From positions 1-62,690 of the forward strand of contig JABCYQ010000016.1 of assembly GCA_013290125.1 (NCBI GenBank): a stretch of 62,690 bases of DNA. Direction: 5' to 3'. This document shows positions 1 through 62,690 of this stretch, in pieces (within the stretch, counting starts at the first letter, position 1; each line of letters opens with the position of its first letter). This DNA is from Vulcanimicrobiota bacterium (GTDB taxonomy: Bacteria; Vulcanimicrobiota; Vulcanimicrobiia; Eremiobacterales; Eremiobacteraceae). The notes beneath the pieces were generated by a model. It was not told the origin of the DNA, ran no database searches, and was given only the letters and a program-made list of their open reading frames with translations. Both the position numbers and the translations under genes were made by a program.

Positions 1-22
1 ACGGGGCACGAGAAACCCTGTG

Positions 23-53
<31 letters not shown>

Positions 54-684
54 GTATTCCTTAGTGACCGATAGTGAACCAGTACCGTGAGGGAAAGGCG
101 AAAAGAACCCCGGGAGGGGAGTGAAAGAGAACCTGAAACCGTGTGCTTACAAGCCGTGAAAGGACTATGCCGCGCAAGCGGAATGTCTGATCGCGTGCCT
201 TTTGTGTAATGATCCGGCGAGTTAATGGTGCAGGCAGGTTAAGGGTGATGAGCCTGGAGCCTCAGCGAAAGCGAGTCTGAATAGGGCGCCAAGTGTCTGC
301 ATCATTAGACCCGAAACTGGGTGATCTATCCATGGCCAGGCTGAAGCGCAACTAAACTTGCGTGGAGGGCCGAACCTGTCGTTGTTGCAAAAACGTTGGA
401 TGAGCTGTGGATAGGGGTGAAAAGCCAATCGAACCCAGAGATAGCTGGTTCTCCCCGAAATAGTTCTAGGGCTAGCCTCGGATTTTAACCCGTAGGGGTA
501 GAGCACTGACAGGGCTAGGGGCCTTACCAGGTTACTGAACCCCATCAAACTCCGAATACTACGGCGTACAATCCGGGAGTCAGACAGTGGGGGATAAGCT
601 CCATTGTCGAGAGACAAACAGGTCAGATCGTCAGCTAAGGTCCCCAAGACATGGCTAAGTGGGAAAGGAAGTAGAGCCGCAATA

Positions 685-751
<67 letters not shown>

Positions 752-1600
752 GTTCTGCGCCGAAAACGTAACGGGGCTCAAGCCATGCACCGAAGCTACG
801 GACTGGATATCAGTTCGCTGATATCCTTTGGTAGGGGAGCGTTCTGTGATAGGCTGAAGCGCGACCGCGAGGACGCGTGGACGAAACAGAAGTGCGAATG
901 CCGGAATTAGTAGCGTAAAGTGGGGTGGGAAACCCCACCGCCGTAAGTCTAAGGTTTCCTGGGCTCTGTTTATCATCTCAGGGTTAGTCGGGACCTAAGC
1001 CGAGGCTGAGAAGCGTAGGCGATGGACAAGCCGTTCATATTCGGCTACCACCGATCCCGTTAGAACCTCTTCTTAACAAGACGCGTTTTCGGATGCGTCG
1101 CGTTAAGGCGAGGATCTAGAAGCGAAGGCGTGACGCAGGAAGTTAGTCGAGCACCCTATCGGATGGGTGTTTAAGCAAGTAGGGTGGGCCATAGGTAAAT
1201 CCGTGGTCCGGTAAGACCGAAACCCGAGGAGCGATGACGATCCAAAGCAATGCGGAGAAGTCGACGATACTCAACTGCCTAGAAAAGCGTCTAGCAAGGG
1301 CCATTGGTGCCCGTACCGCAAACCGACACCGGTAGACTGGCAGAGAATGCCAAGGCGACGAGAGAACCCCTGTTAAGGAACTCGGCAAATTAGCCCCGTA
1401 ACTTCGGGAAAAGGGGTGCCTGAGTAGCGTACACGCATTTACTGTGGTGGCGCGAAAAGGTCGCAGTGAATAGGCCCAAGCGACTGTTTAACAAAAACAC
1501 AGGTCTCTGCAAACGCGAAAGCGGACGTATAGGGGCTGACGCCTGCCCGGTGCTGGAAGGTTAAAAGGAGATGTTAGCCGCAAGGCGAGGCATTGAATTG

Positions 1601-2384
<784 letters not shown>

Positions 2385-2398
2385 AACGGTCCTAAGGT
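2385..2398 (+). other. rrl: 14-nt 23S micro-exon between two group I introns (E. coli 1918-1931)
   Basis: The bases AACGGTCCTAAGGT are the universally conserved 3' half of helix H69 and its junction. They are flanked on both sides by intron. They complete the I-CeuI-type target seen in uninterrupted 23S genes (TAACTATAACGGTCCTAAGGT). Correct rRNA needs both introns removed and this very short exon joined on each side. Confidence 0.93.
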
Positions 2399-2682
2399 GA
2401 TATCGATTGCCCCGCACGATCGTAAGATGGTGCGAGAATTCGGCTATATGCTGGAACATCCGAGAATCCGACGGTACGCGATTTCGATAGCGTGAAAATC
2501 CGAGCGGTGCGGACAATCAGCAGGGAAGACTCGAGCACATCGAGTCCCCTCAGAGACTACATGCCGAACGCCGCGCGCAAGCGCGGATGATGATATAGTC
2601 CGAGCCTCGCAGCGATGCGAGGAGGCTCGCAGAAATGACGAGTCCGCCGGCTGCTTAAAAGCAATCGGTCGTAACAAAACTG
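2399..2682 (+). mobile_element. Group I intron 2 in 23S rRNA (site L1931), no ORF, related to intron 1
   Basis: The intron begins after U1931 (CCTAAGGT, base 2398) and ends in G at 2682, before AGCGAAATTCC. The core shows GGACAATCAGCAGGGAAG at 2511-2528, CAGAGACTAC at 2551-2560 and GATGATATAGTCC near 2588. It shares long blocks with intron 1, including GGCTATATGCTGGAA, GCGGACAATCAGCAG and the whole R and S elements, so the two are clearly paralogous. At 284 nt it has no room for an endonuclease. L1931 is a known bacterial group I site, for example in Thermotoga and Simkania. A local copy of the intron-1 ribozyme without its endonuclease gene is the simplest reading. Confidence 0.92.
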
Positions 2683-2729
<47 letters not shown>

Positions 2730-2980
2730 CGACTTGGGCACTGTCTCAATGGGGGGCTCGGCGAAGTTGCAATACGGGTGAAGATGCCCGTTACCCGCAG
2801 CAGGACGGAAAGACCCCGTGGAGCTTTACTGTACCCTGATCTTGATTTCTAGAACTGACTGCACAGGATAGGTGGGAGGCTTTGAAGCCGGGTCCTCGGA
2901 CTCGGTGGAGCCACCCTTGGGATACCACCCTGTTGGTTCCGGGAATCTAACAAGCGGCCGTTATCCGGTCGGTGGACATG

Positions 2981-3015
<35 letters not shown>

Positions 3016-3176
3016 CAAAGAGTAACGGAGGCGCCCAAAGGTCAACTCAGGTTGGTCGGAAATCAACCGTAAGAGTGCATAGGCAGAAGTTGGCTTAACT
3101 GCGAGACGTACATGTCGAGCAGGGACGAAAGTCGGGCTAAGTGATCCGACGGTTTTGTATGGAAGAGCCGTCGCTT

Positions 3177-3225
<49 letters not shown>

Positions 3226-3252
3226 CCACATCGACGGGGAGGTTTGGCACCT

Positions 3253-3550
3253 CAACATCAAGGGGTGAAGCGGTGGAAACATCGCTTACCAATTCAGAAT
3301 CGGCTAATAACGGTGAACTCCAATCGTCTTTAGGACTGAAGACGAGGACAATACCGTGGGAAGTCGGACGCGAAAGCGTCTTGACCCCGTAACGACTGAG
3401 TCGCCGTCGCAAGACGGATTGACGAGATAGCGAGTCTTCGTTCGTAATACGGACGAAATCTATGACCGCTATAATACGCCGACCCCTCACTCGAGCAATC
3501 GAGAAGGGTGAAGATATAGTCTACACCATCAGGAATGATGGAGACATGTG
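3253..3550 (+). mobile_element. Group I intron 3 in 23S rRNA (site L2500), no ORF
   Basis: The conserved PTC sequence TTTGGCACCT (ending at U2500, base 3252) is followed by foreign sequence and resumes at 3551 with CGATGTCGG. The intron ends in G at 3550, preceded by the U-ending exon. Core elements differ from introns 1 and 2: GGACAATACCGTGGGAAG at 3346-3363, GTAACGACTGAG near 3389 and GAAGATATAGTCT near 3510. This points to another subgroup and an independent origin. No open frame of useful size fits within the 298 nt, so mobility would need an endonuclease in trans or reverse splicing. Confidence 0.9.
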
Positions 3551-3628
3551 CGATGTCGGATCGTCGCATCCTGGGGCTGTAGTAGGTCCCAAGGGTTTGG
3601 CTGTTCGCCAATTAAAGCGGTACGCGAT

Positions 3629-3669
<41 letters not shown>

Positions 3670-4049
3670 TGTGGGCGTCACAGACTTGAGGAGCGCTGAC
3701 CCTAGTACGAGAGGACCGGGTTGGACGAACCGCTAGTGAACCGGTTGTCACGCCAGTGGCAGAGCCGGGTAGCCACGTTCGGATCTGATAAACGCTGAAA
3801 GCATCTAAGCGTGAAGCAGACTCCAAGATAAGGTCTGGAACCGCAAGGTGAAGACTCCTGGTAGACCACCAGGTAATAGGCCGGAGGTAGAAGCGCAGTA
3901 ATGCGTGCAGCTGACCGGTACTAATCAGTCGGAGAGTTATTCACTCGCAATCATCATAGTTGCGAATGAAGTTGCAAGATACACACCACACTATTGACGA
4001 TTTCCCGCTATGCAGTTTTCAGCGAGCATGCACGTGCGCGCTGCAAAGT

Positions 4050-4168
4050 TTCCGGTGCCGATGGTGGTGGGGCCACACCCGTTCCCATTCCGAACACGGC
4101 AGTTAAGCCCACTAACGCCGATGGTACTGCAACCGCAGGGTTGTTGGGAGAGTAGGAAGGCGCCGGAT
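4050..4168 (+). rRNA. rrf: 5S ribosomal RNA
   Basis: The segment has the 5S hallmarks: a terminal stem TCCGGTG/CGCCGGA, the loop B/C block CACACCCGTTCCCATTCCGAACACGG and AGTTAAGCCC, and the 3' domain GGGAGAGTAGGAAGGCGCC. It is about 118 nt. It lies about 105 nt after the 23S end, the usual place in a 16S-23S-5S operon. I see no tRNA in the 23S-5S spacer. The ends are set from the terminal stem and may be off by 2 or 3 nt. Confidence 0.95.
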
Positions 4169-4176
4169 TACTAGAC

Positions 4177-4210
4177 GAGCCGACCGCGAGCGATCGCGGC
4201 CGGCTCTTTT
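4177..4210 (+). terminator. Rho-independent terminator of the rRNA operon
   Basis: An inverted repeat GAGCCGACCGCG / CGCGGCCGGCTC with a short loop is followed directly by TTTT. It stands 9 nt after 5S, as expected for the end of the rRNA operon. Confidence 0.85.
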
Positions 4211-4257
4211 CTATGTCGCATGACCCAAACGTGCTGCGCCGAACGTGAGCTTTAGCG

Positions 4258-4560
4258 ATGAACGAGAAAACTTTGACGGCCGCTCACGAAGCATCCATGA
4301 ATCACCGGCCGAGGATCCTGGCGAGCACTCTCTGCGGTTGCTTCTACTGCCGCAAGTTCTTCGAACCACGCGAGATCGAAGACTGGACAGACTTCGACGA
4401 TAAGGGAGTCGGCATGACCGCACTTTGTCCCAGGTGCGGGATCGACTCCGTACTCCGTTCAATCTCCGGTTTTCCGTTGACCGAATCGTTCCTCGGCCAA
4501 ATGAACAATCGCTGGTTCGGAAAGCGACGACCCGACAAACAGTCGAATAAGACGCGCTAG
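4258..4560 (+). CDS. Small cytoplasmic protein with two Cys pairs (putative zinc-binding)
   Basis: This 100-residue protein has CGCFYC near residue 26 and CPRCGIDSV near residue 60. The spacing suits a four-Cys zinc knuckle or ribbon. I recognise it as a widespread uncharacterised bacterial family with an HR..I..S..CGCFYC block and a GID-V / SG-PL motif, but its function is unknown to me. No signal peptide or membrane segment is present. It follows the rRNA terminator and has its own unit. M14 (4297) is an alternative start close to the conserved HRPRI segment. Its stop codon lies inside the upstream copy of a 125-bp direct repeat. Confidence 0.75.
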   Translation: MNEKTLTAAHEASMNHRPRILASTLCGCFYCRKFFEPREIEDWTDFDDKGVGMTALCPRCGIDSVLRSISGFPLTESFLGQMNNRWFGKRRPDKQSNKTR

Positions 4561-4675
4561 ACCGCCGCCTCAGCGCCATGATATACCGCCCCGTAAAAGA
4601 AGGCACATACGCGACATCGTTCTTCCGGAGGTCAAGCCAGCGCTCGAGTGGACCGGCGGACGACCCGAAAAGGTT
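4551..4675 (+). repeat. Direct repeat copy A, containing a degenerate 5' fragment of an Uma2 gene
   Basis: About 125 bp are repeated, with scattered mismatches, at 5343-5469, where the segment is the promoter and first codons of the intact Uma2 gene. Shared blocks include GACGCGCTAGACC, TGATATAC, GCGACATCGTTCTTCCGGA and GCGCTCGAGTGGA. In copy A the start codon is lost (ACATACGCG against ACATGCGCG) and no long frame follows, so this is a decayed remnant. It lies just upstream of the 194-residue membrane protein gene and may still supply its promoter. Confidence 0.75.
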
Positions 4676-4759
4676 GCGCGCGCATTCTCGCAAAGTCGAA
4701 CGCGCCCGCTAAGCCGGGTCAAGTAGAAAGCCCGCCATTGCGCAACGTGAGGTAGCCTC

Positions 4760-5344
4760 ATGCACTTGGATGTCGTCAACGTCATCGCCACGGTGGGCAC
4801 CTTCGTCGTGATCGCGGCATCGGCGGTTGCAGCGTTGATTCAACTTCGGCATATGCGCGGCAGCAATCAGATCACGGCGCTCAATGAATTCCGCGAGACA
4901 CTCGAGTCCGGCGAAATCAGCGACGCCCAGCGTTTCGTTTCGTTCGTGCTTCCCGAGCGGATGCTTGACCAGGCCGAGCGATTGAAAATGATCACGCTAC
5001 CGTTTAGCGGTGACTACGAAAAGATCGGGACGATCGCCAACCTTTTCGAGAGCCTGGGCGAATTCGTGAAGATCGGCATCATTGACGCGAAGATCGCGTG
5101 CGACATCTGGGGGGTCGTGGTGGTCCGCAATTGGAACGCGCTTTCGCCTCTGACTACCTATATTCGGACTACACTCGGTATCCCGCAACTTTGGGAGAAT
5201 TTCGAATATCTTACAATTCTGGCAAAGCGCTATCTGGAGCGGTATCCGAATGGAACGTATCCCTCAAACATGCCGCGCATGCCCGAGGACCGGCGGTTGC
5301 TAGATACGATCAAACAAGACCCGGGTCCCCGACCGACTCCGTGA
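4760..5344 (+). CDS. Membrane-anchored protein of unknown function, DUF4760-like
   Basis: The 194-residue protein starts with a short cytosolic or periplasmic stub and one strong membrane helix (about residues 6-27, VGTFVVIAASAVAALIQL). A soluble alpha-helical region with LNEFRETLES and an E-D-rich middle follows. The start HLDVVNVIATVGTFVVIAASAVAALIQLRH is nearly repeated in the 177-residue protein at 58628-59161, so the two are paralogues, as are their middle segments (IANLFESLGEFVKIGII against IYNHVGSFVRSGLI). The DUF4760 assignment rests on this layout only. It sits between a decayed and an intact Uma2 gene, each led by the same repeat. Confidence 0.65.
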   Translation: MHLDVVNVIATVGTFVVIAASAVAALIQLRHMRGSNQITALNEFRETLESGEISDAQRFVSFVLPERMLDQAERLKMITLPFSGDYEKIGTIANLFESLGEFVKIGIIDAKIACDIWGVVVVRNWNALSPLTTYIRTTLGIPQLWENFEYLTILAKRYLERYPNGTYPSNMPRMPEDRRLLDTIKQDPGPRPTP

Positions 5345-5469
5345 CGCGCTAGACCCCCGCGCCGGCGCCGTGATATACTGCCCCGTGAAAGAGTGTACAT
5401 GCGCGACATCGTTCTTCCGGAAGCAAAACCCGCGCTCGAGTGGATCGGCGGCCGCGTCGTCCAAAAGGT
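5343..5469 (+). repeat. Direct repeat copy B (promoter and first codons of the Uma2 gene)
   Basis: This is the intact partner of copy A at 4551-4675. It starts at the stop codon of the 194-residue gene and runs into codon 20 or so of the Uma2 gene. The two copies flank the membrane protein gene, so that gene plus one repeat forms a unit of about 790 bp that could have arisen by tandem duplication followed by loss of the first Uma2 body. Confidence 0.75.
5371..5379 (+). promoter_or_regulatory. Candidate extended -10 promoter for the Uma2 gene
   Basis: TGATATACT matches the extended -10 pattern TGnTATAnT and lies about 20 nt before the chosen start codon. The other repeat copy has the weaker TGATATACC. 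No convincing -35 is seen, which extended -10 promoters do not need. This is a motif call only. Confidence 0.4.
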
Positions 5470-5938
5470 GAGCCCGCAGCGAAAGCATGCGCTTGCGCAA
5501 ACGCGATTTGCGATCGCACTTGAGGCGTGGGCGCGAGCAGGCGGTCGTGGAACGGTCGGCACCGAGTGGGAATTCCGGCTCAAGCCGCCAGAGGAAGTGC
5601 GCCGCCCGCTCGTGCCCGACGTCGCGTTCGTTTCATTCGACCGTCTGCCATACGACGATGAGGCGGCCGCCGACGTACCGCACGTCGCACCCGAAATCGT
5701 GGTCGAAGTTCTCTCACCAAGCGATCGGCAACGCGACGTCGACGAGAAGATCCGCATTTATCTCGCATGCGGCACAAATCTGATTTTCCTGGTCGACACT
5801 GAAGTGCAAACCGTCACCCTACGCGATGCCTTCAACACAGCCTGCTATTCGCGCGAGGTCGTCCTTGAACACCCAGCGATGCCCGATTTCGCACTTCACG
5901 CCAGCGAATTGTTTGAACGGATCAGGCCCAAGCCGTAG
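5399..5938 (+). CDS. Uma2 family (DUF820) restriction-endonuclease-like protein
   Basis: The 179-residue protein has the PD-(D/E)XK-like layout of the Uma2 family: an N-terminal block, then RPLVPDVAFVSFDR (catalytic Asp), PEIVVEVLSPSDR (catalytic Glu), and DEKIRIYLACGTNLIFLVD (conserved Lys and core strand). The length is typical. Uma2 proteins are abundant in cyanobacteria and soil bacteria and their cellular role is unclear; many copies sit near mobile DNA. I chose ATG 5399, 6 nt after GAAAGAG, over GTG 5393. Its 5' end is repeated upstream at 4551-4675 as a remnant. Confidence 0.88.
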   Translation: MRDIVLPEAKPALEWIGGRVVQKVSPQRKHALAQTRFAIALEAWARAGGRGTVGTEWEFRLKPPEEVRRPLVPDVAFVSFDRLPYDDEAAADVPHVAPEIVVEVLSPSDRQRDVDEKIRIYLACGTNLIFLVDTEVQTVTLRDAFNTACYSREVVLEHPAMPDFALHASELFERIRPKP

Positions 5939-6142
5939 CGAGCCCTACGACGATGACTTGGGCGGTTCAGATCCTATTTCGATAGTGATCCTCACGATAA
6001 CATCGACCGACTGACATTCCTCAGACGAACGCGCCTCCGGTTCAGCCGGCTTTTTGAATTCAAGTGTCGAGATCGTCGGTATAAGCGGAGCGCGGCGCCG
6101 CAACGTCGGGTCGTTCATGACCGGCTCCGCGCCACTGCGCCG

Positions 6143-6505
6143 CTAAGGACTCACAGTGACGGCGACCTTCACCGTCTGTCCATTAGTGTCCGTGACATTG
6201 ATAGAGCACGATCCAACCGCGAGCGCCGAAACCGAAAAGGCGTTGGTCGTGTTCTGCACAGGCGTCACCGTCGCGATGGTAACGTCACTGCTCTGCGCAG
6301 TAAAGAACGTATTGCCCGTTTCACTTGCGGTGATGGTCTGAGTCTGGGTTGGCCCGCTCGTTTTCATCGTCAGACTCTTGGGCGTCACGATCAGTTGAGG
6401 CGTTGGAGATGGCTTCGGTATCGGGAAAAGGCCGCTTAACGCCCCAGCGCTACAACCGGCCGCGAGAGTCGACGCTGTCAAAAGCGCGAGCAGTGCGATC
6501 TTCAC
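6143..6505 (-). CDS. Small lipoprotein with a bacterial Ig-like (BIG2-type) domain
   Basis: The 120-residue protein opens with a lipoprotein signal (KIALLALLTASTLAAGC, lipobox LAAGC), then a short Pro-rich linker (FPIPKPSPTPQ). One Ig-like domain of about 85 residues follows (LIVTPKSLTMKTSG... to a final VKVAVTVSP). Such domains occur in surface-exposed, adhesive or structural proteins. I start it at GTG 6505 because AAAGGTGG stands 5 nt upstream; a longer ATG frame has no such site and would put charged residues ahead of the signal. It is a single gene. The 200 bp between it and the Uma2 stop (5939-6142) hold nothing I can recognise. Confidence 0.75.
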   Translation of the reverse strand: MKIALLALLTASTLAAGCSAGALSGLFPIPKPSPTPQLIVTPKSLTMKTSGPTQTQTITASETGNTFFTAQSSDVTIATVTPVQNTTNAFSVSALAVGSCSINVTDTNGQTVKVAVTVSP

Positions 6506-6519
6506 AAATCCACCTTTCC

Positions 6520-6559
6520 GCGGGATTATGCCCGCCCCGGAATGCGGGAGCATGCCCGC
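6520..6559. repeat. Two tandem 16-bp palindromes upstream of the lipoprotein gene
   Basis: GCGGGATTATGCCCGC (6520-6535) and GCGGGAGCATGCCCGC (6544-6559) are close copies 8 bp apart, each an inverted repeat GCGGG/CCCGC. They cover the region just upstream of the lipoprotein ribosome binding site. They could be operators or hairpins in the leader. Confidence 0.55.
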
Positions 6560-6719
6560 CTAGGAATATGCTACAGTCGAAGCAGCCCAGATTCTATCCG
6601 TGAAACCACGCAACGTCGGCCGGACATAGCTGTCTAGAACGCAGCACTCAGGCGCGTGACAGGCCGCAGGCCGCCGATGCTGAAATCGCCGAGCCCGAAC
6701 CGGAGAACGGAGTCGTGCG

Positions 6720-8012
6720 ATGATCTCGTCGCCAATCACGTGCCGCCGGTTTGTCGGCCGGCGGTCTCAGCTCGACCTTCTCAAGGTCCAGTGGCGCTCG
6801 AGCCGTGCCGGGCGCGGTTCAACGGTCCTCGTCGCCGGTGACGCGGGCCTCGGAAAGTCGCGATTGGTCCGCGAGTTCTGCGAGTCCGCGATCGGCGACC
6901 GCCACACCACAGCGTTCGGCGAGTGCCTGGAATATGCACGCGGCTCGTTCGCGCCGTTCGTCGCCGTCCTGCGCGCGCTCGTCGCGTCGCGACCCGAAGC
7001 GCTTGACGATGCCCTTGCCGTGCGGCGCATCCTCGCACCGCTCATCCCGGAGTTTGCCGCCGCTGGAGTTCCGCCACCGGAAGTGAATCGGCGACAGCAG
7101 TTCGACGCCTACGTCGAGGCGCTCAACCGTCTGCTCGGTCCGGCCGGCGCCGCCATCATCATCGAAGATATCCACTGGGCCGACGAAGGGACGCTCGGGC
7201 TGCTGCAACACCTCGTCGGCGCCGTGCCGGACCTCCCGCTCCTTTTGATCGTGACCCATCGCTCCGACGAACTCGACCGGAGTCATAGGCTCGTACCGGT
7301 CGTCGCCAAGATCGCTCGCAAGAGCGCGGTTCACCAGACGCGAGTGGAGCGATTCAACGAAGACGAGATGGACGAGTGGCTCGGTGAAATCGCAAAGGCC
7401 AATCCTCGGCTATCGCGCGTCGCTTTGCAGAACGCCCGGCATCTCGCCGAAGGCAATCCGCTTTTCGCCGAAGAGCTGATCACGCATGCGATCGGCGGCG
7501 CCACAGGCGACCTACCGCTCACGTTGCGGCAAGCCGTCCTCGAACGACTGCGGCCACTGCCGAAAGATGCGCGCCTCGTTCTCGTCGTGGCGGCAGTTGT
7601 CGGTGAGCGCTTCGATCCCGAAATCGTCGCGGAGGCAGCGCGCCAACCGCTCGCGGATGTGTTCGAGGTTTTAAGGCGCGCGCGCGATCTCGGACTTGTC
7701 GCCGGCGAAACGCGCGCGGCGTTCGAGCTTTACCGCCGGATCGGGGCGTCGCGAGACGCTCGCCGGCTCGACGCGATACTTTCACCAAAAGGCCGGCGGG
7801 GAAAGCGCTCCGGCGGGCTCAGCGAACGCGAGCGCGATGTTGTACGCCTCGTCGCTCTCGGGAAATCGAACAAATCGATCGCGGCCGAGCTGTCGATAAG
7901 CGGGCGAACCGTCGAAAATCACATCACCTCGGCGCTCAAGAAATTCGGCGTGACATCGCGAACCGAGCTTACCGCGCGGCTTGCGCGAAACCAGGACAAC
8001 GTCACGCCGTGA
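6720..8012 (+). CDS. LuxR-family regulator with AAA ATPase domain, lacking the usual TPR region
   Basis: The 430-residue protein begins with an AAA_16-type domain (FVGRRSQL, Walker A GDAGLGKS at 40-47, Walker B IIIEDIHWAD near 145). It ends with a LuxR/GerE helix-turn-helix from residue 367 (LSERERDVVRLVALGKSNKSI, then RTVENHI). Related MalT/LAL-type regulators are usually about 850-950 residues, with a long TPR sensor region between. Here the end of the ATPase lid (RRARDLGLVAGE) joins directly to the last pre-HTH segment (AFELYRRIGASRDARRLDAIL), so some 450-500 residues appear to be missing in frame. It may be a constitutive or partner-dependent regulator. ATG 6720 fits the domain start; GTG 6717 is adjacent. 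Confidence 0.85.
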   Translation: MISSPITCRRFVGRRSQLDLLKVQWRSSRAGRGSTVLVAGDAGLGKSRLVREFCESAIGDRHTTAFGECLEYARGSFAPFVAVLRALVASRPEALDDALAVRRILAPLIPEFAAAGVPPPEVNRRQQFDAYVEALNRLLGPAGAAIIIEDIHWADEGTLGLLQHLVGAVPDLPLLLIVTHRSDELDRSHRLVPVVAKIARKSAVHQTRVERFNEDEMDEWLGEIAKANPRLSRVALQNARHLAEGNPLFAEELITHAIGGATGDLPLTLRQAVLERLRPLPKDARLVLVVAAVVGERFDPEIVAEAARQPLADVFEVLRRARDLGLVAGETRAAFELYRRIGASRDARRLDAILSPKGRRGKRSGGLSERERDVVRLVALGKSNKSIAAELSISGRTVENHITSALKKFGVTSRTELTARLARNQDNVTP

Positions 8013-8087
8013 CGGCTTACGACGGAATTCGGTCGGGATCGAAATTCAACCGGATGGCGCGACCGGAAAAAGGCCGCCAGCGAGCAT

Positions 8088-8819
8088 CTAGAGGGAATCG
8101 AGCCGACCGCCGTCCACGATCAGCGTCGTGCCGTTGACGAATTTCGCATCATCTGACGCCAAGAAGCAGATCGCGGCTGCGAGATCTTCCGGCTTCCCGA
8201 TAGCTCCGGTCACCTTCTCCGCGCCGCTCTTTACGTTTGGATTATTCCAGAGCATGGGAGTGTCAACCGCTCCAGGGGCGACTGCATTGACCCGGATCTG
8301 CCGCGATGCCATCTCGATGCTAAAGCCGCGCGTAAACGCCTCAATAGCGCCTTTAGACGAGGCGTAAGGCACCACATTCGGCGTGGTGGCGTGCGCGTGC
8401 ACCGAGCTGAGGTTGACGAACGACGAGCCGGGGCGCATGTGCGGGGCGCCGTACTTCGCAAAAAAGAAGACCGAACCGAGGTTCGTGGTCAACACGTGGA
8501 AGAAATCAGACTCCACTGTTTCCACGATCGGCGTGAACGTCATCATTGCCGCGTCGTTGACGATGACGTCGATAGCGCCGTATTGCGCGACCGCCTGAGC
8601 GATCACTGACTGTACTTGCGCCGTATCCCCGACATCGACCGCGACGGCGATCGAATGCCCGCCAGCAGCAGCGATCGCGGAAACGGTGGCGGAAGCAGCG
8701 TCGAGATGCAGATCGGCGACCACCACGTTGCCACCTTCGGCGGCCATCTGAAGACAGGTCGCGCGGCCGATCCCCGAACCGCCGCCGGTCACGATACACG
8801 TCTTTCCGGTGAACCTCAT
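8088..8819 (-). CDS. Short-chain dehydrogenase/reductase (SDR), NAD(P)-dependent
   Basis: The 243-residue classical SDR has the cofactor motif TGGGSGIG at 11-18 and the catalytic set N113, S139, Y152 and K156 (YASSK). NDAA stands in place of the usual NNAG at 88-91, and VNAVAPGAVDTPM is in the expected place. The substrate cannot be read from sequence; the family acts on sugars, steroids, acyl chains and many alcohols. I start it at ATG 8819, where family homology begins (MRFTGKTCIVTGGG). An upstream ATG at 8864 would overlap the divergent glycosidase start. The two genes diverge across about 43 bp and may share control. Confidence 0.88.
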   Translation of the reverse strand: MRFTGKTCIVTGGGSGIGRATCLQMAAEGGNVVVADLHLDAASATVSAIAAAGGHSIAVAVDVGDTAQVQSVIAQAVAQYGAIDVIVNDAAMMTFTPIVETVESDFFHVLTTNLGSVFFFAKYGAPHMRPGSSFVNLSSVHAHATTPNVVPYASSKGAIEAFTRGFSIEMASRQIRVNAVAPGAVDTPMLWNNPNVKSGAEKVTGAIGKPEDLAAAICFLASDDAKFVNGTTLIVDGGRLDSL

Positions 8820-8862
8820 GATGGCAAAAGGCGTTCGCCCTTTGCGGCGAACATCCGTCGGC

Positions 8863-10998
8863 ATGCAGCGAGATTTTCGATTCGGCGTGGCGACGGCCGA
8901 CCATCAGTGCGAGGCGTACAACGGCCGTGACGATATCCGCGATGTCTGGGAGCGCGTTCGCGGCCTGACCCCGCGCGGTACGGCCACCGACTTCTGGAAC
9001 CGCTATCGCGAGGATGTGGATCTCGCCAAAGGCCTCGGTTGCCGCGCGTTCCGGTTCTCGCTCTCATGGGCTCGACTCGAACCCGAAGCGGGCGTCTGGG
9101 ATGAGACCGCGTTCGCGCACTATCGCGACGTCTTGCAATACATGCGCGACGCCGGAATGGCAACAGTCGTCACGCTCCATCACAATACGTGGCCGCTGCA
9201 CGTCCAAGCCGCAGGCGACGGCGCCGGCATGCTCGACGAGCGATTCCCGGAGAGAATGCGCGCGTACGCAGAGCAGGTCGCCGTCCGGCTCGGCGATCTC
9301 ATCGACTACTACGTCACGCTCAACGAACCGAATCAGCTCGTCTACGGCTACATCAAAGGTTTTTGGATGCGCTCGTATCCCGTGCCGCCCGGTTTGGAGC
9401 CGTATGCCACAGGCGAACAGCAGATGGACGCGGTTCTGCATCTTATCCCCAATCTGTTCCGCGCTCACGCCCAGGCGCGTCAGGCGATCCGGTCAATTCA
9501 CCCGGAGGCGAAAGTCGGCTCGAACCCGTTGGTGTTGGGCTTGCCGCGCTGGCTGCAGCGGTTGATCGACAGCAACGCGACGCATCTCAGATCGCCCGAG
9601 CAGGCTATTCGCCAGGCTGCGCGACTCTCGCAGCACAAGATCGTAGATTCGGGCTTGGTGGACGTCTCGATCGCGCAGCTCGCGATGACGCAGCAGCGGA
9701 TGAGTCACGTGTTGTTCTCAGAACCGTACGCGATCGCCAAGCCGGCCCTGTTGCGCTCGGCATCGCTCGCAGTCCCGTCAGCACTGCAATCGTGGCCGAT
9801 TCGCGTGGGAGTGATAGCGGACGCGCCTCCGGCAGCGCGCGTCGGCGGTGTGTTCACCGCCGCGCAAGTCGAATACTATCCTGACATCACCTCCGCGGTC
9901 GATGCGCTGCGAAAAGGCTTGATAGACCTCATCTTCGACACCGACATCGTACTGCAGCAATACGCGACGACCGGATTTCAATTGACGCCGCTTCCGGGTC
10001 AAAGCTGGCCGATGTCTGTTGCAGTCGCGCTCGGCAGCCGTTCGCTACTCGATGCAGTGGACCGTGCGCTGCGCGCATTCAAGGAGCGCTACCCGGCTCT
10101 GCCGCGCGATCACAACCGAAAGACGATCGCCGACATCGGAAAGGACGAGCAGTCGCACGGGCGCACGGGCGACGTTCCCGACCTCGACCCTTCGCTTCGC
10201 GCCATCCGCAAACGCGGCGTATTGCGGGTGGGCATTCATCCCAGCGTGGAGGGGATGTGCATGCCGGACGGCACGGGCGGGTACTTTGGGCTAGAGCCGG
10301 ACCTGGCGCGTGCAATCGCGGATGGGATTCTCGGACCGGGCGCGCAGATATCGTTCGTGCCTCTCAGCGGCGACAACCGCTGGAAGTCCACCCGGTCTTC
10401 CATCTTGAGCATCTTCGACGACGTGCGCAAAACGGTCGGCATGTTCGGCACGCTTGTCGGAACGAATTGGTGGAACCTCGGGATGGCGGGGAGGCTGCCG
10501 TCGTTCCTGTGCCCGCCGGAGTGCATAGGTGCGCTCGACTTCGTCGGCATCGACTACTACTGGGGTATTTCATCCATTTGGCCAGGAGAATTGCACCGGC
10601 TCACGGCGGCTGCGGAATGCCACTACGCGATGGCGCCGGTTTGGCCCGGTGTGCTCGACGGTATTTTGCGCGAAGCCGAGGAGCAATTTCCGGGCAAGCC
10701 TATCATCATCATCGAGAATGGTTGCGTGACCGCGACCGACGGATTCACGCGCGCGAATTATCTGAAGGCTCATATCGGACAAGTGGAACGGGCGCTGAAG
10801 CGAGGCTCGCCAATCGACGCCTACCTTTGCTGGAGCATCACGTCGAACCGGGAATGGGGTCTGCCCTTCGACGATAACAGCGATTTCGGATTGTACCACA
10901 TCGATCTCGATCACGATGCGGCGCTGCAACGCATCCCTACCGAGGCGAGCGAGCTCTACGCCGATTTGATCCGCGCGCACTCCGAACTAGCGACGTAG
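8863..10998 (+). CDS. Family 1 glycoside hydrolase with an inserted, apparently circularly permuted family-3 solute-binding domain
   Basis: The 711-residue protein is a GH1 enzyme split in two. Residues 1-about 230 carry the first barrel half (FGVATADHQCEA, FRFSLSWARLEP, TLNEPN with acid/base E155). Residues about 515-711 carry the second half (DFVGIDYYWG, IIIIENG with nucleophile E618, then the SITSNREWG end). Between them lie about 285 residues that read as an SBP_bac_3 binding domain in swapped order. The downstream part comes first (VDSGLVDVSIAQLAMTQQR, FSEPYA, DALRKGLIDLIFDTD; 260-410). After a hydrophilic linker (420-441) comes the normal beginning (LRAIRKRGVLRVGIHPS...YFGLEPDLARAIAD; 445-502). 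Both GH1 catalytic residues are kept. No signal peptide is visible, so it is probably cytoplasmic. Ligand-gated glycosidase activity is an inference. ATG 8863 matches the GH1 N-terminus; ATG 8809 is less likely. Confidence 0.85.
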   Translation: MQRDFRFGVATADHQCEAYNGRDDIRDVWERVRGLTPRGTATDFWNRYREDVDLAKGLGCRAFRFSLSWARLEPEAGVWDETAFAHYRDVLQYMRDAGMATVVTLHHNTWPLHVQAAGDGAGMLDERFPERMRAYAEQVAVRLGDLIDYYVTLNEPNQLVYGYIKGFWMRSYPVPPGLEPYATGEQQMDAVLHLIPNLFRAHAQARQAIRSIHPEAKVGSNPLVLGLPRWLQRLIDSNATHLRSPEQAIRQAARLSQHKIVDSGLVDVSIAQLAMTQQRMSHVLFSEPYAIAKPALLRSASLAVPSALQSWPIRVGVIADAPPAARVGGVFTAAQVEYYPDITSAVDALRKGLIDLIFDTDIVLQQYATTGFQLTPLPGQSWPMSVAVALGSRSLLDAVDRALRAFKERYPALPRDHNRKTIADIGKDEQSHGRTGDVPDLDPSLRAIRKRGVLRVGIHPSVEGMCMPDGTGGYFGLEPDLARAIADGILGPGAQISFVPLSGDNRWKSTRSSILSIFDDVRKTVGMFGTLVGTNWWNLGMAGRLPSFLCPPECIGALDFVGIDYYWGISSIWPGELHRLTAAAECHYAMAPVWPGVLDGILREAEEQFPGKPIIIIENGCVTATDGFTRANYLKAHIGQVERALKRGSPIDAYLCWSITSNREWGLPFDDNSDFGLYHIDLDHDAALQRIPTEASELYADLIRAHSELAT

Positions 10999-11130
10999 AA
11001 GCGAGTACCGATAAGTCTCGGGCGCCTATGGAGTCCTGGGATGTATTCCGGAATCGTTGTTGAACTGCGCCGCGAGATTTCGCGTTCCGGAGATCGTGCC
11101 GGACAAAAAGCAAAGCAAGGAGCGCAACCC

Positions 11131-11763
11131 GTGCAACAAATCGTCCTCACACAAATGGAAGCGGCGACGAGCAGCCGCAATCTTCTTGAGCACTCGTTCT
11201 ACAAGCGCTGGCTCGTGGGCGACCTGACGAAGAGCGAACTGGCGGACTACGCAGCGCAGTACTATCACGTCGTCGCAGCACTGCCGAGATGGTTGGAAAC
11301 AGCCGCCGCACAGCAGCCGGCATATCGCGAAACGTTGCTCGCCCATGCTGCCGAAGAATCGGCCCACGTGCGCCTGTGGGAGCGGTTCGCAGGGGCCTGC
11401 GGAGTTTCGACCGACGCGCTGCGATCCACAAAGCCGAATGAAGCCACTGCTTCCATGCTAAGCAACTGTGACGTCGCCGCAGATGCCGGCAACGCCGCCG
11501 CTGTCGCATGGGCACTCGAGGTGCAGACGCCTGCCGTCTCCAGAGAAAAGATGAAGGGGCTCGAAAAGTTCTACGGCATCGATGCTCGCAGCGGCGGCGA
11601 GTACTTCGCTCTCCACGAGCGGCTCGACGTGGAACATGCGGCCGAGCTGGAGCGGGTGATCGCAAGCCAGGAGCCGCCATTTGGAGCGGGTGCGCCCAGT
11701 GCGGCGTTGGTGGCGGCCGACGGTCTCTGGAAGATACTGTCCTCGGTCGAGCACGCGGCCTGA
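11131..11763 (+). CDS. Heme-oxygenase-like diiron oxidase (TenA/PqqC/CADD fold)
   Basis: The 210-residue all-helical protein fits the iron-containing redox enzyme family related to PqqC and chlamydial CADD. It has HSFYKRWLVGDLTKSELADYAAQYYHVV at 21-48, a ligand helix AEESAHVRLWERF (E75, E76 and H79) and a second ligand helix RLDVEHAAELE near 170. Known relatives include CADD and NE1434, which make p-aminobenzoate at the expense of their own side chains, and various oxygenases. Which reaction applies here is unknown. I start it at GTG 11131 because AAGGAG lies 8 nt upstream; longer frames from 11041 lack a site. A short palindromic repeat follows the stop codon. The large BTAD regulator is the next gene on this strand. 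Confidence 0.72.
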   Translation: MQQIVLTQMEAATSSRNLLEHSFYKRWLVGDLTKSELADYAAQYYHVVAALPRWLETAAAQQPAYRETLLAHAAEESAHVRLWERFAGACGVSTDALRSTKPNEATASMLSNCDVAADAGNAAAVAWALEVQTPAVSREKMKGLEKFYGIDARSGGEYFALHERLDVEHAAELERVIASQEPPFGAGAPSAALVAADGLWKILSSVEHAA

Positions 11764-11783
11764 GCGAGGGCCCCTTGCGAAGC

Positions 11784-11805
11784 GGGCCGACATAAAGTCG
11801 GCCCC
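11784..11805. repeat. Palindrome of the GGGCCGAC...GTCGGCCC family
   Basis: This inverted repeat, GGGCCGACATAAAGTCGGCCCC, lies 20 nt after the diiron oxidase stop. It is one of about ten related copies in the window and could act as a transcription terminator hairpin. Confidence 0.75.
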
Positions 11806-11982
11806 TGCAGAAAGAACGCTAGCCGGTCGCGAACTATCGCGCCCGGCTCTCGAATGGTGCGCCGACTGATGGCCTAAGACCACGGCAAAGCCTGGGGCAA
11901 TTTCCATCTTGTGATAGTTTCTTGGCAAGGACTTCCCAAGACCGTACAGGCTCGCTCCGCGGTGTGACAGAAATTCCGGAAC

Positions 11983-14900
11983 GTGTTCGTCCACCGTCTC
12001 AAATTACGGCCACCGCAAGTTCTTGCGACGTGGCTCGAACGGCCACATCTCGAAAAGCGCCTGCATTCGGCTGTTCGAGTTGTGTCGCTCGCAGCGGGTC
12101 CAGGATACGGCAAGACCGTGCTCGCCGCACGGCTATTCGGCGAGTGGACGGGCAAGCGGCTCTGGTACGGCTTAGATGCGACCGATCGCGATCTCTCGGT
12201 CTTCGCCGCACACATGAATGCCGGCATCAAATCATTCGACGTCGAACCGCCGAAGTTCGACGCATCGGCGGCGAACACACTTGGCTCGCCCAAAGAAGTG
12301 GGAACGCGATTCGCCGAGTGCCTCGCGGAAACGGCGCACACGACGCTGTTCGTCTTCGACGACGTCCACCAACTTGAAGGCGGGCGCGCGCTCGGCGCGC
12401 TCGCGGAATTCGTCGAGCGATGCTGCAAGCTCGGCGCGTCGTTCATTCTTTGCGGTCGGACTATCCCGATCTCGCTTCACAACGTCGCGGCGTCGGCACA
12501 GCTGGTCGCGATCGGCGCCGGAGACCTCGCATTCAGCCAGACCGAGACGGATACGTTTTTGAAGCGTGCGCGCGGAGAATCCGAACGGCCGAACGGCATC
12601 CATCATCTCGCAGAACGCGCCGAAGGGTGGGCAGCCGGCCTGGCGCTCATCGCATCGAACAGGTCGACGGGCGAGGCCGATCCCAAGCGCGACGCACTGA
12701 CCGCGCGCGATGACGACGCTCGGCAGTATCTCTTCGATTACCTCGCCGCAGAAGTGCTCGACAGCCTTAGCGAACGCGAACGACGGTTTCTCGAAGAGAC
12801 GTCCATCCTCGACCAGCTCGAAACTGCCTTGTGCGACGCGATCCGCGACGCCGACGATTCTCGCGCGCTGCTCGAGTCGTTCACGCGGCGCGGACTTTTC
12901 GTGACGCGCCAGTCGGACGATGCGTACAACTACCATCAATTGTTCCGCGACTTTCTAAGGCACACCCTGACGCGCTCGCATCAATCCGATGCCGTGGCGC
13001 AACTGCATCGCAGGGCGGCGGCATTCCTGACCGCGCGCGGCGACGCGCCACTCGCGATCGAGCACCAACTCGATGCGGGCGACGACGCCGACGCCGCGGC
13101 CGCGCTTGAAGGCGCGGCGTTCAAATTATTGCGCGCCGGGCTCGTCACGTCTGTGAATGGTCTCATGCGACGGCTCGGGACCGCGCGCATCGAAGCGAGC
13201 CCGACTCTTTTGGCAGCGCTCGGCCATGTGCAGCGCGATCGCGGGGAGTGGGATGCCGCGCTCTCGTCGCTCGAGCGCTCGATGTCTGCGGCGCGCGCCT
13301 CGAAAGCATACGATATCCTGGCGGAGGCGGTGCGCATCTCCGCTCCGATCCTCGCATCGCGCGGCGAGTTCGACCGGCTGCGGACGATGCTCGACGAAGC
13401 GCTCTCACCTGGATTCGAACTGCCTGAAACGAGCCTCACCTCGTTGCGCATGACCAGGGCCGCGGTAGACGTCGAAACTGACCGGCTGGATGACGCGCTC
13501 GCCATGTATCGCGAGATCACGCCGACACTCGTCGCTCGCGGCGACCTGGCCGCACACGGACAGGTGCTGCACAATACCGCGGTGGCGCATCTGCGCCGCG
13601 GCGACGTTTATGCCGGCCTCTCCATGTACGAGCGAGCGCTCAAATTGAAGGAATCCGCCGGCCAACGCGTCTCGATGCTCACGACGCTCGGCGACCTAGT
13701 CTACGTCAAGACGTTGCTCGGCGACGTGGACGAAGCGCAACGCCTCGTCGAACCGCTAATATCGCAGGCCAAAGATTTGGGCGCGACCGCCATCGTAGCG
13801 CGGGGGCTCGAACAGCGCGGCGTGCATTGTCTGCTGCACGGCGACATCGGCGGCGCACTTGAAGCCTTCCGCTCGGCTGAGGCAGTATGCGATCCGGGCG
13901 ACATGCTCGTGTTGCCCGACATCGAACACGGATTGGCCCAATGCGCGCTACGTGCCGGCCAGATCGCGGATGCCGACACGCTGTGCGCGCGCGCGATCGC
14001 CGTCTTTCGCGGCGCGGGGCGCCGGCAGCAAGTCGCACCGATATTGCTCACGCGCGCTCTATGCGCGCTCGCGAGCGGCGATGTGTCGCTCGCGACAAGG
14101 CTCGCGCGCGAAGCTCTCGCGGCATCGGCCGACGGTCCAAACGCGCTGTTCAATGCGAGCGTTTGCCTCGATGCCGCTTCGGTGCTGATGCGCTGCGCTC
14201 CGGAGATGCCGGCGGCCGATGCCGCGGACTGCGACCGAGACGCATCGCAAGCGGTGACAACGGCCGTGGCGATCGTCCACCAGCGCGACTACCGCTTCTT
14301 GCTGCGCACGAAAGCCGCCGCCTTCGAGCAGCTCTTGCCGCACATGCGGCGCTGGCGCGTCGGCTCGGGATTGATCCCCGACATCAAGAGCGACGCTGCC
14401 GCGGTGCCGCTACGGATTGAGATGCTCGGTCAGTTGCGTGTACTGGTCGAAGGCGAACCCGTACCGCCCGAATCTTGGAAGCGACGGCGCGCGCTGGAAA
14501 TCTTCGCCTACCTCGTCGAGTGCGCCGGCGCCGGCGTCTCTCGCGCGCGGCTCATCGACCTGTTCTGGCCCGAGAGCGATGCCGATGCCGCGCACGACAA
14601 TCTCCGGGTCACGATTACCGCGATCAGAAAAGCGGTCGGCGACATCATCAAGTATGAGTCGAACGCGTACCGCTTCGTCGCGCCTATTGGCACGACCGTG
14701 GACGTGCAAGAGTTCAACGCGCACATCGATGCGGCGCGCCAGGCCGACGGCTCGGGGAACGTCGCCGAGGCGCGGAAACGCTACCAATCAGCCGTCGACC
14801 TCTATCGCGGAGACTTCCTCGAAGGCATGCAGGAAGGCGGCTGGCAATGGCGCGAGCGAGAGCTTCTTCGCGCCGGCTGTCTGGAAGGGCTGCGCTGGCT

Positions 14901-15174
14901 TGCGGACCTTGCCCGAGAAGCCGGCGACGTCCGCGGACAGCGATTTGCAGTCGAACGGCTGTTGGAAGTCGCACCCTTCGAACTCGAGGCGGTGAAGATG
15001 CGTCTCGAGGCCCTCTGCCGCGAATCCCGCGTTGCGGAAGCTAAGCGCGACTATGAGGAGTGGCGGTCCCGCTACCGAGCGGCTGTGGGGGCAGATGCAC
15101 CCGAAATCTGGGGGGGCGCCGACGCCAAGTCAGCGGCGCAGATGTCCCAAGAATCGACGCCAGCAGCGATATAA
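11983..15174 (+). CDS. Large ATP-binding MalT-like regulator with C-terminal winged helix and BTAD (SARP-type) domain
   Basis: The 1063-residue protein opens with a STAND-type NTPase (Walker A GPGYGKT at 39-45; FVFDDVHQLEG near 125). TPR-like helical repeats fill roughly 340-780. It closes with a winged-helix DNA-binding domain (LRIEMLGQLRVLVEGEPVP from about 809, then NLRVTITAIRKAVGD) and a BTAD domain (about 910-1050, YRGDFLEGM...WRERELLRAG). Such proteins switch on target operons when a ligand or partner triggers ATP-driven assembly. The start is GTG 11983; it has no clear ribosome binding site. Two secreted proteases follow on the same strand, and sequences resembling TCGCGGTTTGT precede this gene and both proteases, so they may be its targets. 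Confidence 0.88.
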   Translation: MFVHRLKLRPPQVLATWLERPHLEKRLHSAVRVVSLAAGPGYGKTVLAARLFGEWTGKRLWYGLDATDRDLSVFAAHMNAGIKSFDVEPPKFDASAANTLGSPKEVGTRFAECLAETAHTTLFVFDDVHQLEGGRALGALAEFVERCCKLGASFILCGRTIPISLHNVAASAQLVAIGAGDLAFSQTETDTFLKRARGESERPNGIHHLAERAEGWAAGLALIASNRSTGEADPKRDALTARDDDARQYLFDYLAAEVLDSLSERERRFLEETSILDQLETALCDAIRDADDSRALLESFTRRGLFVTRQSDDAYNYHQLFRDFLRHTLTRSHQSDAVAQLHRRAAAFLTARGDAPLAIEHQLDAGDDADAAAALEGAAFKLLRAGLVTSVNGLMRRLGTARIEASPTLLAALGHVQRDRGEWDAALSSLERSMSAARASKAYDILAEAVRISAPILASRGEFDRLRTMLDEALSPGFELPETSLTSLRMTRAAVDVETDRLDDALAMYREITPTLVARGDLAAHGQVLHNTAVAHLRRGDVYAGLSMYERALKLKESAGQRVSMLTTLGDLVYVKTLLGDVDEAQRLVEPLISQAKDLGATAIVARGLEQRGVHCLLHGDIGGALEAFRSAEAVCDPGDMLVLPDIEHGLAQCALRAGQIADADTLCARAIAVFRGAGRRQQVAPILLTRALCALASGDVSLATRLAREALAASADGPNALFNASVCLDAASVLMRCAPEMPAADAADCDRDASQAVTTAVAIVHQRDYRFLLRTKAAAFEQLLPHMRRWRVGSGLIPDIKSDAAAVPLRIEMLGQLRVLVEGEPVPPESWKRRRALEIFAYLVECAGAGVSRARLIDLFWPESDADAAHDNLRVTITAIRKAVGDIIKYESNAYRFVAPIGTTVDVQEFNAHIDAARQADGSGNVAEARKRYQSAVDLYRGDFLEGMQEGGWQWRERELLRAGCLEGLRWLADLAREAGDVRGQRFAVERLLEVAPFELEAVKMRLEALCRESRVAEAKRDYEEWRSRYRAAVGADAPEIWGGADAKSAAQMSQESTPAAI

Positions 15175-15242
15175 AACGGCAACTCTTGTTCGCGGTTTGT
15201 CACAGTTCCGGGTATATGATGGGCACGCCAGGAGGACGATTG

Positions 15243-16916
15243 ATGAACCACCGCTTCGCAGTCGCGTCCGTGATCGCCGCATGCTCGCTTTTCTGGGGCA
15301 CGTCTGCATTGGCCCTCGCCGGTGACGGCGTTGCGGCGTCCGTGCCTATGTTCGAACAGGTCGCGACGCTCGTCGGGCCTGCTTCGCCGACGCGGCAGAT
15401 CCATTTGGTGGTCTTTCTCGCATATCCAAACCAGTCCGCCGTCGACAACTTCACGCAGTCGGTGAACAATCCGGGATCGCCGATGTACGGCGCGTTTCTG
15501 ACGCCGCACCAGTTCAATGCACAGTTCGCGCCGTCAGGGAGCACCTACTCGACAGTCGAGTACCTGGTCACCGGCGCTGGCATGAAGGTCGTGCAGTCGT
15601 ACGCCAACCACAAGGTGATCGACGTCGTCGCAACGGTTGCGCAGGCGGATGCATTTTTCAACACGGTCATCGACGAGTACAGTTATCAGAACGTCGCGTA
15701 CTACGCGAACTCCGTTCCCGCGCTCGTGCCCAGGGCTCTGCATGGCGTGGTCATGGCGGTGAGCGGCTTCAATAATTTCGCGCATAAATTCGCGACCCCG
15801 CTAGCGTCATTGCCGGGGCCGAGCGGATTCGGACCGCTCGACATCCAGACAGCGTACAACGAACCGATCCACGTCAACCGCGCGGTCAACGGCGCCGGCG
15901 CTACGCTCGCGGTCGAGACAGTGTACGACTATATGGACTCCGACCTCACCGGCTATTGGAGCGCCTTTGGCGTGCAGCACCCCGGTTTCGTGGAACGCGT
16001 TATAGTCGGCGACCCGGTGAATCAAGGTCTTCCGGCGCCCGGACAGAGCGATGAGACCACGTTGGACGTGCAGCAGACCACGAGCAACGCGCCCGGCGCG
16101 AACGCGCTCATATATGAAGGCGCGGATCCGCTCAACTCGACGTTTGACGACATCTACGAGCAGACCGTGGTCGATCCGCGCATCGACGTCGTGACCACGT
16201 CGTGGGGATCATGCGAAGCCGGTGCCGACGCAAATGAAGTCGCGGCGGATAACGATCTGTTCGAGCAAGGCGCCGCAGAAGGTCAGACCAGGTTCGCCGC
16301 GTCCGGCGATAACGGGTCTAAGGATTGCGGAACGAACAACCCACCGGACGGCCTGCCCGGCCAACCGAATCCGATCAACGTCGATTTCCCAGCGAGCTCT
16401 CCTTGGATCGGCGCATCCGGCGGCACCACCCTCGTACTCAACTCGAATCGAACGATCCACTCCGAAATCGCGTGGTCGGGAAGCGGCGGCGGCGTGTCGG
16501 GTTTCTTCGCGTTGCCCCCATATCAATCGGTCGTCCCGACGCTGGCCAATCCGAACTATCGAAACGTGCCGGACGTCGCGCTGGACGCGGATCCCAATAC
16601 TCCGTACGCGCTATTCTACTTTGGATCGTGGGCTCTATCCGTGGGCGGTACGAGCGCAGTCGCGCCGAATATGGCAGCGCTGTATTCGCAGATCGACGGC
16701 TATTACGGACGGAGACTCGGCCTCGCCCAGACCGGGCTCTACTACGGCTTCGTCCGCCAGACATACCCTGGTCGGACCTGGCACGACATCGTCAGCGGAA
16801 CCAACGGCGACTTCTCCGCGCACGCGGGCTATGACAATGTGACCGGTGTCGGGTCGCTCAATGGCAACGCCTACATGCAGCAGGTTCCGCGAACGCGCCA
16901 CAAGACGCCGCTGTAA
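15243..16916 (+). CDS. Secreted S53 family serine-carboxyl protease (sedolisin), copy 1
   Basis: The 557-residue pre-pro-enzyme has a signal peptide (about 1-25, ending near SALALAG), a Pro-kumamolisin activation domain (about 35-195) and an S53 catalytic domain. The Glu/Asp pair is E271 and D275 (DETTLDVQQ), and the nucleophile is S471 in GGTSAVAP. The C-terminal calcium loop is HDIVSGTNGDF...GYDNVTGVGS. Sedolisins work in acid, which suits growth in acidic soil. I chose ATG 15243 because GGAGGACG lies just upstream and the signal peptide starts there; longer frames extend back into the regulator. It lies 68 bp after the BTAD regulator stop and is the first of two sedolisins. Confidence 0.93.
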   Translation: MNHRFAVASVIAACSLFWGTSALALAGDGVAASVPMFEQVATLVGPASPTRQIHLVVFLAYPNQSAVDNFTQSVNNPGSPMYGAFLTPHQFNAQFAPSGSTYSTVEYLVTGAGMKVVQSYANHKVIDVVATVAQADAFFNTVIDEYSYQNVAYYANSVPALVPRALHGVVMAVSGFNNFAHKFATPLASLPGPSGFGPLDIQTAYNEPIHVNRAVNGAGATLAVETVYDYMDSDLTGYWSAFGVQHPGFVERVIVGDPVNQGLPAPGQSDETTLDVQQTTSNAPGANALIYEGADPLNSTFDDIYEQTVVDPRIDVVTTSWGSCEAGADANEVAADNDLFEQGAAEGQTRFAASGDNGSKDCGTNNPPDGLPGQPNPINVDFPASSPWIGASGGTTLVLNSNRTIHSEIAWSGSGGGVSGFFALPPYQSVVPTLANPNYRNVPDVALDADPNTPYALFYFGSWALSVGGTSAVAPNMAALYSQIDGYYGRRLGLAQTGLYYGFVRQTYPGRTWHDIVSGTNGDFSAHAGYDNVTGVGSLNGNAYMQQVPRTRHKTPL

Positions 16917-16934
16917 GAAGATTGAGTCGGCCGA

Positions 16935-17069
16935 ATGACCTCGTGCGCCCGCTGTAGTCGGACGGATGCGCCGCTCATTCGTGTCGACGATAAGATCCTA
17001 TGTCTGGACTGCGCGCGTATACTGGGCAAATTGCCGCCCTCCGATCCACACGAGAAACAAATCGAATAG
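16935..17069 (+). CDS. 44-residue CxxC...CxxC mini-protein
   Basis: The short frame starts at ATG 16935 and ends at TAG 17067-17069. It has CARC at residues 4-7 and CLDC at 23-26, so it could form a small zinc ribbon (two Cys pairs 15 residues apart), followed by a Pro/Glu/Lys tail. No good ribosome binding site precedes it (GAGTCGGCCGA). It lies 18 nt after the first sedolisin stop and could be translated from the same transcript. No family is recognised. It is included because four Cys in two CxxC pairs are unlikely by chance in a frame this short. Confidence 0.5.
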   Translation: MTSCARCSRTDAPLIRVDDKILCLDCARILGKLPPSDPHEKQIE

Positions 17070-17207
17070 CAACACGTTTTTAGCTCGTTGCTGAACTGTT
17101 CGCGGGTTGTAACCCTCGGAGTGTTATGGTACGGATGCCGGCGAGCCACGGTGTGCCGGTACTGTATGCCATGCCGGCCTAGCCGGTCCGTAAGGAGTAC
17201 GAACCCG

Positions 17208-19091
17208 ATGAATGTATCGAAGATCTTGTTCGCGACGGCACTGCTCGCGATCGCGGCGCCTGCGGCAGCAGCCGAGCGCTCGTTCTCGCGCAGCATTCCG
17301 AGCGTCACCTGGGCGCAGACCGCCACACAGGCGGTGCCCCTTGCGGCGACGCCGCAACGCGCATTCGCGCTCGGTCGATTGTCGGACTCGGTGCCGCTGC
17401 GCATCGTCGTAGGTCTGGGCATGCGCGATCGTGCGGGCGCCGACCGATTGATCCGGCGACAATACACGCCCGCCGACGTGATGTTCCACAACTTCTTGAC
17501 TCCCGCGCAGTTCACGGCTGCATTCAATCCTACGCGGTCTCAGGCGGTCGCGGTCGCCGCGTACCTGCAGAGCAAAGGCTTTACGGACATCGGCATCGAG
17601 CCGAACAACCTGATCGTGACTGCGACAGCCAATGCCTCACGAGCCGAAGCGGCGTTCAACACGGCGATCCGCGCGACGCAGTACAATGGCCGAGTCTTCT
17701 ATGGCAACGTCACGCCCGCGATGGTCCCGACGCAACTTCGGGGATTGGTCGTGGCCGTGCTCGGCCTGACGAACGCCTATCGCATGCGGACCCACAGCCA
17801 CGTGACGCGCTACAATCCGCCGGCCCAGCCGCACAACGCCGGTCCCCAGGTCGCTGCGGCGAACACGCCGCCTCCGTGCCTTCAGGTGGTGAACGGGATC
17901 TGCATCGGCGGCGAATACAGCCCTCCGCAATATCAGGTCGCCTACGACGCATGCGCGAAGGCCTGCACCGGCGCCTACACGTCGATCGCCGTGATGGCGG
18001 AAGGCAACGTCACTCAAGTCGTCAAGGATTTGCGTTATGCAGAGAACTTCTGGGCTCTGCCCCAAGTGCCGTACTCAGTGGTCAAGGTCGGCGTGTCCAG
18101 CATCGACGTCTCCGGCCTCGATGAGTGGGATTTGGATACCCAGATATCGAGCGGAATCGCTCAAAAAGTGAAACATCTCTACCTCTACGACACGTCGTCG
18201 CTCAACGATTCGGACATCTCGCTTGAAGTCAGTCACTGGGTCAACGATGATCTCGCGCAAGCCGGCAACTCGTCGTTCGGCGAACCTGAGACGCTGGCGT
18301 ACGCCGACGGCTCGATGCTGGTGGACGACGAAGAGTTCAATCAAGCAGCGGCGCAGGGTCAGACCATGTTCGCCTCGACCGGTGACAACGGCGAAGGCTG
18401 CCCGGTGCTCGCCGCCACGGGCGCACCGCTCACGGGCACACCGGAGAATTGCTATCCAGCTACGTCGCCGTACGTCGTAGCGGTCGGCGGCACCACGCTC
18501 GATACGAACGCGAACGGCACCGGGCCGGGAACGTACTATGGCGAGCATGCATGGGTCGCGACCGGCGGCGGCTTCAGCACCGTGGAGTTCGCGCCGTACT
18601 GGGAGACGAATGGCATCGACCAGGGCGCGACGGTGCTCGGTGAAGCGGGCACAGGCCGGGGCATGTCCGACATCTCGATGTGCGCTGACAACAACGGCTG
18701 TCCGATGGACGTCGTCGTGAACGAACCGGCGACTTCCGGCGTCGGCGGCACGAGTCTCTCGTCGCCCATGTCGATGGGCGTCTGGGCTCGGCTAGAATCG
18801 AGCAACTTCAACAAACTCGGCTTTGCGGCTCCGGTGCTCTACGGAGTGTATGGCTTCTACGAACCATGTCCGCTCGGATCAAAGGAGTGCGTGCCGGTAT
18901 CGGAGACGATGACGACCGCGCTGCCGCCGGACGAGACCGGGATCATCGGCGGCTTCCACGACATCTTGTTCGGCGACAACGGCTTAGGAGCGCCGGCGGG
19001 ACCCGGCTGGGATACGCCGACTGGCCTAGGTTCGATCGACATCTGCGCGATGCAGGCAGACATCAAGAACTCGATATTCTCAGGTCACTGA
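17208..19091 (+). CDS. Secreted S53 family serine-carboxyl protease (sedolisin), copy 2
   Basis: The 627-residue protein has a signal peptide (residues 1-22, cut near AAAAE), a Pro-kumamolisin domain (about 45-200, with the QYTPADVMFHNFLTPAQF block) and a catalytic domain. The catalytic pair is E306 and D310 (DEWDLD), and the nucleophile is S516 (GGTSLSSP). Compared with copy 1 it has extra Cys residues (PPCLQVVNGIC, DACAKACTG, CADNNGC) that suggest disulfides outside the cytoplasm. It is divergent in sequence from copy 1, so not a recent duplicate. AAGGAG stands 11 nt before ATG 17208. A calcium loop near the end (FHDILFGDNGLGAPAGPGWDTPTGLGS) is intact. A palindromic terminator-like repeat follows. 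Confidence 0.93.
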   Translation: MNVSKILFATALLAIAAPAAAAERSFSRSIPSVTWAQTATQAVPLAATPQRAFALGRLSDSVPLRIVVGLGMRDRAGADRLIRRQYTPADVMFHNFLTPAQFTAAFNPTRSQAVAVAAYLQSKGFTDIGIEPNNLIVTATANASRAEAAFNTAIRATQYNGRVFYGNVTPAMVPTQLRGLVVAVLGLTNAYRMRTHSHVTRYNPPAQPHNAGPQVAAANTPPPCLQVVNGICIGGEYSPPQYQVAYDACAKACTGAYTSIAVMAEGNVTQVVKDLRYAENFWALPQVPYSVVKVGVSSIDVSGLDEWDLDTQISSGIAQKVKHLYLYDTSSLNDSDISLEVSHWVNDDLAQAGNSSFGEPETLAYADGSMLVDDEEFNQAAAQGQTMFASTGDNGEGCPVLAATGAPLTGTPENCYPATSPYVVAVGGTTLDTNANGTGPGTYYGEHAWVATGGGFSTVEFAPYWETNGIDQGATVLGEAGTGRGMSDISMCADNNGCPMDVVVNEPATSGVGGTSLSSPMSMGVWARLESSNFNKLGFAAPVLYGVYGFYEPCPLGSKECVPVSETMTTALPPDETGIIGGFHDILFGDNGLGAPAGPGWDTPTGLGSIDICAMQADIKNSIFSGH

Positions 19092-19109
19092 CACGAAACG
19101 AATCTCGTA

Positions 19110-19164
19110 GTAGGGCAAGCATCGATTGCCCCGGGGCCAGAGGGGCCGATATTAAATCGGCCCC
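19110..19164. repeat. Composite of two palindromic repeats after sedolisin 2
   Basis: TAGGGCAAGCATCGATTGCCCC (19110-19132) and GGGGCCGATATTAAATCGGCCCC (19142-19164) stand 10 nt apart between convergent genes. The same pairing of families occurs near 44279-44340 and 45130-45233. It may serve as a two-way terminator. Confidence 0.75.
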
Positions 19165-19193
19165 TTCCATTTTAAAATCGGCCGCAGCGATCA

Positions 19194-21101
19194 CTAGAAA
19201 CGGCGGATGTGTGCCTGCCCGGTCAGGCCGAAGACCGTCACGCTGTTCGCGCCCGGCACGTAGACCTTACCGTTCATGACCGTAGGAACGAGGTATGCGC
19301 CGCCCTTCGGATTCTGCCACATCGAGACGGGCGCCGAATACAATTCGGTATAGACAGAACTTGCATCATACGCGGCGAGCATTACCGGCGTGGTCAGGTC
19401 GTTGTCGGGGCGGATCAGTGCCCACACGATCCCGCTGCCCGGCATCGATCCATTCGACGATACGATCGGCACCGATCCGCCCAACCCGGTGAAGATGTTC
19501 TGGGACTTCGCCGAGAGCGTTAGGTGCGGAGTCGAGCCCGTCACCAGTTTGAAGGCCTTGAGTTTATCTTGATTGCCGATGTAGTACACCATCGGCCCCT
19601 TCGGCGAAAGGTAGTACGCCGGACCTCCGTGGACTCCAACCGATTTGAACCCGACCTCATGCACCATCTCCTGCACGACCTTGTCCGGGCCGCCGGCCGT
19701 GTAACCGCCAAGCGCGTCGCGATTCAATAGATAGAGCCAGCCCGACTTGCCGCACGCGACCGCGAAATGCGCGATCGAGCCGGGCTGATCCGGGAGCAGC
19801 ATGGTTCCCGCGCTTCCGAGATCGATGTCGTTCGCGTTTAGCGATGTAAACGTATACGGCGTGAAATAGTCCTCTACGGAAAGCGCCGGGCTGAGCTTTA
19901 CGACGCTATTCCCATAGTCGCCGTTGCCCGGAATCGAGTTCGGAAGCGAATTGCCGATCGCGGCGAACACGTTGCCCTGCGCGTCGGCGGCTGGAGCGAA
20001 ACCCGAACCCCAGATCGTCGCCATCGTCGGGAACGCGGCGTCCGTCGTCGGGCTGAAAACGGCGAGCTGCTGCAACGTGTTCTCATTGTACGCGAAGATA
20101 AAGCCATTGGAGAGCATCAGCGAAGCATCGCCGTGCGATGCGAACGGCACGTAGAGCACGCCGTTCACCAAGAGTAATCCCGCGCGCTGCAGCTCCCACT
20201 GCGAGACGAATGGTTTGAATGAACTATCCGACATCGTGACGCCGCCGCCGATCACGACGGGGCTGCCGGAATTGTCCAAGCCCGAGTCAAGCGCGATGGA
20301 GTGCAGCACATGCTGGAACACCTTGCCCATCGATCCGGTCTGCAGCGTCGCGGCCACCACGAAGAGCGAATTTGCCGATCGGTCGATCACTGGCGTTCCC
20401 GTGACGCCCACGGTCGGCCAGACATTCTGGTTCTGATAGTTGACTTGGACTTTGGTGACGGCGGTGACGCCGTTCATCGGATCAACGAGACTGCGCTGCC
20501 AGAGTATGACACCGGTGTCGGCATCAAAGGCGTAGACCGTGTCGTTCTCCGTGCACACATACAAGACGTTGTGCAGCAGTCCGTCCGGCATCAGCAAGCC
20601 GTTCACGATCAGCGGTTGCGCGTAGGCGTTCCCATCGATCGGCAATGTGAAGAGCGGACCGAACGTCGATGGCGAGACGTTGGCTGTGGTCAGGGTCGTC
20701 TCGTACGGATTCCAGCCGGTGCGCAAATTGTCGAAATGGTAGGTAGTGGCGTCGGCTTGTACCGTCGCCGGCCGCAGCGTCCTCATGCCGGCTACCCCAA
20801 GCCCGGCAATCGTTGCTGTGACCGTCGTCCCCGGGCGCAGTGGGAAGCGCAGCGGAACCTGCGCGGTGCCGAACCGAGAGAAGCCGCGTCCGAGCCAGTA
20901 GCCGCCGGCGTAGATATCTACGGCGGTTCCCGGCGCGACGTGCGTCACGACGACGTAGCGCGACGATTGATCGAGGTCGAGCACCTGCGGTTTGGCCGGC
21001 GCCGCCAAACGCAGGCCGGCAAAGGGTTGCAGCAAAGCCGCGATGATCAAAACGAATGCCATCATATACAACTTGGGTTCGGCGCTAAGCCTGATTTGCA
21101 T
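19194..21101 (-). CDS. Exported PQQ-like beta-propeller repeat protein
   Basis: The 635-residue protein has an N-terminal hydrophobic segment (LYMMAFVLIIAALLQPFAGL) that is a signal peptide or anchor. A short beta domain (about 40-110) precedes a propeller of quinoprotein-dehydrogenase type. Repeats of the form 'VLYVCTENDTVYAFDADTGVILWQRSL', 'GWLYLLNRDALGG' and 'GKVYVPGANSVTVFGL' carry the typical YAFDA-G--LW pattern. I see no clear PQQ-binding Cys pair or catalytic Asp/Glu set, so an enzyme role is not shown. The start is uncertain: ATG 21101 and ATG 21065 are possible, neither with a good ribosome binding site, and GTG 21143 also is. It is convergent with sedolisin 2 and divergent from the stalk-domain gene. 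Confidence 0.78.
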   Translation of the reverse strand: MQIRLSAEPKLYMMAFVLIIAALLQPFAGLRLAAPAKPQVLDLDQSSRYVVVTHVAPGTAVDIYAGGYWLGRGFSRFGTAQVPLRFPLRPGTTVTATIAGLGVAGMRTLRPATVQADATTYHFDNLRTGWNPYETTLTTANVSPSTFGPLFTLPIDGNAYAQPLIVNGLLMPDGLLHNVLYVCTENDTVYAFDADTGVILWQRSLVDPMNGVTAVTKVQVNYQNQNVWPTVGVTGTPVIDRSANSLFVVAATLQTGSMGKVFQHVLHSIALDSGLDNSGSPVVIGGGVTMSDSSFKPFVSQWELQRAGLLLVNGVLYVPFASHGDASLMLSNGFIFAYNENTLQQLAVFSPTTDAAFPTMATIWGSGFAPAADAQGNVFAAIGNSLPNSIPGNGDYGNSVVKLSPALSVEDYFTPYTFTSLNANDIDLGSAGTMLLPDQPGSIAHFAVACGKSGWLYLLNRDALGGYTAGGPDKVVQEMVHEVGFKSVGVHGGPAYYLSPKGPMVYYIGNQDKLKAFKLVTGSTPHLTLSAKSQNIFTGLGGSVPIVSSNGSMPGSGIVWALIRPDNDLTTPVMLAAYDASSVYTELYSAPVSMWQNPKGGAYLVPTVMNGKVYVPGANSVTVFGLTGQAHIRRF

Positions 21102-21223
21102 TGGTTTTGGCGCGCAGGCAGCCTCAATTTGGGACCTCCACACGCGACCGTTAGGCGCAGGGTCCTAGGCGCCGAGGGAACTGCAGGCCGTGCCGAAACG
21201 TTGCTCCGGTGGAGGATGACCCC

Positions 21224-23086
21224 GTGCGCATCTCTTCGAGCCTGCTGATCTTCGTCTTTTGGCCGACGGCCTTCTTGCCGTCGGCCGCTTCCGCCGATGC
21301 CGCCGCGACCGCGCGGATTGCCGTCAACGGAACGATCGTCAAATCCGATGTCGCACCGTTTGTGGAACAACACCGCGTCGTCGTACCCATGCGCGCGGTC
21401 TTCACTGCGCTCGGCGGCTATGTCATGTTCGACGCGTTATCGAAGACGGTGATCGTCGCGCGGCCGCATTCCACCGTCGAGTTGCGGATCTACAGCCAGC
21501 GCGCGGACGTGAACGGCAACACCGTGTGGCTCGACGAGCCCGCGATCGTGCGCCACGGCCGCACCATGGTGCCGCTCCGCTTCATCGCCGAAGCGTCCGG
21601 CGCCGACGTGAGCTTCGACGAAGTGCGAAACGTGGTCGGCGTGACGTTGGGCGGCGTGCCGGGCACAGCTTCGGGCGGCGGAGCCCCGAGCGGCACCGCG
21701 CCGGCGATCAAGTCGATGACCGTGGACACGCACGGCAAACAAATGCTCGTCACGGGTGACGTGTTGCAGGTCTCGATCGTCGGCACACCCGGCGCGTCGG
21801 CGTCATTCGATCTCGCAGGTGTCGCAGCGGGCGTCGAGATGCACGAGATCTCGCGCGGAACGTACACCGGGTTTTATGTAGTTCGCGCTGGCCGCAACGT
21901 CTCGGGCGTCAACGCGTACGGCCATCTGTCGCTGGATGGGCAGACGGCGTACGCGGCGTCTGGCACGACGTTCTCCATCGTCGGGCGTTCGCCGAGCATC
22001 GTGTCGTCGGCGCCCGCAAGCGGCGAGCGAACATTTGTCGGTCAGCCGTCGATATCGGCGGCGATCGACGATCACGGTGGTCCGGCTGTCGACGCGAACT
22101 CGCTCCGCGTTTTCCTCGACGACTCTGATGTGACGAGCTACAGCGGCGTGAGTTCGCGTAGCGTCTATTTCACTCCGTACTATCCGCTTGCTCCGGGATG
22201 GCATCGCGTCGGCGTATACGGCAACGATGTCGCGGGCATTCCGTTCTCATCCGACTGGTCGTTCTTCGTCGAGCCGTCCTATCAGTACGCGTACTATGGC
22301 GGCGCCTGCTGCTCGAACGTCGGCAACGGATTTGGTAACGGCGGCTACCCGATCTACTCCGTCTCGCCGCTGCAGTTCGGCACGTACGGCCCGGGTAGCG
22401 TCATCACGTTGGTGCTGCAAGGCTTTCCGGGCGGCTACGCGATCGCCAACTTCGTCGGCGTCCCAGGGTCCGTATATCTCTCGCAAGTCGGCGGGATGCC
22501 GGGCTATTACGTCGGGTCGTACACCGTGCCGCCGGGCATCAATCTCTGGCCGGTCAACTTCGATGTGACGTACTACGGCGCGAACGGCATGACGGCGCAC
22601 GCGCGGCAGGGGACGGGATTGCGATTCGTCCCGTCCACCGTGGCCGCGCGCAATCAACCCGTGGTCCGTCGGCCGGCGTTCGCTTCCGGGACCGTCGCTG
22701 CAGCGCGCCTGACTCACGTTCCCGTGAGCATCCCGAGCGCGCAGCCAGTCGCGCAGAGACCTTCGCCTATCAAGCCGCTGCCGATCATGCGGTTGCAGCC
22801 GATTACTCGGCCGCCGACCGTGGCCCCTAAGCTGCCACCGACACCACGCCCGATCGCGACGCCGCGGCCGTTGCCGACAGTTGTACCGAGGCCGCTGCCC
22901 ACGATCGCGCCGCGACCGATGCCGACGCCGCGAATGGTCGTAACTCCTCGCCCGCCGCCGTCACCGCCGGTGCCGCAACCGGGCGTGACGCCGCGCCCAA
23001 CGCCGAAGCCCACGCCTATGCCCGCGCCCACGCCGAAACAAGCGCCGACCGCCGCTCCCTCGCCCATACCGACGCCGATCTTGTAG
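21224..23086 (+). CDS. Secreted protein with copper-amine-oxidase N-terminal (stalk) domain and long Pro-rich tail
   Basis: The 620-residue protein has a signal peptide (to about ASADA, residue 24), then a copper amine oxidase N-like domain (about 30-145). That domain contains the repeat pair '[19 protein letters not shown]' and '[20 protein letters not shown]'. Ig-like or other beta domains follow (about 165-330). The last 140 residues are almost all Pro, Thr, Arg, Ala and Lys in PTPRP-type repeats. The stalk domain is a non-catalytic envelope module. The tail looks like an extended spacer across the periplasm or cell surface. I chose GTG 21224, with GGAGG 8 nt before it, over GTG 21209. An antisense Gly-rich frame across the tail is an artefact. 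Confidence 0.83.
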
Positions 23087-23133
23087 GGCGGACCCTTGTG
23101 GTCCGCCGCACGGGCCGACATAAAGTCGGCCCC
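23084..23133. repeat. Composite of two palindromic repeats upstream of msrA
   Basis: TAGGGCGGACCCTTGTGGTCCGCCGC (starting at the stop codon of the stalk-domain gene) is followed after 3 nt by GGGCCGACATAAAGTCGGCCCC (23112-23133). The first type recurs at 52777-52798. Confidence 0.72.
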
Positions 23134-23202
23134 TTCAGATCGCCCCCACGTCAACGGTCGCACCGGGTAATCCGAAACGCGCCTTCGAACGTAGAAATCG
23201 TT

Positions 23203-23682
23203 ATGGAACAGGCAACATTTGGTGCGGGTTGTTTCTGGGGCGTCGAGACTGCATTTCGCGAGGTTCCGGGCGTCGTCGATGCAGCCGTGGGCTTCATGGG
23301 CGGGCGCACCGTCAATCCCACGTATCGCCAAGTCTGCGATGGCAATACCAACCACGCCGAAGTGGTCAATCTTTCGTTCGACCCGTCGAAAGTCTCGTAC
23401 GATCAATTGCTCGACGTGTTCTGGAAGATCCACGATCCCACGACCCTCAATCGCCAGGGACCCGATGTGGGATCGCAATATCGATCCGTGATCTTCACGC
23501 ATTCGCCTGAGCAGGCCAAGGCCGCAGTCGCTTCTCGCGACGCCCTTGCTGCATCGGGGCGAGCGGGCCGCAAGATCGTCACGCAGATCGAACCCGCACA
23601 ACCGTTCTATCGCGCCGAAGAATATCACCAGCGGTATTTCGAAAAACAGGGCGGCGGCGCCGCCTGCCATCGCATAAGCTAG
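23203..23682 (+). CDS. msrA: Peptide methionine (S)-S-oxide reductase MsrA
   Basis: The 159-residue enzyme reduces the S form of methionine sulfoxide in oxidised proteins. The catalytic motif GCFWG is at residues 9-13 (nucleophile C10). The family blocks [49 protein letters not shown] and AEEYHQRYF are present. A C-terminal Cys (GGGAACH) may resolve the disulfide. The length is typical for a single-domain MsrA with no MsrB fusion. The chosen ATG 23203 begins right at the family start; the longer frame from 23098 only runs back through the palindromic repeat. There is no signal peptide, so it acts in the cytoplasm. Confidence 0.96.
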
Positions 23683-23759
23683 TCCTCTACACAGGCTAGT
23701 CAGCCGAGCATCAGCCGGGGAATCATCTTCGTTCGTCCAGCTTTGAACGGAGGTGTGGG

Positions 23760-24047
23760 ATGGAGATCAACGCGACTTGGCGCCCTTACACCGGCGATCC
23801 GGCCACGCCGCGCGCCGATCTGCCGGATTCGGTGTTCGCATTTCCGGCCGAACGGGCCGAGCCAATGACCGACGCAAAACATGTCCGCAGCGCGATGGCG
23901 CGCTTCAAGCAAGTTCGTCACGTGACCGACGCCGAACGCGACGCCGCTTTCGACAACATCAAGACCGCGGCGCACTTTTACGGCGTCAACGTCACAGAAC
24001 GGTCGTGGCGCGACATCGGCTCAGAAACTAGGCTGCTCGACCGCTGA
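23760..24047 (+). CDS. Small DUF6582-like protein
   Basis: The 95-residue soluble protein carries LPDSVFAFPAERAEPMTDAKHVRSAMARFKQVRHVTDAERDAAF and a final SWRDIG. I recognise this pattern from DUF6582-type small proteins, some of which are found as domains in phage-related proteins; their function is unknown. GGAGGTG lies 4 nt before ATG 23760, a strong ribosome binding site. It stands alone between msrA and a convergent lipoprotein gene, only 4 nt from that gene's stop. Confidence 0.72.
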   Translation: MEINATWRPYTGDPATPRADLPDSVFAFPAERAEPMTDAKHVRSAMARFKQVRHVTDAERDAAFDNIKTAAHFYGVNVTERSWRDIGSETRLLDR

Positions 24048-24051
24048 CCGA

Positions 24052-25047
24052 TCAGCAGAATCCCGTGACAACGGCGCTGGTCTGCACAACTTCGAACGCG
24101 TTCGCCGGCAGCGCTTTGAGCTGGTTGAGGTTATTGTCATCCCAGCTCGTGTTCGTCTCGCCCGTGAAATACCAGTCCGAGCCGTTGTCCGCAAGGATCA
24201 TGCCGTAGGTCTTCATCGCTTGCGCGATTGCGCGCGCATCGCCCGTGAAGGCTGAGATGTCGTACGACGACTTAAGGCGCACGCGCAAACCCATCGGCGG
24301 ATAATACGGGAATTGACCGTGCGGATAACCCGACGTGCAATGCTGCGCCGGGTGGATGAACGCCGCTTGCGTCCGGCTCATCGTGAAGCGGAATGCATGC
24401 GTGATCGTGCCGGTATCGGCTTCGAACTTTTTCACAAGTCCGGGGAGGATCGCGAGTCCGGCCGCGTCCGCCGACGTCCACCCATCGGTGCGCTGCGGAT
24501 TCACCTTGCCGAGCGAGAACGTCGCGCCGGAGAAGGCGTGGAAACCGTTCGACGGCGGCGGACCGAGATACGTGGTCGCGAACGTCTCGTACAATTCGCA
24601 CGTGCCGGTATCGATCACGATCGCGTGACGATCGCTGCCTGACTCGATCGGCACGTTGGGCGGAAACGGATACGGACCCGGATTGCTTTCCTGCGGATCG
24701 TCAAACGTGACCGGCAAGAACGGTTGATTGGCGGGAACCGTGATCCAGGGAATGCCGTACGTCGGATTCGAGCCGAAATCCGGATGGAGATGGGCGCTCG
24801 GATTCATGTTTGACAGATATTGCGCGGAGTGGGGGTCGACTGGATACTGCGAGATGTTCGTGTTCCACGGGTCCATCCGCGGGAACACTTTGCAGCCGCC
24901 GATCACGGGCACGTGATCGGGTCCGACGCCGCCGAACTGGCCGGAGCCGAGCGCCGCTCCACTGCCGCCGCCGGAGCAACCGGTGGAGGCCAGAATGAGC
25001 AGGCACAACGCGAAAGACAGACGGCGACCGAAGACTTCGTTCATCAT
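24052..25047 (-). CDS. Lipoprotein of unknown function
   Basis: The 331-residue protein starts with a lipoprotein signal (FALCLLILASTGC, lipobox ASTGC) and a Gly/Ser linker. A conserved-looking globular part has CKVFPRMDPWNTNIS early, DRHAIVIDTGTCELYETF in the middle and a C-terminal AMKTYGMILADNGSDWYFTGETNTSWDDNNL. I have seen this combination in hypothetical secreted proteins of soil bacteria, but I know no function. Four Cys may form disulfides. ATG 25047 or 25044 fits the signal; the longer frame to 25269 would put about 74 basic residues ahead of it. Confidence 0.75.
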   Translation of the reverse strand: MMNEVFGRRLSFALCLLILASTGCSGGGSGAALGSGQFGGVGPDHVPVIGGCKVFPRMDPWNTNISQYPVDPHSAQYLSNMNPSAHLHPDFGSNPTYGIPWITVPANQPFLPVTFDDPQESNPGPYPFPPNVPIESGSDRHAIVIDTGTCELYETFATTYLGPPPSNGFHAFSGATFSLGKVNPQRTDGWTSADAAGLAILPGLVKKFEADTGTITHAFRFTMSRTQAAFIHPAQHCTSGYPHGQFPYYPPMGLRVRLKSSYDISAFTGDARAIAQAMKTYGMILADNGSDWYFTGETNTSWDDNNLNQLKALPANAFEVVQTSAVVTGFC

Positions 25048-25205
25048 AGTACCCGAGCACTTCGACGCTGCATCCAGACGAATCCGGCGGCAATGCTTCT
25101 TCGACGCGGAATGTGTGATGCGTCTCAATGCCGGGTGGCGGCCGATTGCCCGGTCTGCGACGCGCCGACGTCGCCTACCCGTTAGTACACTTTGGGCGCG
25201 GGCTG

Positions 25206-26711
25206 CTATTTGACGACGACCGCGTAGATGAACGAGGCGCTGCCACTGGCTGGCACGGAAAGGGTCCATTTCACGTGATCGGTGCTGAGCTTCGTGTGCG
25301 TCAGAGTTTCCTGGTAGATCTGCCAGTCGCCCGACATCGTCTCGATGATGTTGACCACGACGGGTTTCGTTTTTGCGTTGACCACGGTGATGCGATAGTC
25401 GGAATAGTAGAATGTCCTCTGCGGACTCGTTTGACTGACCAGCGGCTGGTCGACCATTTGAAATGACGTCTGCACTCGCGAGGCCTTGATGTCGAATGGT
25501 TCGCCGACGTTTAACCGCACGTCAGCGCCGCGCCCCGTCAGATCGATCGTGTCTTCGCCGACAAACCGATCGATGCCGAACGAATCCTTCTTATACATAT
25601 GCACGATTCCGGTCGGAAGCGGAATGCCCAGCCCTTTGCCTTCGTTCGTGAACGCGATGAGCGAGCCGATCTGCAAGGGATGCTCGTCGCCATCGGACGC
25701 AGAGTAGTCCGGCGGGTTCTCGTCGTCGATCTCATACACAAGCGACACCGGAACGCCTTCCGCTGAGAACAGCGTTATCTGCTTGGTCTGCCTATCGTCA
25801 AGCGAAACCGGATGCGGCACGGTATAGAGATAGTAGTCGAGCAGCGCTTGCCGCCCGGCGCGGTTGACCGCGTTGATGGAATATGTGTCGGCGGTGGTGA
25901 CTCTTCCGAACGCCGCAGCTTTGGGCGCATACGATTGCACGCGGTGCACGGCTCCCGAAACGAGCGAGAGCGACGCGTTGTCGAAGGCGAGCCCGCTCTG
26001 ATTGGTCACTGTTGCGATGGCATCCATGTCCATGCGGTCGCTCGCTGCATTGAGATCGGCGAGGTAGTCAGTGGTCCACGAGAATCCGCCGGTCGTATAG
26101 TAGAGCGCCAGATCGGGCCGACTGGCGCTAGTGCTTCCCAGCGACGCGACGAGCGCAGGTTTGGTCACTGCGACGTACGGCAGCGACAAATAGGCGATCC
26201 GCGAATTCGGCGGCATCTGATTTTCGATCCGATCCGCGAAACGAAGAATTGGTCCATCCGTGGAGACGAGTATCGCCTGTTCTCGTTTCGTTTCTCGGCC
26301 CGTCACGGGATCGATGGTGATGACCAGGACGTGATGGTTGACGGCACGCTGGAAGAGCGTGCTAGCGGCAAGACTCGTCGTGTCCGTCGCGTCGTAGTAT
26401 TGGTCGTTCACCCAGACGGGATGCGCGGACGCCACGTCCGTGAAAAATGCCGTCTGCGGCTGGATCTGCGGCGAGACGTCGCCGAATGCGATCCGATTGG
26501 TGCCCTGGTAAAGATCGACGATCCGTTCGTCGCGAACGACCGCGAAGTCATCGTAGACAGTCAGCGCGATCGACTTGCGCTGCGCCGCAGTGTTCGTGCG
26601 AAGCGAAGGCGCGGCGTTCGATCGGGTGTCACCCCATACGAGCGATGCCGCCGCGGCCACGGCGACGACAAGCGCAGTTCGAACCGCGTTAGACCGGGAT
26701 CGTCCGTGCAT
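25206..26711 (-). CDS. Exported DUF4139-type protein
   Basis: The 501-residue protein has an N-terminal signal (about 1-34, VRTALVVAVAAAASLVWG...SNAAPS) and beta-rich repeats. The region around 'LALYYTTGGFSWTTDYLADLN...' and 'NQSGLAFDNASLSLVSG' matches the DUF4139 core, and the C-terminal part 'YYSDYRITVVNAKTKPVVVNIIE' its closing beta domain. Family members are secreted or envelope proteins of unknown role. It lies downstream of the GAF protein gene with only 6 nt between stop and start, so the two form an operon. A long antisense frame over it (25812-26975) is an artefact of GC-rich codons. Confidence 0.8.
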   Translation of the reverse strand: MHGRSRSNAVRTALVVAVAAAASLVWGDTRSNAAPSLRTNTAAQRKSIALTVYDDFAVVRDERIVDLYQGTNRIAFGDVSPQIQPQTAFFTDVASAHPVWVNDQYYDATDTTSLAASTLFQRAVNHHVLVITIDPVTGRETKREQAILVSTDGPILRFADRIENQMPPNSRIAYLSLPYVAVTKPALVASLGSTSASRPDLALYYTTGGFSWTTDYLADLNAASDRMDMDAIATVTNQSGLAFDNASLSLVSGAVHRVQSYAPKAAAFGRVTTADTYSINAVNRAGRQALLDYYLYTVPHPVSLDDRQTKQITLFSAEGVPVSLVYEIDDENPPDYSASDGDEHPLQIGSLIAFTNEGKGLGIPLPTGIVHMYKKDSFGIDRFVGEDTIDLTGRGADVRLNVGEPFDIKASRVQTSFQMVDQPLVSQTSPQRTFYYSDYRITVVNAKTKPVVVNIIETMSGDWQIYQETLTHTKLSTDHVKWTLSVPASGSASFIYAVVVK

Positions 26712-26717
26712 GCGCTG

Positions 26718-27209
26718 TCACTCCAAAAGGCGACGTTCCATGAAGTCGCCGACCAACCGCGCGATTCGGTCGAAGAACCTGCGGTCCTCTCCATCGAACG
26801 CAGCGAGGCGGTGGCTGTCGACGTCTATCTCACCGACGGGTTTTCCGTGCGCGCGGATCGGAGCGACGATCTCGGATTTCGTGTCGAGCGAGCAGGCGAG
26901 ATAGCGCGGATCCGCGTTGACGTCGTCGACGATCACCGTCTCATCTTGGGCGACCGCGGCACCGCAGATGCCTGAGTCGATCGGGATGCGGACGTGCGGA
27001 GTCGGCGCACCATTGAAGGGTCCAAGGACGAGCATCCGATCGTCGCTCGGATCGAGCATGTAGAAACCTGCCCACGCACAATCGGGCGAGAGCGCGACGA
27101 GCGTGTCGACGATGCTTTTTTGCAAGGTCGCGAGGCTTGTCGCCGTCACGGCGCATTCCTCGACCCGAGCTATGATATCAGACCAAGTCGTGCCGACTAC
27201 CAGCTTCAA
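26718..27209 (-). CDS. GAF-domain protein, free methionine-(R)-sulfoxide reductase (fRMsr)-like
   Basis: The 163-residue single GAF domain has the fRMsr blocks WAGFYMLD (46-53), VLGPFNGAP, RIPIDSGICG (C82), DDVNADPRYLACS (C106), SEIVAPI and GEIDVDSH. E. coli fRMsr uses three Cys: C118, C94 and C84. The equivalents of C118 and C94 are present (C106 and C82), but the C84 position is His here. It may use a two-Cys cycle, or it may have drifted to ligand binding only. It would reduce free methionine-(R)-sulfoxide in the cytoplasm, complementing MsrA nearby. The first gene of a two-gene operon with the DUF4139 protein. Confidence 0.78.
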   Translation of the reverse strand: MKLVVGTTWSDIIARVEECAVTATSLATLQKSIVDTLVALSPDCAWAGFYMLDPSDDRMLVLGPFNGAPTPHVRIPIDSGICGAAVAQDETVIVDDVNADPRYLACSLDTKSEIVAPIRAHGKPVGEIDVDSHRLAAFDGEDRRFFDRIARLVGDFMERRLLE

Positions 27210-27275
27210 GCGTTCCTCCGCGACCTAACTCGATTCCACAAGGTGCTCACGCGACGCCGACGAGAACTCTGCCGC

Positions 27276-27572
27276 ATGGCTGTCGCAGATACACTCGCAT
27301 GGATCGGTGATGTCGCGCGCGCTGCTCGCGCATCCTTTGCGCCCAAACCCCGAGGCATTGCGTTCACCATGCCATCCGGCCGGGTCATCCTCATGACGGA
27401 ATGGCAGAAGAATGGCTTTCTTCGTTGGAACATCGACGATCATTTCTTCGGCGACTGCCAACCGGCATTCGGCCCCGAGATGTATCCCGATCTCGAACGG
27501 GGCATACGCAAGGACCCTGGCGTCGCGCGCGCCGCGCGCTATCTCGAGAACATCGAGCAGACGCACAACTGA
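27276..27572 (+). CDS. Hypothetical small protein
   Basis: The 98-residue frame contains RGIAFTMPSGRVILMTEWQKNGFLRWNIDDHFFGDCQPAFGPEMYPDLE, which reads as a real globular protein rather than a shadow. I do not recognise the family. No signal peptide or membrane helix is seen. The start is uncertain: ATG 27276 is used, while GTG 27243 and longer options run into the opposite-strand GAF gene. No good ribosome binding site is visible. It ends 5 nt before the convergent DUF72 gene's stop. Confidence 0.5.
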   Translation: MAVADTLAWIGDVARAARASFAPKPRGIAFTMPSGRVILMTEWQKNGFLRWNIDDHFFGDCQPAFGPEMYPDLERGIRKDPGVARAARYLENIEQTHN

Positions 27573-27577
27573 CGCGA

Positions 27578-28411
27578 TCAATCGAATAGCTTCAATCGGG
27601 GATCAACAGCGCTTACGGCGGGCACCGCGAGCGCGACGTCCAAAAACCCCGCCATCTGGCGCGCGTTGACCGCGGACTGCCCATTTGCATGATTGTTGAA
27701 AAAGACGTACGTCTCGCGCGTCTTGTCGGCGACCTGTTCGATCCGCGGAACCCACTCTGTCAACTCCGCATCGTTGTATAAATAGGAATAGCGGTCAGAA
27801 GGTTTGTCGTGATGCCACCACGCGGCGGCGTTGCGTCCGTGAAAGCGCACGTAGCCGACGTCGGACGTCACGTGCGCGCCCGGCCGCAAGAGCGTGTCGT
27901 GCGACGGCTCGTCGACGTTGCACCAGCCGAGGTTGAGCGCCGTCAGCCGCCGCAACACGTCGGGTTTTTGCCAATCGCGGTGACGGAATTCCACCACGAT
28001 CGGCGCGTGCGGCCACGACTTGCGCAACGCTTCGATGCGCCGGTAGGCCGCGGGTGACGGACGAAAGCCATTGGGGAATTGCGCGAGGATCGCGCCGAGT
28101 TTCTTTGAGGCGCGGATCGGCTCGAGGCATGCGGCAAACCGCGCCGCTTCATCTACGGCCGGTTCGGCTTCCGCTGGCACGTGGGTTATAGCGGACGGAG
28201 CCTTGACGGTGAATCGGAACGTGGGCGGCGTGCGCCGGTCGAGTCGTTCGAACATCTCCGCGCCAGGAGTCGCGTAGTAGGTGCTGTCGATCTCGACTGC
28301 GTCGAAGCGCTCAGCATAGTACGCGATGAAATCCGATTGCGACACACCGCGCGGATAAAATGGGCCGACCCATTCGCGATAAGAGAAACCGCACGTGCCG
28401 ACTCGGATCAT
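27578..28411 (-). CDS. DUF72 domain protein (YecE-like)
   Basis: The 277-residue TIM-barrel-like protein has the family start MIRVGTCGFSYREWVGPFYP, then FDAVEIDSTYY, FRFTVKAPSAITH, GAILAQFP, VVEFRHRDW, YVRFHGR and YVFFNNHANGQSAVNA. These are the main conserved blocks of DUF72, and the length is typical. The biochemical role is not established; the fold resembles xylose-isomerase-like barrels. It probably acts in the cytoplasm. It has its own promoter region and no clear operon partner. Confidence 0.92.
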   Translation of the reverse strand: MIRVGTCGFSYREWVGPFYPRGVSQSDFIAYYAERFDAVEIDSTYYATPGAEMFERLDRRTPPTFRFTVKAPSAITHVPAEAEPAVDEAARFAACLEPIRASKKLGAILAQFPNGFRPSPAAYRRIEALRKSWPHAPIVVEFRHRDWQKPDVLRRLTALNLGWCNVDEPSHDTLLRPGAHVTSDVGYVRFHGRNAAAWWHHDKPSDRYSYLYNDAELTEWVPRIEQVADKTRETYVFFNNHANGQSAVNARQMAGFLDVALAVPAVSAVDPRLKLFD

Positions 28412-28449
28412 ATAGCCGTTTTCGGCGCGCGCCGATTCTTCGCCTTATC

Positions 28450-28485
28450 ATCTGAAGGGGCCGACTGGCGTCGGCCCCTTCAGAT
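28450..28485. repeat. Perfect long palindrome of the GGGCCGAC family
   Basis: ATCTGAAGGGGCCGAC / GTCGGCCCCTTCAGAT with a 4-nt centre (TGGC) forms a 16-bp stem. It lies between the starts of the DUF72 gene and the stop of the xylanase gene, both on the minus strand. It may terminate the xylanase transcript. Confidence 0.8.
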
Positions 28486-28502
28486 GGCGCGGCGATATGG
28501 TC

Positions 28503-29591
28503 CTAGCGCTTTGGGGCGCTCCTAAAGGCCGAGACCATCGCGTCGAAGACCGGCGTCGGTTCGAGATTCGAGCCGAACGGCAAGCCGCGGACGACGCCGC
28601 CTTTGGCCGAACCGCCTGGATCCCAGCCATTACGCCAGTTGTACTTGTCCGCAAGCGACCACGAGATGACGGTGCTCAAGCTCTTGTTCTGCAACGCCGT
28701 ATTGAGGAAGCCGTTGTATTCCTTGGCGGAGAGATTGTCGCGGGTAGCATCGTCATTGCCAAGCCGAGTGTCGAGAAGGTCGAGCTCGGTGATGAACAGT
28801 TTCAGACCCAGCGAGGCGACGTCGTGGAGAAACGTCGCATATCCCGGCGCGACGAAACCCCCGGGATCGCCCGCGAGATGGCCTTGCATCCCCAGTCCGT
28901 GGATCGGCACGCCGCGCGATTTCATCCCTTGAAGCAGATCGAGGACGAACTTGCGTTTTTGTATGCCGGACGCGCTATCCGTTTCCATGTTGTCGTCGTT
29001 GTAGAGGAGAATGGCGTTCGGATCGGCCTGCGCCGCTGTGTGAAATGCGAGGTCTATATAGTCCTGGCCGGCGTTTTGGAACCACGAATCGGTTCGAAGA
29101 CCGTCGGGCCGGCCGTCGCCGGGATGAATCGCCTCGTTCACCACGACCCAAGAATACATCTTGCCCGCGTAGCGGCCGACCACCGTCGAGATGTGATTCG
29201 TGAGCATCTGGCTTGCGTTCTGTGGCGTTAAATAGTGTTTGAGCCATTTCGGCTGGCCGCCGTGCCAGATCAGATGGCATGACGCGACCTTGAGCGCTTT
29301 GCTCTGCGCCCAGGACATCCACGCGTCGGTCTGGTCGAAGTTGAACGAAGTCGGACTCGGTCGCAGATTTGCCCATTGGAAATCGTGGCCCGATTCCACG
29401 AGTCCGCACTGCTGCGCCATAAGATCGGCAAGGTCTGGATACTGTTGGATGAGTGCGTAGTCGCGCGCGTTCGCGCCATACAATATTCCGGCCGCTGCGG
29501 CCGCTGACTTCAGAGTGGTCGAATCCGCAAGCGCCGCCTTTGCGAAAAAGGGCGCCGCCGCCGCCGCGGCGATGAATGTCCGTCGTCTCAC
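28503..29591 (-). CDS. Secreted GH10 endo-1,4-beta-xylanase
   Basis: The 362-residue enzyme has a Tat-like signal (MRRRTFIAAAAAAPFF, ending near ALADS) and a full GH10 barrel. Key blocks are WSWAQ-type substrate strand text, SCHLIWHGGQPKWL, VVVNEAI with acid/base E153, and LFITELDLLD with nucleophile E269. The end SLADKYNWRNGWDP...GLPFGSNLEPTPVFDAM fits the family. It would cut the xylan backbone outside the cytoplasm. Length is typical with no carbohydrate-binding module. With the GH1 enzyme it suggests use of plant polysaccharide. Confidence 0.94.
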   Translation of the reverse strand: MRRRTFIAAAAAAPFFAKAALADSTTLKSAAAAAGILYGANARDYALIQQYPDLADLMAQQCGLVESGHDFQWANLRPSPTSFNFDQTDAWMSWAQSKALKVASCHLIWHGGQPKWLKHYLTPQNASQMLTNHISTVVGRYAGKMYSWVVVNEAIHPGDGRPDGLRTDSWFQNAGQDYIDLAFHTAAQADPNAILLYNDDNMETDSASGIQKRKFVLDLLQGMKSRGVPIHGLGMQGHLAGDPGGFVAPGYATFLHDVASLGLKLFITELDLLDTRLGNDDATRDNLSAKEYNGFLNTALQNKSLSTVISWSLADKYNWRNGWDPGGSAKGGVVRGLPFGSNLEPTPVFDAMVSAFRSAPKR

Positions 29592-29691
29592 CGATCTGCC
29601 CTCGCTGTGGTTCCGTGAAGTTCCGTCACGGGTCTAATACGTCTACGATACAGGGCGAGCCGCCGTTTCCAAATCCCCTGACCGGGACGTA

Positions 29692-30248
29692 CTACGGTCG
29701 CGAGAAAAGCCCAACGAGCGTGGCTTCGCCAAGCAGATGCTTGCTGAGAAGCTCGGTGAGAGCGGGGCCGGTAGTGGCTTTCGACGCGCCAGGCAGTTGC
29801 GCGACGTCTAACGCATAGAGCGTGAAGATGTAGTGGTGCACGCCGCTTCCCACTGGCGGACATGGCCCGCCGTATCCCGGTTTGCCAAAGGAGGTCGTGC
29901 CTTCCACGGTGCCCGTCGGCGCGGTTGAGAAATCGCCGCCGCCGGCCGCAGCTTTTAGACCATCGGCAGACGCAGGGATATTGAGCACAACCCAATGCCA
30001 CCATCCGCCGGGCGCCTTGGCGTCGGGATCGTGCACGGTCAACGCAAAGCTCTTCGTTCCGCAGGCACGCCGCTCCAGTGCAGCGGCGGCGACACGTCAT
30101 GGCCGGTGCAACTCATGCCATCAAACTCGTAGGTGGTCGACAAGACCGTGCGATTCTGGAAACCGCTGCTCGTCAACGTGAACGGCGACCCGGTCATCAT
30201 GGATGCCGCGGCAAGAAGTGCTATCAGCGTATTCATGCCGCCGACCAT
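29692..30248 (-). pseudogene. YbhB/YbcL (Raf kinase inhibitor-like) protein gene with a single-base frameshift
   Basis: The reading starts at ATG 30248 (GGAG 5 nt upstream) with a signal-like segment (MNTLIALLAAASMMTG) and family text FTLTSSGF, then DVSPPLHWSGVPAE. It then goes out of frame. The family resumes in another frame from about 30056 with FALTVHDPDAKAPGGWWHWVVLNIP, GKPGYGGPCPPVGSGVHHYIFTLYALD and the usual C-terminus to 29692. Adding one base in the CGGAAC stretch at 30058-30062 restores a continuous protein of about 184 residues. Either the gene is recently broken or the base is an assembly error. The intact family binds phosphate- or phospholipid-like ligands; its bacterial role is unclear. 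It diverges from the epimerase gene. Confidence 0.82.
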
Positions 30249-30296
30249 TACATCTCCGGGCAGGTCGTGCCTGTTCGCCGCGGGTATCATGGGAAG

Positions 30297-31667
30297 ATGA
30301 AAAAAGTCGCGGTGACCGGCGCGTCGGGCTTTGTCGGCCGGGCGGTCGTGGCTGCGCTTGCGAAGCGCGGCGATGCCGTGCTCGCGCTTGGACGATCCGC
30401 ATCGATCGACGGCATGCCGCCGGGCGTGAAAACGGCGCGCTTCGATCCCAACGACACCAAACCGCACCCGGAGTTATTCGAAGGCCTCGATGCCGTCGTC
30501 CATCTGGCAGGCGAGACGGTCGATGGCCGCTGGAACGAGGAGAAGAAGCGGCAGATCTTCGACTCGCGAGTGGTCGGCACGCGCAATCTCATCAGCACGC
30601 TTGCGAAATGCGAGATAGCCCAGCCCCCGGTCCTTATCTGCGCATCGGCGGTCGGCTACTACGGTTCACGCGGTGACGAAGTGTTGTCGGAGTCGTCACC
30701 GCCAGGCGACGACTTTCTGGCGAGCGTGTGCAAAGCGTGGGAGAATGAAGCCGACGTCGCGCTGCTGCTCGGCATGCGCGTCGTCAAGGTGCGCGTCAGT
30801 TTTGTCTTAGGCGACGGCGGCGCTGTACGAAAGCTCTTACCGCCGTTCAAAGCGTTCATCGGCGGACCGTTCGGAACGGGGCGCATGTGGTTTCCCTGGA
30901 TCCATCTCGAGGACATCGCTGCGATGTTCCTCTGGGCGATCGATCGCGAAGAGGTCAGCGGACCGGTCAATGCCGTCTCACCTGATATCGCCACGAATGC
31001 GCGCTTCGTCCAAGCGCTCGGCCACGCGATCTCGCGGCCGGCGATCGCGCCGGTCCCGCCCTTTGCGCTTAAGCTCGTCGTCGGCGAATTCGCCGACGCG
31101 GTGCTCGCGAGTCAGCTCGTGCTGCCCGCGAAGGCGATGGATCTCGGCTTCTGCTGGGCGCACGAATCGCTCGAAGAAGCGATGCTCGACGTCCTCGCGC
31201 CGAACGCGAACAAAAAACCGGCCACGCACGAATTGCGTGCCGAACAATTCATCGCAAGACCGATCGAGGACGTGTGGCGCTTCTTCAACGATGTGACGAA
31301 GCTGCCGGAGATATCACCGCCGAGGTTTCACTTCGCGATGCCCGGTCCACCGCCCGATCTGTCGCGGGGGACGACGATCGACTATACGGTGCGGGTTCGC
31401 GGGATGCCGGTGAAGTGGAGGACGCTGATCGCCGGGTCAACGCGCGAGTCGGGATTCGTGGACTACCAAGTGCGCGGCCCGTACGCGTTGTGGCGGCATC
31501 GCCATGGATTTGAGAGCGGAAAGTCGGCTGGAACGATCGTGCGCGATGAGCTTCGTTATTCTCTACCGTGGGCGCCGCTGAGTGATATCGCTTTGCCGTT
31601 CGTGCGCCACGAGCTCTCGGACATCTGGGCCTATCGCAGGCACAAGATATCCGAGATGTTCTCCTGA
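30297..31667 (+). CDS. TIGR01777-type epimerase fused to an SRPBCC domain
   Basis: The 456-residue protein has an N-terminal NAD(P)-binding extended-SDR domain. It shows TGASGFVG at 7-14, VVHLAGETVDGRWNEEKK, VGYYGSRGDE and the block FIGGPFGTGRMWFPWIHLEDIA that marks the TIGR01777 group (E. coli YfcH-like). From about residue 315 an SRPBCC/START-like ligand-binding domain follows (FIARPIEDVWRFFNDVTKLPEISPP...). The SRPBCC part may hold a hydrophobic substrate for the reductase part. The real substrate is unknown. ATG 30297 matches the family start; the longer frame from 30078 overlaps the divergent YbhB gene. Confidence 0.87.
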   Translation: MKKVAVTGASGFVGRAVVAALAKRGDAVLALGRSASIDGMPPGVKTARFDPNDTKPHPELFEGLDAVVHLAGETVDGRWNEEKKRQIFDSRVVGTRNLISTLAKCEIAQPPVLICASAVGYYGSRGDEVLSESSPPGDDFLASVCKAWENEADVALLLGMRVVKVRVSFVLGDGGAVRKLLPPFKAFIGGPFGTGRMWFPWIHLEDIAAMFLWAIDREEVSGPVNAVSPDIATNARFVQALGHAISRPAIAPVPPFALKLVVGEFADAVLASQLVLPAKAMDLGFCWAHESLEEAMLDVLAPNANKKPATHELRAEQFIARPIEDVWRFFNDVTKLPEISPPRFHFAMPGPPPDLSRGTTIDYTVRVRGMPVKWRTLIAGSTRESGFVDYQVRGPYALWRHRHGFESGKSAGTIVRDELRYSLPWAPLSDIALPFVRHELSDIWAYRRHKISEMFS

Positions 31668-31679
31668 AGTACCACGTCG

Positions 31680-31778
31680 TTAACCGATGCGCACGCCCCA
31701 GCCTTCAAAGGCGCCCTTTTCGACCGCGGGCGAGATGACCGTCGGTCGAATGTTTGCAGCGAGAATGTGCGTCACCAT
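31680..31778 (-). CDS. 32-residue peptide with a strong ribosome binding site
   Basis: The short frame starts at ATG 31778 and is preceded by GAGGAGA with 6 nt spacing (31785-31791), one of the best Shine-Dalgarno sites in the window. The peptide begins MVTHILAANIRPTVISPAV and ends in GWGVRIG. It has no signal peptide and no Cys. It lies between the epimerase stop (31667) and the divergent ABC-binding lipoprotein. It may be a free small protein or a peptide precursor; I see no processing enzyme next to it. No family is recognised. Confidence 0.5.
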   Translation of the reverse strand: MVTHILAANIRPTVISPAVEKGAFEGWGVRIG

Positions 31779-31849
31779 TTGGTTCTCCTCGTCCGGCCCT
31801 GCCGGGGTGTTTGATGCGTTACATACACATATACTCATGTGACAAGCGG

Positions 31850-33064
31850 ATGTTGCAGATAGTTTCAGCGCTTGTCGTTTTTTCGACATTGTCTGGATGC
31901 GGTTTTCATGGCGGCGGGCCCGGGACGAAAACCATCGTCATCGGCGCGGACTTCCCCACGAGCGGCATCGACGCAGCTGCCAACGTCCCGACGCAGAACG
32001 CCGTGGCTTTGGCGGTCGAAGACGAGAACAAGCGTGGTTTGCCGGGGGGTTACACGATCCGGCTCGATACGCTCGACGATTCCGTCGGCGGAGTGCACAA
32101 CCCCGAGCAAGGCGCACTCAACATCCAATCGTTCATCTCGGATCCCGCGGTGCTTGCCGTCATCGGCCCTGGTAACTCCAATGTCGCGCGGGCCGAGATC
32201 CCAGTCGCAAATGCCGCGTCGCTTGCCATCATCTCTCCGTCCTCCACATCGATCAGCCTCACCGACGACGCGTCCGGCGCGCGCGAACTCAGACAGTCGA
32301 ATCCCGACCTGCACACGTTCTTCCGCACGGTTATGCGCGACGACATGCAGGGCGCTGCCGACGCCGACTTCGCATTCCATGCTTTGGGGGCGCGCCACGT
32401 CTACGTGATCGACGACAACGAATCGTACGGCAAAGGCTTAGCCGACGTTTTCGTGCCGGCGTTTCGCAAACTCGGCGGCGTCGTCATCGACCGCGCCCAC
32501 TTCGCCAAAGCGCAACAGGACTTCATCGCGCTGCTCACGTCCGTGGCGTCCACGAAACCGGATCTCATCTTCTATAGCGGCGTCGTGAGCACGGGCGGTG
32601 CCAAACTTCGCCGTCAGATGCTGGAACTCGGGCTTAACGCGAAGTTCATGGGCGGGGACGGCCTGAAGGATCCCGGCTTCTTGCAAGCCGGCGGCGCCGC
32701 AGCCGACGGCACGTACGCGTCTGAAGGCGCACCCGAATTATCCCACATGCCGAGCGCGCGCGCGTTTCTCTCGGAGTACGCTGCGCGTTTCCCCGGCCAG
32801 CTGCTCGGCACGTACAGCGCCAATGGCTACGCCGCCACGCAAGCTGCGATCGAGGCGATTCGAGCGCTGATGTCAAGCAACGGCGGAGTTCCCCCGACGC
32901 GCGCACAGGTCGTCGCGCAGATCGCGAAGAGCACGACGCCGGACACGCCGATCGGGCCGGTCGCTTTCAGTCGCAACGGCGATATCACCACGCCCGTGGT
33001 CAGCATGTGGATCGTGCGTGGCGGGAAATACGTCTTTCTCTCGCAGGAGCGCACGAAACTATGA
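31850..33064 (+). CDS. Periplasmic-binding-protein type 1 lipoprotein (branched-chain amino acid ABC type)
   Basis: The 404-residue protein has a lipoprotein signal (LQIVSALVVFSTLSGC, lipobox LSGC) and a Peripla_BP_6 (LivJ/K-like) domain. It has KTIVIGADFPTSGID, QNAVALAVEDENKRGLPGG, AVIGPGNSNVARAEIPVANAASLAIISPSST, and KLGGVVIDRAHFAKAQQDFIALLTSVASTKPDLIFYSG. It would capture small amino-acid-like ligands at the outer face of the inner membrane. No permease or ATPase gene is near. ATG 31850 fits the signal; ATG 31814 is possible. It overlaps the next gene by ATGA, so the pair is translationally coupled. Confidence 0.86.
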   Translation: MLQIVSALVVFSTLSGCGFHGGGPGTKTIVIGADFPTSGIDAAANVPTQNAVALAVEDENKRGLPGGYTIRLDTLDDSVGGVHNPEQGALNIQSFISDPAVLAVIGPGNSNVARAEIPVANAASLAIISPSSTSISLTDDASGARELRQSNPDLHTFFRTVMRDDMQGAADADFAFHALGARHVYVIDDNESYGKGLADVFVPAFRKLGGVVIDRAHFAKAQQDFIALLTSVASTKPDLIFYSGVVSTGGAKLRRQMLELGLNAKFMGGDGLKDPGFLQAGGAAADGTYASEGAPELSHMPSARAFLSEYAARFPGQLLGTYSANGYAATQAAIEAIRALMSSNGGVPPTRAQVVAQIAKSTTPDTPIGPVAFSRNGDITTPVVSMWIVRGGKYVFLSQERTKL

Positions 33065-33312
33065 CGGGCCAGGCGCTCACCCCACTTGTGCCGCTGATCG
33101 AAAAACTCGGATTCACCGTCGAGTTCATCGATCGCAACATCATCGCACGCGAGGGACCGGTGACCGTCTCAGAGATCGCGATGCTCTGGCAGGGCATGCC
33201 GAACAAGCACGATCGAAAGCGCACGCGTCAGCTGCTCGACGCGCTGACCGAGGCGGGCTTGCTGAAAGTTGTCGACGACGAAAGCGGCGTGTTCGCGCGC
33301 GTCGGCGGTTAG
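33061..33312 (+). CDS. Small winged-helix-like protein coupled to the binding lipoprotein
   Basis: The 83-residue protein starts at ATG 33061 within the stop of the preceding gene (ATGA overlap). The middle and end (TVSEIAMLWQGMPNKHDRKRTRQLLDALTEAGLLKVVDDE) look like a winged-helix fold, with an HTH pair and a short wing, as in small DNA-binding or scaffold domains. It has no membrane segment. I know no named family. The coupling suggests it is co-produced with the lipoprotein, although the two would be in different compartments. Confidence 0.65.
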   Translation: MTGQALTPLVPLIEKLGFTVEFIDRNIIAREGPVTVSEIAMLWQGMPNKHDRKRTRQLLDALTEAGLLKVVDDESGVFARVGG

Positions 33313-33324
33313 CTCGCGTCGGGA

Positions 33325-34935
33325 CTAGTTCTTGACCCACTGCCACGCGTTCCAGGTGGCTGAGAACGGACTAGGCCGAAGGCCGCTTAACGACGGCTGC
33401 GTCGCATAGCCGTAGCGCGGCGCGTAAAGATAGTCGTACGGTACGTCGCGCGCCACGATGTGTTGGATCTGCGAGTAGAGCGCTTTCCGATCGCGTTGCG
33501 AGGTGCCAACGAGCGCTCGTTCTTCGAGCGCGTCTACCACGGCGCTGCAGTAGCCCGCGTAGTTCGCGACGCCGCGGCACGTGACGATCCCGGAGTCGTC
33601 CGGATCGGCCCCGGTGCGCCAGGCGATGTATGCCATGTCGTACGTACCCGTCAGCAGCAGACCGCCTTCGCTCTTCGGAAGATAGAACTGCGCGAGTGAG
33701 ATCTTTTTGACTTCCACCGCGATGCCGCGATTTCGCAGCATCGCTTGCGCGTACTCGGCGGTGCGCACTGCGGTGTCACCTTCAGGAAAGGTGACGAAGA
33801 CGAGAGCAAGCGGAGAGCCGCTGCGATTGTGGCGCATGCCGTCGGGACCGCGCGGCCAGCCAAGCGCGTCGAGCATCCGATCCGCCGCTTGCGGATCGAA
33901 CTGCGGCAACCTCGCGGAAGGGTCGTACGCCCAAGAGAACTGCGGCTGGTCGCTATCGGTCACCGGATATTGACCACGCGTTATCCCGATCGACATGCGC
34001 GACCGCTCGATGGACATCGCAACGGCGCGGCGCATGCGCACGTCATCGAACGGCGGTTTGCGGCAGTTGAACGCGATCGCGCCGAAGCCGGCGAACGGGG
34101 CGTAGACGATGCGTAGAGCAGGTGATGTCCCCAGCGCCAAGCGCTGTGCTGGAGAGAGCAACGACCAGTCCAACTGACCGCCGCGCAGCATGACGAGGTC
34201 CGTGTTCGTGTCCGGCACTTCGCGCGCCCAAATCCCCTGCGCCGCCGGCGCTCCTCGGAAATAATCTCGGTTTGGCGCGAACGTCAGGCCCTCACCACGA
34301 ATCCACGACGTCAGCTTGAATGGCCCCGTTCCGATCGGATGTGTGTTGAAGTCCGATGCGCGCAACGATCCGGCGCCTTCGAGCACGTGCGCGGGAAGAA
34401 TCTCCATCGGGGTCGTGCCGTAGGTGAAGAACGTCGCGACCGCCGGCGCCCACGCGTGGCGCAGATGGAAGATCGCGGTCAGCGGGTCCGGTGTGTCGAT
34501 CGCGGTTATCAAGTCATAGCCGTGCGTGGATGGCACATCGTTGCGCGGATCGTCGATCGCTTGCCACGTGAAGCGCAGGTCGCGGGAAGTGAACGGCGCG
34601 CCGTCTTGCCAGCGTACGCCGCGCCGAAGCCGGTAGGTGATCGTCCGCCCGTCCGCGCTGACGCCGCCGTTGGCGGTCGTCGGAACGACGGCTGCGAGTG
34701 ACGGCACGAGCGCGCCACGGTCGTTCACATCCAACAATACGTCGAACATCAGCCGCGCGACTTGATGCTCGTCGTCGTTCTGCGCGAGGATCGGATCGAG
34801 GCTATGCGGGTCTTCGGAAAGATTGAAAGCGATCGTGCCGTTTGATTCGGCAGCGGACTGGTGTTGCGCCTGACGTGAACACGCGTAGCATCCCAGCGCC
34901 GCGAACAGGAGCATGACGATCGTCAAACGACGCAC
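33325..34935 (-). CDS. SBP_bac_5 oligopeptide-type ABC substrate-binding lipoprotein
   Basis: The 536-residue protein has a lipoprotein signal (LTIVMLLFAALGCYACS; either Cys could be lipidated). The full SBP family 5 fold follows: GTIAFNLSEDPHSLDPI, ITYRLRRGVRWQDGAPFTSRDLRFTWQAI, HPIGTGPFKL and VRMRRAVAMSIERSRM, with a C-terminal IVARDVPYDYLYAPRYGYA. Members deliver peptides, nickel or other ligands to Opp/Dpp-type transporters. No permease or ATPase gene is in the neighbourhood, so it works with one encoded elsewhere. It diverges from the MFS gene by 57 bp. Confidence 0.92.
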   Translation of the reverse strand: MRRLTIVMLLFAALGCYACSRQAQHQSAAESNGTIAFNLSEDPHSLDPILAQNDDEHQVARLMFDVLLDVNDRGALVPSLAAVVPTTANGGVSADGRTITYRLRRGVRWQDGAPFTSRDLRFTWQAIDDPRNDVPSTHGYDLITAIDTPDPLTAIFHLRHAWAPAVATFFTYGTTPMEILPAHVLEGAGSLRASDFNTHPIGTGPFKLTSWIRGEGLTFAPNRDYFRGAPAAQGIWAREVPDTNTDLVMLRGGQLDWSLLSPAQRLALGTSPALRIVYAPFAGFGAIAFNCRKPPFDDVRMRRAVAMSIERSRMSIGITRGQYPVTDSDQPQFSWAYDPSARLPQFDPQAADRMLDALGWPRGPDGMRHNRSGSPLALVFVTFPEGDTAVRTAEYAQAMLRNRGIAVEVKKISLAQFYLPKSEGGLLLTGTYDMAYIAWRTGADPDDSGIVTCRGVANYAGYCSAVVDALEERALVGTSQRDRKALYSQIQHIVARDVPYDYLYAPRYGYATQPSLSGLRPSPFSATWNAWQWVKN

Positions 34936-34992
34936 GCACTGCGCCTTCGACGTGGGGAAGGCGGGCCTCTTTTCGCGCGCGAAGGCGGCGCC

Positions 34993-36216
34993 ATGACGGA
35001 CGCGGAGCGCGGCGCACCTTCGAGTCCACGCCGTAGCACGACTTGGCTCACGCGGACCGTCATGGCGGTCTCGATCGCCAGCCTGCTATCAGACGCCTGT
35101 TACGAATCCATCATTCCATTGCTGCCCGCGTTCATCGCTTCGCTCGGCGGGGGAGCGCTCGCGCTGGGCACGATAGAAGGACTGGCCGACGCGCTCGCCG
35201 CCGGATTCAAGCTTTGGGGCGGACAGCTCGCCGATCGCAGCAAGAAGCGTCGAGTGCTAGCCGGCAGCGGTTATCTCGCCGTCGGCATCTTCATGCCGGC
35301 CATCGCGTTCGCGCACTCGATCCTCGGCGTCGGTGCTCTTCGCGCGGCCGCGTGGCTTGCGCGCGGGTTCCGAAGCCCGATCCGCGATACGCTCATCGTC
35401 GACGACACGGACCCGAAGTTCGTCAATCGTGCGTTCGGCTTTCAGCGCGGCCTCGACACGGTAGGTGCGGTGATCGGTCCCGCGATCGCGATGATATTGC
35501 TCGCGCACCACGTCGCGGTCGCGACCGCGATCGCCGCCGGATTCATTCCCGGCGTTCTCGCGGGCTTGGCCTACTTCTTCGTGCGCGAGGGCCCGCGTTC
35601 GGTTCCGCCGCGCGCTCCGCTGCATCTCGCGTTATCTGGCATGCCGCTTGCGTTCAAACGCTATGTGATTGGCGCGGGCGTCTTCGGCCTGGGAAATTTC
35701 TCGACCACGCTTCTGGTTCTCGCCGCTATCCACGCGCTCACTCCGGTCGTCGGCATCGGGCCGGCGTTGGTCTTTGCTAGCGGCATGTATCTCGGGCACA
35801 ACGTCATCAGCGCATCGCTATCATATCCGCTCAGCGTGGCGAGCGAGCGTCTCGGGGTCGGCCGGCTGCTCGTCGTCGCGTTCGGCCTCTTCGTCGCGGT
35901 CTGCGCGATCTTGGCGTTTGCGTCGACATCGATCCCGGCGATCGCCCTCTCGTTTGCCATCGCAGCCATCGCCGGGTCGATCATCGAGCCGATGGAAGCG
36001 ACGTTGGCATCGGAACTAGTGCCTGCCGCGACGCGCGGCACCGGGTTCGGCGTGCTCGCAGCGGTGAACGGCATCGGCGACTTCGTCTCAAGCGCCGGTG
36101 CCGGCGCGCTCTGGCAACTCTCCGGTCCCTTGGCTGCATTCGGAGCCGCCGGCGCAGTCTGTCTGGGCGGCATCGCTCTCGTCGCGCCCGTCGTATGGAC
36201 GCTGAAACGTGCGTGA
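34993..36216 (+). CDS. Major facilitator superfamily transporter
   Basis: The 407-residue integral membrane protein shows about 11-12 hydrophobic helices. It has the MFS loop 2-3 motif in the form GGQLADRSKKRRV near residue 76, and ARGFRSPIRDTLI after helix 4. The substrate is unknown; the layout resembles drug or metabolite exporters. A short polar N-terminus precedes helix 1 (VMAVSIASLLSD). It has no partner gene. Its stop is followed 73 bp later by the cupredoxin. Confidence 0.87.
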   Translation: MTDAERGAPSSPRRSTTWLTRTVMAVSIASLLSDACYESIIPLLPAFIASLGGGALALGTIEGLADALAAGFKLWGGQLADRSKKRRVLAGSGYLAVGIFMPAIAFAHSILGVGALRAAAWLARGFRSPIRDTLIVDDTDPKFVNRAFGFQRGLDTVGAVIGPAIAMILLAHHVAVATAIAAGFIPGVLAGLAYFFVREGPRSVPPRAPLHLALSGMPLAFKRYVIGAGVFGLGNFSTTLLVLAAIHALTPVVGIGPALVFASGMYLGHNVISASLSYPLSVASERLGVGRLLVVAFGLFVAVCAILAFASTSIPAIALSFAIAAIAGSIIEPMEATLASELVPAATRGTGFGVLAAVNGIGDFVSSAGAGALWQLSGPLAAFGAAGAVCLGGIALVAPVVWTLKRA

Positions 36217-36289
36217 AAACGCGCCCGGGCACCGGCACGGAGCGCCGAAACTCGACGCCGAAACGTTATCCAATCGAAAGGGGAGTCAT

Positions 36290-36700
36290 ATGCCAGTAAG
36301 CCACCGATCAATAAGAGGATACGTCGCTGTCGCCGCTCTCGTGTTGGCGTTCGCAAGCGCTGCCGCGATAGGCCGCGGGGACGCGATGTCGAGTTCAGCA
36401 CCTGCGCCGTCGGCGTCACCCGTCGCGGTCAAAATCGCCAACTTTGCGTTCTCGCCGCAGACGATAACCGTGCCAGCCGGAACCGTTGTGCAATGGACCA
36501 ATACGGACAGCGTCGCACACACAGCCACGGCGTCGGACAACTCGTTCGATTCGGGCAATCTGAATCAGAACAAATCGTGGTCGTACACGTTTACGAAGCC
36601 AGGAAAGTACGCGTATGTCTGCTCGTATCATCCGAACATGACTGGCACCGTGATCGTGACGGCTGCCGCAGCCACCCCCGCCCCCACCAGCGGTTATTGA
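36290..36700 (+). CDS. Exported cupredoxin (plastocyanin/amicyanin-like)
   Basis: The 136-residue protein has a signal peptide (about 1-32) and a single cupredoxin domain. The type 1 copper ligands H77 (SVAHTAT), C111 and H114 (YVCSYHP) and M117 are all in place. It is likely to carry electrons or bind copper in the periplasm. A Pro/Ala/Thr linker and tail flank the domain. AAAGGGGAG lies 5 nt before ATG 36290, which fixes the start. The tandem palindrome array follows its stop codon. Confidence 0.92.
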   Translation: MPVSHRSIRGYVAVAALVLAFASAAAIGRGDAMSSSAPAPSASPVAVKIANFAFSPQTITVPAGTVVQWTNTDSVAHTATASDNSFDSGNLNQNKSWSYTFTKPGKYAYVCSYHPNMTGTVIVTAAAATPAPTSGY

Positions 36701-36715
36701 TCTGAAGGGCGCTTA

Positions 36716-36882
36716 CTGAAGGGGCCGACTTTATGTCGGCCCGGGCAAACAAAACGTGGGCCGATATAAAATCGGCCCCTTCGGCAAATCGGGCCGATAT
36801 AAAATCGGCCCCTTCGGCAAATCGGGCCGATATAAAATCGGCCCCTTCGGCAAATCGGGCCGATATAAAATCGGCCCCTTCA
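36716..36882. repeat. Palindrome cluster: one inverted copy plus four tandem 33-bp units
   Basis: CTGAAGGGGCCGACTTTATGTCGGCCC (36716-36742) precedes four head-to-tail units with 33-bp period starting at 36758, 36791, 36824 and 36857. Each unit has the stem GGGCCGATATAAAATCGGCCCC and a spacer TTCGGCAAATC. The array fills the whole space between two convergent genes. Because 33 is a multiple of 3 it creates an artefact frame with an 11-residue repeat ([11 protein letters not shown]). It can form several terminator-like hairpins. Confidence 0.88.
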
Positions 36883-36887
36883 GCAAA

Positions 36888-38984
36888 TCACAGCACCCAG
36901 GAGTGCAGTGTGCGAGACCAGCGCCACATGCCGCTCGAATCGCGCCGCCAAAGCTCCGTCGCGCCGTGGCCGCGCAGCGGCCCGTGCCATAGCGCCCGCG
37001 TGACGACCGCGTCACTTCCGTCCGGCCGCGCCGAGACGATTCCGAGTTGCGCGGGTCGCGATCCAAACTCCGCCTCCCAGCGTTTCTCATCGGCGATCGT
37101 GCGAAGGATCAATCCCGGCGGAACGATCGGGTCGGCGATGTCGGTCGCGAGGACTGCGTGAACGCCGACGACGCCCTGCAACTCCGAGACGGTCGCCTCG
37201 AGCATGGACGGGTCGCCGAAACCATCGAACGCATTCTGCGCGCTTCCCGCATGGCGTAGGCGTGAGAAGATGTTTAGACCGGCGTCGTCGGTGCCTGATA
37301 ATAGTGATTGATCCAAGCGAAACGCCGACAGCGATCCTTCGGCGCCCGCGGCGCGGCCTGGCGTCGATCCCCAAATAAGATACGTTCCGGCCGGCAGCGC
37401 GGCGAAGAACAATTGCTCCCCGGCATACGTCGCGCCGGTGACATAGCTCGCCGGATTCGCGTCGCCCATGAGCGGGGCGACGCAGATCATCGCGACCTCA
37501 TCGACCGGTTTTGTCTCCGCGACCCACAGATCGCCGGCCGTGGCACCGACCGCGCCGGGCGATCCGTCGAGCGAATACCGCACGCGCCAATGCGTGCCGT
37601 CGTGCGAGGACCAGAGCAGAGCGCGAGGGCAAGCGTTGCTTGCCCTATTACAAGACGTGTTGACGAAAGAAGCGCCCCACAACGCGCCGTCGTCGGATCG
37701 CGAGAGCACCGCGAACGGAAAAGAAGGGGCAGACGCACGGACGAATCGGCCTTGCGCATCGCCGAGATAGACGCGTCCAAGATACGATGCGATCCAGTGC
37801 GATCCGTCGGCCGCGCCTGCCGGATAGACGCGCCACTGCAAGATCGCCGCGTCGAGAGCATCCGAATCCGGCTGGAGCGCGGGCCAAAGACCGGTCTGAC
37901 CCTTCGATTCGGCGGCCGCGATCAACGGTTGGACATCGCTATACCCGGCTGGAAACGTCATGGGAACGCTCGCAAAATCTCCCGCGCGCTGCACGGTCAG
38001 TGACGACCCTTCGGGCCACGCGAAGTACAATTTCGCGTCTGCCAACGCACCGAAGCCGTCGCCCACCGAGTACGCCGGGTCCGACGGTCGCACCGGATAC
38101 CAATACTTCACGAAATCGCGGGTCGCAGCGACGACGCGTGTGAGACCGTACGAGAAGACGAAGTATGCAACGCCGTCGCGATAGGCGCCTTGATACACCG
38201 TCCTTCCGAGCGGCGCGATCGGCGCGAGCAGGCGTCCGAAAGCGTCGTCGAAATGCGGCGCGAGCTCATCGATCGCACCGGCGCGCACGAAGCGCGGCGC
38301 GCGCTGCGCGCTCGAATCTACCCACGCGATGCTTTCACCGAGCAGCACGAACGCGCCGTGCGCCGCCACGCCTTCGACCCGCCGTCGCGCGCCGATCTGC
38401 CTGATGACGAACCTTCCGTCGGCGCGCGTGTAAACGCTCAACCGGTCGGAGTCGGGCGGCGTGACATCGCTCATCTCGCCGACGAGTGTCTGATCCGCGG
38501 ACATGCGGTGATCGGGCAACGCGAACGCGCCGGACGTATCGCCCTCGGCAGCCAGCGCCAGCGTCATCTCGAGATCGCCATCGCGGATCGAAACAGAATT
38601 TGCGCCGGACCAGCGAGCGCTCTGTGCGAGTCCGTCGGACGTCAACTGTGTGAGCCGGTGCGTGCGAAGATCTAACAGAAATGCCTGACTAGGATTCATT
38701 TGAGCCGGATCGCCGAACAGCGCCGCACCGTCGAACTCCGCGACGAACACAGCGCGCGAACCGCCGCCATCAAATGAAGCATCGCCCACGATCGCGCCCG
38801 GCATGATACCAAGCGGCAACGATTGGATATGCAGATACGCGCCGGCGGGCAGCGAAATCGTCTTCTCAGGATACGGCGCGCCGATGTCGCTCGCCGCGGC
38901 GCCGAATCTCGTCATCGCCACGAGTGCGACGAGGACGACGACCGCGGTCCCAGACACGAGAACGCCTCTAGTCCACACGCGCAT
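36888..38984 (-). CDS. Large exported protein of unknown function (beta-propeller-like)
   Basis: The 698-residue protein has an N-terminal signal or anchor (VLVSGTAVVVLVALVAM). Its repeats resemble WD40/propeller sheets, such as RLTQLTSDGLAQSARWSGANSVSI, AHGAFVLLGESIAWVDSS and ALLWSSHDGTHWRVRYSLDG. No enzyme motif is seen. A copy of the AGGGCAAGC/GCTTGCCCT palindrome lies in frame inside the gene (37626-37649), adding Cys-rich text (NTSCNRASNACPRA). Two further Cys may pair. It stands between the tandem palindrome array and the divergent MOSC gene. Confidence 0.68.
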   Translation of the reverse strand: MRVWTRGVLVSGTAVVVLVALVAMTRFGAAASDIGAPYPEKTISLPAGAYLHIQSLPLGIMPGAIVGDASFDGGGSRAVFVAEFDGAALFGDPAQMNPSQAFLLDLRTHRLTQLTSDGLAQSARWSGANSVSIRDGDLEMTLALAAEGDTSGAFALPDHRMSADQTLVGEMSDVTPPDSDRLSVYTRADGRFVIRQIGARRRVEGVAAHGAFVLLGESIAWVDSSAQRAPRFVRAGAIDELAPHFDDAFGRLLAPIAPLGRTVYQGAYRDGVAYFVFSYGLTRVVAATRDFVKYWYPVRPSDPAYSVGDGFGALADAKLYFAWPEGSSLTVQRAGDFASVPMTFPAGYSDVQPLIAAAESKGQTGLWPALQPDSDALDAAILQWRVYPAGAADGSHWIASYLGRVYLGDAQGRFVRASAPSFPFAVLSRSDDGALWGASFVNTSCNRASNACPRALLWSSHDGTHWRVRYSLDGSPGAVGATAGDLWVAETKPVDEVAMICVAPLMGDANPASYVTGATYAGEQLFFAALPAGTYLIWGSTPGRAAGAEGSLSAFRLDQSLLSGTDDAGLNIFSRLRHAGSAQNAFDGFGDPSMLEATVSELQGVVGVHAVLATDIADPIVPPGLILRTIADEKRWEAEFGSRPAQLGIVSARPDGSDAVVTRALWHGPLRGHGATELWRRDSSGMWRWSRTLHSWVL
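37626..37649. repeat. Palindrome of the AGGGCAAGC family inside a coding region
   Basis: AGGGCAAGCGTTGCTTGCCCT is a near-perfect inverted repeat. It matches the intergenic copies at 19110, 44319 and 45130, yet here it lies within the 698-residue gene without breaking its frame. Confidence 0.7.
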
Positions 38985-39046
38985 ATGCCGCGCTACGACC
39001 GCGACTCGGCGAGGCCCTTCGCGAGCATCCGCGGAAATGAACGACG

Positions 39047-39772
39047 ATGCGCGTGACGCACCTTTGGCGTTATCCTTTCAAATCCATGAGGGGCGAAGCG
39101 TTAACCGCGACGCGGATGGAACTCGGCGGCATAGCCTTCGACCGGCGCTTTGCGTTCCGCGACGACACACCGGGTTCCACACGCCTCGGCAAACTCGAGA
39201 CCGCGCGCCAACACCTGGCCATGCTCGGCTATGCTGCGTGCGTCGTAGACGGATCGGTCGTGATCGCGACACCCGACGGCAGCCGGCTGGCCGTGACCGA
39301 CCCAGCCCTTGCAGCGCGCGTAAGCGCCGAGACCGGGTCGCGGCTCACAGTGACGGAAGATCCGAGCGGCGGCAATCACGATGACGCCGACGTCCTCGTC
39401 ATCAACGCGGCTTCAGTGGCGAAACTCGCGTCGGAATGGGGCGGTGATGTCGATCCTCGGCGCTTCCGGCCGAACGTCCTGGTGGCCGGCGACGAGCCGT
39501 TTCAAGAAGAAGCCTGGGTAGGCCGATATATGAAGATAGGAGAGGCCACGCTCAAGGTCGTTAAACCGTGCATACGGTGCGTCCTCACGACGGTCGAACC
39601 TGAGACGCTTTCGGTCGATCCTTCGTTCCTTAAAGTGATCGCGCAAAAGCATAACGCGAGCTTCGGAGTGTATGCCAAGGTCGTCGAACCCGGTGCCGTG
39701 CGCGTGGGCGACGACCTAGCGGTCACCGAGGGACAGAACGTGCCGGACCAGGTAAATGGTGTGAAAGTGTGA
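39047..39772 (+). CDS. MOSC domain protein
   Basis: The 241-residue protein has the MOSC N-terminal beta-barrel (VTHLWRYPFKSMRGEAL, GIAFDRRFAFRD) and the MOSC domain itself. The domain shows VINAASVAKLASEW, RFRPNVLV, WVGRYMKIGEATLKVVKPCIRC with the conserved Cys, and FGVYAKVVEPG. MOSC proteins move sulfur or bind molybdenum cofactor, for example in mARC-type N-hydroxylated substrate reduction. No partner reductase domain is fused here. It acts in the cytoplasm. The stop overlaps the start of the next gene (TGATG), so the three genes 39047-40778 form one operon. Confidence 0.9.
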   Translation: MRVTHLWRYPFKSMRGEALTATRMELGGIAFDRRFAFRDDTPGSTRLGKLETARQHLAMLGYAACVVDGSVVIATPDGSRLAVTDPALAARVSAETGSRLTVTEDPSGGNHDDADVLVINAASVAKLASEWGGDVDPRRFRPNVLVAGDEPFQEEAWVGRYMKIGEATLKVVKPCIRCVLTTVEPETLSVDPSFLKVIAQKHNASFGVYAKVVEPGAVRVGDDLAVTEGQNVPDQVNGVKV

Positions 39773-40254
39773 TGGCGATGGAGATTTTCAAACGTTCGGC
39801 GATCGTGCTCTGCGCGACGATCGCTCTCGCGGCGCCGGCGGCGTCGCAGCAGGCGCCGTTCTTGCCTCCCAAAGGTTGGGTGCTCGCACCCGCGCCGCAC
39901 GAGTTCATCGGAAAGTGGATCAAGCCGGGAAGCGACTCCTACCATCAGAACGTCAGCGTCCTCGGCCACAAATTCGGCGGATCGCTCGACGACTTCTATT
40001 CGATCGCGATCGGCCAGCTCAAAGAGAAATTTCCTGGCGGCGCGATAGCGGTGAGCCAAGACACCACCGTCTGCGGCGACCATCCGGCCAAGTACGTCTC
40101 GTATGGCCTGAACTCAGCCGACGGGCCCATGATAATCGAGCAGATCGACACCGTGGAAAATGGAGCGGCTTACGTCGTGACGTATGCTCGCTTGGCGACA
40201 CAGGATTCAGATCCAGCTGCGCGTGACTCTATGACGTCGATCTGCGGAGTCTGA
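39772..40254 (+). CDS. Small exported protein
   Basis: The 160-residue protein has a signal peptide (about 1-26, cut near AAPAASQ). A compact domain follows with FLPPKGWVLAPAPHEFIGKWIKPGSDSYHQNVSV, a pair of Cys (TTVCGDHPA and SICGV) and VVTYARLA. The pattern resembles the 'PsbP-like' or stress-response exported families, but I cannot name one. The start at ATG 39772 overlaps the MOSC stop; ATG 39778 is also possible. It is co-transcribed with the next exported protein. Confidence 0.72.
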   Translation: MAMEIFKRSAIVLCATIALAAPAASQQAPFLPPKGWVLAPAPHEFIGKWIKPGSDSYHQNVSVLGHKFGGSLDDFYSIAIGQLKEKFPGGAIAVSQDTTVCGDHPAKYVSYGLNSADGPMIIEQIDTVENGAAYVVTYARLATQDSDPAARDSMTSICGV

Positions 40255-40259
40255 ACTGC

Positions 40260-40778
40260 ATGAAGAAGACCTCGAGCGTGCTTGCGACTTTCGGCCGAAT
40301 CCGCGCAGCTGCAGTAGCGGCCGCGGCCGCCTTGTCTTTGGTCGCTCTGCCCGCCGCGCAAGGCCGAGCGGACACGACTCCGTCGCCGCAAGCGACACCC
40401 GCCAGTCCGTATAGCCGCGTGCCGGTTCCCGGCAACACCGTGGTCTTCGACGGCACCGTCGGCGGTCAGCGAACGGCTTGGGCGTACTTCAGTCAGTTCT
40501 GGCTCGAGCGGTATCTATCCGTGACAGTCGACGCAGCAGAGTTCGCCGTTCAAGGCACGACGCTCGACAACGAGCTCAACACGATCGCCGATCACGTCAT
40601 CACGTTTCCGAACGGCACGCACGGCAGGGTCGAATCGATCCAACCCTACCATTACAAAGATCGGCTCGATCTTGAAGTTCGCGTTAGCGTCTCCGACGGA
40701 CCGATGCGCGGCAAAGACGTCTGGACCACCGCGGCCGAACTGACCGACGCCACAGGCCACCCCTACGTGAAGATGTAG
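40260..40778 (+). CDS. Small exported protein, last gene of the MOSC operon
   Basis: The 172-residue protein has a long signal peptide (about 1-37, AAAVAAAAALSLVALPAAQGRA). A low-complexity linker (TTPSPQATPASP) precedes a beta-rich domain (VVFDGTVGGQRTAWAYFSQFWLERYLSVTVDAAEF...). It has no Cys in the mature part. The family is not recognised. It begins 5 nt after the preceding stop. Its 3' end overlaps the convergent GMC oxidoreductase gene by 16 bp, which is tight for this genome. Confidence 0.72.
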   Translation: MKKTSSVLATFGRIRAAAVAAAAALSLVALPAAQGRADTTPSPQATPASPYSRVPVPGNTVVFDGTVGGQRTAWAYFSQFWLERYLSVTVDAAEFAVQGTTLDNELNTIADHVITFPNGTHGRVESIQPYHYKDRLDLEVRVSVSDGPMRGKDVWTTAAELTDATGHPYVKM

Positions 40779-42688
40779 CTCGCGATCCGGTGTGCAAGCG
40801 CCATGATCGTGAGCATGGGGTTCACGCCCGAAGCCAGCGGAAAGATCGACGCGTCAGCCACGTGGACGCCGCCCAGACCATGGACGGCGCCTCGTTCGTC
40901 CACGACGCCTTTTCGCGGATCGCGATGCATCCTGCACGTACCCATCTGATGCGCTGAGAACACCCCTAGTCGATTCGCGCCGGCGCCCTGCGATGCGATC
41001 GCCTCACCAAAGCGGCGTCTCCCGGCAGCATCAGCCTGCGCACGCTCAAGAACGAGGGGCTCCGTGTGAAGCGTCATCACGCGCGTCGCACCAGCGGCGA
41101 AAACGATGTCAGTCAAGCCGGCAAGCGCGCGCAGCATATGACGCGCATCGTATGGTCTTAACCGGTAGTTGACGTCGTCGCGCCCATCGAGCGAGATCGT
41201 GCCGGAGCCGCGATCGCGCGTGAGAACGATCAGTCCGGCGGCAAACCGCGCGCGCTGCATGAGTTCTGCGTGCGGCGCCCGGCCGCGCCACGGCAGAGCA
41301 AGTGCCATGAGTCCGGGATGCGCCGGTACGGCCTCCAATTTCGCGCCGTAGCCATTGTCGAGATCGGCGAACGCATCGGAATGGACCGACTGCATCGGAC
41401 CGGTCCACATCTCCACCGGATGATCGAACTGCCCGAACGCGGCGGTCGTGGGGTGCAGCCGCAGATGCCGCCCGAGATGCGGTGACGTAACGCCGCTGCG
41501 CGCCAAAATGCCCGGCGACCGTAGGCTTCCCGCCGCGAGCACGACAACCGGCGCGTTCACGCGCAGCATTCTGTGCGCGGCGCCTTCTGCGCCGGCGACC
41601 GACGCCTCCACGCCCCGCGCCTTTCCGTCTGTGATAAGAATGCGCTCGACTTTGGCGTGGGCGATGACGGACGCGCCCGCGTCGACGGCATCGAGGAGAT
41701 AGGTCGCCGCGGTGCTCTGCTTCTTGCCGTAAGCGCAGCCGAAGCCGCAGTAGCCGCAGCCGTCACCGCATTCGGCTCGATTGCACGGCGTGACGCTTGC
41801 GTGCACGCCTGCGGCACGACAACCGCGCAAAAGCGCCGCATTGTTCTCGTTGTGGATCGCCGATTGCTGCACGGCGATGTGGCGCTCCACCGCATCGTAC
41901 TGCGGTGCGAGCGACGAGTCGAAATCAACGCCGCCGCTCGCCTCGCGCCACTGGGCGGCAACGGCGCCGTCCAAGCGAAGGCTCGTGCACCAGTTCACGA
42001 CCGTGCCGCCGCCAACGCACGAACCGGCGAGCATCGCGACGCCGAGATCGTCGCTGGCGCAGAGAGCCGACTCCAAATACAGGCGGCCCATCGCGTCCGC
42101 TTCCATTTGATCGAACGTGGCGGGGTCGCTTGACGGCCCTGCTTCGAGAATCACGACGCGCTTGCCGGCTCGCGCAAGAAGTGCGCCTGCAACGGAGCCG
42201 CCCGCGCCGGATCCGATGACGACGACGTCCGCATCGATCACGGGCGGCGTCTGCGCCATGAGTCTAACGGCGGGTCCGGGCGCCGGCCGATCCGACCGCG
42301 GGCCCGGATACGAAATCTCATTCCAGAGCGGATTGCAACCAGATTCGTCGACGGTTGCATACGCAAGGAACATCGCGAGCCGTTTGAAGGCTTGAAAGCC
42401 GGACCGCAATGCCGGAAGCGGGCTGTCGGCGAGCGCAAGGAGCAGCCGCTCTCGCTGCGGGTGGGCCAGTCGATCAAACGGCGCAAACCGTCCGATGAGG
42501 AGCGCCGGCAAAGGGCCCGCAAGAAGCCCGAGCAGCTTGCGCAATTCGGCTAGCCTGTGCGGCGCAAGACGCGACAGGGCGATTTCGGCGGCCTGCGATG
42601 CGCGCGCGACGTCTGATCGCGCGGGCGCAAACGTCTGCTGCAAGCACGCTAGAATCGCTCGCTCGCGCGGCGTGAGGGGGGCCGCCAT
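40763..42688 (-). CDS. GMC family oxidoreductase, long-chain-alcohol-oxidase type
   Basis: The 641-residue flavoenzyme has an N-terminal helical extension of about 150 residues. Then comes the FAD dinucleotide motif VVVIGSGAGGSVAGALLARAG (GSGAGG at 159-164). A Cys-rich block CNRAECGDGCGYCGFGCAYGKKQS near 300 follows, and the C-terminal HQMGTCRM / ASGVNPMLTIMALA segment carries the catalytic His and Asn. The extension and Cys block are marks of the fatty-alcohol-oxidase (FAO) branch known in plants and yeasts and found in some bacteria. It would oxidise long-chain alcohols with oxygen or another acceptor. It diverges from the proline dehydrogenase gene. Confidence 0.88.
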   Translation of the reverse strand: MAAPLTPRERAILACLQQTFAPARSDVARASQAAEIALSRLAPHRLAELRKLLGLLAGPLPALLIGRFAPFDRLAHPQRERLLLALADSPLPALRSGFQAFKRLAMFLAYATVDESGCNPLWNEISYPGPRSDRPAPGPAVRLMAQTPPVIDADVVVIGSGAGGSVAGALLARAGKRVVILEAGPSSDPATFDQMEADAMGRLYLESALCASDDLGVAMLAGSCVGGGTVVNWCTSLRLDGAVAAQWREASGGVDFDSSLAPQYDAVERHIAVQQSAIHNENNAALLRGCRAAGVHASVTPCNRAECGDGCGYCGFGCAYGKKQSTAATYLLDAVDAGASVIAHAKVERILITDGKARGVEASVAGAEGAAHRMLRVNAPVVVLAAGSLRSPGILARSGVTSPHLGRHLRLHPTTAAFGQFDHPVEMWTGPMQSVHSDAFADLDNGYGAKLEAVPAHPGLMALALPWRGRAPHAELMQRARFAAGLIVLTRDRGSGTISLDGRDDVNYRLRPYDARHMLRALAGLTDIVFAAGATRVMTLHTEPLVLERAQADAAGRRRFGEAIASQGAGANRLGVFSAHQMGTCRMHRDPRKGVVDERGAVHGLGGVHVADASIFPLASGVNPMLTIMALAHRIASYIFT

Positions 42689-42786
42689 CGGAGCATCGTG
42701 CTGGCCAGTCGAAAGAGGTTCCTGCGCGGCGCTTCGATGACGACGCTTCAGGATATCGGTGCACGCGCGGCGTACCGACGGACGGC

Positions 42787-43677
42787 ATGGCCAATTTCGG
42801 CGAGTTCCTATCCGCGCGTCCAGGTTTGCAGCGGCGGTTGTTCTTTCTTGCCAGGCGCTTTGTCGCGGGCGAAACGGTGGAGACCGCGATCGCCGCAGTC
42901 CGCGCGTTGAACGCTGCGGGCCTCAGCGCGACGCTCGACTTCCTCGGCGAGGACGTCCACGACGAAGCCGCTGCGGCGCTGACGGCCGATACCTACCTGC
43001 GGATGATCGACGCGATCGTGGCCGCCGGAGCAGATGCGAATGTCTCCGTCAAGTTGAGCGCGATCGGCCAGGCGATCACCGACGACGTCGCGGTCCGCAA
43101 TCTACTCCCCATCCTCGAGCGCGCCCGCGCCGCCAAGATGTTCGTCCGGCTCGACATGGAAGGCTCGAAAACCGTCGATTCGACGTACCGGATTCTCTCG
43201 CGCGCGCGCGCGACCTACGATCAGGTCGGTCCGGTGGTGCAAGCATATCTGCATCGCGCGCAAGAGGACGTTGAGCGTTCGATCGCAGACGGCATTCGCG
43301 TCCGTCTCTGTAAAGGCGCGTACGCGGAGCGGCCCGATGTCGCCATTCAAGATATGCCGTCGATCCGTCGCAATTACATGCGCCTCGCCGAAGCGCTGCT
43401 GATGACGCGCGTCTATCACGGCATCGCGACGCATGACGACAATCTGATCGAAGCCGTGCGCGCGTTCGTCGAACGCAAGGGCATCGGACCGGACCGCTTT
43501 GAGTTCCAGATGCTGTATGGGATCAGGCCGGAGCGACAGCGCGAGATCGTGAGCCTCGGATATCGGCTGCGGGTCTACGTGCCGTTTGGGACGCATTGGG
43601 CGGGTTATTTCTATCGCCGGCTCGCGGAACGAAAGGAAAACGTGTACTTCGTGGTCCGCAGCCTGTTCAGCCGATGA
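42787..43677 (+). CDS. Proline dehydrogenase (PRODH)
   Basis: The 296-residue FAD-dependent TIM barrel oxidises proline to pyrroline-5-carboxylate. Signature blocks are present: NVSVKLSAIG, VRLDMEGS, QAYLHRAQED, VRLCKGAYAE, GIATHDDNLI, FEFQMLYGIRPE and RVYVPFGTHWAGYFYRRLAER. The length matches stand-alone PRODH; no aldehyde dehydrogenase domain is fused and none is nearby. The start at ATG 42787 leaves a slightly short N-terminus but keeps the FVAGET helix. The stop overlaps the next gene's start (ATGA), giving coupled translation. Confidence 0.93.
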   Translation: MANFGEFLSARPGLQRRLFFLARRFVAGETVETAIAAVRALNAAGLSATLDFLGEDVHDEAAAALTADTYLRMIDAIVAAGADANVSVKLSAIGQAITDDVAVRNLLPILERARAAKMFVRLDMEGSKTVDSTYRILSRARATYDQVGPVVQAYLHRAQEDVERSIADGIRVRLCKGAYAERPDVAIQDMPSIRRNYMRLAEALLMTRVYHGIATHDDNLIEAVRAFVERKGIGPDRFEFQMLYGIRPERQREIVSLGYRLRVYVPFGTHWAGYFYRRLAERKENVYFVVRSLFSR

Positions 43678-44237
43678 TCGTCGGTTTGCATTTCGGCGCC
43701 GTCTACGTCCGATCAACACCGATACGACGCGTGATCGAAGCACTGGAACAACTTATGGACGAATCCGACCGCGAGCGGACGATGGAACGCGGCCTGGAGC
43801 CGACTCCGGACGACGTCAGCGAGGAGAAACTCGTTCGGAGCTTTGCCGTGCTGCCGGAAGAAAACGAATGGATATCGGTCCTCGAGGACGGGCATTCGCT
43901 CGACGACGGCGGCGTGGCTGAAGGCTTGAGCGAGATTCTGCTGACCGAGACGCTCCATTTCACCTACAGCGATGCGCAGAACATGTGGACGTTCACGAAG
44001 TTCATCGACGGGCAGCCGCTCGATGCGGGTGGCGCAGAGGATCGCGACTACGATGTGAGCGCGATGCAGTTTCTCGAACAGAACGCCCTGCCGCATTTCG
44101 GCGTATACTATGAAGAGATCGCGGCGTCTGCCGGACCGGACGCGCCTGCGCTCGAGGGCTCGCTCGAGATCTTCGGCGACATCTCGATCCGTCCGCCGAT
44201 GGGCACCGAGATCCTCACGTTCCGCCGTCGTCCTTAA
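43674..44237 (+). CDS. Hypothetical protein coupled to proline dehydrogenase
   Basis: The 187-residue acidic protein starts inside the PRODH stop codon (ATGA). It reads MIVGLHFGAVYVRS..., with an E/D-rich helix (ALEQLMDESDRER) and a beta-rich C-terminal half (LHFTYSDAQNMWTFTKFIDG, SLEIFGDISIRPP). No signal peptide or membrane segment is seen. I recognise no family. Coupling implies a role with PRODH or shared dosage control. A GGGCCGAC-family palindrome follows the stop by about 40 nt and probably ends the transcript. Confidence 0.7.
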   Translation: MIVGLHFGAVYVRSTPIRRVIEALEQLMDESDRERTMERGLEPTPDDVSEEKLVRSFAVLPEENEWISVLEDGHSLDDGGVAEGLSEILLTETLHFTYSDAQNMWTFTKFIDGQPLDAGGAEDRDYDVSAMQFLEQNALPHFGVYYEEIAASAGPDAPALEGSLEIFGDISIRPPMGTEILTFRRRP

Positions 44238-44278
44238 TCTTCGATAACCGCCTCGCGAATAAAACATCAACACGATGG

Positions 44279-44340
44279 CTGAAGGGGCCGACTTCATGTC
44301 GGCCCCGTTTTCCTTGAAGTAGGGCAAGCATCGCTTGCAC
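44279..44340. repeat. Composite of two palindromic repeats
   Basis: CTGAAGGGGCCGACTTCATGTCGGCCCCGTTTTCCTT (44279-44315, hairpin plus T run) is followed by GTAGGGCAAGCATCGCTTGCAC (44319-44340). The first behaves as a Rho-independent terminator of the proline dehydrogenase operon. Confidence 0.75.
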
Positions 44341-44402
44341 CAATTCCAATATGAGGCGATCCTTTGAAGGCGGTCCGCCTTTCCGCGGTCTACATACGAC
44401 GC

Positions 44403-44819
44403 ATGCGAAAGCGACTGTTCGACAGCAAGATGCCATTGACGTTACGCATAGTCGCATGGGTGCTTGTAGTTCAAGGCATCCTTTCATTTGCAGCAAGTCT
44501 TACCCAGACAAACGCCGCGGGCGCCGGATTGAGTCCCGTGCCCGTGGGTTTCGCAGCCGTAGCTGCTGATGTCGCGAACGGCATAGTCGGCACGACCATT
44601 GGCGTGGGAATTCTCTTCCGCCGGCGATGCTGGCGAGCAGTGGCTGCGATAGGAGTCGGCGGCAATTGCGGCGCGCAGCTCGCTGGAATCGTGGCAACGT
44701 CAGGGGCTGATCTCTTCTATTTCCCTCAGTCGATAGTAGTGCCGATATCGCTCGCCATCAGTGGTGTGATGCTATGGGCTTTGACGGATCGCCGGGCGCA
44801 TCTCGCGATGATCGGATGA
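44403..44819 (+). CDS. Small four-helix membrane protein
   Basis: The 138-residue protein has four hydrophobic segments (LRIVAWVLVVQGILSFAASL, VGFAAVAADVANGIVGTTIGVGILF, WRAVAAIGVGGNCGAQLAGIVA and SIVVPISLAISGVMLWALT) with short loops. It reads as an inner-membrane protein of unknown function. No motif is recognised. ATG 44403 is chosen; ATG 44430 is possible. No good ribosome binding site is visible. It is convergent with the small exported gene that follows. Confidence 0.6.
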   Translation: MRKRLFDSKMPLTLRIVAWVLVVQGILSFAASLTQTNAAGAGLSPVPVGFAAVAADVANGIVGTTIGVGILFRRRCWRAVAAIGVGGNCGAQLAGIVATSGADLFYFPQSIVVPISLAISGVMLWALTDRRAHLAMIG

Positions 44820-44835
44820 CAAAATCGCTGGCGCG

Positions 44836-45045
44836 TTACGAAGTGTGATGCGCCTCGCCGAAGAGGCGCTGCGTTTCCGCGTATTGATCGACCCGGCGCA
44901 GCGCCGCTTCGGCTTGTGCTGAGGCCTGCGCAACGACGTCGGATGCCGTGGCAAACGACGTCGGAGCGTTAAGGCCCGCGATGTGGATCAGCACCGCGGC
45001 CAGGCCGGCGGCCAACTTGACAGTGCTGATAAAACGTCCCGACAT
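44836..45045 (-). CDS. Small exported peptide (69 residues)
   Basis: The 69-residue protein has a signal-like N-terminus (STVKLAAGLAAVLIHIAGLNAPTSFA) and a mature helical part rich in Ala, Gln and Glu (SDVVAQASAQAEAALRRVDQYAETQRLF), which could form a coiled coil. GAGGAG stands 7 nt before ATG 45045, a strong ribosome binding site that fixes the start against the longer frame. Its function is unknown. It may be a periplasmic or envelope small protein. Confidence 0.65.
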   Translation of the reverse strand: MSGRFISTVKLAAGLAAVLIHIAGLNAPTSFATASDVVAQASAQAEAALRRVDQYAETQRLFGEAHHTS

Positions 45046-45129
45046 CGCGTTGCTCCTCGCAATGGAAACGTGGAAACCGTGACGCGTTGTTTCAATGGCG
45101 ATGAGAGCGACGTTAGAAGTTAAATTCCC

Positions 45130-45233
45130 GTAGTAGGACAAGCATCGCTAGCCCAAAAAAAAATCGGGCCGATATAAAATCGGCCCCTTCAGTTAAATCG
45201 GCCCCTTCAGTTAAATCGGCCCCTACAGCAGAA
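45130..45233. repeat. Composite palindrome cluster upstream of the TonB receptor stop
   Basis: A decayed AGGACAAGCATCGCTAGCCC copy (from 45133) is followed by GGGCCGATATAAAATCGGCCCC (45166-45187). Two half-repeats of AAATCGGCCCC with TTCAGTT or TACAG spacers follow. The half-copies look like remains of a contracted tandem array. Confidence 0.72.
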
Positions 45234-45249
45234 CGACAAACCCCACGAT

Positions 45250-47574
45250 TTACAGGTGCTGCGTCACCGTGAACGTCAGCGCCCGGCCCGGCAGCGAGTA
45301 CGCGTTTGTCGGAGACGGTCCAGTCGGCGTCGGGTATGCAATGCCGGCCCCGAACAGCGTGAACTTGTCGGCGAATTGATTGGTCAGGTTCTGCAGGCCC
45401 AACGTCACCGTTGTCTGCTGGAACTGCTTGTACACGCTTCCGTTGAAGAGCCAATACGACGGTCTGTTCAGCTCGTTATTCGCGCTTTCGTAGCCAGCGC
45501 CAACGGCGTAGCCGAATCCGGTCGAGCCATGTCCGTCAAGCGAGAGCAATCCTTTGTGCGGCGGAATGCCCTGGAATTGTTGACCCGAGACGACATTTGG
45601 CGCCGAAGGATCGAACGCGGCAGGATCGTTCAACGGGTAGGCGATGTCGATGCCGTATTCGGCATGCAATGCGCTGTATCGCGACAGCTGCTTGTCGGCG
45701 CGAAGCTCGACGCCTTGGTAGCGGACGTTCGCCAAGTTCTCGATGAACCCGAACTGTCCGCCGCCCGGATTCGAACTCGGCACGAAGAAGATCGGGTCGC
45801 GCAGCGCGGTGCTGTATGCATCGATCTCGATCCGCGGTGCCAATTCGTCGCCGCCGAAACGATGTTCGTAGCCGACTTCAAATTCGCTCGTGTGCTCGGC
45901 CGTGAGCTTCGGATTGATTGCGCGTTCGGTCATGAGCGGCGCGCGGAAACCCGTACCGAAGGACGTCCGGAAGACGTTGTCGGCGTTGGGCGTCCAGACC
46001 ATCGCCAACCGGGGATCGATGCTGGAACCAAACGTGTCGTACCGGCTGATGTACGCCGCCGCGGTGTAGTGCAAGTGCGGCGTAGAATCCCACTCATACA
46101 ATCCCGCGAACGATCGCTCCGTCTGCTGCGTCGACAAGATGCCGGGCGAGAACGGGGCGCCCGGCGGCAACGCGAGCGCTTCGTGACGAACGTCCGTTAG
46201 AAGTGTCCATGTGCCGCTCGCCAAGTCGCGATCGTATTGGATCGAGTCGTCGCTCACGACGTCGCGGTCGTCGAATAAGTACGGGTTGGCGAGCGTGTCC
46301 GGAACGCCAGGCACGGTCTGATCGGTGACGTTTGTGAGGTGGCGCATGATCAACGTGCCGGGCGCTACCCCTGTCGCGCTCGAGTCACCGATCGGCAATT
46401 GGACGTCCAAGCCGTATGCCGGCGAATTGGTGAGGTCGGCAGCGCCGGGATACGCGGTGAAGATCGTGTTCGGTCCGACGCCATTCGGATTGGTCGGGAA
46501 GCTGAGCGGCGCCGAAAGGTCGCGATACGCGGTCGTGTTGCGATACGTGGCTTCCACAAATCCGTCGCCTATGCCGAGCGAATAACGCAGCTTCAACAGC
46601 GACGAGGTCGCGTCGATCGTGCTGCCGAGCGTCGTCGATGCGACCGCCGGAGCCGATGCCTGCGGGTTGGGCTCGTATAGCGCGTTGTATCCCGTGACCG
46701 CGCCGTTCGTACTATAGCGATGGAACGAAAGCGCGTAGCCGAGCCGGCTGCCCGTCGTGCCGGTCGCCTGGAGAGTATAGCTTGACGTCCTGAACGTGCC
46801 GAGCGAGAAGCGGAGCAGGCCCTGGTCTTGCGGCGTCGGGTCGAGTGTGCGGAAGTTGATCGTGCCGCCCTGCGTGTTGGCGCCATCCAATGATGCCGGC
46901 CCAACGCCGTACACCACCTGCACGGCGGAGAACTGCGCCGGGTCCAAAAGCTCGAGGTCGAAGTCGCCGGTGTTTGCATTGTTGACGACATGGCCGTCGA
47001 TATCGATGAGCGTTTCCGACGGATCCGGGCCGCGCAGGCTGGCGGTCTGCGGCAAGCCCGGCGCGCCGCCGGCCGGACGCGTCATCGTGACCGCGATCTG
47101 CTGGCCGAGCGCATCGGCGAGATTCTCGACGCCGCGTCCGGCAAGATCCTGCGGATCGAGACTTGCGGAAGGCGCCGATGCGGTCGAGAGCACCTGGCGG
47201 CCGTTGACCGTGACGCGATCGAGCGTCGAGATGCTGCCAGTCGTTGGCCGGGCGAGTTGCAGAACGAGCGCAGAGGTCTGACCCTCGGCCACGGAGATCG
47301 TCCGCGGGGCGAGCGGAGCGAAGCCGCGCGCTTGCGCCGTGACCACATAGGTCAGTGCCGGGAGGTCGAGCGTGAACGATCCATCTGCGCTGGAAACAGC
47401 CGAGAGTCGCGCCGAACCGGATACAAATTCAATCCGGGCAGCAGCGATCGGTTTCCCTGCGGAGTCGACGACGCTACCCGCAATGGTGCCGGTCGAAGCC
47501 GCCAACGCCGGCGTCAGCAACGACGCCGCGAGCACTGCCGCGAGGGTAAGTTTAATAAATGTGAGCATTCTCAT
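45250..47574 (-). CDS. TonB-dependent outer-membrane receptor with N-terminal carboxypeptidase-regulatory-like domain
   Basis: The 774-residue protein has a signal peptide (about 1-24, ending ALAAS). A CarboxypepD_reg-like domain follows (about 25-105, GTIAGSVVDSAGKPIAAARIEF...). Then comes a plug domain (about 130-240, with SASLDPQDLAGRGVENLADALGQQI, ETLIDIDGHVV and QGGTINFRT). The rest is a beta-barrel ending in an aromatic-poor ALTFTVTQHL. Late blocks such as TSFGTGFRAPLMTERAINPKLTAEHTSEFEVGYEHRF match cognate receptors for vitamins, metals or oligomers. The ligand is unknown. ATG 47574 fits the signal; the longer frame does not. The 196 bp upstream hold no riboswitch I can identify. Confidence 0.92.
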   Translation of the reverse strand: MRMLTFIKLTLAAVLAASLLTPALAASTGTIAGSVVDSAGKPIAAARIEFVSGSARLSAVSSADGSFTLDLPALTYVVTAQARGFAPLAPRTISVAEGQTSALVLQLARPTTGSISTLDRVTVNGRQVLSTASAPSASLDPQDLAGRGVENLADALGQQIAVTMTRPAGGAPGLPQTASLRGPDPSETLIDIDGHVVNNANTGDFDLELLDPAQFSAVQVVYGVGPASLDGANTQGGTINFRTLDPTPQDQGLLRFSLGTFRTSSYTLQATGTTGSRLGYALSFHRYSTNGAVTGYNALYEPNPQASAPAVASTTLGSTIDATSSLLKLRYSLGIGDGFVEATYRNTTAYRDLSAPLSFPTNPNGVGPNTIFTAYPGAADLTNSPAYGLDVQLPIGDSSATGVAPGTLIMRHLTNVTDQTVPGVPDTLANPYLFDDRDVVSDDSIQYDRDLASGTWTLLTDVRHEALALPPGAPFSPGILSTQQTERSFAGLYEWDSTPHLHYTAAAYISRYDTFGSSIDPRLAMVWTPNADNVFRTSFGTGFRAPLMTERAINPKLTAEHTSEFEVGYEHRFGGDELAPRIEIDAYSTALRDPIFFVPSSNPGGGQFGFIENLANVRYQGVELRADKQLSRYSALHAEYGIDIAYPLNDPAAFDPSAPNVVSGQQFQGIPPHKGLLSLDGHGSTGFGYAVGAGYESANNELNRPSYWLFNGSVYKQFQQTTVTLGLQNLTNQFADKFTLFGAGIAYPTPTGPSPTNAYSLPGRALTFTVTQHL

Positions 47575-47770
47575 GGCATGTATTGAGTTATCCCGGGCGC
47601 CGCACCCCGCCTGCCGCGCGTTGACCAAATGAATTGGGACGTTTTCCCCTTTGCTCAGACAATCGTCGGCGACTGCACAGGACCGGGTTTTCAGGCGTGC
47701 GTAGTGGCGTTGCACGGTTTAGCCCAGCGCGTTAACGGGCTCTCATAATGAACTAGAACGCAGGAGTGCC

Positions 47771-49189
47771 ATGAACGACACATCGGACAACAGCACCCGG
47801 ACCGAGCGCGACTCGATGGGCGAGATGCAAGTGCCGGCCCACGCCTTGTATGGCGCAAGCACGCAGCGGGCGGTGCTCAATTTTCCGATCAGCGATCTTC
47901 GCTATCCGCGGCGCTTCATCAAAGCCTTGGGTCAGGTCAAACTCGCGGCGGCGCAAACAAACGGCGAGCTGGGGTTGATCGACGAGAGCGTCGCCCGTGC
48001 GATCGTTGAGGCAGCGCAAGAAGTCGTGGACGGCAAACACGACGCTCACTTCGTGGTCGATATATTCCAAACTGGTTCCGGTACGTCCACCAACATGAAC
48101 GCCAACGAAGTCATCGCGCACGTCGTCGCGGGCCACAAACGCACCGACAAAAAAGTGCACCAGAACGACCACGTCAATTTCGGCCAAAGCTCGAACGACG
48201 TGATTCCGACCGCGACGCATCTCGCCGCCGCCAGCGCCATCAAAGAAGATCTGCTGCCGGCGTTGCACGCGCTGCAGTCGTCGCTGGAGAAGAAGAGCCA
48301 GGAATTCTGGCAGATCGTCAAGACCGGCCGCACGCACCTGCAAGACGCCACGCCGATACGCCTCGGTCAGGAATTCCTCGGCTACGCCGGCCAGATCGAG
48401 CGCGGCAGAGCGCGCGCCAACCATGCCTTGGACGAACTCTGCGAAGTGGCGCTCGGCGGAACGGCGGTCGGCACCGGCATCAACACGCATCCGGAGTTCG
48501 CGCAGCGGACGTGTGCGAAATTGGCGCAGATGACCGGTCTGCCGATCCGCGAGACATCGAACCATTTCCAAGCGCAATCGAGCCTGGACAACTGCGTCGC
48601 CGCCAGCGGCGCGCTAAAGACGATCGCGGTCTCGCTGACGAAGATCGCAAACGACCTCCGCTGGCTCGGCTCGGGACCGCGCGCCGGCATCGGAGAACTG
48701 GAGTTGCCTGCCGTCCAGCCCGGTTCATCGATCATGCCAGGCAAGGTCAATCCGGTCATCTGCGAGAGCGTGCTGATGGTCTGCGTGCAAGTGATCGGCA
48801 ACGACGCGGCCATCACGGTCGGGGGACAGAGCGGCAACTTCGAGATCAATCTCACGATGCCGATCGTGGGCTACGATCTGCTGCAGTCGATCTCGCTGTT
48901 GGCGCACGCCTGCACGAATTTGGCAAAGCAGTGCGTGGACGGCCTCAAAGCCACTGACAAAGGGCCGCAGATGGTCGAGCGCGGACTTGCGATCTGCACC
49001 TCGCTCGCGCCGATCATCGGCTACGACGCTGCCGCCGACATCGCCAAGGTGGCGGCCAAAACCGGCAAGACCATCCGCGAAGTGGCGCGCGAAAAGACGA
49101 AGCTCACCGACGCCGAGCTTGATTCGATCCTGAATCCCGCGCTCATGTGCGAACCCAGCGCCGATCGAGTCGGCGCCGGCGGCGGATAG
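47771..49189 (+). CDS. fumC: Class II fumarate hydratase
   Basis: The 472-residue enzyme interconverts fumarate and malate in the TCA cycle. The signature GSSIMPGKVN is near 318-327, with ETSNHFQAQSS, TGRTHLQDATP, GSGTSTNMNANEVIA and HVNFGQSSNDVIPT all in place. These are the marks of the iron-independent, oxygen-stable tetrameric class II enzyme. The length is typical. ATG 47771 is chosen from the usual N-terminus (TERDSMGEMQVPAHALYGASTQRA). It is followed 9 nt later by the dehydrogenase gene, so the two probably form an operon. Confidence 0.97.
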   Translation: MNDTSDNSTRTERDSMGEMQVPAHALYGASTQRAVLNFPISDLRYPRRFIKALGQVKLAAAQTNGELGLIDESVARAIVEAAQEVVDGKHDAHFVVDIFQTGSGTSTNMNANEVIAHVVAGHKRTDKKVHQNDHVNFGQSSNDVIPTATHLAAASAIKEDLLPALHALQSSLEKKSQEFWQIVKTGRTHLQDATPIRLGQEFLGYAGQIERGRARANHALDELCEVALGGTAVGTGINTHPEFAQRTCAKLAQMTGLPIRETSNHFQAQSSLDNCVAASGALKTIAVSLTKIANDLRWLGSGPRAGIGELELPAVQPGSSIMPGKVNPVICESVLMVCVQVIGNDAAITVGGQSGNFEINLTMPIVGYDLLQSISLLAHACTNLAKQCVDGLKATDKGPQMVERGLAICTSLAPIIGYDAAADIAKVAAKTGKTIREVAREKTKLTDAELDSILNPALMCEPSADRVGAGGG

Positions 49190-49198
49190 GGCCCGGCC

Positions 49199-50089
49199 AT
49201 GAAGACTATCGGCCTCATAGGCGTCGGCGCGATGGGCGAGCCCATCGGCGCGACGCTGCTGCGTGCAGGCAAGACGCTGCGCATCTGCGCGTACCGTCGC
49301 CGCGATCGAGTCGATCGCCTCATTGCAGCGGGGGCCGTGGAAGCGGCGGATCCGGCGGCCGTCGCCGAAGGCTGCGACGCGCTGATCACCATGGTTCCGG
49401 ATGCCCCGCAGGTCGAAGAAGCGCTCTTCGGATCGCGTGGCGCAGCGCAATCAATGCCCCGCGGTTCCTACGTCATCGACATGTCGACGATATCGCCTGT
49501 CGCGTCGCGTGACTTTCACAAGCGCCTCGAGCAGCGCGGTATCGGCATGGTGGACGCACCCGTCTCAGGCGGACCTGCGCGCGCAGCCGACGGCTCGCTA
49601 GCGATTATGGTCGGCGGCGATCCGGCGTCGTATGCGGCGTGCGAGCCGGTGCTTCAACTGCTCGGCACGCCGACGCACGTGGGTCCCCCGGGCATGGGCG
49701 AGACGGTCAAGCTCGTGAATCAGATCATCATCTCTTCGGTCATGATCGCGAATGTCGAGGGGATGCTGTTCGCGAAAAAAGCGGGTGCCGATATCGACCT
49801 CGTGCGTCGCGTCATCGGCTCCGCGACCGGCTCGAACTACATCCTGGACAAATGGCTGCCGCAGAATTGGTTTGCGGGAACGCATAAAGGCGGATTCGCG
49901 CTCGACCTCTTACGCAAGGATCTCAACGCTGCACTGCAAGCCGCTGAAGCCATGGGGTTGGCGATGCCGCTGTCCATGTGTGCCGCGCAGCGCTACGGCG
50001 ACGCTTCGCGCGATGGATTAGGCTCCGACGACTACAGTGCGGTCGCGGTTCCGTACGAACGTGCCGCGAGAACGAACATCACCGACTAG
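49199..50089 (+). CDS. 3-hydroxyisobutyrate-dehydrogenase-family NAD(P)-dependent oxidoreductase
   Basis: The 296-residue beta-hydroxyacid dehydrogenase has the dinucleotide motif GLIGVGAMG at 5-13. The substrate-binding signature is VDAPVSGGPARAADGSLAIMVGG, and the catalytic-Lys region is GPPGMGETVKLVNQ. Family members act on 3-hydroxyisobutyrate, tartronate semialdehyde (GarR) or succinic semialdehyde; sequence alone does not decide. It follows fumC by 9 nt and overlaps the next convergent gene by 4 bp. Cytoplasmic. Confidence 0.91.
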   Translation: MKTIGLIGVGAMGEPIGATLLRAGKTLRICAYRRRDRVDRLIAAGAVEAADPAAVAEGCDALITMVPDAPQVEEALFGSRGAAQSMPRGSYVIDMSTISPVASRDFHKRLEQRGIGMVDAPVSGGPARAADGSLAIMVGGDPASYAACEPVLQLLGTPTHVGPPGMGETVKLVNQIIISSVMIANVEGMLFAKKAGADIDLVRRVIGSATGSNYILDKWLPQNWFAGTHKGGFALDLLRKDLNAALQAAEAMGLAMPLSMCAAQRYGDASRDGLGSDDYSAVAVPYERAARTNITD

Positions 50090-50502
50090 TTCTTCGTGCA
50101 CGAATCGTGTGCGGTCTGTGCCTTGCCGTTCATCGTGAAGTTGAAGGTGCGGTCGATACGTGAGGCTGACGACCGGCGCCAGAGCACCGAGCCGTTTCCC
50201 TCAGCGTTAGGCTGGTAGTACGTTCCCGTCCACGTCCAGCCGTTCGACGCGGGGCCTGGTGAAGTATTGGTCGCGAACGTGCCGTCGCCGTGAAAATCGT
50301 AATAGATCCACTCCTTGAGCTTGGGCACGAAGCCCACATATGCGGTGCCGCCGTCCGCAGTGCGAGGTCCCCATTGCACGGTCGTCCAGCCGACTCCGGG
50401 CGCCGGTACGATGTGCCAATGATAGCCGCCGGTGCAGGTCCACGATCCGGCGAACGCCTGCGCGAAGAGACTTGTCGCGACGGCAGCAGCTGCAAGTAGC
50501 AT
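50086..50502 (-). CDS. Small exported protein
   Basis: The 138-residue protein has a signal peptide (about 1-18, LLAAAAVATSLFAQAFAG). The mature domain is beta-rich, with SWTCTGGYHWHIVPAPGVGWTTVQWGP and a final AQTAHDSCTKN; the two Cys could pair. It resembles a small lipocalin-like or sucrase-like barrel, but I cannot name the family. ATG 50502 is preferred over 50511 because GAGAGGA lies 7-8 nt upstream. It overlaps the end of the upstream convergent gene by 4 bp. Confidence 0.7.
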   Translation of the reverse strand: MLLAAAAVATSLFAQAFAGSWTCTGGYHWHIVPAPGVGWTTVQWGPRTADGGTAYVGFVPKLKEWIYYDFHGDGTFATNTSPGPASNGWTWTGTYYQPNAEGNGSVLWRRSSASRIDRTFNFTMNGKAQTAHDSCTKN

Positions 50503-50597
50503 GGCGATCATCCTCTCGTGATGATGTCGATTTGATCAGCTGAGTGCGCGAACATTGGTCGCGTTGAGCCGCGAAGCCTACCTTAAAAGGTCACGCA

Positions 50598-51281
50598 TTA
50601 CGGCGGCGGCGTGCCGGATATCACGCAATCGATCCGATTGGGCGTATCGAAATTATGATCTTCTTCCATGACGCCTTGGCCCAACGCGTAGCCGTAGCCG
50701 TCCGTCGACGTCGCGATCATGTGCGAGCCTTCGAAGAATTCGTTGACCTGGTAGACGCCGAACGTGGTCGGGTTGGTCGGCCCGGTGCCCCAATAGAAGC
50801 GGCTCACGGTCCCGCCGTTCTCCGCCGGGTAGTCGTAGATTTTTCCGGCCGGGCCGGGGCTCGGCGCCTGGAGGACTACCGGTGACGCGAGCGGCTGCGG
50901 CGACGAACCGGCGGAAGCCATGTAGCCGAAGAGCAGCGTATCGCCGGCGGCGTCGTTCGCGAGCAGCTGAATCTCATTCGTGCTCTGCGTCGGCGAGGAC
51001 GGGAGCTGCTCTTGGTACTCGTACGTCAGCGTCCCGTTGACTGTGACGCTACCGATGACCTGATTGGTCTTCGGAAAATTCGACGCGCCGGGCGCCGGGG
51101 TGCCGAGATAACACTTGTACGTCCACGTGTCGCCGACGGCAAGCGGCTGGTAGAACTGCATCACGGTCGGCGATGGCGATGGCTGCGGGCCCGGCCCCGG
51201 CATGCTTCCGCCTCCGCCACCCCCGCCGCCGCACGCGGTGAGAAGCGTGACCAATCCTAAGAGTCCAATCGTCCACTTCAT
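50598..51281 (-). CDS. Lipoprotein of unknown function
   Basis: The 227-residue protein has a lipoprotein signal (WTIGLLGLVTLLTAC, lipobox LTAC), then a poly-Gly stretch and a Pro/Ser linker. The mature domain starts MQFYQPLAVGDTWTYKCYLG, a pattern seen in secreted bacterial proteins whose first strand describes a 'PLAVGDTWTY' motif, and is beta-rich throughout. The function is unknown. It diverges from the CadC-like regulator by about 52 bp. Confidence 0.75.
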   Translation of the reverse strand: MKWTIGLLGLVTLLTACGGGGGGGGSMPGPGPQPSPSPTVMQFYQPLAVGDTWTYKCYLGTPAPGASNFPKTNQVIGSVTVNGTLTYEYQEQLPSSPTQSTNEIQLLANDAAGDTLLFGYMASAGSSPQPLASPVVLQAPSPGPAGKIYDYPAENGGTVSRFYWGTGPTNPTTFGVYQVNEFFEGSHMIATSTDGYGYALGQGVMEEDHNFDTPNRIDCVISGTPPP

Positions 51282-51333
51282 ACGCCGATCATGCCAGGTT
51301 CGCCGTCGAAAAGTCTCAAACGAATGCTCAAGA

Positions 51334-52773
51334 ATGTCTCAAGACGATTCAGTTTCCGTGAATGGGGCGCGCATCGGCGCAGTGGAATTCTCCTTTGGAC
51401 CGTATCGCATGCGCACCGACGATCTGATTCTGCGTTGTCGAGGTGTCGCGGTGCCGCTCGCACCGAAAGTGGCCCACACGCTGCTCGTGCTGCTCGAGCG
51501 CGCCGGCAGCGTCGTATCTAAGGAAGAGCTTTTCGAGACGGTGTGGGGCGGGGCGGCGGTCGAGGACGCAAATCTCTCGCAGAATATCTACACATTGCGC
51601 CGTCAGTTCGAGGCGACGGGGGACGATTCGCTCATCGAAACGCTTCCGCGGCGTGGGTACCGGTTCTCCGGCCGCGTGCGACGATCGACGCCGGACAGCA
51701 GGGAAGGTGGGCGCACGAAGCTGGCTGCAGGCGCGGTCCTTGCGGCGGCGGCAGCTTGCGCGGCATGCGGCGCCGCGCTTATCTTCGCGGCTTCAAACGC
51801 CGGCGGGCCCGCTCCGGTCGCGATCACGCCTTCGGCGCTCGTCGCCACACAAGCCTACTGGACCGGCTGGCTTTATTATCGCGAAGGCACGGATGACGGA
51901 TTCCGCAACGCCCTGCGCTCGTTCGAGCAGGCGGCAGACGTGCAGCCGTCGGATCCGCGCGGCGCCGCAGGAGAAGCGATGACGTACGCTTCGCTCGCCG
52001 ATAGCGAGGGCGATTCTCCGTCAGGCGTGGCGGACGGCGCGCGAGCGGATTGGCTGGCCTATCACGTGCTCGCCAGTCACACGAATTCCGCCGAGGCGCT
52101 CGCGGCGAAGGGCTTCGTCGAATTCGATATCGATGGCGCCTTCGCGGCTGCGACGCGCGATTTGCGGCGCGCCGAACATCTCGATCCGCAAAATGCACCG
52201 GCGTTCATGTGGTACGGCAGCGTGCTCATCTGGGAGGGCAAGTTGTCTGCGGCGCGCGCACAGCTGTCGCGGGCCACGCGAATCGATGCGTCGCTTCCGA
52301 GTCTGGATTATCTCATGGCATGGGATTACTATTTCAGCCGTGACTTCAGCAATGCGATTGCGTTTGCACGACTTGCGATCGCCGATCCGTGGACCGAAAA
52401 CGCGGGGCGCCTACTGCTCGCTGCAGCCGACGAAGGAGCCGGGAGATTCAAACCGGCCATCGACGCCGTTGCCAACTTGGCCCCGGGACCGACAGATGTC
52501 ATCGCTGCGTGCGCCACACGCGCCGATGTCTATGCAACGATGGGCGATCGAGTTGACGCGGCCCGCGAGCTTCGAACGGTCGAGCGGCTCAGCGAACGCT
52601 ATCAGCAGCGACCGTTGCTCACAGCCGTGGCGTACATCGCGAACGGAAAGCTTGATGAGGCGTTCGCGTGGCTTTCACGACTGTCGCAGATCGATCGCAC
52701 GGTCCTCGAAATGGACCCGCGCCTTGATCGCGCTCGCCACGATCCGCGCTTCTCGCAATGGCTCCACGGATGA
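51334..52773 (+). CDS. CadC-like membrane-anchored transcriptional regulator with TPR-type periplasmic part
   Basis: The 479-residue protein has an OmpR/PhoB-type winged helix (about 15-115, VEFSFGPYRMRTDDLILRCRG, LFETVWGGAAVEDANLSQNIYTLRR and TLPRRGYRFSG). One transmembrane helix follows (130-153), then a helical TPR-like region (about 165-479). This is the ToxR/CadC plan: it binds DNA from the membrane and senses outside with the repeat region. ATG 51334 is chosen because the winged helix starts just after; the longer frame from 51202 has a poly-Pro N-terminus on the antisense of the Gly-rich lipoprotein. Likely targets are the divergent lipoprotein and itself. Confidence 0.87.
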   Translation: MSQDDSVSVNGARIGAVEFSFGPYRMRTDDLILRCRGVAVPLAPKVAHTLLVLLERAGSVVSKEELFETVWGGAAVEDANLSQNIYTLRRQFEATGDDSLIETLPRRGYRFSGRVRRSTPDSREGGRTKLAAGAVLAAAAACAACGAALIFAASNAGGPAPVAITPSALVATQAYWTGWLYYREGTDDGFRNALRSFEQAADVQPSDPRGAAGEAMTYASLADSEGDSPSGVADGARADWLAYHVLASHTNSAEALAAKGFVEFDIDGAFAAATRDLRRAEHLDPQNAPAFMWYGSVLIWEGKLSAARAQLSRATRIDASLPSLDYLMAWDYYFSRDFSNAIAFARLAIADPWTENAGRLLLAAADEGAGRFKPAIDAVANLAPGPTDVIAACATRADVYATMGDRVDAARELRTVERLSERYQQRPLLTAVAYIANGKLDEAFAWLSRLSQIDRTVLEMDPRLDRARHDPRFSQWLHG

Positions 52774-52776
52774 TGC

Positions 52777-52798
52777 AGGGCGGACCTTACGGTCCGGG
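52777..52798. repeat. Palindrome of the AGGGCGGACC family
   Basis: AGGGCGGACCTTACGGTCCGGG lies between convergent genes. It matches the copy at 23084-23108 in both stem and spacing. Confidence 0.6.
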
Positions 52799-52799
52799 T

Positions 52800-53216
52800 T
52801 CACAACGTCGAAAATGAACCGGCGTTCGACGGGCCGCAGACGTTCGGCAGCAAGACCGTGTATGTCGTCGTCGGCGCATACGTTGGAATCGCCGAAACAA
52901 ATACTTGATCTCCGGGCGGCGGAGAGGCGGTGCCCGGCGGCATTGGTCCTGGCGATGGTGTTGAATACGGACCACCGAGGATAGGCGCGCTGCCGTGCGA
53001 GTTGAGACGTGGCTTTCCAAACGCTGTATCCGGATTGCGTGGATAACCAAAGAACAACGTGAGGTGACCGTCAGCAATGCCTGTTGCACCGGGTTGCGGG
53101 TACAAAAGCGTAGGTGGCCTAACGCCCGCGCAGCCACCGGCAGGTGACGTTCCCTTGCAAGAACCCAGGAAGACTGCGAACGCGCAGATCACGAACGCCA
53201 TGAGTACATTCCGCAT
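52800..53216 (-). CDS. Small lipoprotein
   Basis: The 138-residue protein has a lipoprotein signal (LMAFVICAFAVFLGSC, lipobox LGSC), then CAGVRPPTLLYPQPGATGIADG. A beta-sandwich-like stretch with a Pro-rich middle and VFVSAIPTYAPTTTYTVLLPNVCGPS ends it. The pattern suggests one Ig-like domain with a disulfide. No function is known. It stands between the CadC-like gene (convergent) and the dehydrogenase operon (divergent). Confidence 0.72.
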   Translation of the reverse strand: MRNVLMAFVICAFAVFLGSCKGTSPAGGCAGVRPPTLLYPQPGATGIADGHLTLFFGYPRNPDTAFGKPRLNSHGSAPILGGPYSTPSPGPMPPGTASPPPGDQVFVSAIPTYAPTTTYTVLLPNVCGPSNAGSFSTL

Positions 53217-53292
53217 GAGGGCGACGTTTGTAGGCGAAACGCCACAATCCTAGACAGGGCGGGTTCTGACGTACCCGCAAACTAGTGCCAAC

Positions 53293-54351
53293 ATGATGAC
53301 GTACGCCACGCTCGACGGGCCGCGCGCGATCGGCTGGCGAGAGAAACCGCTTCCGACGCCTGGTCGAGGCGAAGTGCTCGTGAAGATCCGCGCGGCGTTG
53401 ACGTGCGGCACGGATCTCAAAACCTATCGACGCGGACATCCGAAGTTGCAGTTCGGCCCGTTCGGCCACGAAGCTTCGGGTGACGTGATCGCTACAGGCG
53501 AGGGCGTGACTGCGTTCTCTCCGGGCGATCCAGTGATGTGGGTGCAGACCGCACCGTGCGGCGCATGCGACGCGTGCCGCGCCGACAACGAAAATCTCTG
53601 CGAGAAGCTTTTCGACGAGATCGCGCTCGGCGCGTATGGAACGCATCTGCTCCTCCCCGCTAAAGTCGTGCGGCACAATCTTTACCGAAAACCAGAGCAC
53701 CTTACGTATATGGAAGCCGCGTTCTTGGAACCGCTTGCCTGCGTCGTGCACGGCTGGTCGGTGCTCAGACGCGCAAACGCCCGCGAGCCGCTTCCCCCAA
53801 ACGTCGCGATCATCGGTGCTGGCACGATCGGCTTGCTGCATTTGCTGAACGCTGTGCAAGCCGGCGTGCATGCGACGGTCATAGCGCGCGGCGCAGACCG
53901 CCTCGATCTCGCGATGCGGCTTGGCGCGGACGAGGTGCTCGACGCCGCAAATGTCGAGGATGATCCGGCAGCGCGCGAAAGCAGCGCCGCACGATTCGCC
54001 GCGGTGATAGAATGCGGTGGAACGGCCGAGAGTTGGAACACGGCGGTGCGCCTCGTCGCGCCGGGCGGCCGCGTGCTGCTGTTCGGCGGACTGCCGGCCG
54101 GCGAACGCGTCGCTTTAGACGCGGGCCGCATCCACTATGACGAACTGACCCTCCTCGGCACGTTCCATTTCTCGCCGAACGATGTGCGCGAAGCGCGCGA
54201 TCTGCTCGCGGGCGGCGCGGCCAACGTGAAGCCGCTCGTAAGCGGTATCGAGCCGCTTCGGGCGCTTCCAAACGTGTTCGAGCGGCTCGATAAGCGCGAT
54301 GGCTTCAAGTATGCTTTAGTCCCAGAGCCCGCGCTCGTCGGGTGGATTTGA
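53293..54351 (+). CDS. Zinc-dependent medium-chain alcohol dehydrogenase (MDR), first of a three-gene operon
   Basis: The 352-residue enzyme has a catalytic zinc site C38 (LTCGTD), H59 and E60 (GHEA). The structural zinc Cys are C89, C92, C95 and C103 (CGACDACRADNENLC), and the Rossmann motif is IIGAGTIG near 174-181. It belongs to the sorbitol/threonine-dehydrogenase-like branch. The substrate is unknown. The next gene follows 32 nt later on the same strand. Two Met codons open the frame (53293 and 53296). Confidence 0.92.
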   Translation: MMTYATLDGPRAIGWREKPLPTPGRGEVLVKIRAALTCGTDLKTYRRGHPKLQFGPFGHEASGDVIATGEGVTAFSPGDPVMWVQTAPCGACDACRADNENLCEKLFDEIALGAYGTHLLLPAKVVRHNLYRKPEHLTYMEAAFLEPLACVVHGWSVLRRANAREPLPPNVAIIGAGTIGLLHLLNAVQAGVHATVIARGADRLDLAMRLGADEVLDAANVEDDPAARESSAARFAAVIECGGTAESWNTAVRLVAPGGRVLLFGGLPAGERVALDAGRIHYDELTLLGTFHFSPNDVREARDLLAGGAANVKPLVSGIEPLRALPNVFERLDKRDGFKYALVPEPALVGWI

Positions 54352-54383
54352 GGCGCGCGAGCGCGAAACGCCGAGATTCCGAT

Positions 54384-55448
54384 ATGCCGACGACGACAAC
54401 GCGCGCAGCCGTCTACGACCGCGATGGCAGCATAACATTGAAAGATCTCGTGCTCGACGCGCCCGCCAAGGGCGAACTCGTCGTGCGCATCACCGCGTGC
54501 GGCATCTGCCCGGGCGAAGTGCTCGCGTGGTACGTCGCGCGCAAGGCGCCGTTCGTGCTCGGCCACGAGCCGGTCGGCGTCATCGAACACTGCGGCGAAG
54601 GCGCCGCGCCTGGATCAAACGGTGCCAAGCCATTCGCGGTCGGTGAGCGCGTCTTCGTCCACCATCATGCGCCGTGCATGACGTGCAGAGCATGTCTGCG
54701 CGGCGATCACGTCCAGTGCGCGACGTGGCGTTCAACGCACCTCGTGCCGGGCGGCATGTCTACCTTTGCAGTCGTGCCTGAAGCCAACGTGCGCGCAGAC
54801 GTGCTGCGCCTGCCCGACTCGCTCGGCGACGACGTCGCCACGTTGATCGAACCGCTCGCGACGGTCGTCAAATCGGTGCGTCGCTCGCGCATGCGCGCGG
54901 GAGATCGCGTGCTTATCATCGGCCTCGGCGTCATGGGTCTGCTGCACGTCGCGTTGGCGCGCAAGCGCGGCGCGGGCTCGTTGCTCGCGGCGGATCGCGT
55001 GCCGGAGCGCCTGGCGTGTGCGCTGCGCATGGGCGCAGATCGTGCGCTCGACGTCTCCAATGGAAAAATAGAAGAGCTCGTCGCCGCCGAGACGGGCGGC
55101 GCCGGCGCTGACGTCGTCATCGTCGGCCCAGGATCGACGTCGGCCATGGATGACGCGCTGCGATGCGTGGCGCGTGGCGGCACGATCGTGCTCTTCAGCC
55201 CGCTGCCGGAACACGAGCGATGGCCGCTGCCGGTGCACGACGTCTACTTCAAAGACGTCACGATCACGGCAAGTTACTCTGCCGGCCCGGACGACACGCG
55301 CGAGGCGCTGGAGCTCTTGAACGGCGGAATCGACGTCGCGCCGCTCTTCACCCATCGGTTTCCGTTGGACGGCGTCGTCGATGCATACCGGCTGGTCGCC
55401 GAAGCGCGCGCGGCGCTCAAAGTCGTCGTGTATCCAGGTGCGCGATGA
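54384..55448 (+). CDS. Zinc-dependent medium-chain alcohol dehydrogenase (MDR), second of the operon
   Basis: The 354-residue enzyme has catalytic zinc ligands C39 (ACGICPGE), H61 and E62 (GHEP). Structural zinc Cys are C98, C101, C104 and C112 (CMTCRACLRGDHVQC), and the Rossmann motif is IIGLGVMGL. It is clearly distinct from the first enzyme (an extra loop at 71-85 and a different cofactor pocket), so the pair probably runs two steps or two substrates in one pathway. ATG 54384 starts at the family N-terminus; the longer frame from 54342 overlaps the upstream stop. Its stop overlaps the cupin start (ATGA). Confidence 0.92.
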   Translation: MPTTTTRAAVYDRDGSITLKDLVLDAPAKGELVVRITACGICPGEVLAWYVARKAPFVLGHEPVGVIEHCGEGAAPGSNGAKPFAVGERVFVHHHAPCMTCRACLRGDHVQCATWRSTHLVPGGMSTFAVVPEANVRADVLRLPDSLGDDVATLIEPLATVVKSVRRSRMRAGDRVLIIGLGVMGLLHVALARKRGAGSLLAADRVPERLACALRMGADRALDVSNGKIEELVAAETGGAGADVVIVGPGSTSAMDDALRCVARGGTIVLFSPLPEHERWPLPVHDVYFKDVTITASYSAGPDDTREALELLNGGIDVAPLFTHRFPLDGVVDAYRLVAEARAALKVVVYPGAR

Positions 55449-55903
55449 AGCACGAGTTCGACCCGGCTTCGTTCTCCTGGCGCGGCGTCGAGACCGAAGG
55501 CTACCGCGCTGGGCGCGAAGATCTGCCGGACCAAGGCTACCGCGGCGTCACACGCTACACGATCACGTCGCGCGACAACACCCCCTGCAATTTTGAGGTC
55601 CGTTATTTTGAGATCGAGCCCGGCGGCTACACGCGCCTTGAACGGCACACGCACGTGCACTCGGTGACGGTGTTGCGGGGCTCGGGCTACGCGGTCGTGG
55701 GCACGGAAATCCACGGACTCGGATCGCACGACCATGTTTACGTTCCGCCTCAGACGCTGCACCAGTTTGTCAATGACGGAAGTGTGCCATTAGGGTTCTT
55801 GTGCGTCGTGGACGGCGAGCGCGATCGGCCGGTTCAGCCGAACTCGGGTGATCTAGAGCTATTGAATAGTAATGATGCGACCCGCGGGCGATATAGGCTC
55901 TAG
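55445..55903 (+). CDS. Cupin-domain protein, third of the dehydrogenase operon
   Basis: The 152-residue protein has a single cupin barrel with metal ligands H68, H70 and H72 (ERHTHVHS) and H106 (LHQF). The cupin motif 1 is G-YTRLERHTHVHSVTVLRGSG and motif 2 is DHVYVPPQTLHQFVN. It may be a sugar-type isomerase/epimerase or a dioxygenase; which one cannot be read. It starts inside the stop of the second dehydrogenase (ATGA), so it is co-translated. The operon as a whole looks like sugar-alcohol or small-acid catabolism. Confidence 0.87.
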   Translation: MKHEFDPASFSWRGVETEGYRAGREDLPDQGYRGVTRYTITSRDNTPCNFEVRYFEIEPGGYTRLERHTHVHSVTVLRGSGYAVVGTEIHGLGSHDHVYVPPQTLHQFVNDGSVPLGFLCVVDGERDRPVQPNSGDLELLNSNDATRGRYRL

Positions 55904-55955
55904 CAATCAGCAGGCCCGACACAAGCTCCCAATAAATTAGTTGACGGTCATTTTT

Positions 55956-55983
55956 CTGAAGGGGCCGACTTTATGTCGGCCCG
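55956..55983. repeat. Palindrome of the GGGCCGAC family in the leader of the metalloprotease gene
   Basis: CTGAAGGGGCCGACTTTATGTCGGCCCG ends 20 nt before ATG 56004, only 7 nt before the GGAG ribosome binding site. It can either terminate upstream transcription or fold in the mRNA leader. Confidence 0.7.
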
Positions 55984-56003
55984 CCAAAACGGAGCTTAAA
56001 TCG

Positions 56004-58631
56004 ATGACGCGCGCTTTTGCATGCATTGCCTCGCTTTTAACGTTGATCGTCGCGTTCTCTGCGCCCGGACCGGCCCGAGCGGCCGGATCCGCAAATCCTA
56101 ATCCGGCAGCGTCGCCGAGCGACTATCAACAGTTCGTCGCCGGCCTCACGCCGCAAAGCGGCCTCTTCACGCTCTGGCGCAAGGACGGCAAAGTCTACTT
56201 CGAACTGACCAAAGATCAGCTCGATACCGACTTCATCGAAACGTCAACGCCGGAAACCGGGATGGGCGGCCTCGGCGTCGCACCGGGCAATCCGTACTTC
56301 CAACTCGCGCGCATCATGCGCTTCTCGCGTCAAGACAACAATGTTGTCATCACGTTCCCGAACACATCATTCGTCGCACCCGACGGCTCGCCGTCTGCGC
56401 TCGCGATCTCGCAGAACTTCCCGCCGTCCGTGCTGGCGGTCGAACCGCTCGCGGCGACGGACCCTGCGACCGGTAGCGTCGTCATCGACGCGTCGCCGTT
56501 CCTCGGCGATGTTTCGGACATCCAAGACGGGATCCGCGGCATCAGCACGGACCCACAGAGCCAGTATCATCTCGATCGCGGCAAGTCGCTCTTCGGCGTC
56601 TCAAAGGCCTTCACCGATAACGTGATCCTCGAAGCCGTCCAGACGTGGACGACCGACTTGCCGGACCCGTCGGTGGACAATCTCATCGACCCGCGCAATT
56701 TCCAGTTGAAGATGAAGTATAACATCGCAAGGGCGCCGGCCTCAGGATCGTACATGCCGCGGATCGCGGACGACCGCGTGGGCTACTATCCGAACATACT
56801 CTTGAACTATGAGGCGAACTTGACGCGCGAGCGCCAATTGCGCTACATCGTGCGTTGGGATGTGCGGCCATCAGATCCGAGCAAGGGGTTGTCGCCTGCG
56901 ATCCATCCGATGGTCTACTACTTGTCGGACACGATCCCGTTCGAGTACCGCCAACCCATCAAGGACGCGCTGCTTACCTGGAACAAAGCGTTCGAGAAGG
57001 TCGGAATCAGCGGAGCGGTCGAGGTCCGCAACCAGCCGTCGGATCCGTCCTGGGATCCCGACGACATCAACGTGAACGTCGTCCACTGGCTCACGCAAGC
57101 GTATAACGGCGGCTACGCACAGGCGGGCACCGTCTGGGATCCTCGCACGGGCCAGATCCTGAAGACATCGATAGTGATCGACGCCGACCTCGTGCACTTC
57201 TCGGGGCTGACGATCCAGGACTACATAGCTCCGACGATCGATTCGCGCACGCAAGACGCGCCATTCAGCGATGAAAACCGCTACGGCCTCGAAGCTCGGG
57301 CATCGGCAGCGTTTGGCATGTACGCCCTCGCGGCGATGGGGACGCCGCTCTCGCAGTCGCAGATGCTGACGTATGCGCAGAACTATCTCAAAGCGATCGT
57401 GCTGCACGAGTCCGGCCACGAATGGGGATTGCAGCACAATTTCGTCGCGTCAGAGGCATATTCCGCAGAGCAGCTGCAGAGCAGAGCGTTCACGTCGCGC
57501 TTCGGCATCGTGAACTCGGTCATGGAATATACGCCCGTCAACTTATGGCCGCGCGGCGAGTCGCAGGGCATGCTCTTCCAGACCTTGCTCGGTCCATACG
57601 ATTACTACGTGATCCACTGGGGCTACGCTCGCATCCCGGGCGCGGCTACGCCGCAAGCTGAAGTGCCCACGCTTTCGCAGTGGGCGCAAGTGTGGCAGCA
57701 GCCCAAGTATCGCTTCGCGATGGATGAAGACGTCCAGTGGGGCAACGGCCACGCCATCGATCCGCGAGTCAACCAGTTCGATCTTTCCAACGACAACATC
57801 GGCTGGTGCGGCGCGCAGCTTTCCATTGCCGACGATCTGATCGGCAAGATCTCCTCGCGCTTCACGTCGCCCGGCAGCACGCACGACGCGCAGCAGCAAG
57901 CGTTCGGCGCCGCGTGGCGCGTCATCTCGCGCTGCGTTTCGTTCGCGAACCACTACGTCGCCGGCGAATACATATCGCGAGCGCATGTGGGCGACCCGGG
58001 CGCCCCGCTGCCGCTGACGGCGGTCTCGCGGTCGGATGCGCGACGAGCGTTTGACTTGCTCGATCGCCGGCTGCTCGGGGCCAGCGCATTCTCGTACCCA
58101 GCGCAGACGCTGCGGCAGATGGTCTACACGGAATGGGTGACGGACTTCCCGCAGCCGCAGTGGGCCTACAATCCGCCGCTGCGCCACGACGTGCCGGTCG
58201 CGACCATCGCGGAATCGCTGCAAGCCGCAACGCTTTCGCGCCTTTTTCAGCCGACGATGCTGCAACGTCTCGACGATCTCTCGCTGAAATATGCAGCGGG
58301 ATCCACGATGAGTCTGGCCGATCTTTTCGCGTGGACGCAGTCGTCGGTATTCGGCGACCTGCGTTCCGGTGGAGCGCCGAGCGAGATCCACCGCAGCGTC
58401 CAGCAATGGTATGCACATCTACTCGCGGGGCTTGTGCTCTCGCCCGCTGCCGGAACGCCTTACGATGCGCAGTCGCTTGCGCGCGCCGAACTCGTGGATC
58501 TGCAGTCCGAGTTGAACGCTGCGCGGACCCGCGGCGGAAACGACGCGCTGACTGCGGCGCACTTGGCTAACCTGCAAGTGCTCGTCGACCGGACGCTCAA
58601 CGCACAGATCACGATGCCTGCCCCCGGCTAG
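56004..58631 (+). CDS. Large secreted zinc metalloprotease (DUF5117/DUF5118 family, metzincin-like)
   Basis: The 875-residue protein has a signal peptide (about 1-26, ending PARAAG). N-terminal DUF5118/DUF5117 text follows (GLFTLWRKDGKVYFELTKDQLDTDFI...). The zinc-binding sequence is HESGHEWGLQH with ligands H468, H472 and H478 and catalytic E469, and a Met-turn-like SVMEY lies at about 517. It then runs on for over 300 residues without a second known domain. Members are exported peptidases of soil and marine bacteria. With the two sedolisins it makes a strong extracellular protein-degrading set. GGAG 9 nt upstream supports ATG 56004. Confidence 0.9.
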   Translation: MTRAFACIASLLTLIVAFSAPGPARAAGSANPNPAASPSDYQQFVAGLTPQSGLFTLWRKDGKVYFELTKDQLDTDFIETSTPETGMGGLGVAPGNPYFQLARIMRFSRQDNNVVITFPNTSFVAPDGSPSALAISQNFPPSVLAVEPLAATDPATGSVVIDASPFLGDVSDIQDGIRGISTDPQSQYHLDRGKSLFGVSKAFTDNVILEAVQTWTTDLPDPSVDNLIDPRNFQLKMKYNIARAPASGSYMPRIADDRVGYYPNILLNYEANLTRERQLRYIVRWDVRPSDPSKGLSPAIHPMVYYLSDTIPFEYRQPIKDALLTWNKAFEKVGISGAVEVRNQPSDPSWDPDDINVNVVHWLTQAYNGGYAQAGTVWDPRTGQILKTSIVIDADLVHFSGLTIQDYIAPTIDSRTQDAPFSDENRYGLEARASAAFGMYALAAMGTPLSQSQMLTYAQNYLKAIVLHESGHEWGLQHNFVASEAYSAEQLQSRAFTSRFGIVNSVMEYTPVNLWPRGESQGMLFQTLLGPYDYYVIHWGYARIPGAATPQAEVPTLSQWAQVWQQPKYRFAMDEDVQWGNGHAIDPRVNQFDLSNDNIGWCGAQLSIADDLIGKISSRFTSPGSTHDAQQQAFGAAWRVISRCVSFANHYVAGEYISRAHVGDPGAPLPLTAVSRSDARRAFDLLDRRLLGASAFSYPAQTLRQMVYTEWVTDFPQPQWAYNPPLRHDVPVATIAESLQAATLSRLFQPTMLQRLDDLSLKYAAGSTMSLADLFAWTQSSVFGDLRSGGAPSEIHRSVQQWYAHLLAGLVLSPAAGTPYDAQSLARAELVDLQSELNAARTRGGNDALTAAHLANLQVLVDRTLNAQITMPAPG

Positions 58632-59161
58632 TCGCCGGCGGGCAGCAGCCGGCGCGCGTCGTCGGGGTAGTCGCCGTGTGGATGCTTCTCGATCCACGCC
58701 TTCGCTCTGCTCGCGAGGTGCTCGAAATTCTCGAAGATGTGAGGTCGATTCGTTCTGGCGATCGCGATTGATTCTCTCAACAATTCCCAGTACAGATTGA
58801 CGTTAAACCAATCGGTTTGCAGGTATGTATCTTCATCGATGAGGCCGCTGCGCACGAACGACCCGACGTGATTGTAGATATCGCAGAGGTAAAATTCAGG
58901 ATGCTTGCGACGATCGACCGGAATCTCGAGTAAGGAAGCTCGGAACTCTTCGTCTTTCATCCGCTCGGCGAGATCGTGGCGGACGAAGTTCACGAGCTCA
59001 CGCACGCTTGGGTCTTGGAGCATCGCGAACACGCTGAGAAGGCCGCTGAGCTGATTACTCGTTCGAAGATGGCGAAGCTGCACCAACGCGGCGATAGCGG
59101 ATGCCGCGATGACGACGAAAGTACCGACCGCAGCTGCGGTATTTAAGGCTTCGAGCGCCAC
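58628..59161 (-). CDS. Membrane-anchored protein of unknown function, paralogue of the 4760-5344 gene
   Basis: The 177-residue protein opens with one membrane helix (TAAAVGTFVVIAASAIAALVQLRH), almost identical to that of the 194-residue protein at 4760. A soluble helical domain follows (LLSVFAMLQDPSVRELVNFVRHDLAERMKDEEF..., IYNHVGSFVRSGLIDEDTY, HIFENFEHLASRAKAWIEKHP). The same three blocks occur in the other copy. There is no Uma2 gene next to this one. Its 3' end overlaps the metalloprotease stop by 4 bp. Confidence 0.7.
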   Translation of the reverse strand: MALEALNTAAAVGTFVVIAASAIAALVQLRHLRTSNQLSGLLSVFAMLQDPSVRELVNFVRHDLAERMKDEEFRASLLEIPVDRRKHPEFYLCDIYNHVGSFVRSGLIDEDTYLQTDWFNVNLYWELLRESIAIARTNRPHIFENFEHLASRAKAWIEKHPHGDYPDDARRLLPAGD

Positions 59162-59215
59162 GATGCGGCAGTTCTTGCCTTGCCTCGATTTGACCCGCAG
59201 GCTCAGAACGCCAAG

Positions 59216-59239
59216 GGGCCTTCGCTTACGCGAAGGCCC
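59216..59239 (-). terminator. Terminator-like hairpin downstream of the TonB receptor
   Basis: GGGCCTTCGC / GCGAAGGCCC with a 4-nt loop gives a 10-bp perfect stem between the TonB receptor stop (59303) and the start of the next minus-strand gene. There is no long U run after it, so it may be Rho-assisted. Confidence 0.6.
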
Positions 59240-59302
59240 GATTGACGCGGTTGGGCCGCTTTGTAACCTAGAGCATTTCGTGGTGCTCTAAGCCGGCGCT
59301 GA

Positions 59303-62300
59303 TCAGAGTTTGATCTTGACGCCGAAGAACGCGTTGAAGGGCAGGGCGTTCGATATCGGATTTTCTTGGTACGGGTACTGCACCATCGGCTGGAAGCTCG
59401 CACCCGGGTTGTAGAAGTTCGATCCGAACGGCAGCGGCGCGTTGTAACCCGGCAACGTGTAGCTGCATGCCTTGTTGTTGGCGAGGCGCGTCCATGGCTC
59501 CGATGTTCCGCCCGAGCAGCTGCTGACGAGGTTCACGAGGTTGAGCGTCAGCGCGACTCGCGGACTCACATCGTAACCGATCTGCATGTGCATCATGATC
59601 TCGTTCGGAGATTTGAATGCGCCGAGGTTGTCGAAGTTGCCCGTGAACGGATCGGGCACTGGTACTGACGTCGGGAGGCCGTTTGGATTATTGGCCGCTG
59701 CGCCGCATGTCAATGCGTCGAACGGATTTCCAGTGCCGCCGAACTTGTAGCGCGGGTCGCCGGCAACGCTTCCGCCGGTCAGCGCGGCGCAAGTCGCCGG
59801 GTTGACGCCGTAGCCCACCAGAGGAGCCCCGTACGGGACGCCTTCGAAGAATTGGAACTGCGGCGATATGGAGAGTTTGTTGACCTTGTAGTTCAGCACG
59901 AGCGTCGCCGTTACCGGTGTTTCGTACGAAGCGTTCGTGGATTCGATGCCGCCCGGGATCGTGTTGAACGGAGCGTACGATCCATTCAGATCGAAAAGCG
60001 GCCGAACCGGTGCGTTGTAGTACGGGTTAGCAATGCCGTTCGTCTCGGTCGCTACCGCATTGCCATTTCCGAACGTACCGCATAGCGCAGTCGGACTGTT
60101 CGAGGAGACCGCGTTCTTGCACGCCGCCGTGAACGAATTGTACTGTTGGATGGCAAGGTTCACCGTGCTGAGCACGCTGCCGCCATTTTGCAGCGGGCTG
60201 TACTTGATCAGGCTGTTCGTGAACGTCAGCGAGAACAAGCCGGACAACCCGTTGCGGTTGAAGTCGCCCTTCGTCAATTCGAACTCCACGCCGTCTGACG
60301 TCTGTCTGCCGGCATTGAGGCCCGAGACGAAGTTCGTCTTCTGATCCAAGAAGAAGTTCTGGATCTGATCTTTCGTCTGGCGCAAGAACGGCGTCACCTT
60401 GAAGCTCATGTCGCCGGACTGGTGCTCCCACGAAAGGTCGTAGTTGGCGGAGGTCGGGGGCCGGATCGCGTGGGTCGTGGTCGTGAAACCGGCCTTCCAG
60501 AAGTTGTTGGCATCGTACGAAGCAAGGTCTTGCTGCAGCAAGTTGTACTGCTGGAACGCGGTGTTGGGCGCCTGTGTGTACTTGCCGTAGCTGAAGCGCA
60601 GTACGTTGCTCGGGTTGAGCGTGTACGTGCCGCCGATACGCGGCTCGAACACGTTGAACTGCGTCGTGTCGTTGGGCAGGTTCGTTAGGTGCACCGGAAC
60701 CTGACCTGCCGGGCACGGCTGGTTGACGCCTTTAGCATCGTTCGGATTGGGTGACGGGGTGTTTCCGGCTCCCGGCAGGACGCACCAACCGGTGTTCAAC
60801 GAGTTGAACCAGAACGTGCGTGCAGATCCGCCGGTGTCCGAGAGCTTATAGCGGAAGCTATCCACGCGCACGCCGTAGTTGAACAGCAGTTGCCCTGTCG
60901 GCTTCCACTGATCTGTGATCGATCCAGAAATGAAGGTCGGATCGGCTTGGTTGCCGCCGCCGCGACGTCCGTTTTCCGCCACGAACCATTCGCATGATCC
61001 GGAGCCGCAGCTCGAGGGCAACGTCAGAGCGGCTTGGCTTATGCCTCCGAGCGTCACTGTGCCCGCGAACGGACTGTAGCAGTTGACCGGGGTTCCGACG
61101 GCGGGATCGGTCGGGTGGACCTGTGCCGTTACGTAGCAGGTTCCCGATGTCGGTGAGCTCGAGTTGACTGCCCACAGGAACGGCCGGTTGGCGCCGTTGA
61201 CCATGGTCGTGTCGTTGGCACGATAGTCGTGCGCGTAGCTGTCGCTGACTTCCACGTTGATCAGGTTCTTGTCGTTGATCTGGCTCGCGTACGATGCGCT
61301 GACGCCGTTGGTGGTCGTCTGCACATAGTAGTTCAACGGGAAGTAGCCGATGAAGTTGGTCCACGCCGTATTCGGGGCCGTCTGCGGCCACACTGAATAG
61401 TTTGAGAAGCCGTAGATGCGGAAATACGACGACGTGCCGATGTTCTTCTGGTACTGCAACTTGATGATCGAGTTAGGGTTGGCCGAGCCGTCGCGCTGGT
61501 TCACGGGAATCGCAGCTAGCGCGCCGCCGAACAAGGCTGACGGATGCGTGCTTGCTGGGTTGTAGGGGAAATAATACGGGGTGACCAGGCCCTGTAGCTG
61601 GCCGGCATTGACGCTTGAACCGAGTCCAACGCCAACTTTACCAAGATACTGGGCGCCGAAGCCGGGTCCGCTCAAGTAACCGAACGCCGGGCCGCCATTG
61701 AGGGTTTGCAGCGGGCCAGGCGTTGTGACACCCCAATCGGAGGCGGAACTGTAGTCCAAGTTGTGCAGATATGAATTGTCGTACAGCAACTGAATGTCGT
61801 CCTTGCCGGCGTCGTTGCGATGCGGCAAGCCGAAATGCAAGTTGACGACGTTTTCGTAGTCCCAGACATCTGAGGCATTTCCAAAGAGGTCCGGCGAGGC
61901 GAGCGCGTATCCGCCGGGTCCGATTTGGGTGGCGTAGCACGATGAGAGGTTCGGATTGCCACCGGCGGATTGCGAGGTACCTGCTGCAACCGGGCATCCT
62001 AGCCGAGCTGCAGGCGTGCCCCACAACTGCGTGATCCCCGCGCCGTTGCTCTGGTCGTACCAGCGGAACTGCTGGTGATATCCGCCGAGGCCGACGAAGT
62101 ACGTGAAGTTGCGATCCGGCGTGGCGCCGCCGACCTGGATGTTGGCTTTGTTGTACAGCGTGGGTGTGCCCACGCCGAAGTTCACCTCGCCGAAGCCCGG
62201 ATACGTGCCATTGCGGATGACCTGGTTGATGTAGCCGGCCAAGCCTTGCGACTCGGAGCTGGCGGGAGCGGCGCCGGTGTAGACCTGCAGCTCTTGCTGT

Positions 62301-62690
62301 CCTAAGGCTGAAGCCGTCGACGCCGGATAGTTGTCGTACGAGCGTAGGACGGGGACGCCGTCGAACTCGTAGCCGACTTGGTCGTTGTCACCGCCGCGGA
62401 TATGGATCGTCTGGAACCAGCCCTGCTGGCCTGGGATGACGACGACACCCGGGGTGGTCGCGATAGCGCCGTAAGCAGCATCAAGGCTGCCGCCGCCGCC
62501 GAGCGAGCCGACTTTGGCTTGCGTCGCTGCGTTGACCGAATAGACGTCAGCTGTCGTTCCGGCCTTTACGAGCGCGCTGGCCGCAGTCGTCGTGACGTGA
62601 CCGAGGACCTTGGTCGATGCTCGCGTCTGCAATCGTATGCCCTGAGTGTTGTCGGCAAACACCGAGACACCAGGCTGTGAGATCGTGTCG
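59303..62690 (-). CDS. TonB-dependent outer-membrane receptor, N-terminus cut off by the window end
   Basis: At least 1128 residues are present and the frame stays open to base 62690. The text ahead of the plug (SQPGVSVFADNTQGIRLQTRASTK) belongs to a region after a missing signal peptide and probable carboxypeptidase-regulatory-like domain. The plug follows (TTPGVVVIPGQQGWFQTIHIRGGDNDQVGYEFDGVPVLRSYDNYPASTASALGQQELQVYTG). A very large beta-barrel ends in an aromatic F-F-V pattern (NAFFGVKIKL), as barrel assembly requires. It is longer than the first receptor and has several inserted loops rich in Cys (CYVTAQVHPTDPAVGTPVNCYSP, SSCGSGSCEWF). Its likely cargo is a large oligosaccharide or peptide. 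The true start lies outside the window. Confidence 0.9.
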   Translation of the reverse strand, partial: DTISQPGVSVFADNTQGIRLQTRASTKVLGHVTTTAASALVKAGTTADVYSVNAATQAKVGSLGGGGSLDAAYGAIATTPGVVVIPGQQGWFQTIHIRGGDNDQVGYEFDGVPVLRSYDNYPASTASALGQQELQVYTGAAPASSESQGLAGYINQVIRNGTYPGFGEVNFGVGTPTLYNKANIQVGGATPDRNFTYFVGLGGYHQQFRWYDQSNGAGITQLWGTPAARLGCPVAAGTSQSAGGNPNLSSCYATQIGPGGYALASPDLFGNASDVWDYENVVNLHFGLPHRNDAGKDDIQLLYDNSYLHNLDYSSASDWGVTTPGPLQTLNGGPAFGYLSGPGFGAQYLGKVGVGLGSSVNAGQLQGLVTPYYFPYNPASTHPSALFGGALAAIPVNQRDGSANPNSIIKLQYQKNIGTSSYFRIYGFSNYSVWPQTAPNTAWTNFIGYFPLNYYVQTTTNGVSASYASQINDKNLINVEVSDSYAHDYRANDTTMVNGANRPFLWAVNSSSPTSGTCYVTAQVHPTDPAVGTPVNCYSPFAGTVTLGGISQAALTLPSSCGSGSCEWFVAENGRRGGGNQADPTFISGSITDQWKPTGQLLFNYGVRVDSFRYKLSDTGGSARTFWFNSLNTGWCVLPGAGNTPSPNPNDAKGVNQPCPAGQVPVHLTNLPNDTTQFNVFEPRIGGTYTLNPSNVLRFSYGKYTQAPNTAFQQYNLLQQDLASYDANNFWKAGFTTTTHAIRPPTSANYDLSWEHQSGDMSFKVTPFLRQTKDQIQNFFLDQKTNFVSGLNAGRQTSDGVEFELTKGDFNRNGLSGLFSLTFTNSLIKYSPLQNGGSVLSTVNLAIQQYNSFTAACKNAVSSNSPTALCGTFGNGNAVATETNGIANPYYNAPVRPLFDLNGSYAPFNTIPGGIESTNASYETPVTATLVLNYKVNKLSISPQFQFFEGVPYGAPLVGYGVNPATCAALTGGSVAGDPRYKFGGTGNPFDALTCGAAANNPNGLPTSVPVPDPFTGNFDNLGAFKSPNEIMMHMQIGYDVSPRVALTLNLVNLVSSCSGGTSEPWTRLANNKACSYTLPGYNAPLPFGSNFYNPGASFQPMVQYPYQENPISNALPFNAFFGVKIKL

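Follow-up and report, generated by a model that had tools for sequence, protein, structure and literature searches.

A GH1 glycosidase family with a nested, circularly permuted SBP_bac_3 domain

How can a solute-binding domain be placed inside a glycoside hydrolase, and what could it do there? The question is raised by a single open frame of 711 codons at positions 8863–10998 on the forward strand of the window (the whole stretch of 62,690 nucleotides analysed here). The initial annotation described it as two halves of a GH1 barrel flanking an SBP_bac_3 domain in swapped order. The frame, the product length of 711 aa, the two GH1 halves, and the two catalytic glutamates (E155 in TLNEPN and E618 in IIENG) are all located as claimed, and so are the polar linker and the two SBP3 stretches. 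The product is a GH1 glycosidase with a nested, circularly permuted SBP_bac_3 domain. Pfam finds GH1 in two stretches, with SBP_bac_3 in two stretches between these, best from profile position 54. The parts of the gene are as follows.

8863..9558, + strand: N-terminal half of the GH1 barrel, residues 1–232, strands 1–5 (Pfam Glyco_hydro_1 at residues 3–221), with the acid/base E155 (9325–9327), Q15, H107 and N154 of the active site
9559..9636, + strand: family-specific helices leading from strand 5 to the insert, residues 233–258 (AlphaFold helices 229–240 and 245–256)
9637..9738, + strand: middle part of SBP3 lobe I, residues 259–292, the first piece of the permuted domain (SBP_bac_3 profile from position 54), carrying T276, R279 and FSEPY
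9739..10014, + strand: SBP3 lobe II, residues 293–384 (model pLDDT ~90)
10015..10107, + strand: return strand and C-terminal helix of SBP3 lobe I, residues 385–415 (AncQR alignment), still present in members without lobe II
10108..10185, + strand: polar linker from the original SBP C-terminus to the original N-terminus, residues 416–441 (pLDDT <50 at 417–436), the most variable region
10186..10383, + strand: original N-terminal part of SBP3 lobe I, residues 442–507, the last piece of the permuted domain (it precedes query 260–370 in standalone SBP3s and gives a one-piece match when de-permuted)
10384..10458, + strand: return into the barrel, helix 5 region, residues 508–532 (AlphaFold helix 513–529)
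10459..10998, + strand: C-terminal half of the GH1 barrel, residues 533–711 and stop, strands 6–8 (PDB GH1 matches fall in two stretches, for example query 538–707 to 8znv), with the nucleophile E618 (10714–10716), W657, E664 and W665 of the active site

The insert is ~290 residues long and lies between barrel strands 5 and 6, or more precisely between strand 5 and helix 5. It splits the GH1 domain as annotated, but the boundaries shift to residues ~233–258 before the insert and 508–532 after it. In the helices entering the insert D236, A239 and T240 are conserved, and in the return region R511, S513 and T530 are nearly invariant. From strand 5 to strand 6 the family has ~338 residues, against ~48 in the closest uninterrupted GH1 found among the plasmids (Embleya, L087). 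The insert thus follows strand 5 and lies on the catalytic face of the barrel. In GH1 enzymes, this side of the barrel contributes to aglycone binding.

The host enzyme appears complete. The PF00232 match, in two stretches, reaches 151.2 bits against a cut-off of 22.6. In the AlphaFold model of the whole protein (22 sequences, mean pLDDT 78.6, pTM 0.78), a complete GH1 barrel is aligned with solved structures at VIA Z 31–32.5 over 348–388 residues, and the full-model alignment runs from 1 to 709. H107, N154, Y566, E618, W657, E664 and W665 are seen in 48/48 members and E155 in 47/48, and Q15 is kept in all 47 members having that position. Residue 564 (10552–10554) is Asp in 48/48, where GH1s usually have the Asn of GINYY. 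The catalytic residue set is complete, so the protein is predicted to be a GH1 beta-glycosidase. The sole exception at the acid/base is L065, a member without lobe II, which has TLNAPN with Ala at the position equivalent to 155; L021 is apparently the same gene. With Ala replacing the catalytic acid/base, this protein may be inactive as a hydrolase.

The canonical order of SBP_bac_3 is not kept in the insert, which is permuted between residues 507 and 260. A de-permuted query, 437–507 joined to 260–425, matches six ordinary SBP3s of the phylum (L070–L075), each in one colinear stretch. L070 is matched at 53.8 bits in one stretch (E 6e-15) by the de-permuted query and at 40.2 bits in two stretches by the native order. 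The same pattern is seen for L071, L073, L074 and L075, and L072 is matched by the de-permuted query only. The native order scores lower for every ordinary SBP3 still matched. Against PF00497 (cut-off 26.4), the native order scores 40.2 bits for the whole protein and 44.3 for the insert alone, and the de-permuted order scores 49.5 in one stretch. A profile of 11 de-permuted inserts aligns with AncQR (4zv1) unbroken over positions 9–221 (E 3e-37). In the standalone SBP3s of the phylum, the counterpart of query 442–507 is followed, after 3 bases, by that of query 260–370 (for example, G128:C4 and G122:C105). Chance does not explain the permuted order that was first proposed for this gene, and the permutation point is the loop after the third strand of lobe I. 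Since the de-permuted match is colinear and 442–507 directly precedes 260–370 in ordinary SBP3s, the new ends are chain neighbours there. The permutation thus puts the two ends of the inserted domain side by side, which had been part of the original proposal.

In the fold search, the whole model matched GH1 only, and the insert was therefore predicted separately. The insert-only model (27 sequences, pLDDT 83.4) is aligned at VIA Z 14.0 to SocA (rmsd 2.2, 150 residues) and at VIA Z 12.6–14 to many amino-acid SBP3s over ~150 residues. These matches identify a two-lobed SBP fold, in agreement with the annotated reading. Most of the SBP3 alignments start at model residue 27 and cover the portion that leads in the insert but takes second place in ordinary SBP3s. 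The aligner is sequential and misses the permuted remainder, which is covered by the sequence match of the AncQR profile. SocA binds sugar-amino-acid conjugates and was considered as a clue to the ligand, but it was dropped, as its top score is tied with many amino-acid binders.

The top Foldseek match of the insert is the tandem-SBP protein BvgS, and EvgS and the tandem of GlnPQ are also listed. Foldseek spreads the permuted insert over two tandem SBP domains in 274–290 columns (4q0c, 9ilw, 6h30). The match spans tandem copies because a sequential aligner can trace a permuted domain over two tandem SBPs. This suggests how a permutation can arise, and the match is compatible with an origin via tandem duplication.

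An unusual gene like this could in principle be a chimeric assembly, a frameshift or a misread domain order. Its strangeness is the one general reason to think so, together with two homologues that are individually broken: L015 is without residues 532–600 (unread bases), and L023 is split across two frames. However, dozens of genomes from separate projects encode the architecture in a single open frame, at 46–86% identity. Because it recurs in so many independently assembled genomes, it is neither a frameshift nor a chimera. The homologues, to which the initial annotation had pointed as a possible refutation, instead rule the artefact out; together with the purifying selection seen throughout, they leave this explanation a negligible chance.

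Counted by strong matches, the GH1-SBP family is present in 52 of the 149 phylum genomes. The nested architecture is conserved across a bacterial class. In the genome of the window, this gene is the sole GH1, and one ordinary SBP3 is located elsewhere. Beyond the phylum, the search covered one genome-contig scan with the peptides of this protein, and plasmids. The scan gave 24 loci, all in Eremiobacterota-type genomes as titled, and the plasmid records contain plain GH1s only, none spanning 80% of the query. Two members (L061 and L062) have an extra in-frame block of ~65 residues inside lobe I, after the equivalent of residue 466. The ends of the block are repeat-like (LRHAQGD and LRQAQDD), and L039 has a short piece, RTLRQAQGD. 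The block looks like an in-frame repeat element in a surface loop.

In twelve pairs, dN/dS is 0.05–0.12 for GH1, 0.06–0.28 for lobe I, 0.13–0.47 for lobe II and 0.13–0.69 for the linker. The whole family is under purifying selection, lobe II included where it is present. Among the folded parts, lobe II is under the weakest constraint, and it evolves faster than lobe I.

SBP3 domains (PF00497) bind mainly amino acids and opines, and less so the sugars that were also listed for this domain at the outset. SBP3s grip the ligand with an Arg of lobe I and, at its amino group, with an Asp of lobe II; R279 and position 360 presumably correspond to these contacts. All 38 full-length members tabulated share T276 and R279. 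The lobe II Asp is present in 35/39 full-length members; the exceptions are the window protein (T360), its two nearest relatives (A and L) and L062 (N). Near residues 460–466, a G-[LM]-C motif stands where SBP3s have one of the PPF type. From this pattern of Asp, T276 and R279, binding looks alive in most members and doubtful in the window protein, for which the lost Asp and the replaced PPF-type motif also make a typical amino acid ligand doubtful. The conservation of T276 and R279 might also reflect folding.

These residues bear on the idea, raised in the initial annotation, of a ligand-gated enzyme. As an allosteric switch, the insert would take a free amino acid or opine-like ligand between its lobes, and closure would alter the strand 5–helix 5 loop and raise or lower GH1 activity. 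Engineers use this architecture (PMC4896006, PMC6335823), and the Asp in 35/39, T276 and R279 in 38/38 full-length members and the purifying selection on lobe II agree with it. However, the clade of the window is without the lobe II Asp, a simple clamp-type switch is difficult to reconcile with lobe II as the least constrained folded part, and lobe II was lost repeatedly while GH1 and lobe I were kept. An allosteric switch is an unlikely explanation of the family.

Nine members (L017, L018, L019, L022, L024 and L063–L066) are without residues ~293–384, which is all of lobe II, with 4–9 residues remaining. Both pieces of lobe I are retained in the permuted order, and lobe I dN/dS is 0.11–0.18 in two pairs without lobe II. 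On a tree of GH1 only, the presence and absence of lobe II requires 4 changes by parsimony. A single origin of the nine members is rejected (p-AU 6.7e-8). L019 and the L024/L063–L066 clade may form one group (p 0.45, not rejected), which makes three losses the natural count. Rooting with other GH1s was tried, but the branches are too long for use. The early-branching and most diverged members (L014, L056, L058, L059 and L060) have lobe II, though the tree is not firmly rooted. As early branches have lobe II and regain of the same SBP lobe is implausible, the changes are read as losses. Lobe II was lost cleanly at least twice, and probably three times, with GH1 and the permuted lobe I kept.

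The losses could be taken to mean that the insert is a structural or assembly domain, in which binding is lost, the insert completes the barrel as a support of helix 5 or an oligomer interface, and lobe II is vestigial. The loosened constraint on lobe II, the Asp gone in the window clade, the SBP3 side-chain pocket motif not retained, and the change of T276 or R279 in part of the clade without lobe II would fit such a role. It is harder to reconcile with the Asp in 35/39 and R279 and T276 in 38/38 full-length members, deep branches included, and with lobe II dN/dS of 0.13–0.47, which is not neutral. A purely structural insert is possible, but it seems somewhat unlikely. It can also be speculated that the family began as a natural switch, in which the permuted SBP was inserted so that its closure gated the active site, and that descendants shed the sensing lobe independently and turned constitutive. 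We consider this history quite doubtful.

We tentatively prefer a binding module built into the GH1 active site on its aglycone side. Within it, lobe I is most likely an integral binding surface and lobe II a dispensable closing half. As judged from the topology, the permutation would anchor lobe I on this side by the rim of the SBP ligand cleft. In members that have lobe II, both lobes together would still be able to bind a small molecule or moiety resembling an amino acid, and what is bound could control entry to the aglycone site or recognition there. The ligand could be either a separate effector or a part of the glycoside. In lineages without lobe II, lobe I alone would be a fixed binding surface, and ligand binding looks reduced or altered, as predicted from the residues left. 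An isolated SBP3 lobe can bind: the single-domain arginine-binding protein of T. maritima binds arginine at ~3 uM (PMC7589609). The halves of ribose-binding protein show no binding alone (PMC10601554).

The gene neighbourhood adds a partner to the proposed binding module.

8088..8819, - strand: SDR-family dehydrogenase gene, the divergent, conserved partner of the GH1-SBP gene

The two genes are head-to-head, 41–129 bp apart, at nearly all loci with the SDR ortholog; in L018, L020 and L006 the SDR gene lies 1.1–2.2 kb from the GH1-SBP gene. Of the 149 genomes, 39 contain the SDR ortholog, 37 of them along with the GH1-SBP gene (Fisher p 2e-20). Of the remaining two, G043 carries a fragment of GH1 at the end of a contig, and in G045 none is detected. 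A close ortholog of the SDR is absent from fifteen GH1-SBP genomes. The SDR is similar to glucose 1-dehydrogenases, below the cut-off of the model (204.6 vs 215), and the Asp in its VVVADL motif suggests that NAD is preferred. No neighbour besides the SDR gene, and no transporter gene, was found to be recurrent across genera. The LuxR-type regulator and the BTAD regulator of the window were considered as operon partners and rejected, as they are not recurrent at other loci. Directly downstream is a gene of the haem-oxygenase-like/TENA-THI-4 family (11041–11763), which is not recurrent elsewhere, and two adjacent genes with pro-kumamolisin activation domains are located at 15060–16916 and 17088–19091.

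The N-terminus, MQRDFRFGVAT, contains no signal peptide by inspection, unlike the standalone SBP3s of the phylum. The association with export and transporters that is typical of SBP_bac_3 is not seen in this family. The enzyme is most likely cytosolic and would act jointly with the divergent NAD-type SDR, for which a product released by GH1 would be the substrate to be oxidised.

The GH1 and SBP3 parts belong to known families. The combination of nesting and permutation was not found described: no paper on a natural GH1-SBP fusion or permutation was found in the open-access literature, which agrees with the statement of the initial annotation that no natural case was known to it. Together with its SDR partner, the family is a concrete two-gene target in a poorly cultured phylum.

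Comparison with known systems might shed light on this combination. GH1 beta-glucosidases (PF00232; BGL167, 4r27; SGR_2426, 8kap) share the complete barrel (VIA Z ~32), the acid/base and nucleophile Glu, and the Q, H, N, W and EW residues. The GH1-SBP family differs from them in the ~290-residue insert, in D564 for the Asn of GINYY, in a shorter loop between strand 6 and helix 6, and in a longer loop between strand 4 and helix 4. The window protein scores 167.8 with the BGL model, against a cut-off of 478.5. The SBP3s AncQR (4zv1), Peb1A (2v25) and SocA (5l9o) share the two-lobed fold, T-x-x-R, FSEPY and, with most members, the Asp. In contrast to these proteins, the insert is permuted, lies inside an enzyme and is without a signal peptide; some lineages are without lobe II, and the window clade is without the Asp. 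The natural tandem SBP3s (the sensor domains of BvgS and EvgS, and SBD1-SBD2 of GlnPQ) are whole, unpermuted and exported, unlike the insert.

The engineered proteins XynA-XBP271, RG13 and MBP317-347 share the nesting of enzyme and binding protein and the use of permutation and insertion (PMC4896006, PMC6335823). Xylose stimulates a GH11 xylanase that was placed inside a xylose-binding protein (PMC4896006), and beta-lactamase/MBP switches were obtained by permutation and insertion (PMC6335823). Combining circular permutation with the nesting of a binding protein in an enzyme is a central recipe for engineered allosteric switches. A natural and conserved case, with several losses of half of the domain, would permit a comparative test of how switches originate, work and decay. 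In the engineered switches the enzyme lies inside the binding protein, whereas in the GH1-SBP family the permuted binding protein is the guest and the enzyme is the host. The family is natural and conserved, and its likeness to the engineered switches is one of architecture, switching being known for the engineered ones.
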